Shown: piece by piece, positions 1 through 25,019 of the stretch
Layout: the number at the start of each line of letters is the position of its first letter
Numbering within the stretch: the first letter of the stretch is position 1
Source of the DNA: a virus
DNA length: 25,019 nucleotides
Strand: one strand, 5' to 3'
IMG/VR virus record: IMGVR_UViG_3300043449_000896
Span: 1-25,019 of that record
Position numbers and translations under genes: made by a program
The notes under the pieces: generated by a model
What the model saw: the letters and a program-made list of their open reading frames with translations, nothing else
Databases searched by the model: none
Told to the model about the DNA's origin: nothing

Positions 1-518
1 GCTGTACCGTTTACCGTACCAGTACATACCGCGGTACTCCCAGCTGTACTCCTTTCGTACTGGTTATATACCGTATACGGAGGATGTATATAAGTACCAG
101 GGTCGGGTTGTGATTCCGTAATGGTATAGAAAATACTACTACCTACGGAGAAGCTAAAGCTTCCAGATATGGATGCGGTTTTATCGACGTAATGTAGAGA
201 CGGAATCTCCGATCCGCTATCGATTACTACATCCTGGGTATTCGTTACTCCATGTCCATTATTAACTGTAACGCGGACTTTAATAGACCATGTCCAGTTT
301 AGCGGGGTAGGTACGGTAGAGCTTCCGGTTAGGACATAGAGTACCTGGAACCGTGCGCTACATCCATAATGTCCTCCCAAAGTAAAGTCCGCGGAGCTTC
401 CATATTCGTAGAAACCAGGAGGAATAGTATAGGACGGGTCTACTAAGCGTTTCTTTACTGTAAACGCGAAGGAAGCTCCCTGGGTACTCGTCCTGGTTAC
501 GTCTAGATAGGTAGGCAT
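1..518 (-). CDS. Beta-rich tail protein, 3' end off the left edge
   Basis: Reading the minus strand from the ATG at 518-516, the frame stays open for 172 codons to the window edge, so this is the N-terminal part of a longer protein. It begins MPTYLDVTRTSTQG and is rich in Thr, Ser, Gly, Tyr and Val in short alternating stretches, as in beta-sandwich tail proteins. The ATG overlaps the TAA of the upstream hub gene by one base (TAATG), so translation is probably coupled. Position after the tail hub gene fits a distal tail, baseplate or fibre protein. I do not recognise the family. No transmembrane segment is visible in the portion present. Confidence 0.8.
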   Translation of the reverse strand, partial: MPTYLDVTRTSTQGASFAFTVKKRLVDPSYTIPPGFYEYGSSADFTLGGHYGCSARFQVLYVLTGSSTVPTPLNWTWSIKVRVTVNNGHGVTNTQDVVIDSGSEIPSLHYVDKTASISGSFSFSVGSSIFYTITESQPDPGTYIHPPYTVYNQYERSTAGSTAVCTGTVNGT

Positions 519-3319
519 TATGCAGGTATGGTAACCGCTTCCGCGCGATATGTACAGGTACGGAGCTGGATACCGCTTCCATCCGTGTACTCCCGGATAA
601 ATTCAATATTAGGGATAGCTACAATCCTATACCATCCATAAACTCCCGTCCCGGTTGGACCCATAATGCGGACAATATCGTTTAACCAGATAGGATACTG
701 GTCCTCTGGGTTTCCTTTATTCCACATTAGTAGACCTGTATCAAATTCCACTAAGTTACGCGTAACGGTTAATCTATCCTGTAAAACCGTTACCGCGTAA
801 TCTACTTTACTTTGGGATGTAATGGTCGGATCGGCGAGGATATAGCTAACTGGTCTACCTCTCCAGTTAGAAGGACGGGAAGCTGGAGCTAGAGTCGCAT
901 CCTGTGAAGGACCATCCTGGTAGTACCCATAAATGATTTGTCCTCTACGAGGATCGCGACCTACTACTACTACGCTATTCGCTTCCGGACTCTCGCGCGT
1001 TTCCGATAGTCCCTGGAGGAGACATGTCGTAGCGAAAGGCATGGAAAGATTTCCTTTAGCTGGGTCGCGCGCTTGTTCCAATGTTTGCCATATCGTAACG
1101 TCCCAGGTAGTTGGAGTTTTATTAGGTACTTCCCAGGAATATTGATATCCTCCGAGGACGCTGGAGAGAGGTATCCATCCCTTAACCCAAGTAGCTGCAT
1201 ATGTACTATGGAGCCGATCTAACGCTCCTCCTACCGTCTCTCCACGCTCTATAGAAAATGCCCATTCTCCCTTAGATGCACCAGGAGAAAGCGGGAGCGT
1301 AAACTCCGTAGAGCTACCATCATAGGAGATAAAGATAGAGACATTATCGTACGCGCTACCGTTATCCAGGTATCCGGAGATACGGAGGAGACTCCGTACA
1401 GCGTCCGATAGTCGGAAACCGTCTAGAGCTGGAGTTGCTTGTATCATCGTTAGATCGAGGTCCGTACCTCTATCCGACCCAGTAAACTCCAGAGTACTCC
1501 ATAATCCAGTGTAATCGTTCTCCATCCTCGTTATCTTAGGCGCGCTTAAAGTACCAGCTATCATCGTTACGTATACCGCTGTAGACGTAACGGATACTCT
1601 CTGATGTTTAGCCGATCCAGTAACCGTAGGAGTAATCCCGGTTAGAGTAAACGATGTAGTCCCGGTTACCGTAGCTACCGTATACGTTTCCGTAGAGAGG
1701 ATATTACCTACCGTGGAATCAAACCGTATCGTATTACCTACTACGTACGTATTACCTCCAGCAGGTATCTGGATATTCCCGGATGTAATCGTTACGGTAG
1801 AGGACTGGATATAAACCTCCTGGTGCTTAAGTACTCCGTAAGCTGTAGGAGTAATCCCAGTAATGGTAAACGATGTAGTCCCGGTTACCGTAGCTACTGT
1901 ATAGCTAGTACCCGCTACGATGTTCCCAGCGTTAGTATCAAATCGTACGGTTTTACCTACTACGTAGGTATTCCCTCCGGATGGTATCTGCGGATCGCCG
2001 ACATTAACTATAACGTCCGTAGACAATGGACCTACAGTAGTAATAACCGCGTCCTTAGTTTTAACCTGTATCCTAAATGGTCTATCGCTTTGATATTCTG
2101 CCTGTACCATTCCAGCATTTGCCAGCAGTCCAGAATACGCGGAGAGAGTCGCGGTAGTCCTTCCGTCCTCTCCGACCGATAGGTTTAATGCGCCGATAGC
2201 ATTAGTAATATCCGTACTACCCGCGTACGTCTGGTTAGGATTAGGGTCCCAGAAAGCGTCTACAGCGTAAACCGTTGGACTTTGTGTACCGCTGAAATTC
2301 TGCATATAGCATTTAACGCGGACGGTTTTCTTTACTCCATCCCAGGAGGACGTAGTCCCGTTATCTAATACCGTCCACGTAGTCCAGTCTCCGGTCCCTT
2401 CGTGGACTATCGAAGTAACCAGCTGGGTACTATCTCCCGTAGGTCCCGCGGTATCGTTAAATGGTAGATATGTAAATACAGCTCCGGAAGGAGGAGCATA
2501 CCGGAGTACCTGCATCGATGCGATAAAGCTACCCTGAGGACTAAATCTACAATAAGCTATTTGGATCGCGAGTTTACCCGTAGGTACAGCAAATGCGAAT
2601 TTACCCGCTGGAGTAATCGCGTTAGTCGTCAAGCTCTCGTCCAAATCCGTAAAGATATGGGAGAAGCTTAATCCGTAATTTGTATGGACGAGAAGCTCCC
2701 GTCTCCGGAATGGAATAATCAGGATTTCGTTAAATTGCTGGTTAGTGGAGAAGCTCGCGGTATAGGTACTACCAGGCGCAAAGTTACTACCGCTCCGATC
2801 GTAGCTTCCTACCAGGAGTCCAGCTTTATAAACCTCTGCTTTACCGTTAGCGTAGAATACTAGCTTAATCTCTCCGGACGTACTACCAGCGTTATAGTTA
2901 TAGTAGAGACGTAGGACGGGGACATCTGCTCCTATCTTTAGCTCCGGTTTGTACCATCCTATTACCATCGGTTGATTAGCAGGGAGCGCGCTGGTTACCT
3001 GGACGATTTCGTTAGTAGATTGTTTAGCGCGTAACCAGTAATCTCCGGAAGCGCGTATCTGGAGACGTTCCCATTTAGAAGGAGTAGGAATGGTATACGC
3101 CGCGGACGGGTCCAGGCGCGCATTGTTACCAGTGTATGTATTCCCCCAGGATTCTGTAAGCGGGATAGGTTTTAGCATAGCCGTTAGAGTACATGGATCG
3201 ACCCAGATACCCTCCGTACGGAAACCCTGGGAGAGCATGGTCCCATCGAAACCTACAGCTAACCGTCCCTTCTCTGGACGAGGTTCCGGGATATCTACCT
3301 GTACTCTAACTTCATACAT
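518..3319 (-). CDS. Tail hub / tail-tip protein with two tandem beta modules
   Basis: 933 residues, directly downstream of the tape measure gene (its ATG is next to the tape measure stop), which is where siphovirus tail-tip and hub proteins are encoded. Residues 1-430 are beta-rich with Trp/Tyr-rich stretches (for example 310-360) that could be lectin-like. Residues 445-503 and 518-576 are two copies of one module with a 73-residue period: each starts IP(S/A)GGNTYVVG, contains YTVATVTGTTSFT and ends KHQ(E/R)V. Residues 600-933 look like a gp27/gpD-type hub: VVVVGRDP, GRPVSYILADPTITSQ, then LNDIVRIMG and GWYRIVAI near the C-terminus. The hub call is from pattern memory, not a search. Role inferred: closing the tail tube, anchoring receptor-binding parts and possibly binding host surface sugars. 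Confidence 0.7.
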   Translation of the reverse strand: MYEVRVQVDIPEPRPEKGRLAVGFDGTMLSQGFRTEGIWVDPCTLTAMLKPIPLTESWGNTYTGNNARLDPSAAYTIPTPSKWERLQIRASGDYWLRAKQSTNEIVQVTSALPANQPMVIGWYKPELKIGADVPVLRLYYNYNAGSTSGEIKLVFYANGKAEVYKAGLLVGSYDRSGSNFAPGSTYTASFSTNQQFNEILIIPFRRRELLVHTNYGLSFSHIFTDLDESLTTNAITPAGKFAFAVPTGKLAIQIAYCRFSPQGSFIASMQVLRYAPPSGAVFTYLPFNDTAGPTGDSTQLVTSIVHEGTGDWTTWTVLDNGTTSSWDGVKKTVRVKCYMQNFSGTQSPTVYAVDAFWDPNPNQTYAGSTDITNAIGALNLSVGEDGRTTATLSAYSGLLANAGMVQAEYQSDRPFRIQVKTKDAVITTVGPLSTDVIVNVGDPQIPSGGNTYVVGKTVRFDTNAGNIVAGTSYTVATVTGTTSFTITGITPTAYGVLKHQEVYIQSSTVTITSGNIQIPAGGNTYVVGNTIRFDSTVGNILSTETYTVATVTGTTSFTLTGITPTVTGSAKHQRVSVTSTAVYVTMIAGTLSAPKITRMENDYTGLWSTLEFTGSDRGTDLDLTMIQATPALDGFRLSDAVRSLLRISGYLDNGSAYDNVSIFISYDGSSTEFTLPLSPGASKGEWAFSIERGETVGGALDRLHSTYAATWVKGWIPLSSVLGGYQYSWEVPNKTPTTWDVTIWQTLEQARDPAKGNLSMPFATTCLLQGLSETRESPEANSVVVVGRDPRRGQIIYGYYQDGPSQDATLAPASRPSNWRGRPVSYILADPTITSQSKVDYAVTVLQDRLTVTRNLVEFDTGLLMWNKGNPEDQYPIWLNDIVRIMGPTGTGVYGWYRIVAIPNIEFIREYTDGSGIQLRTCTYRAEAVTIPA
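1598..1987 (-). repeat. Tandem repeat encoding two ~60-residue beta modules
   Basis: Within the tail hub gene, residues 445-503 and 518-576 are near copies, period 219 nt. Conserved blocks are GGNTYVVG, RFD, GNI, YTVATVTGTTSFT, TGITPT and KHQ. Base similarity is visible too: the segment around tttacgatgtagtcccgg occurs in both units at about 1650 and 1870. This suggests a duplication within the gene. Confidence 0.85.
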
Positions 3320-4774
3320 TTAATAACGTCCTAATGGAGTATTTAGGTATTGTCGCTGGGATTGTTGGACCAGCTGGAGGATACCTCTATTAATCATAGT
3401 ACTACCTGGTATCTGCGCCGATCCGCGGAACCTATCGCGTGACATACCCAGCTCTACCGCGGTTACTCCTAATGCTCCTAGCTGCCGTCCTCCGAATAAC
3501 TGACGATTAAAATCTAAGGCGTTAGCGGTTTTACCTGTATTAGCGGAGATTTGTCGCAAATGGTTTTTACTCTCCTTGTTATCCTTATCCGTTTCGTTAT
3601 CTCGCTTTTTACGTTCCTTATCCTCTATCTCAGTTTTCTTATCCCGCGGAAATGCCATAGCGTCATATTCCCGGTATCCTGCCATACCTTTACGGATGTA
3701 CTCGTCCTGGGGAGTAATCTTCTCATAATCGATTTTAGGGAAACCCTTTCCGGTAAACAAATCCCGGAGGTCTATCTCTGTAGTTAGGAATTTCTGGATA
3801 TTATTAAAGTACTTCTGTAAGGTTTCGAATAACCAGCTCCATGCTAGCGTCTGCTCGTAAACGAAATCTCTCCAGGTATGGATTAGGAATACCATAGTAT
3901 TCTGAAAGTTAATCTTAATCGGTCCAGAGAAAGCTCCCATTTGCTCCATTACGTGAGCTAGTTCCTTATTTACATTCTGGAGCTGGTTAAAGAAATTCTC
4001 GCTATCGGAGGAGAGCGTACCGAAACCATTAAGGATAGCTTCTCCCAGAGGTTCCATAGCTACCTGAAAGCTATCTCCCAGGTTATCTATCGCGGTTTGA
4101 AACGATACCGCTGCTCTGGGCATTTGCCGGAGCTGCTCGTTAATGCGTTTAAATATCGTCTCGATATCTAAACCTTTCTTATTGAATTTCTCCATATCCA
4201 AAGTACCGAAAGCGTCTTTAAACGCTGCGCGAAATTGTGGAGCGTAAGCGGAGATTTCGTTCATATCGTCGGTAGTTACTTTACCTAAACCCGCCATTTT
4301 TGCGAGCTGGTCTACAGCAGCTCCAAACTCCGCTTTACCGCGTCCCGCATTTGCGATCGCGTTACCCAGCTCTACGATGGAGTCCTTAGCGGTTTTAGCG
4401 GAGATGCCAGCTCCCTGTAGCTTGACGCTTCCGGAGACTACCTCCTGGAAACCTAAACCAGGGAGCTTAGCAGCTTCCTGTAGATCGCGTAGACTTTGCT
4501 CGTATTCCTTAGTATTATGTGAAACGCTCTGGAGCGCGCGCTTCGCGGAATCTAGCGGAATAGCTGCATCTACAGCAGCTTTACCATAGGCAAATACTCC
4601 AGCAGCTAGAGCGGTAAACCCAGCAGCTGCAGCTCCTAAAGCTCCCGCCATACCTCCGAGAGCTACTCCCTGGGATGCGACCTGGGAGATACCTTGATCG
4701 ATTTTCATAAGGGAGGAGACTACCGCTTCTCCTCCTTCGGCAGATATCTTAACTACCAAATCCGCGAGAGTCAT
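3320..4774 (-). CDS. Tail tape measure protein
   Basis: 484 residues. N-terminal 1-75 is Ala/Gly-rich and hydrophobic (VALGGMAGALGAAAAGFTAL), typical of tape measure proteins. Residues about 80-190 match the conserved tape measure core: SVSHNTKEYEQSL, LPGLGFQEVVSGSVKLQGAG, GNAIANAGRGKAEFGAAVDQL and VTTDDMNEISAYAP. Residues about 375-405 are a highly charged Lys/Asp/Glu helix. In siphoviruses this protein sets tail length and helps DNA pass into the cell. At about 0.15 nm per residue it predicts a tail near 70 nm, which is short. Its ATG overlaps the TAA of the frameshifted chaperone extension by one base, the usual arrangement. Confidence 0.92.
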   Translation of the reverse strand: MTLADLVVKISAEGGEAVVSSLMKIDQGISQVASQGVALGGMAGALGAAAAGFTALAAGVFAYGKAAVDAAIPLDSAKRALQSVSHNTKEYEQSLRDLQEAAKLPGLGFQEVVSGSVKLQGAGISAKTAKDSIVELGNAIANAGRGKAEFGAAVDQLAKMAGLGKVTTDDMNEISAYAPQFRAAFKDAFGTLDMEKFNKKGLDIETIFKRINEQLRQMPRAAVSFQTAIDNLGDSFQVAMEPLGEAILNGFGTLSSDSENFFNQLQNVNKELAHVMEQMGAFSGPIKINFQNTMVFLIHTWRDFVYEQTLAWSWLFETLQKYFNNIQKFLTTEIDLRDLFTGKGFPKIDYEKITPQDEYIRKGMAGYREYDAMAFPRDKKTEIEDKERKKRDNETDKDNKESKNHLRQISANTGKTANALDFNRQLFGGRQLGALGVTAVELGMSRDRFRGSAQIPGSTMINRGILQLVQQSQRQYLNTPLGRY

Positions 4775-5318
4775 TAAAAGAAACCTCTAGATGCTTTCTC
4801 CGCTTCTAGCTTCTCTATCTCGCGCGCTATCCACGCTACATCCGCTAGAGCGGTAACGGATAAATCCAGCTCCAGTGGATGCCGGTGTAGGTATTTAACG
4901 GAGTAGTAAAGGATATCCTTAGCTACTCCGTTTAGGCGTTTCCCGCTTCCTTAATCTCCTGATTAAAGTCTACTAAAAATGCGGTTTGGAATAGTTGAAA
5001 TACTCGGAGATAAGCTCTCTTATTACGGAGAGCTAGCTTACAGATATCCTTTACTGGGTCGATGGTTTGTGTATCCTTCTCCGAAGGGACGTAACATCTA
5101 CCGATAATGTAGCAGCTCTGGAGCTGGTCGATAATCATCTCCGGAAAGGATATCCGGAGACGTTCGATAGCCGATCCATTAGGATAAAGGTCCGGGATTT
5201 TAGGTTCTCTAAAAGTAAGCATTACTTTATCTCCTGCTGGAAAGAAATCAGAAAGGTCTACTTCTAGGTTCGGTTTTACTTCATCCTGGGGGATGGTACT
5301 TAATGCAGTAAGGGACAT
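4774..5318 (-). CDS. Tail assembly chaperone, frameshifted (GT-like) form
   Basis: A -1 slip on GGGAAAC (4944-4938) joins the first 127 codons to an ORF in the next frame that reads RLNGVAKDILYYSVKYLHRH and continues to a TAA at 4776-4774, giving about 181 residues. The extension has no start or ribosome binding site of its own, stays open for 54 codons and ends exactly on the tape measure ATG, so it is best explained as a translational fusion. This matches the G/GT arrangement conserved in long-tailed phages. The extension has a C-terminal charged helix containing AREIEKLEAEK. Confidence 0.88.
4897..4944 (-). promoter_or_regulatory. Programmed -1 ribosomal frameshift signal
   Basis: Slippery heptamer G GGA AAC at 4944-4938 in the correct register of the chaperone frame (GCG GGA AAC). 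A 5-nt spacer (GCCTA) follows, then a perfect 10-bp stem: AACGGAGTAG (4932-4923) pairs with CTACTCCGTT (4906-4897). The 16-nt loop can form four further pairs (AAGG/CCTT) around ATAT. The zero-frame stop lies just after the heptamer. Site, spacing and hairpin are all as expected for -1 frameshifting. Confidence 0.9.
4932..5318 (-). CDS. Tail assembly chaperone, short (G-like) form
   Basis: 128 residues, acidic at the N-terminus (VKPNLEVDLSDFFPAGDKVMLTFREPKIPD), ending EIKEAGNA then TAA. It lies between the tail tube and tape measure genes, the standard position of the lambda G / HK97 gp13-type chaperone. The family role is to bind the tape measure protein and guide tube assembly without entering the virion. 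Start support: GGAG about 11 nt before the ATG. The last four sense codons contain the slippery site used to make the longer form. Function comes from position and the frameshift signal rather than sequence recognition. Confidence 0.82.
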   Translation of the reverse strand: MSLTALSTIPQDEVKPNLEVDLSDFFPAGDKVMLTFREPKIPDLYPNGSAIERLRISFPEMIIDQLQSCYIIGRCYVPSEKDTQTIDPVKDICKLALRNKRAYLRVFQLFQTAFLVDFNQEIKEAGNA

Positions 5319-5327
5319 AAGTTAAGA

Positions 5328-5762
5328 TTACTCCAGTCCGCTGTAATACGCTACTCCCAGCTTAATCGTAGCTGATTCCTTAACGATATCGTCCGCTACG
5401 ATAGGTTGTGTAGCGGTTTGGATTACTCCGGTAAATGTTTGGATTACTGGAGTCCCTTCGGCTAGAGTAAGTTTCAGTTTAACGAAATAACCTTCTTTCA
5501 TAAAGAAAATAGGATTTACGTTTCCAGTATCTCCATCATAGTTAATTTCAATTTCCACGGTTCCGGTAGTAGATACTGTAAGGGATTTATCCGTAGCATC
5601 CGCTAACGTCTGGACGTTCTTAAAGTTAACCGACCTAGTAGGACGGAAGGAAGTAACCAGAGCGGTACGGTCGACAGTGGAAATAGCTGCTGGAGTCCCT
5701 GCGGACTGAAGCGCACCGATACCAATTTCTACCGTACAGTTGTTATAGAGAAGAAACTTCAT
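5328..5762 (-). CDS. Major tail (tube) protein
   Basis: 144 residues, predicted mostly beta: KFLLYNNCTVEIGIG at the start, RPTRSVNFKNVQTLADATDK, then TVEIEINYDGDTG and FFMKEGYFVKLKLTL. The pattern of a short beta protein asserting its domain within the tail module, next to the terminator gene upstream and the chaperone gene downstream, fits the gpV/HK97 gp6-like tail tube family. The family role is to polymerise as stacked hexamer rings around the tape measure. It is at the small end for tube proteins and lacks the extra Ig-like domain that some carry. Identification rests on gene order and general character rather than a diagnostic motif. Confidence 0.75.
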   Translation of the reverse strand: MKFLLYNNCTVEIGIGALQSAGTPAAISTVDRTALVTSFRPTRSVNFKNVQTLADATDKSLTVSTTGTVEIEINYDGDTGNVNPIFFMKEGYFVKLKLTLAEGTPVIQTFTGVIQTATQPIVADDIVKESATIKLGVAYYSGLE

Positions 5763-5773
5763 ACCATAGACTC

Positions 5774-6259
5774 CTAAGATATTACCTGGGCTGTAATCTT
5801 ATAGAGGAGTGTAGCGCAAAATACTACCCGTCCTCCGGACTGGTCCTCGTAAACCATATCCGTACTCTCTCTCTTATAGAGGATGCACGGATTAGTAGAG
5901 GTTACGTACCGACCATCTAAAAGCTCCGCTACGCGGTTAGCTATATTCTGTACCTGTACCATAGAGATCGAACCGCTAGACATACCGTAGATATTAATCC
6001 TGTAAACCGGAGTACTTATTACCCTAGTTTTACCGATAGTAATCTGGTCCGCTTGATAGCTTCCCTCTCGCGTAAATACTATAAATGGAAACCTGGGAGG
6101 TTTCCTGGATACCGGATCGGTTTCCGGGGAGATATGCGCGTATACTCCCTGCTGATAACCGTTAGGTAGATTATCTACCGCGAGTAGATCGGATAGCGTA
6201 GCGTCCGCGGTAAGTACCGTATAGATATCCGGTTCTATTACTCCAGGTTCAAATACCAT
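5774..6259 (-). CDS. Tail terminator / tail completion protein
   Basis: 161 residues. The pattern LTADATLSDLL near the N-terminus, FPFIVFTREGSYQADQ in the middle, YRINIYG, then a helix (QNIANRVAELLDGR) and a final beta hairpin is typical of small tail terminator proteins of the gpU / DUF3168-like group, which cap the tail tube and form the interface with the head. It sits between the HK97 gp10-like gene and the tail tube gene, as expected. Called from pattern and position. Confidence 0.72.
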   Translation of the reverse strand: MVFEPGVIEPDIYTVLTADATLSDLLAVDNLPNGYQQGVYAHISPETDPVSRKPPRFPFIVFTREGSYQADQITIGKTRVISTPVYRINIYGMSSGSISMVQVQNIANRVAELLDGRYVTSTNPCILYKRESTDMVYEDQSGGRVVFCATLLYKITAQVIS

Positions 6260-6269
6260 TTTTAGGTCC

Positions 6270-6698
6270 TTAACTTAGTAAATTTTTAATCCGGTTTACC
6301 ATCTCCGGAGCTTCGCGCTGGAGAGCTGGGACCAGAAATGGACGCTTAGGTATTCTTTTCCCTTTCTTCGAATACCATCCTAGCTCCAGAGGTATAGAGT
6401 ACTTCGCGCTACTACTTACTATCCCGCTGTACTTTGTAACCATCCTAGAGCTGATATGGTTTTTAAGAAATCCTGTATCGCTATTCGGAGGAGTACCTGG
6501 GGGAGAGGACCAGTGGATACGTTTCTTTTTCTTCCCTCTCGTATATGGTTTGTATTGTCCGGAGCTTTCCGCGATACTTTTCTTAGCGGTAGCTTCGACG
6601 TTCGCTACCGTCATTCCAACGATAGCCGATATCTTATGGAGGTTTCGGATATACGCTGGGATTAGATTACTCCTTACCTCTACGGAAGCTTTATTCAT
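6270..6698 (-). CDS. HK97 gp10-like tail-completion protein
   Basis: 142 residues. It carries the hallmark series of this family: an N-terminal helical part, SSPPGTPPNSDTGFLKNHI, then YSIPLELGW, and a basic stretch ending KRIPKRPFLVPALQR. Proteins of this family act in completing the head-tail joint, and the gene normally lies between head closure and tail terminator genes, as here. The protein is very basic (KKKKR near residue 56). The upstream Ig-like gene overlaps its start by four bases, so translation is likely coupled. Confidence 0.85.
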   Translation of the reverse strand: MNKASVEVRSNLIPAYIRNLHKISAIVGMTVANVEATAKKSIAESSGQYKPYTRGKKKKRIHWSSPPGTPPNSDTGFLKNHISSRMVTKYSGIVSSSAKYSIPLELGWYSKKGKRIPKRPFLVPALQREAPEMVNRIKNLLS

Positions 6699-7051
6699 AA
6701 GGAAAGGATATCCGTATACAGAGGACCGAATCTCCGGATCGTCCCATTAGTTAAGCTAACCGTAATCCGGATTACTCCAGCTATAGGATAAGCGGATGGA
6801 GGAAGGATAGAGATTACTCCCTCCGCTGGGTATTGTTTGGTTATCGTAGCTGTACCGGATGGAAAGGTATACGCCGATCCTGTTAGCGCGTTAATATAGT
6901 TAACCGCGAGAGTACCCGTAGTAACGTCTACCGCGCTCCCGTTCTCGTCTACCAGGCGCATTATAAGCGCGCTCCTATCTCCGACCCAGAGTACATCCGT
7001 CTCCTGCATAGAGAGCTTAGGGTCCTCTGAGAGAGCGTAGATTTTCGACAT
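6695..7051 (-). CDS. Small Ig-like (BppU-N-like) virion protein
   Basis: 118 residues. After a short lead the protein is one beta-sandwich-like domain: ALIMRLVDENGSAVDVTTG, AVNYINALTGSAYTF, then EGVISILPPS and GVIRITVSLTNGTIRRFGP. The same layout occurs at residues about 515-610 of the 612-residue protein encoded just upstream (VVLQLVDAMGTGIPL through TYYVTVTRTTG), so the two domains are probably related. The layout resembles the N-terminal domain of baseplate upper proteins (BppU). Likely a virion surface or appendage part; the exact place is unknown. Its start is next to the stop of the upstream gene. Confidence 0.65.
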   Translation of the reverse strand: MSKIYALSEDPKLSMQETDVLWVGDRSALIMRLVDENGSAVDVTTGTLAVNYINALTGSAYTFPSGTATITKQYPAEGVISILPPSAYPIAGVIRITVSLTNGTIRRFGPLYTDILSL

Positions 7052-8889
7052 TAGTTACTCCTGACATAGAGACGTAAACCGCCATAGATGGACGTATCCG
7101 TAGCTCCTGTAGTCCTGGTTACGGTTACGTAGTATGTACCTGGGTTAGCGGTAACTACTGTATCCAGGGTAAACGATACAAATCCCGCATCAGAGTATGA
7201 AGCTGTACCAGCGTATGTATTAACCAGCGTCCCCGAAGTAGTATAGATTTTAATGGAGAGCGTCGATCCGCTTAACGGGATACCTGTACCCATAGCGTCT
7301 ACCAGCTGGAGTACTACTGGGAGAGAGCTTCCAGTTAAGATATCGACATTAATCTCCTGTTTACTCTGGTCCGCTACTACCTTAAATGGACCCATACGGA
7401 GAGTAGAGGTACTACCTCCTCCTCCTCCCGCAGTAGATACCTGGGAATCCAGATAGTATCCGTAAGTACCAGCGGATGGAATACCTCCACTTGGACTGGA
7501 TGTAGATCGGGCTTGATTCCATATCCCATTAGTTATCTCTGTAACCGCATCCGATGCGAGAGAGCTAGCTGTAACTACATCCGGTTGCATTTGATGTACA
7601 TCAGTAGCTATATGGTTTGAACCAGTAATAAAGGTTTCATAAGATGGAGACGTAGAAGTACCTCTAATGATTCGCCGACCAAATGTATTAGCCGTTGAAT
7701 ATGAAGTTAACAGAGCATCCCATACCGCGGATGAAGTTTGGCTAACCGTTAATGGAGGAGTACTGAGAGAGTATCCTGTTTTATCGGATACGGTTCCCGC
7801 TGTAACCGCTCCTGCTACGCTAATCGTTAGCGCGCTAAAGTTAGTCGGAAGCGTGAAGGATGCCATACGCGAGGAGATAGCTGCATCTAATCGGTTTCCG
7901 ATAATGTTACCCGCGCTACCAGCAGCATATGCTCCAGGGAGAGCGGTAGACCATGGATCGGCAGCGGACCCAGCTGCATTAAGTTTAAACCCAGCTTGTC
8001 CGCTAGTATACGTACCTGGTAACGCTTCGGACCATACCTGGGTCGCTACCTGGGCTGCGGTAGGAGGAGCGGTATATGTGAAGGTCGCCATACGGGAGGA
8101 GACGGTAGCGTCTATATTAGTCTTAAGCTGGAGTCCAATGGAGGAAGCTGTAGTTACGTTAGCAGAGAGTACATCCCATACGCTCTGGGAAGTAATATCA
8201 TTAAATCCAGTAATACCCGTACCCTTCGCTAAAACGATATTAGTACCAGCGGATAGAGTCCTGGTAGCTGCTGCCCATACATTTGTCGATGTACCTGCAT
8301 CCAGTTTAAATCCAGCTTGTCCGCTGGTGAAAGTTCCTGGGAGAGCTTCGGACCATACCTGGGTACTTATTTGCGCTGCTGTAGGAGGAGTAACGGATAG
8401 CGAGTATCCGGTTTTATCGTTATTAGTAGTAACCGTTACTCCCGCCGTAACGGAGGCTACGCTACCAGCTACGTTACCAGCGGAGACGTTTAGCTGGGAA
8501 GTACCAGTCCCAGAGGTTAGGACTCCTCCCGCCGATCCGCTCGCGATATTCGGGAGAGCGGTTAATCCTAATCGGACGGTATCAAATGGATCGTATGCCT
8601 GTACCTGGACTATGCTGTTATAGTCCCTGGTAACGGAAGCTTTCTCGATATTAACCGCTATCCATCCCAGGGTATCTACTTCCCCGGATGTAAATTCATA
8701 GTAGTATTGTCCGTTACCTATTTCGGTCCAGGTTCCAGCTCCAGAAGCTATGGCAGCTCCGTTCTTAGATATAGTAATCGTAGGAGTAACGATACCCGTA
8801 GATGGAGTAAATCCATCCGTAAGGGATACCAGTAGTACAGGTACTCGTCTACGTGCTGCTGTAGCTTCGGATTGTTTAATCTGGAACAT
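7051..8889 (-). CDS. Large repeat-containing virion appendage protein
   Basis: 612 residues. Residues 15-100 form a beta domain (VPVLLVSLTDGFTPSTGIV to YYYEFTSGEVDTLGWIAVNI). Residues 105-480 hold degenerate repeats built on a (V/I/P)W motif, at about 178, 204, 238, 285, 312, 389 and 457; the best pair is QVWSEALPGTFTSGQAGFKL and QVWSEALPGTYTSGQAGFKL. NDKTGYSLS and SDKTGYSLS form a second repeat. A Gly-rich hinge (GGGGG near 490) leads to an Ig-like C-terminal domain, 510-610. Such proteins occur as phage fibres or appendages. The gene lies between head-completion and tail genes, so it could be a head fibre, collar or tail appendage. Composition is Ala/Thr/Ser-rich with almost no Cys. Confidence 0.72.
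   Translation of the reverse strand: MFQIKQSEATAARRRVPVLLVSLTDGFTPSTGIVTPTITISKNGAAIASGAGTWTEIGNGQYYYEFTSGEVDTLGWIAVNIEKASVTRDYNSIVQVQAYDPFDTVRLGLTALPNIASGSAGGVLTSGTGTSQLNVSAGNVAGSVASVTAGVTVTTNNDKTGYSLSVTPPTAAQISTQVWSEALPGTFTSGQAGFKLDAGTSTNVWAAATRTLSAGTNIVLAKGTGITGFNDITSQSVWDVLSANVTTASSIGLQLKTNIDATVSSRMATFTYTAPPTAAQVATQVWSEALPGTYTSGQAGFKLNAAGSAADPWSTALPGAYAAGSAGNIIGNRLDAAISSRMASFTLPTNFSALTISVAGAVTAGTVSDKTGYSLSTPPLTVSQTSSAVWDALLTSYSTANTFGRRIIRGTSTSPSYETFITGSNHIATDVHQMQPDVVTASSLASDAVTEITNGIWNQARSTSSPSGGIPSAGTYGYYLDSQVSTAGGGGGSTSTLRMGPFKVVADQSKQEINVDILTGSSLPVVLQLVDAMGTGIPLSGSTLSIKIYTTSGTLVNTYAGTASYSDAGFVSFTLDTVVTANPGTYYVTVTRTTGATDTSIYGGLRLYVRSN
7890..8360 (-). repeat. Degenerate VW-repeats within the appendage gene
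   Basis: The segment coding for QVWSEALPG(T)xTSGQAGFKL is present twice (around 7985-8045 and 8305-8365), with shared bases such as ccagcttgtccgct and cggaccatacctgggt. Weaker copies lie between and downstream (DPWSTALPGAYAAGSAGN, VWDALLTSYSTANTFG). They are protein-level repeats of a fibrous region. Confidence 0.75.
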
Positions 8890-8935
8890 CGTAACCTCTA
8901 CGGTTATTATTCCGTAAATCGTATCCCTTCGCGGA

Positions 8936-10273
8936 CTAGAGAGAGAAGGGATTAAAGCTAGCGGTTATACCAGAGGACGCTCCACTACCGCTCGCGGTTA
9001 TATCGTCTATGATTAACTGCATCGGGAAGATATCGTTAGTATCCGTCCAGGCTCCAGCTCCAGTCCTAGAAGTAAACTGGAATTTACCTCCTGGCATTAA
9101 TAGGTTATTCGGACTCCATCCGGAACCTAGCTGGATATACGTCATACATCCGAGGGACGCGCTCGTAGCTTTAATCCCTATCCGGTAATCCGTATTACAG
9201 GAGAGAGTACTTAAAGTACTTTCGTCGAAGTAATAGTTTCTAGGGAATAAACTATTAGTGTTATATGCATCGAAATTATTGTAGCTACGATTTTGAAGTA
9301 CATTCCCCGCGCTATCATAAAGGATAAGGTCCCAGGTAGCTGCTGCATTTGTAGGACCTACTACCATTTTTACTCCGGATACCTTAAAGCTAGTAGCTAC
9401 TCCGGACGGGATATTAAAGATTATCCCGCGCTCGTTAGGAGAGGATGCAGTATTCCAGCTGCTGATACTTCCTCCCGAAGCTGCATACCCGTATTCCCTG
9501 GTCGCGGAGGATGCAGAGAGCATAACGATACCAGCGGATGTACCTTTAGCTACGGAAGCTCCAGCTTCTACAGCGTAACCGTAGGGAAGGATATTATTAG
9601 CCGTACCTATCGCCGATCCGCGCGAGTGGTAGAAGCGTACGTTATTAGTACCATTCCATGTACCGCTTTCCGAGCGGATTACTATCGCGTAATATTGTCC
9701 TCTGGTAATACTCGCGGAGGTAGATAACGTCCACTGTTTATTACTAAAGTTAGGGAAGTTACCGGAAGTACCAGTAAACGTACCGCTACCTACCCAGGTT
9801 CCGGTAGGAATACCTCCAATGGTCGATAGAGTATGTGTACCCGTACCAGCTGTAGCGAAAGTAATAGCGGTCCCTCCCAGGGTCGCGCTAATGGTAATAA
9901 CGGAAGCTGTAGCGGAAACGATAAAGTAAGTAGTACCCGCGGTAATCGACGCAGGGAGAGTACCAGTAGTAGAGAATGATATCTGCTGATTTACCGATAG
10001 AGTAAACGTACCGTTTACCGTAGTAGTAGTAGCTACAAATGTAACGGTTTGGGAAGATACTACAGAGACGGTTTGGATACCTATCCGCATGGACCCAGGA
10101 GTACCCGTAAGTAGATCGACGTATCCTCCTACAGTAGTAATCGTAGCGTCCTCCTCCGCGATAAATATACTGGAGATGTAATCGCCGATCGCTTGCATGG
10201 TCCTCTGCGCAGGAGACGCTACGGAGCTATACGCTGGTACTTCAAATGGTATTAAAGCGGTAATCTTAGACAT
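8936..10273 (-). CDS. Beta-rich virion protein with inserted adhesin-type module
   Basis: 445 residues, starting MSKITALIPFEVPAYSSV. Residues about 38-68 and 152-210 look like two parts of one jelly-roll-like domain (GSMRIGIQTV then GGIPTGTWVGSG, FSNKQWTLSTSASITRGQYYAIVI). Between them, residues 70-150 form an independent module with SFSTTGTLPASITAGTTYFI and GGTAITFATAGTGTHTL, a pattern I know from many phage tail and fibre proteins. Residues 230-430 hold another beta region (ATSFKVSGVKMVVGPTNAAATWDLILYD and DYRIGIKATSA). Likely displayed on the particle and perhaps sugar-binding. It sits next to the 612-residue appendage gene; the pair could form one structure. Stop is TAG. No catalytic motif was seen. 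Confidence 0.68.
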   Translation of the reverse strand: MSKITALIPFEVPAYSSVASPAQRTMQAIGDYISSIFIAEEDATITTVGGYVDLLTGTPGSMRIGIQTVSVVSSQTVTFVATTTTVNGTFTLSVNQQISFSTTGTLPASITAGTTYFIVSATASVITISATLGGTAITFATAGTGTHTLSTIGGIPTGTWVGSGTFTGTSGNFPNFSNKQWTLSTSASITRGQYYAIVIRSESGTWNGTNNVRFYHSRGSAIGTANNILPYGYAVEAGASVAKGTSAGIVMLSASSATREYGYAASGGSISSWNTASSPNERGIIFNIPSGVATSFKVSGVKMVVGPTNAAATWDLILYDSAGNVLQNRSYNNFDAYNTNSLFPRNYYFDESTLSTLSCNTDYRIGIKATSASLGCMTYIQLGSGWSPNNLLMPGGKFQFTSRTGAGAWTDTNDIFPMQLIIDDITASGSGASSGITASFNPFSL

Positions 10274-10517
10274 TTAGGCGTACCCATATCCCGTTAGTTT
10301 CCGTAGTATCCAGGGTAGCGGAGATATTTAAATTACCCGTCCTGCGGTATTCCAGGTAGAGGAGAGAGCGGAGGATCGCATTTGATGCTGCTTCTATCTC
10401 CTGGTTACAGTAATCCTCTAGGTCCTGTAGAGATGGAGTACCGAAATGCTTATCGTCGAAGCGGACGGATAGCGATCCATCATCTACGATTTCTACTAGA
10501 GTCCTGGTCCTCGTCAT
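10266..10517 (-). CDS. Small hypothetical protein in the head-tail block
   Basis: 83 residues, beginning MTRTRTLVEIVDDGSLSVRF, with a central helix (LQDLEDYCNQEIEAASNAILRSL split at about 30-55) and a C-terminal strand pair ending GIWVRLNV. It overlaps both neighbours by a few bases, so it is part of the translated series. I do not recognise it. Position just before the 445-residue virion protein suggests a small structural or assembly factor, but nothing in the sequence proves that. Confidence 0.6.
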   Translation of the reverse strand: MTRTRTLVEIVDDGSLSVRFDDKHFGTPSLQDLEDYCNQEIEAASNAILRSLLYLEYRRTGNLNISATLDTTETNGIWVRLNV

Positions 10518-10843
10518 TAAGTACCATCCTGGATATCTAGCTTAATCGATTTATCTAATCCTGGTTTCCCGTCTACGCCAATCCAGTCCGCTACGATTTC
10601 TACTCCACGGAGTCCGAGTACTCCCAGGAGGAAGGAGAAACCTAATAGGTAGTTAGGATCGGTTTGTCCTAAAGCTTTACCCAGTATAGGCGTTAGATAG
10701 GTCGCGCTCGCTGTACCAGCGAGTACGGACGAGACATTAGTAACGAGTCCTCTAAATGGACGTTGTCTTAATACCATTATTACAGCTCCTACAAATCCCG
10801 CGGTTAGCTGCTGATAGTTTATATTAGCTTCGGGCGTTTCCAT
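10517..10843 (-). CDS. Small membrane protein, holin-like
   Basis: 108 residues with three hydrophobic segments: about 13-25 (LTAGFVGAVIMVL), 33-58 (LVTNVSSVLAGTASATYLTPIL) and 64-85 (YLLGFSFLLGVLGLRGVEIV), a basic loop RQRPFR after the first, and a charged C-terminal tail. The arrangement and the ASATYLTP and FLLGVLGLRG stretches resemble a group of small phage membrane proteins often annotated as holins. If so, it would form the membrane lesion that releases endolysin. No endolysin gene is visible in the window, and the location between head-closure and fibre genes is unusual for a lysis gene, so a DNA-entry or other membrane role is possible. Confidence 0.55.
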   Translation of the reverse strand: METPEANINYQQLTAGFVGAVIMVLRQRPFRGLVTNVSSVLAGTASATYLTPILGKALGQTDPNYLLGFSFLLGVLGLRGVEIVADWIGVDGKPGLDKSIKLDIQDGT

Positions 10844-11220
10844 TAGAAATCGTTTCCTTCAGTAGATTGTATTAGCGTAATATGTTGGACGAGGAGCGCG
10901 GTTTTACCGAAATCCGTACCGATTACATCCCAGTAAGTGGAGCTATCTCCAGGGATACGTATCCTATCCTGAGACATTACGTCCGCATTTCTAGACGCTA
11001 CCAGGGTCCAGCTTCCACCCATAGTAAAACTATTAGATCGGACGCTCTCGGAATCTCCGGTATTAATCATGCGTCCTCTAATGGTCGCTATCTTAGCCCA
11101 GGATAGAGTAGTCCCTCCAGCTCCATCCGCTGTAGAAATATAGCGGTATACGTCTACTGTAGACGTACACAGCATACGCTCCATACCAGCTCCGAGTACA
11201 GATACTAGCTCTGGGTCCAT
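10843..11220 (-). CDS. Head closure protein (head-tail adaptor)
   Basis: 125 residues. The order STVDVYRYISTADGAGGTTLSW, ATIRGRMINTGDSE, WTLVASRNADVMSQDRIRIPGDSSTYWDVIGT and a final strand ALLVQHITLIQS is the pattern of the Phage_H_T_join / SPP1 gp16-like family: a beta-barrel with a channel loop that closes the head under the connector. It lies directly after the connector gene, the standard order, and its start is next to the connector stop. Confidence 0.82.
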   Translation of the reverse strand: MDPELVSVLGAGMERMLCTSTVDVYRYISTADGAGGTTLSWAKIATIRGRMINTGDSESVRSNSFTMGGSWTLVASRNADVMSQDRIRIPGDSSTYWDVIGTDFGKTALLVQHITLIQSTEGNDF

Positions 11221-11708
11221 TATGTTATTACCTCAAATGGACGGTACTTATCTGCCATTAGTAGAAATTGTGTTTGGAGCGCGGAGAGCTTTACATTACT
11301 TGTATCGTCGGAAGCGTCTACCTGGTTAGCGAGTAGACCAGCTTTATAAATCCAGATAGAGCGTACAGCGGATCGCGTATCATACTGGTCCGGAGAGATT
11401 ACTCCGTAATCCTGCCATACAAGGTCGGTTCCATCATTTATCCGGTAGCTCCGGTAGAGTACTTGCTCTGGGAAACCAGGCTCCGTAGTACTACTAGTCC
11501 CAGCTACTATACATTTATAAATCCGTCCGTTAGGTACGGTAGGTACGATGTAGTCTCCAACCGCGTAAGCGGTACTCGCGGTCCAGGTAGAGTACCTTCG
11601 GTTAGAGTCCACGAAAGTACCTACAGTAGTAATATCTAACGCTGGGTAGCTATTTGTTTGAGCATGAAGCGTAACATACGCTAATGCCTGGTCCCTTGTG
11701 ATCGCCAT
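11220..11708 (-). CDS. Head-tail connector with an inserted carbohydrate-binding-like module
   Basis: 162 residues. Residues 1-38 and about 108-162 (RSAVRSIWIYKAGLLANQV, LSALQTQFLLMADKYRPFEV) have the helical character of gp6-type connector (adaptor) proteins, and the gene precedes the head closure gene, as expected. Residues 41-104 form an extra module: WTASTAYAVGDYIVPTVPNG, YKCIVAGTSSTTEPGFP and NDGTDLVWQDYG. This Trp/Tyr-rich pattern is common in phage surface modules resembling CBM5/12-type folds. The start at 11708 has only a weak GGAA-type ribosome binding site. This is the first gene after the plus-strand insertion, so it needs read-through or its own promoter. Confidence 0.72.
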   Translation of the reverse strand: MAITRDQALAYVTLHAQTNSYPALDITTVGTFVDSNRRYSTWTASTAYAVGDYIVPTVPNGRIYKCIVAGTSSTTEPGFPEQVLYRSYRINDGTDLVWQDYGVISPDQYDTRSAVRSIWIYKAGLLANQVDASDDTSNVKLSALQTQFLLMADKYRPFEVIT

Positions 11709-11741
11709 ATTTGATTATTCCATAATCCCATATCCCGCTCT

Positions 11742-11770
11742 ATTATCTCTGCGTTTATACTATTGCATAA
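11742..11770 (-). promoter_or_regulatory. Possible minus-strand promoter for the connector-tail operon
   Basis: On the minus strand, GATAAT (11747-11742) is preceded at 17 nt by TTATGC (11770-11765). The -10 matches the sigma-70 consensus at 5 of 6 bases but the -35 is poor. It is about 30 nt upstream of the connector ATG. A promoter is needed here if the terminator at 12358-12383 stops the capsid transcript. Confidence 0.3.
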
Positions 11771-11791
11771 TATATACGTATCGTATATATT
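11763..11791 (+). promoter_or_regulatory. Sigma-70-like promoter for the plus-strand gene pair
   Basis: TTGCAT (11763-11768), 17-nt spacer, TATATT (11786-11791; 5 of 6 with TATAAT). Transcription would begin near 11798, leaving about 30 nt before the ATG at 11828 with AGGAG at 11813-11817. The spacer and -10 are covered by a dyad (11769-11791). A similar TTGCAT plus TATA arrangement lies upstream of the putative SSB gene on the minus strand. Confidence 0.6.
11769..11791. promoter_or_regulatory. Operator-like palindrome over the divergent promoter region
   Basis: Perfect inverted repeat with 10-bp arms AATATATACG and CGTATATATT around a TAT spacer. It covers the -10 element of the plus-strand promoter and lies just upstream of the minus-strand genes, so a bound repressor could control one or both directions. 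No regulator gene is identified in the window. AT-rich dyads can also arise from the promoter composition itself. Confidence 0.5.
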
Positions 11792-11827
11792 GTGTATGTT
11801 CGATTACGTTAGAGGAGAGTGCTAGAC

Positions 11828-12067
11828 ATGGTTAGATTTTTATGTGAGGTGTGCGGAGTAACTAGCTACCGCTTAATAGAGTTGGACCAGGAGAATACGG
11901 ATAACCTCCGCGCTGTAGTAACTCAGTATATGCACGAAAATGGAATGACCTTCGAAGTCCTCTCCGAGGGAGCGGACGATTACGGAGTAGATATGCTTAC
12001 GATAAAGGACGAGGACGGTACAGTATCGACCTACTACATGGATGCGGACCATGGAGTAGTCTCCTAA
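11828..12067 (+). CDS. Small acidic protein, plus-strand insertion gene 1
   Basis: From the ATG at 11828 the product is about 79 residues, beginning MVRFLCEVCGVTSYRLIELD. A GTG at 11819 would add three residues, but AGGAG at 11813-11817 is 10 nt before the ATG and only 1 nt before the GTG, so the ATG is preferred. The protein is strongly acidic: I count 16 Asp/Glu against 4 Arg/Lys. It has CEVC near the N-terminus but no second pair to make a zinc site. I do not recognise the family. It lies in opposite orientation to its neighbours with its own promoter and terminator, so it is probably an accessory (moron-like) gene. Anti-defence or host-modifying roles are possible but unproven. Confidence 0.78.
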   Translation: MVRFLCEVCGVTSYRLIELDQENTDNLRAVVTQYMHENGMTFEVLSEGADDYGVDMLTIKDEDGTVSTYYMDADHGVVS

Positions 12068-12351
12068 TGGACGGATTAACTCTAACGGACTTTATCCGGA
12101 CCTATAAACCAGTACCTAGTAGACCAGAATACGCAGATCGGGACCCGTTCGAATTTAAGGAGGGAGATGTACAGCTTACAATGGACTACTACTTCCGGGA
12201 GGACTATCCGGAGAATGTAGAAAATGTATATCTCTGGACCTGTAGCTCCGCGGACGGATTAATCTACCCAGGTATTCGATATGTAGATTCTCTCTGTTAT
12301 TACGTTAGCTCCGTTCCATGGACCAGAGAGACATACAGGAAGTACAAATAA
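12067..12351 (+). CDS. Small Tyr-rich acidic protein, plus-strand insertion gene 2
   Basis: 94 residues, beginning MDGLTLTDFIRTYKPV. Its ATG overlaps the TAA of the preceding gene by one base (TAATG), so the two are coupled. It is rich in Tyr and acidic in its first two thirds (REDYPENVENVYLW), turning basic at the C-terminus (RETYRKYK). The core YLWTCSSADGLIYPGIRYVD and CYYVSSVPWT suggests a small compact beta-alpha fold. I do not recognise it. It is followed within a few bases by a strong terminator, closing a two-gene unit. Confidence 0.75.
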   Translation: MDGLTLTDFIRTYKPVPSRPEYADRDPFEFKEGDVQLTMDYYFREDYPENVENVYLWTCSSADGLIYPGIRYVDSLCYYVSSVPWTRETYRKYK

Positions 12352-12357
12352 AAGATA

Positions 12358-12383
12358 AAACCTCCCAGATACCTGGGAGGTTT
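12358..12383. terminator. Bidirectional intrinsic terminator
   Basis: Perfect stem of 11 bp: AAACCTCCCAG, loop ATAC, CTGGGAGGTTT. On the plus strand it is followed by TTTCTTCTTG; on the minus strand by TTTTATCTTTT. It lies between two convergent genes, so it can end both the small plus-strand unit and the capsid gene transcript. Confidence 0.9.
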
Positions 12384-12438
12384 CTTCTTGTCTGGATCGG
12401 TACGTTTCCGTGTATGGACCCAGGACGAGGAGTACAGC

Positions 12439-13758
12439 CTATGTAGCTGCTGCTGCGATTACTACGAGGGAACCGGCGCGCTGGTTTCCGGATGCAGGAG
12501 TCGCTACGTTTCCGAGGTCGAAGGCTTTAAACGCGAAACGCTCCGTAGCCTTATAGAGGTACTGGTCCTCGATAAATCCGCGCTGGTCGGACATCTCGAT
12601 GGTTACTCCACGCCGATCGCCGAAAGCTGTACCGATACCCAAATCTCCGAGAATAACGTACTTTGCGTTAGCTGCTAGAGCGGTAGGCATAACCGGAGAG
12701 AATACCACTGGATATCCGTAGAAGGTCGGATTAGGTCCGTACGCTTGTTGAATATCCATAATGCTATTCCCGCTAAGCGCGTCCAGGAATGGAGCGACAT
12801 AGTTATACCAGAATACTTTATGCATAATCCAAACCGGATTAATACCTGGGTACATAGGGATTTTACCTACCGCTGTACGGTAGTTAGCTAACGTAGGACG
12901 GAAGGTATTAGGAGAGGTTTGTCCTGTATCCGCGAGTACCAGGGACGCGATATTAGCTTTCGTAGTATCGACGTTATATACAGCGTTAAGTACTCCGGTA
13001 ATACCTCCGTATGTAGCTGTACCGTCTCCGATAAGACAGTCTACGTCCTCCTGCTGGGCTAGCTTAAGCGCAAAGTCTCGCGCTGCCATGGACGCGTAGT
13101 CGATAATCGTATCCTCCGAAAGCTCGCGGGATACTGGGTTAAGAGCTGCCAGCTTGACGGTTTGGAGGAGTACCTGGTCAAATACGAAATCGCTGGTAGT
13201 AATCGCTGTATTCTCTCCGACATGGTAGACGGTAGAGCTTCCGCTTTGATTAGGGACCAGGAGCGTATCTCCGGACATAGGGTAAACGCGGGAGCGTTGA
13301 CGTACTAGACCAAATTGCTCGCGGAGGTAGATAAGGTCCGGAGACGTGATAACCGGGACGGTATATCCGCCCGCGCTTTCCGTAGTCTCGTTATTAGCTT
13401 TAATATGTCCGTTATCCTTTAACCAGGATGTAGCTTTCTGGTTACCAGTAAGGGACTGGAGGAAGCGTCCAAATGTATACGCTTTATAGTTAGCTTCGGA
13501 TGTACCTCCGGAGAATACCTGGGAAGCTTTAACGCTTCCGTATTCTGCCCATGGTTCGGAAGCTTTAACTTCCTTCGCTGGAGGATGCATTTCCCCCATA
13601 CGCTTTACAGCGTCGATCCGCTCTTCTACAGCGTCTACGTCCGACATAATCCGTTTAATCTCTGCGTTATTCTCTGCGAGATTTTCGCTCTTAGCTGCTA
13701 GCTCGCGCGCGGTAGCGATAAGAGTATTCTTACGCTCCCGGAGTCCTTCAATAGTCAT
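12439..13758 (-). CDS. Major capsid protein, HK97 fold
   Basis: 439 residues. Residues 1-55 form an Arg/Glu/Lys-rich coiled coil (RERKNTLIATARELAAKSEN), the delta or scaffold region normally cut off by the prohead protease. The remainder shows HK97-family features: TTESAGGYTVPVITSPDLI, LLVPNQSGSSTVYHVGENTAI, QTVKLAALNPVSRELSED, DCLIGDGTATYGGITG, then PVWIMHKVFW, YGYPVVFSPVMP and GDLGIGTAFGDRRGVTIEMSD. The protease gene is immediately upstream, with a 10-base overlap. GGAG lies about 10 nt before the ATG. Self-assembles into the icosahedral shell. Confidence 0.95.
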   Translation of the reverse strand: MTIEGLRERKNTLIATARELAAKSENLAENNAEIKRIMSDVDAVEERIDAVKRMGEMHPPAKEVKASEPWAEYGSVKASQVFSGGTSEANYKAYTFGRFLQSLTGNQKATSWLKDNGHIKANNETTESAGGYTVPVITSPDLIYLREQFGLVRQRSRVYPMSGDTLLVPNQSGSSTVYHVGENTAITTSDFVFDQVLLQTVKLAALNPVSRELSEDTIIDYASMAARDFALKLAQQEDVDCLIGDGTATYGGITGVLNAVYNVDTTKANIASLVLADTGQTSPNTFRPTLANYRTAVGKIPMYPGINPVWIMHKVFWYNYVAPFLDALSGNSIMDIQQAYGPNPTFYGYPVVFSPVMPTALAANAKYVILGDLGIGTAFGDRRGVTIEMSDQRGFIEDQYLYKATERFAFKAFDLGNVATPASGNQRAGSLVVIAAAAT

Positions 13759-14746
13759 ATTTCTTTAACTCCACTTGTAATCGGAGGTTCTCCCGGAGGA
13801 GTACTTCCTGGTCTACGATTCCAGTTTTAACCTGGTTAGAGTCCGCGTCCTCTACTTCTCCATCCCGGAGGAGCTTATGGATCGAAGGAGCTAACCGTTT
13901 AGCGTTACTCCTGGATAATCCGACTACATCCCGTAGCCGTCTCTCTATAGTCCGGAGAGTATCTGGAGTATTAAAGATACTCTTAACTCCTCCTCCGGAC
14001 GTTACTACACTTCCGATAAAGTCCTTAGCTGTAACCGCGAAGGTATCTACCAGGGTATTAAGGTATGTAACCTTATCGCTGGATGTAAGCTCTAGGACTC
14101 CACAAATACCAGCACATAGAGCTTCATAGATGCTTTCCATACCTTCATGTACTAGATCGGACTCTACCTCCGCGAATACCTCGCGCGCGTATTCCTCTGG
14201 GGATTGTTCTACAGGAGGGAGAAGCTCCATCTCCATATCCATATCGTCCATTTCTCCCATATCCTTAATGGACTTTACTACGTTACGGTACTCCGCTGGA
14301 GTAGGAGTAACGGACGCTTCCGCGATAGTCCATCTAATAATCTCGTTAGCTTTCCCCATAGCTTTACGCTCTACCATATGTGACGCAGCTCCGGAGGAGA
14401 AACCCAGCTTTCCAGCTTTCGCCATACGCGCGATACCTGTAGCGTATTCGTCCGCTAGGTCGATCTGCGCTTGATACCAAATTCCGATATCGTCCGCTTT
14501 CGCGTAACCTGTACCGATAGGACGCTTACCTACCTTCCGGTCCATACCGTGATTCCAGTAGAGGTTAATCGGTACTTCCTGATCGGCAGGGAAACCAAAG
14601 TCCGTAGACTTTGTAAAGTAATCTCCCTCTAGGTCGGTTACTTCTGGACTACCAAACCGGACGAGGTAACCGCTAACGGTTCCCAGCTTGTCGCTTTTAA
14701 TCGCGTCTCCAGAGATAGCTACGATATCCATACAGGAGTATTCCAT
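13748..14746 (-). CDS. Prohead (capsid maturation) protease with C-terminal extension
   Basis: 332 residues. Residues 20-155 match the HK97-type U35 serine protease: GTVSGYLVRFGSPEVTDLEGDYF, YWNHG with His66, GKLGFSSGAASH with likely nucleophile Ser118, and IAEASVTPTP. It cuts the capsid delta region and itself during maturation. Residues about 160-332 are an acidic then helical extension (MGEMDDMDMEMELLPP, later LRENLRLQVELKKYDY), longer than a minimal protease; it may act as scaffold. A second Met at residue 6 (MDIVAISG) is a possible alternative start. Confidence 0.9.
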   Translation of the reverse strand: MEYSCMDIVAISGDAIKSDKLGTVSGYLVRFGSPEVTDLEGDYFTKSTDFGFPADQEVPINLYWNHGMDRKVGKRPIGTGYAKADDIGIWYQAQIDLADEYATGIARMAKAGKLGFSSGAASHMVERKAMGKANEIIRWTIAEASVTPTPAEYRNVVKSIKDMGEMDDMDMEMELLPPVEQSPEEYAREVFAEVESDLVHEGMESIYEALCAGICGVLELTSSDKVTYLNTLVDTFAVTAKDFIGSVVTSGGGVKSIFNTPDTLRTIERRLRDVVGLSRSNAKRLAPSIHKLLRDGEVEDADSNQVKTGIVDQEVLLRENLRLQVELKKYDY

Positions 14747-14755
14747 ATTTACACT

Positions 14756-15028
14756 CTAGACTAAAGCATTAGGAGGTACATCCGACCATACATCGGGAAG
14801 CTCCCCCCAGGAAACGGTCCCCAAATCGTTATCCTCGAAGGAGGACGCGAGAGACGGGAGAAGCTGCCCAGCGTAGATAAAGCTACCAGGATAGAAGTAA
14901 ATAAACTCTACGATCGGCACATCCCGGAAGAAATCCCCCAGTGTCCCGGTAATCTCATAAGCTCCGTTACCCTTATCGATTAGGTCCCCATTACCGAAGC
15001 GCGTAGATGTAATCGTAGCTATTCTCAT
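14756..15028 (-). CDS. Small hypothetical protein between MuF and protease genes
   Basis: 90 residues, MRIATITSTRFGNGDLIDKG at the start, then IVEFIYFYPGSFIYAG, and an acidic Trp-containing C-terminus (GELPDVWSDVPPNALV). It overlaps the end of the MuF gene by four bases and stops 10 bp before the protease gene, so it is part of the same transcript. Not recognised; no signal peptide or catalytic motif. It may be a small virion part or a partner of the MuF-zincin protein because of its position. Confidence 0.6.
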   Translation of the reverse strand: MRIATITSTRFGNGDLIDKGNGAYEITGTLGDFFRDVPIVEFIYFYPGSFIYAGQLLPSLASSFEDNDLGTVSWGELPDVWSDVPPNALV

Positions 15029-17103
15029 AGGATATGCTCCAGGATATGTTTAAGCGTTTCTGGGTCATTTTTATATAAGGTAAACGGATCGCGGACCATG
15101 TACTCCAGTCCCATAGATGGTATCTCCGCTCCCTCTCCATCCGTATGTCCGTAGATACGTCCTACATAAGGATGAAAAAATCTATCTTTCTTGTAGTAGA
15201 AACCGGAGGAGGTATACGGTCCTTCATGGAGCATAGACTCTCCCGCGGTTCGCGCGTCGAAAGCTTTATTACGCGCTTCGATACTTCCTGGTAGATGGAA
15301 ATCTAGGAAATGTCCGTATTCGTGCGTTAAGGTACTAAACCATCCGGTATTATTTTTCCAACTATCATAAGCGTAGATATCGGAAATAGACTGGATAGCT
15401 TTCCAGTCCGGAGCTTTCCCTATCTCTGTAAATCTATCTATTCGAATGGTCCTAGTAGCTTCCTGGTAATAAGCTCTACTACCTCCGCGCTCTATATTTA
15501 AATCCAGCTTTACGGGACGCTTCTCTACTATCTGGTTTAGGAGGTTTAGGATACGTTCTATCTCCTTACGATTTTCGGAAGCGTTTACCTTTACCGTAGA
15601 TGGAGTATCCGCGATAAGCATGGAGAAGAAATTATCTTTATGGTCCTTTAGCTGCTTATCCCAATAGTTACGCGCTTCCCTGTAATCCGACCAGCTACTA
15701 TAATGCGCTGGGTCATATGAAGGTATAGGTCCCAGGGTAGGTATGGTCCGCTCTATGAAGTCCGTTACAGCTTTAACATCTATAACGTACCGCTCTCCAT
15801 TCCATACACGGTTAGGATTACGCGCCGATCTATCGCCTATTACTGGTCCTGCTGGTTTCGGAGCTGGTTTCGGTTTCGTAACCTTCGGAGCTTTCGGAGC
15901 TGGAGCTGCGGTAGGAGTAACCGGAGCTGGAGTACCTGGTCCGCTTCCTGGGGGAGGAGGGATAACTAGCTTTTTCTCCGCTGGTATCTTTCCCTTACCG
16001 ATACGGGAGAGCGGGAGTATCTGGGTAGTATCTCCCCAGGATTTATTACCTACTACATTAACCATTTTCTCCAGAGGTACTCCCTGCTGGTAGAGAGCGT
16101 ACCTGGATGGTCCCATTATCTGGAGCTTTTCTCCTTCGGACATACCGGAGAGGAGAGCTTCTGGACCGATAGCCGGGAAGTTTAACCCTGGGTCGGTAGA
16201 CTCTCCCAGGATGTACTCCGCGCTTAAGGTAATCGGAAGCATAACGCATCGGCAGTTCGGGTGCGAAGGCATTATCTCTGCGGTTTGATATTTCTTTCCT
16301 GATAGGGCTAAACATGCTAGACATGTCCTCCCGTCCTGGGTAGCTTGTCGCTGGTATCCTACTACCGCTGGATTACTCTCGTAGAGATACTTCTGCCCTT
16401 CTCGCGCCGATCTAATCATCTCCGTACGCGCGATAGTTTCTAGCCTGGACCTGGAGACGTTTATATCGGTTAGGGAGGACTGGATTACCTTCTCTAGGTC
16501 CCGCGCTACTTGTCGCGGATTATTCCCGCTAACGATAGCGGTAGCTAGCGTATTCCGGAATCTCTCGGATGTATCCTTAGCTAGTCCAGAGATAAGCTTT
16601 CCCAGCGGACTATCCGGAGAGCTGGAACCGATAAAGCTGGTTAGAGCTTCCTTCGGTATACGGTTATACTCCGCACTCGCGGTTATCTCTTTCGGGATAA
16701 GCGGATCGGTAGACTCTATTAACTTCCCGGTATTCTTATCTATCGCGTTTAGGGAGCTTTCTTGTCCATCTAGAATATGCTGTACAGCTTCCTCGTTAAC
16801 GGTATTAATCCGAAGCTCCAGCTCCTTTATCATCTCCCTGGTGCGATCCATCATAGCGGAGAGCGTATCGAAGTTTAATCCGCGCGCTTCGTAATCTTTC
16901 GCGCGTGCTTCCATACCCGATAGCTCCTCCTGTAATGCATCTACGGAGTTAAAGTAGAGACGCTCTATCTCTGATACAGCTTTATCCTCTTCCTTAAGGA
17001 GAGATGCTCGGAAACGCTGGGAATAAGCGTATACGGACTCCATCCGTTTAATAACGAGAGAGTCCGTAGGTTTAACGCGGAGGTATGGTTTACCGTAATA
17101 CAT
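15025..17103 (-). CDS. MuF-type minor head protein fused to a zincin metallopeptidase domain
   Basis: 692 residues. Residues 25-130 are long helices. Residues about 180-292 are the MuF/SPP1 gp7 domain: ARTEMIRSAREGQKYLYES, Cys261-x2-Cys264 after TQDGRT, and HPNCRC at 281-286. A Pro/Ala/Lys-rich linker follows (about 380-425, VIPPPPGSGPGTP to PKPAPKPAGP). Residues 430-692 form a second domain with LTHEYGHFLDF, the HExxH zinc motif with ligands His594 and His598 and general base Glu595, followed by EIPSMGLEYM at 660-669, which could supply the third ligand. MuF proteins sit inside the head and some carry C-terminal effector domains that are delivered with DNA. The gene lies between portal and protease genes, as usual for MuF proteins. 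Confidence 0.88.
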   Translation of the reverse strand: MYYGKPYLRVKPTDSLVIKRMESVYAYSQRFRASLLKEEDKAVSEIERLYFNSVDALQEELSGMEARAKDYEARGLNFDTLSAMMDRTREMIKELELRINTVNEEAVQHILDGQESSLNAIDKNTGKLIESTDPLIPKEITASAEYNRIPKEALTSFIGSSSPDSPLGKLISGLAKDTSERFRNTLATAIVSGNNPRQVARDLEKVIQSSLTDINVSRSRLETIARTEMIRSAREGQKYLYESNPAVVGYQRQATQDGRTCLACLALSGKKYQTAEIMPSHPNCRCVMLPITLSAEYILGESTDPGLNFPAIGPEALLSGMSEGEKLQIMGPSRYALYQQGVPLEKMVNVVGNKSWGDTTQILPLSRIGKGKIPAEKKLVIPPPPGSGPGTPAPVTPTAAPAPKAPKVTKPKPAPKPAGPVIGDRSARNPNRVWNGERYVIDVKAVTDFIERTIPTLGPIPSYDPAHYSSWSDYREARNYWDKQLKDHKDNFFSMLIADTPSTVKVNASENRKEIERILNLLNQIVEKRPVKLDLNIERGGSRAYYQEATRTIRIDRFTEIGKAPDWKAIQSISDIYAYDSWKNNTGWFSTLTHEYGHFLDFHLPGSIEARNKAFDARTAGESMLHEGPYTSSGFYYKKDRFFHPYVGRIYGHTDGEGAEIPSMGLEYMVRDPFTLYKNDPETLKHILEHIL

Positions 17104-18962
17104 TATTCGTCTGGAGTAAAGTCCGATCCGTAGACATAATCCTCTGGGTATACAGGGATACTCTTTCGGTCCTGCATAATCTTATCCCTCATTCTCTGGG
17201 ACCAGGCGTAACCTGCATCTCCTCCCCAGAGATTCCAGGCTACGCGACCTGGGGAAGGATACCCTTCCGATCCGCGCGCAAATCCAGGAGCGTTCTTATC
17301 CGTTTCATGCCTAGAGAAGAAACTAAACATCCGGAGGATAACGTCCTCGGAGAGTACGTCTCCGTTTACTATCTGGTTAGCGCGCGTAATGCCGATCCGC
17401 GTACCTCCGCGCTTCCCGTCCTTTTTCCATTCTAGAGCTTGACGCGCTGCGGATACCATCTCGCTATTAGGACGGTACTTAACCGCTACGCTTCCATCCT
17501 CCATTACTTCGATACTCTTAGTAGTATCGTCCCGGAGCGTTACAGGTTCGGCTCCCGTATGCGGGATATTAAGTCCCAGGAAGCGCGCGGTAGCTTGTGG
17601 ATCGAAACCAGAGCGGACCAGGATACCAGCGATATTAGCTTTATCGCTTAGATCGGAAACGCTCTCTCCCTGGTCCTGTACCTTCGGAGGGATAGAAGGA
17701 TGGAGAGTAACCTCGTCTACGTCCGAAGCTTCTAGACCTACCAGGCGTTTAGCTTCCGCGAGAGTACAAATACCAGCTTTATAGAGTCTCTCCGCGCGTA
17801 CAGCTAACGCGTCTACATCATCTGATAGAGCGCGGACTCCAGATAGGTCGAAGGATAATCTATCTCCATCCTGGGTTAGGATGAAGTCCGGAAGGAGAGA
17901 AACGGTTAAAGTCTCCTCCAGCGCGCGAAGGAGAGGGACCATACCATCCTGCCAAGCTGCCTCCTGGGCTGCTTCATAGTTAGAGTAAGTACTCCGCTCC
18001 AGTCCGCTTCCTAATCCGAGGACCATAGGATTAAGTCCCAGCGCGCTACAGATACGTTCCTCCGGTACTCTCCGCAGAGAGTCTAGAGCTAGCTCCGAAG
18101 GAGTTAAGGAGACGCGGTCCATTTTGTATGGACCCGTCATTACCACGATTCCTCCAGCTCCATCTCCCGTTAGGTCCTCGCGGAGACGGGACTTAATAAC
18201 CTCCGCATCCTCGCGCGAGATATCTACTACCTGGTCCTTAGCGTCCGGTCCTACCAGGAGGGACGGCATAGCTCCATTAACCAGGAGTCCATAAGCTGCT
18301 GTAGAAGCTTCATTGTCCGCGGATATCTCCCTCAGTACCGACATAACAGGAGAGCGTCCTATACGTAAATCGTCCGGATCGCGTCCGTATCTCATATGGA
18401 TAAGGTCCTCTACGGAGATGGAATACTGTACTCCATCCTTTGTATAGACGTAATGCGTAATCGGATTAGTACCATCTCCGACCGGTCTAACCATGTCCTG
18501 GGGGAGGTACTGGAGGTAGATAGGCTCTCCTACCCTGGACGGTCTAATCTTACGGATATAAGCGTTACCGAATAATTTATAGTCCTGCAAAATCCATCCC
18601 CAGAATACGGAGGAGGTAATACCTGGAGATGGTTCGCGGAGGAGCTTAATAGCTGGATGGTCCGCGATTACCTCTACCTGATTACCATCTACAGCGCGGA
18701 CTATCTGGGGGATAGCTTGTGGAAAGTTTCGGATATACCAGTCGATACCTACGGAGACTACGGAGTTTAGTCCTAGGTCCCCAGCGATACCGCTCCAGTC
18801 CCTGTAGCTTCCTGGGAGTATCCTCCGGAGCGCGCTTATAAGCTGCCCGTTATATCCTCCCGCGATCCGCGTATCTCTACTCTGATTAAACGGAAGCGGT
18901 ACAGGAGCGGACGGGTTAGCGGTAGCTTTACGGAAGCTCCGGAACATATCTTTAATACCCAT
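17103..18962 (-). CDS. Portal protein, HK97 family, with C-terminal extra domain
   Basis: 619 residues. Residues 35-420 match HK97-type portals: VVSVGIDWYIRNFPQAIPQIV, ADHPAIKLLREPSPG, LFGNAYIRKIR, LQYLPQDMVRPV, DLIHMRYG, RIGRSPVMSVL, then ERICSALGLNPMVLGLGSG and RSTYSNYEAAQEAAW. It forms the dodecameric DNA entry channel. Residues about 498-600 are additional: YRPNSEMVSAARQALEWKK, KRGGTRIGITRANQIVNGDV, RMFSFFSRHE, EGYPSPGRVAWNLWGGDAGY. This domain is familiar to me from other phage head genes but I know no function for it. The portal stop overlaps the MuF start. Confidence 0.92.
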   Translation of the reverse strand: MGIKDMFRSFRKATANPSAPVPLPFNQSRDTRIAGGYNGQLISALRRILPGSYRDWSGIAGDLGLNSVVSVGIDWYIRNFPQAIPQIVRAVDGNQVEVIADHPAIKLLREPSPGITSSVFWGWILQDYKLFGNAYIRKIRPSRVGEPIYLQYLPQDMVRPVGDGTNPITHYVYTKDGVQYSISVEDLIHMRYGRDPDDLRIGRSPVMSVLREISADNEASTAAYGLLVNGAMPSLLVGPDAKDQVVDISREDAEVIKSRLREDLTGDGAGGIVVMTGPYKMDRVSLTPSELALDSLRRVPEERICSALGLNPMVLGLGSGLERSTYSNYEAAQEAAWQDGMVPLLRALEETLTVSLLPDFILTQDGDRLSFDLSGVRALSDDVDALAVRAERLYKAGICTLAEAKRLVGLEASDVDEVTLHPSIPPKVQDQGESVSDLSDKANIAGILVRSGFDPQATARFLGLNIPHTGAEPVTLRDDTTKSIEVMEDGSVAVKYRPNSEMVSAARQALEWKKDGKRGGTRIGITRANQIVNGDVLSEDVILRMFSFFSRHETDKNAPGFARGSEGYPSPGRVAWNLWGGDAGYAWSQRMRDKIMQDRKSIPVYPEDYVYGSDFTPDE

Positions 18963-18975
18963 ATCTTATTATTCC

Positions 18976-20148
18976 CTATACCGCGGTCCATCCTCTACGC
19001 GTCTCTAGCACGTTATAGGCGTAGCTTAAAGCGTCCACACTATCATCATGTCTCCCGATAGGGAAGCTTAGAAGCTCGTCTGTAAACCAGGGAGGAAGCT
19101 TCGGAGAATGGAGAACTAGTCCTTGTTCGTACCGCGCCTCCAGCGGGAGGAAGCGGGAAACCTTATCCTTATCCGGACGTAGTCCGCGTACCGGGAGCTT
19201 CGTAGTCCGGAGAAGCTCCTGGATAACGCTAGCCTGGTACTGTACATTTTCGATTCCGATTATCTTAGGAGTCCATACGGACGCTACCGCTTTTATATGC
19301 TCTAGTACCTGGTTAAACGGAGCGCGTATTCTCTGAGCGTCAAGGATGTAGATACTCCCGTCCGGTAGACGCGTTAGGACTACGGTAGCTGTATAGTCCG
19401 CTTCCGCTTTCTGGGAGATAGCTAGGTCTACTCCCATATAGGTATCCCCGTATTCGGAGATATGTACGATACGTATCCAGTCCCGCGATACACGCGCTCC
19501 AGCTGCATCCACAAATTCCGCGAGATACTCCTGCCTATACGCGATACTTGGGAGAGCTTTACTAGCTGCTTCTACTTCCTGCGGATCGATGTACGGATTA
19601 TCGGTAGTAGGTAATCGGAAGCTCCTCCAGTCCTCGTCCTCCTTCTCCATCTCGTAGAGTATGGAGAAATAGTTACGTCCCTTCGGAGTAGATAGGAAAT
19701 ATGCATCTCCCAGGTAATCGGTTAGGGTAGGTCGGATAGCTTCGGTCCACGCTTCCTCCAGGTATCTAGCGGATGCTGCTTCATCTATGATTACTCGTCC
19801 ATACTTCCGTCCGCGCGCTACCGTACCTGGGTCCTCCAGCGTCCAGTAATCTATCGCGCCTCCAGTTATAAGCTCTATCCTGGGATATGGACTGGAAACG
19901 GATCGCGTTATTAGTGGAGCGTATATCCTCTTATGGTCGCGGTAAGCTTCCTCCAGTAGACGGTATGTAGGAGCGAACCATCCAACCGGTAGACGCTTGA
20001 TTACAGCTACATCCGCTATCAGGTTTCCCCCCAGGGTAGTTTTACCGAAGCGTCTACCGCAGGAGAGGACATTAAACCGTTTAGCTTCCTGAAGTATTAC
20101 AGCTTGTCCGTTATGTGGACGAGGAAGGACCAGCTCCGTACGCGCCAT
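18976..20148 (-). CDS. terL: Terminase large subunit
   Basis: 390 residues, compact for the family. ATPase: Walker A GRRFGKTT at 31-38, Walker B VIIDEAA at 119-125, coupling motif STPKG at 153-157. Nuclease: Asp241 in YMGVDLAIS, Glu300 in IIGIENVQ, and Asp368/Asp369/Asp372 in RHDDSVDAL. It drives DNA into the prohead and cuts the concatemer. Start codon is next to the stop of the small subunit gene. Both domains look complete despite the short length. Confidence 0.95.
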   Translation of the reverse strand: MARTELVLPRPHNGQAVILQEAKRFNVLSCGRRFGKTTLGGNLIADVAVIKRLPVGWFAPTYRLLEEAYRDHKRIYAPLITRSVSSPYPRIELITGGAIDYWTLEDPGTVARGRKYGRVIIDEAASARYLEEAWTEAIRPTLTDYLGDAYFLSTPKGRNYFSILYEMEKEDEDWRSFRLPTTDNPYIDPQEVEAASKALPSIAYRQEYLAEFVDAAGARVSRDWIRIVHISEYGDTYMGVDLAISQKAEADYTATVVLTRLPDGSIYILDAQRIRAPFNQVLEHIKAVASVWTPKIIGIENVQYQASVIQELLRTTKLPVRGLRPDKDKVSRFLPLEARYEQGLVLHSPKLPPWFTDELLSFPIGRHDDSVDALSYAYNVLETRRGWTAV

Positions 20149-20510
20149 TAATCCCCGTCCGCGTAACGGATAACGATTTCTAGTGGACTACCATCCGCTC
20201 CTACCGTTTCGGTCCGTAAGCTCCAGTCCTGTTTACGTCTCCGCTCTAACCACCAGGCAGCTGCCTGCCATACTCCGGAGTCCATAGCAGATCGCACCAC
20301 GTTTACCGCGTGGAAAGCTGCTTTACCCTCCGCTTTTTCTATAGCGTCCAGAAATTCGGGATATCTCTTCCGCCATTGTGCAAATGTCTCCTCCGAGATA
20401 CCCGCTACGCTACAGCTATCCTTACGCGTATTACCGTCCCGGAGAGCTTGACATATAGCCTCTACCATCTCCGGAGAGTACTTCGTAGGTCTACCTGGTC
20501 CTGATTTCAT
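20148..20510 (-). CDS. terS: Terminase small subunit
   Basis: 120 residues. N-terminus KSGPGRPTKYSPEMVEAICQ leads into a helix-turn-helix (GNTRKDSCSVAGISEETFAQWRKRYPEF split around residues 27-52), then a helical region with ARWW-like aromatic residues (GVWQAAAWWLERRRKQDW), a layout known from phage small terminases. It recognises the packaging site and loads the large subunit, whose gene follows directly. GGAG about 10 nt before the ATG supports this start. Confidence 0.88.
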   Translation of the reverse strand: MKSGPGRPTKYSPEMVEAICQALRDGNTRKDSCSVAGISEETFAQWRKRYPEFLDAIEKAEGKAAFHAVNVVRSAMDSGVWQAAAWWLERRRKQDWSLRTETVGADGSPLEIVIRYADGD

Positions 20511-20536
20511 TATGTGATTCTCCTTCTCTTATCCTA

Positions 20537-21496
20537 CTAGATATCTAGCGTCTCCTGTATCTGGAGTCCACGTATCCGGTTATTCGCTATCTCCACGTAT
20601 TCGGGATTAAGCTCTATTCCCAGGTATCTCCGCTTCTCCTGTAGAGCTACATACCCAGTAGTACCGCTCCCATTAAACGGGTCCAGCACTACATCTCCAG
20701 GTTTACTACCAGCGAGGATACAGGGACGTATTAGCTCTGGAGGATAGGTCGCGAAATGCGCTCCGGGGAAACCGTGACATGTTACGGACCATACGCTCCG
20801 CTTATTCTTTCCCTTATCTGGATCGCCGATTACTTGTCCGGTACTACTACCTACGTTACCGTAACCTTTACTATGCTTACCCTGGTATCCTGGATGCTTT
20901 TCCTTAGCTCTCTCTTTATCGCGCGCGTTATCCTTCCACGGTTCGCGGATCGCGTCGATATCGTAGAAGTACTTAGTAGACTTTGACATTAGAAAAATGT
21001 ATTCGTGCGCCTTCGTACATCTATCTAGTACAGGTTCGGGCATTGGATTAGGCTTACTCCAAATAATGTCTTGCCTAAGGTTCCATCCGTCCGCTTGAAG
21101 CGCGAAAGCTACCCTCCACGGGATACCGATTAGGTTCTTTTCCCGTAGTCCTTCGGAGAGACGGGATACCAGCTTCTCCCGCTTCCCGGAGAAACCAGCT
21201 CTACCATCCGGTCCACGGAAGAGCGCGCGTCCAGCGTATGTATCCCCCAGGTTTAACCAGAGAGTACCGTCCTCGCGGAGTACTCTCTTAGCTTCCCGGA
21301 ATACTTCTACCAGCGCGTTAACGTATTCGGATGGAGTCTCCTCTAGTCCGATCTGCGCATCCTTCCCATAGTCCCGTAGTCCGAAGTATGGAGGAGATGT
21401 AACGATAGTCTGTATACTTTCGGAAGGTAAATCCTGGAGGACGCGTCTAGCGTCCCCCAGGAGGATAGCGTACGGGTTAGTTCCCAGTACATCCAT
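20537..21496 (-). CDS. Beta-class DNA methyltransferase 1
   Basis: 319 residues. Catalytic motif IV TSPPYFGLRDYG at 33-44 is near the N-terminus and the AdoMet motif LDPFNGSGTTGYVALQ is at 271-286, the IV-then-I order of beta-class amino-methyltransferases. SPPY is more usual for cytosine-N4 enzymes, but adenine-N6 cannot be excluded. LWLNLGDTYAG, DIIWSKPNPMPEPV and HFATYPPELIRPCI are conserved. The parts not shared with the second enzyme (residues about 90-118 and 186-232) are likely target-recognition segments. It probably protects phage DNA from host restriction. Stop codon is close to the small terminase start. Confidence 0.93.
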   Translation of the reverse strand: MDVLGTNPYAILLGDARRVLQDLPSESIQTIVTSPPYFGLRDYGKDAQIGLEETPSEYVNALVEVFREAKRVLREDGTLWLNLGDTYAGRALFRGPDGRAGFSGKREKLVSRLSEGLREKNLIGIPWRVAFALQADGWNLRQDIIWSKPNPMPEPVLDRCTKAHEYIFLMSKSTKYFYDIDAIREPWKDNARDKERAKEKHPGYQGKHSKGYGNVGSSTGQVIGDPDKGKNKRSVWSVTCHGFPGAHFATYPPELIRPCILAGSKPGDVVLDPFNGSGTTGYVALQEKRRYLGIELNPEYVEIANNRIRGLQIQETLDI

Positions 21497-21942
21497 TACT
21501 TTGTATCCTCCAGTACCACGGTAACCTCTCCCGGCGTAGCTGTATCCTCCAGTATGTTTATCCCGTTAATATCGCAAATACATCCTACGAGTACACAGGT
21601 AATACATACAGCTCCTTCTAACCAGGTTATTACTCCGATAGAGTCCAGCGTAACAAATGCTTTATCGTTATCACCATGTACCGGGATAATGTCGAATATC
21701 GGAGGATTCTCTGGGATAGCATCCTTATGCTCCGTGTTATGTTTGATACGGATAAACCTATTATCTATCCGCGCGTTCATAAACGCTGTAAATACTACTG
21801 GATCGGAGATTATGTACTCAAAATCCTCGCGCGTAGCTAGCTCCTTAATGATGCCCTTTCCACGCGCTGCAAAGTCCGAGAATAGCTGTAGTACGTTTAT
21901 ACCCTTTAGTACAGCGTGTACCTTCTGCGTATCTTTATCCAT
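21496..21942 (-). CDS. Unknown protein between the two methyltransferase genes
   Basis: 148 residues, starting MDKDTQKVHAVLKGINVLQL. Contains a helical N-terminal half (FAARGKGIIKELATREDFEYI, DPVVFTAFMNARIDNRFIRI) and a C-terminal part with a short hydrophobic Cys-rich stretch (GAVCITCVLVGCICDINGI). Its stop overlaps the start of methyltransferase 1 by one base, and it begins 13 bp after methyltransferase 2, so the three form one unit. Not recognised. The Cys residues (four within 12) could be structural or bind metal, but the spacing fits no motif I know. Confidence 0.65.
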   Translation of the reverse strand: MDKDTQKVHAVLKGINVLQLFSDFAARGKGIIKELATREDFEYIISDPVVFTAFMNARIDNRFIRIKHNTEHKDAIPENPPIFDIIPVHGDNDKAFVTLDSIGVITWLEGAVCITCVLVGCICDINGINILEDTATPGEVTVVLEDTK

Positions 21943-21955
21943 AATTTTTCTCCCT

Positions 21956-22804
21956 TTAAATCTCTAAGCTTCCCTGCAACGAAATAGCCTCTAATCGGTT
22001 ATTCGCTATCTCTACGTATTCGGGATTAAGCTCTATTCCGATATACTTACGTCCCTCCTGTAGAGCTACATACCCAGTAGTACCGCTCCCATTAAATAGG
22101 TCCAGCACTACGTCTCCTATATTAGTACTTGACAAAATACAGGGACGTATTAGCTCTGGAGGATAGGTCGCGAAATGCGCTCCATCATAGCTACTTGTCT
22201 TAACCGTCCATACGGATCGCTTATTTAATCCATTCTCTAATATCTCTGATGCTTTATAGAGATACTTTGGATTTTTGGTGAACATAAAAATATATTCGTG
22301 CGCTCTAGTACATCTATCCGTAACGGACTCCGGCATAGGAGACGGTTTACTCCAGATAATGTCCTGCCGGAGATACCATCCGTCTCTCCGTAATGCTAAA
22401 GCTAACATCCACGGGATACCGATTAAGTCCTTAGGTTTAATATCTGGATGGTTACCTAATTTAGCGGACGCTGATACGAAGGAGTATTTCTCCTCGTTTC
22501 GTTTAGACTTAAGTATCCCAGCAGGAGGAGTAACGACTTTACGATTACCTCTGGAGTATGTATCTCCTATGTTAATCCAGAGAGTACCGTCCTCGCGGAG
22601 TACTCTCTTAGCTTCCCGGAATACATTTACGAGAGTCTCTACAAATATCTCCGGCGTTTCCTCTTGTCCTATCTGCTCGTCCATACCGTAATCTCTTAAT
22701 CCATAATATGGAGGAGAGGTTACTATAGTCTGGACGGATGCATCCTCTAAAAGCTTTAAGCTTAGTCTAGAGTCTCCGGTAATAATTTTGTATTTTTTCT
22801 CCAT
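21956..22804 (-). CDS. Beta-class DNA methyltransferase 2 (paralogue)
   Basis: 282 residues. Motif IV TSPPYYGLRDYG at 29-40 and motif I LDLFNGSGTTGYVALQ at 234-249; here the usual DPF is DLF. LWINIGDTYS, DIIWSKPSPMPESV and HFATYPPELIRPCI match the neighbouring enzyme. Residues about 84-122 differ completely from it, and the long insertion at 186-232 of the neighbour is nearly absent. Conserved blocks are identical at base level over 40 or more nt, so the pair arose by duplication or exchange. It likely has a different target sequence. Its start overlaps the DUF3310-type gene stop by one base. Confidence 0.92.
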   Translation of the reverse strand: MEKKYKIITGDSRLSLKLLEDASVQTIVTSPPYYGLRDYGMDEQIGQEETPEIFVETLVNVFREAKRVLREDGTLWINIGDTYSRGNRKVVTPPAGILKSKRNEEKYSFVSASAKLGNHPDIKPKDLIGIPWMLALALRRDGWYLRQDIIWSKPSPMPESVTDRCTRAHEYIFMFTKNPKYLYKASEILENGLNKRSVWTVKTSSYDGAHFATYPPELIRPCILSSTNIGDVVLDLFNGSGTTGYVALQEGRKYIGIELNPEYVEIANNRLEAISLQGSLEI

Positions 22805-23109
22805 TACCTCATATTCATTTCTTGTTCTTCTATTCGCGCGTCCGTATCTATCTCCCTCCGGACCTGCGGATCGGCGGTTTCCCGTCCGATACTATCCATA
22901 GCCGTTAGGATATTGTCCGCTACCGATATGGAGTCCGTTAGATGATATACGAGATACCAGAGAGCTTTTAGGAGGTCCTCCCGTCCATTCTTCTCTCCAT
23001 GCCGACATACATACTTAACGACATTACCCAGGGTAAACGAGAGCTTGTAGCTCTCGATTACCTCTATCGGTTGGACGCTTCCCTTACGGTAATGCGCGTC
23101 TCTATACAT
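22804..23109 (-). CDS. DUF3310-type phage protein
   Basis: 101 residues. HYRKGSVQPIEVIESYKLSFTLGNVVKYVCRHGEKNGREDLLKALWYLVYHL (residues 6-58) is the full signature of the DUF3310 family: HY-x-G, QPIEVIE, LGN-x-VKY, R-G-K and EDL-x-KA-x-WYL. The family is common in phage replication blocks and is sometimes called nucleotide-kinase-like, but its biochemical role is not settled. Its ATG overlaps the end of the preceding gene by eight bases. Located between the SSB-like and methyltransferase genes. Confidence 0.85.
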   Translation of the reverse strand: MYRDAHYRKGSVQPIEVIESYKLSFTLGNVVKYVCRHGEKNGREDLLKALWYLVYHLTDSISVADNILTAMDSIGRETADPQVRREIDTDARIEEQEMNMR

Positions 23110-23542
23110 AATCCAAATCCTTATAATCTACATCGTCTATATGCTTTACTAAACGTCCATAGATACCCTGGATAATCGCGTTATCCGGCTCCGCTCCCAT
23201 ATGGTAAAACTCCCAGATATCGTCCTCGCGCCGATCTGCTTTAACGCAAATCAGGAGAAAGCAGCAGGGTAGACCAGCTGTATTAAAGTCAAACCAGATA
23301 CACGTATTATTATCCGCATTAGTATCTACAGTAATCTCTACCTGGGCTTTCGCTTTAGATACCAAACAATACCAAGTATAGGATTTACTTGTCGCGGTTA
23401 GGACGTATCGCTTACCGTCGAAAGCTTTATCAAATGCCAAATCTAGGCAAAATTGACGCGCCATGCCCAGGAGGGATATCCGGATCGGTACGCTTAAGGA
23501 ATCTTTACATTCCGTATAACCCAGCTCTCTAAAATGTCTCAT
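23102..23542 (-). CDS. Hypothetical early protein
   Basis: 146 residues, MRHFRELGYTECKDSLSVPI at the start. Middle region VEITVDTNADNNTCIWFDFN and GLPCCFLLICVKADR is beta-like and Cys-rich; the C-terminus is acidic (IDDVDYKDLDYV). Not recognised. It lies after a terminator-like hairpin and has an AGAGGAGAG ribosome binding site 5-8 nt before the ATG. Membership of the early operon suggests a DNA-metabolism or host-takeover role, which is inference only. Confidence 0.65.
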   Translation of the reverse strand: MRHFRELGYTECKDSLSVPIRISLLGMARQFCLDLAFDKAFDGKRYVLTATSKSYTWYCLVSKAKAQVEITVDTNADNNTCIWFDFNTAGLPCCFLLICVKADRREDDIWEFYHMGAEPDNAIIQGIYGRLVKHIDDVDYKDLDYV

Positions 23543-23565
23543 TAGTACTCTCCTCTAAATCTAAA

Positions 23566-23589
23566 GGAGGGAGGATTACTCCTCCCCCC
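23566..23589 (-). terminator. Hairpin between the SSB-like gene and the next gene
   Basis: On the minus strand GGGGGGAGGA, loop GTAA, TCCTCCCTCC: ten base pairs with one G-U pair, followed by TTTAGATTTAG. The T-run is broken, so it may be a weak terminator or attenuator that lowers expression after the SSB-like gene. It begins shortly after that gene's stop codon. Confidence 0.55.
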
Positions 23590-23595
23590 AGTTTA

Positions 23596-24072
23596 TTACT
23601 CCGCGTCCGCGAACGGGTCGGAGATATCGTCCGTTTTAATCGGTTTCGGAACTTTCTTCGTAGCTGTAGAAGCTGGACGTACATCCTCTACGTTATTAAC
23701 TTCCGATCCGCTATTAGTAACCGCTACGGATACGGTTACTTTCCACGCCTTGCTCTTAAGCTCCTCGATAGAGAGCGCGTTATATTCCACCTTAGAGAGA
23801 CGCTTACCCAGCATGGAATCGAGGAGCTGGGTTAACTTACTCTGGGGATTTCCGTACCATACGGAAGTAAACCGGGAGAAGCGGAAAGGAGTACCGTCCT
23901 CGTCTCCTACCTCCGTAGTCTCCCATACCCAGCGGAGACATGCTTCCTTCTCCTCGCTCTGAAACTTTTTACGCTCCGCTGTATCGACGCTAATCAGCTT
24001 ACAGAGATACGTATCTGCTGGAGCTGCTGGTTTCGGCTCCGCGAAACCTCCAACCGAACCGAAGAAACCCAT
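23596..24072 (-). CDS. Putative single-stranded-DNA-binding protein
   Basis: 158 residues, MGFFGSVGGFAEPKPAAPAD at the start. The order of N-terminal Gly/Pro lead, TYLCKLISVDTAERKKFQ, RWVWETTEVGDEDGTPFRFSRFTS, LTQLLDSMLGKRL, LKSKAWKVTVSV, and a disordered Lys/Pro region ending in the acidic tail DDISDPFADAE resembles phage SSB-like proteins encoded by recombination and replication genes. The acidic tip with a Phe-Ala pair recalls SSB tails that bind partner proteins. AAAGGA lies about 11 nt before the ATG. A promoter-like sequence precedes it (24134-24163). Assignment is from pattern, moderate. Confidence 0.6.
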   Translation of the reverse strand: MGFFGSVGGFAEPKPAAPADTYLCKLISVDTAERKKFQSEEKEACLRWVWETTEVGDEDGTPFRFSRFTSVWYGNPQSKLTQLLDSMLGKRLSKVEYNALSIEELKSKAWKVTVSVAVTNSGSEVNNVEDVRPASTATKKVPKPIKTDDISDPFADAE

Positions 24073-24133
24073 ATCTTTACTCTTCCTTTCGGACTATCCA
24101 GTCCTTCTCAAACCGTCCCTATAGGACTTCCTG

Positions 24134-24163
24134 TATATACCATCCGTATATTACCTAATGCAA
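24134..24163 (-). promoter_or_regulatory. Promoter-like site upstream of the SSB-like gene
   Basis: On the minus strand TTGCAT (24163-24158) is followed after 17-18 nt by GTATAT/TATATA (about 24140-24134). The start of transcription would be near 24127, leaving a 55-nt leader. It has the same -35 sequence and a similar ATATACG-containing spacer as the plus-strand promoter at 11763-11791, which supports both being real. Confidence 0.5.
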
Positions 24164-24230
24164 TAGTCCACGATATTAATTTATATCGCGTTATCCACTT
24201 ACCGCAGATCGCATACCAAATAAGTAAACC

Positions 24231-24275
24231 GGACGCTCCGGTACGGTACAGCGTAAGCGTCCGTACCGTCCGGAG
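24231..24275. repeat. Overlapping alternative hairpins
   Basis: CTCCGG-T-ACGGTAC (24236-24249) can pair with GTACCGTCCGGAG (24263-24275): 13 bp with one bulged T. Alternatively GGACGCT (24231-24237) pairs with AGCGTCC (24256-24262). The two overlap at 24236-24237, so they compete. Confidence 0.65.
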
Positions 24276-24317
24276 GAGTCCGGTACGGAAGGAGGGATTA
24301 TAAGGGAGGAAACCATA

Positions 24318-24350
24318 GTGGTATCAGTATCTATACTTAAGGGATACCAC
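24318..24350. repeat. Nested inverted repeat, operator-like
   Basis: Outer arms GTGGTATC (24318-24325) and GATACCAC (24343-24350). Inner dyad AGTAT-CT-ATACT (24326-24337). A further GATACCA lies at 24357-24363. There is no T-run on either side, so a protein-binding site is more likely than a terminator. Confidence 0.6.
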
Positions 24351-24364
24351 TAATTTGATACCAG

Positions 24365-24586
24365 TTAAACCCGCTCTAAAGTATCCCTCCGGACCTTATA
24401 GAAGCTGTACTCTGGGTAGTAGTTACAGTAGGTTTCCGCTCTGGATTTACGTCCGTATACATGTCGGATATTCCCTTTAATATCCTGAACCGCATACCCG
24501 TACGTAGCTGTATTCTTTCTACTCCAAGCTCTCTCCCGCTCCCTAGAAGCTTCGGACCAGGTAGAGCGTTTAGTTATCTTCTCCAT
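24365..24586 (-). CDS. Small basic hypothetical protein
   Basis: 73 residues, MEKITKRSTWSEASRERERA at the start, then YGYAVQDIKGNIRHVYGRKS and YSFYKVRRDTLERV. It is rich in Arg, Lys and Tyr, so binding to nucleic acid is possible. It overlaps the end of the ATPase gene by 17 bases, as expected for a translated phage operon. Not recognised. Confidence 0.6.
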   Translation of the reverse strand: MEKITKRSTWSEASRERERAWSRKNTATYGYAVQDIKGNIRHVYGRKSRAETYCNYYPEYSFYKVRRDTLERV

Positions 24587-25019
24587 ATAGAGCTACCTCC
24601 TCTCCCTGGGGGATTGTGTAACCGTACGGGTAGTACTTAATGGTTCTACTACCCTCTCTCATAACCGTAAGGACATGTCCGGTAACCATCTCCTGAATAG
24701 TCCCCAGTATACGATTACGGTTACCCTTTACGCGTTTAGCTATAAGGTTCCCGCTTAACCCAGGAGTCTCCGCTACAGCTTCTAGGATAGCATCCATTAA
24801 TCCCTCCCCAGGGTCGCGTATCTCTAAGCGGACATGGTTTAACCTGGTAGCTCCATTACCGCTATCGATGGTCCAGGATACGTTAACGTAGTCCTCCTCG
24901 CGTCCATGTCTATTCTTCGTCGTAACCATTGTATAAACTCCATCCTTTTTAGATATGGAGAATACGGTATCCGCTTGCGCTGCGATATCTCCAGCTCCTC
25001 TCATTTGTTCGTGAGCTAT
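24570..25019 (-). CDS. RecA/RepA-like ATPase, C-terminal part (5' end off the window)
   Basis: The frame runs to the right edge without a start that must be real: upstream of the first Met it reads IAHEQ, giving AHEQMRGAGDIAAQADTVFSI. That matches the end of a RecA-fold hexameric ATPase (DnaB/RepA/KaiC-like group), where a His precedes R-G-x-x-x-I-x-x-x-A-D and a beta strand. KNRHGREEDYVNVSWTID follows, as in phage RepA-like helicase or AAA_25 proteins. The last 70 residues (EGLMDAILEAVAETPGLSGN to YYPYGYTIP) look like a winged helix. Walker A and B lie outside the window. Probable role: DNA replication or recombination. Confidence 0.75.
   Translation of the reverse strand: MAHEQMRGAGDIAAQADTVFSISKKDGVYTMVTTKNRHGREEDYVNVSWTIDSGNGATRLNHVRLEIRDPGEGLMDAILEAVAETPGLSGNLIAKRVKGNRNRILGTIQEMVTGHVLTVMREGSRTIKYYPYGYTIPQGEEVALYGEDN

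Follow-up and report, generated by a model that had tools for sequence, protein, structure and literature searches.

The heptamer of the G/GT frameshift of phage lambda is G_GGA_AAG. The lambda frameshift has been described by Levin 1993 and Xu 2004, as reviewed in PMC5009743, and -1 frameshifting between two tail chaperone genes preceding the tape measure gene is presented there as widely conserved among long-tailed phages (Xu 2004 via PMC5009743). Within this gene pair, the heptamer GGGAAAC has been predicted in Burkholderia phage KL1 (gp18/gp19; PMC3483164) and in Caulobacter phage Colossus, and AAAAAAC in phiCbK (PMC3556154), so that both GGGAAAC and AAAAAAC belong to the slip sites already described for tail chaperone genes (PMC3483164, PMC3556154, PMC5009743). 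In E. coli, A_AAA_AAC is less slippery than A_AAA_AAG, and C_CCA_AAG is shift-prone (PMC5009743). No natural phage slip site of the sequence CCCAAAC turned up in the literature searched; other papers, Xu 2004 among them, may list one.

The window, i.e. the whole stretch of DNA analyzed here, is a 25,019-base virus contig (IMG/VR record IMGVR_UViG_3300043449_000896, positions 1 to 25,019), and between a chaperone-like gene and the tape measure gene it carries what is almost certainly a signal for programmed -1 ribosomal frameshifting, similar in kind to that of lambda G/GT. The presence of a complete cassette, as claimed in a preliminary description of this DNA, is confirmed, and all of its elements lie at the positions proposed there, on the minus strand, which had not been specified. 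The heptamer GGGAAAC (4944-4938) is in register, being read in the chaperone frame as gc[G GGA AAC], and stands at the 3' end of the 128-aa chaperone ORF (5318-4932), which closes with ...GAA GCG GGA AAC GCC TAA. The 0-frame stop TAA occupies 4934-4932 and a second in-frame stop, TAG, follows three codons later (4925-4923). The expected 5-nt spacer, as delimited by heptamer and stem, is GCCTA (4937-4933). It leads into the predicted perfect 10-bp stem, in which AACGGAGTAG (4932-4923) pairs with CTACTCCGTT (4906-4897) at 10/10 positions, and the possible inner extension is likewise present in the apical part of the hairpin (4922-4907) as AAGG/CCTT (AAGG/CCUU in the RNA, 4920-4917 with 4912-4909). 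When folded, the 81-nt segment reached -24.6 kcal/mol (z = -3.2), a stability equalled by 0/200 shuffles, and an equally stable fold was encountered in 0.14% of 36-nt windows on the same strand.

The open -1 frame also proved to be as announced: 54 codons (4938-4777) are followed by a TAA (4776-4774) that overlaps the tape measure ATG in the sequence TAATG, and a conceptual -1 shift at the heptamer yields a 181-aa fusion, predicted to be gpGT-like with the extension (4938-4774) as its T-like domain. This open stretch contains no ATG, GTG or TTG, and mechanical ORF calling misses the extension because it has no start codon. In-frame XXXAAAC is found at 2/7642 in-frame positions of the window's genes; another in-frame G_GGA_AAC, located at 20023-20029 within the minus-strand gene for the large terminase subunit (20148-18976), is likely due to chance. 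As a separate observation, the two in-frame stops past the slip site form the tandem TAA ACG GAG TAG (4934-4923), and most clade-1 relatives possess only the TAG, inside the 5' arm of the stem, so that the earlier stop was probably gained in the window's group.

According to the mechanism that we propose, most ribosomes would terminate at TAA and release the 128-aa chaperone, while a minority, held by the downstream hairpin, would slip back one base on G_GGA_AAC, with tRNA-Gly re-pairing on GGG and tRNA-Asn on AAA. Slipped ribosomes would then read 54 further codons and produce the 181-aa fusion, ending on the tape measure start codon. Such a tandem slip after decoding of AAC modifies one detail of the preliminary description, in which the junction was given as AGK-RLNGVAK: the main expected junction is ...EAGN-RLNGVAK, and the one given would stand as a minor product if slippage took place in the P site only. 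If lambda serves as a guide, the tape measure protein should be coated by the short form, and recruitment of the subunits of the major tail protein should fall to the rare fusion. We infer the occurrence of slippage and its rate, together with the division of labour between the two products, which would follow the functional split between short form and fusion in lambda.

Compared with lambda, the locus has a similar gene order, in which a major tail gene (a candidate in the window, by a weak match) precedes G, (-1) T and the tape measure gene, and shares a G_GGA_AA. heptamer near the end of G and an extension that would be made by the -1 shift alone and ends at the tape measure gene. It differs from lambda in its second slip codon (AAC, not AAG), in the stable covarying hairpin situated 5-10 nt downstream, and in a chaperone without sequence match to the lambda G family. 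With KL1 gp18/gp19 and Colossus, compared on the basis of their published descriptions, the window has in common the heptamer GGGAAAC in the same gene pair and, in the case of KL1, a predicted stem-loop and a site that immediately precedes the stop of G; the KL1 and Colossus sites differ in being presented there as predictions, without a covariation test.

The gene downstream agrees with this assignment. The 484-aa protein encoded downstream (4774-3320) matches TMP_3 (PF20155; E = 1.1e-15) as well as several PHROG tape measure families, in agreement with the tape measure gene previously suggested here. Upstream, the ORFs 5328-5762 and 5774-6259 show weak matches to a major tail protein (E 0.027) and a tail terminator (E 5e-4), respectively, and the arrangement of the portal, terminase and Mu F-like head genes is the one usual in tailed phages. 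The annotated phage collection searched gave no match for either the tape measure protein or the chaperone, nor was any obtained for the portal and the extension in the prokaryote genomes searched, and for this reason no host is named.

The proposal that the upstream gene encodes a tail chaperone is supported by its relatives, by its position adjoining the tape measure gene upstream and, weakly, by fold matches. The chaperone of the window has no Pfam or PHROG match, its relatives share 83-30% identity, and none of the known families of tail assembly chaperones was matched in sequence, the best hit among the relatives being Phage_TAC_7 (E 0.24). Its AlphaFold model is confident (pLDDT 86.5), and the best two PDB fold matches of this model are B. 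subtilis YqbN (3KLU; E 0.04) and HK97 gp13 (2OB9; E 0.17), both described as tail assembly chaperones (PMC9603447). These matches are weak by E-value, with a TM of about 0.4-0.5, and the two proteins differ from the window chaperone in sharing just 11-17% identity with it. In a viral structure library the nearest entries are two uncharacterized proteins of uncultured Caudovirales phages. The model thus weakly suggests a tail assembly chaperone fold for the 128-aa protein, the putative gpG-like product of the 0 frame.

IMG/VR searches with the extension and the chaperone provided 75 distinct relatives, 74 of which span the site. In 73 of these 74 metagenomic sequences a heptamer X_XXA_AAC is present in register with the chaperone frame. 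X is G in the close kin of the window (L042-L044) as well as in L048, L053, L055 and L088, A in most relatives, and C in a third set, and consequently the residue preceding Asn is Gly, Lys or Pro, while the Asn encoded in the heptamer is invariant in the alignment. A change between Gly, Lys and Pro under which the nucleotide rule is kept would not be expected from protein-level constraint. On a tree built from the chaperone and the distal extension, X changes three times and GGGAAAC is placed on two separate branches. The single exception is a distant relative, L089, which possesses A_AAA_AAA instead of an AAAC heptamer. In this sequence (L089:2476-2500) a run of eight A is located ~46 bases before the 0-frame stop, where either ribosomal or transcriptional slippage could occur. 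A Shine-Dalgarno-like stimulator 5' of the heptamer, which in the window would be AAGGA, was discarded as a general component of the element, since L045, L046 and other relatives do not conserve it.

Across the group, the second slip codon is almost always AAC and never AAG, whereas X and the hairpin have been rebuilt. What selection maintains may be a fixed rate of slippage and not a particular sequence, and the hosts may share a decoding trait favouring AAC (e.g. how tRNA-Asn is modified, or the possession of two lysine tRNAs), an idea that we offer tentatively and regard as rather doubtful. No tRNA genes were found in the window.

A homologous -1 frame extension is present in every relative with enough downstream sequence, and its length amounts to 50-62 codons where the extension is complete and the slip site is X_XXA_AAC. 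Among distant kin, the extension is better conserved than the body of the chaperone (53% vs 38%). Among close relatives, its pS of 0.30-0.56 compares with a pN of 0.04-0.05, a pattern that is lost when this DNA is read in either of the other frames and that indicates that the -1 frame is under purifying selection. Moreover, over the first 14 codons of the extension, where the hairpin is located, synonymous change is about half of that in the remainder in three separate subgroups (0.20 vs 0.49, 0.32 vs 0.68 and 0.35 vs 0.72). As an alternative, the -1 frame might encode a separate small protein, translated from an internal start between chaperone and tape measure genes with no frameshift involved, and GTG or TTG codons do occur in the extension of some relatives. 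We consider this very improbable, since the open -1 stretch of L042, like that of the window, is devoid of ATG, GTG and TTG, 42/72 sequences have no such start between a point 60 nt before the extension and one 30 nt inside it, and the in-register conservation of the heptamer across G, A and C would stay unexplained.

Both arms of the window's stem, AACGGAGUAG (4932-4923) and CUACUCCGUU (4906-4897), are supported by folding and by covariation, and the inner pairs covary in relatives too. Six core pairs (alignment columns 16-45 to 21-40) are formed in 30/30 distinct sequences of the main structural group, while the outermost pairs are not conserved among relatives. The stem pair 18-43 is UA, AU or CG, the third base of a GGN Gly codon complementing, within the 3' arm, the first base of a codon for Ser, Thr or Ala; the codon combinations are GGA/TCC (14), GGT/ACC or ACT (27) and GGC/GCC (1). 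On the tree, each side of this pair changes four times, as does the pair state, with 0 unpaired among 42 rows. In the main structural group, the covariation score was 0.355 compared to 0.152 after shuffling (0/500), and sliding the arms against each other abolished the signal. When compared to synonymous recodings of the same peptide, the hairpins of 13/14 representatives from the main and L134-type groups were more stable (z -2.4 to -7.2); the hairpin of L047 showed no significant gain (z = -1.2).

The pairing partners are not the same in all relatives. In the CCCAAAC group, the 5' arm pairs with a later 3' arm (GCGGGGTGGCGC with GCGCCATCCC.GC), and in segments long enough to include this later arm 7/7 hairpins were more stable than their synonymous recodings (z -3.1 to -5.1). 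This stem is 99% paired and gives no covariation because it is too uniform. In L134, L135 and L153 the hairpin is formed by GUGUAGGU/ACCUACAC. As the main, CCCAAAC and L134-type sets use different pairings, a hairpin a few bases past the slip site has been reached in three non-homologous ways, the 3' arms differing within one and the same coding region. An Rfam search returned no match. A structure conserved in relatives is present at a distance of 5-10 nt from the slip site, with a putative stimulatory role.

The hairpin also bears on a further scenario, in which the fusion arises from stuttering of the RNA polymerase and not from slippage of the ribosome. The six-A run of the AAAAAAC relatives and the eight A of L089 would suit such transcriptional slippage, but runs do not exceed three in the GGGAAAC sequence of the window or in the CCCAAAC relatives, and the process has no need for a covarying downstream hairpin at frameshift spacing; we regard it as less probable still than a separately initiated protein. 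Finally, the two frames might really be one ORF, which a single base would join, split by an error of sequencing or assembly or by gene decay. This is of negligible probability and is refuted by the comparison with relatives, as 73 distinct ones, found in many metagenomes, repeat the frame relation and show both synonymous divergence and intact frames.

Taken together, the relatives support the interpretation of the locus as a ribosomal frameshift cassette. The preliminary description had proposed to look in them for loss of the heptamer or stem and for decay of the -1 frame, and the opposite was observed, namely a heptamer in 73/74 sequences, purifying selection, and repeated compensatory change in the stem. 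The lambda G/GT-type frameshift class hereby gains a member in an uncultured phage group for which the collection searched has no annotated record. In kind this member is ordinary, and its conserved AAC second codon, free X and hairpin turnover are somewhat unusual. For uncultured phages, this provides a comparative, covariation-backed frameshift element, attached to a chaperone without match in the phage record collection searched, and both the chaperone and the fusion become annotatable in these contigs. The natural GGGAAAC/AAAAAAC/CCCAAAC series with its three hairpins, moreover, offers a ready set for measuring how phages keep a product ratio constant.

Two other features of the window were observed. 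A 318-aa ATG-initiated open frame (7667-8623, plus strand) lies antisense to the 612-aa gene 8889-7051 and is probably a by-product of codon bias. The 933-aa protein encoded after the tape measure gene (518-3319) contains a near-repeat of ~70 residues (VGDPQIPSGGNTYVVG... and SGNIQIPAGGNTYVVG...), which is seen as overlapping matches to L002.
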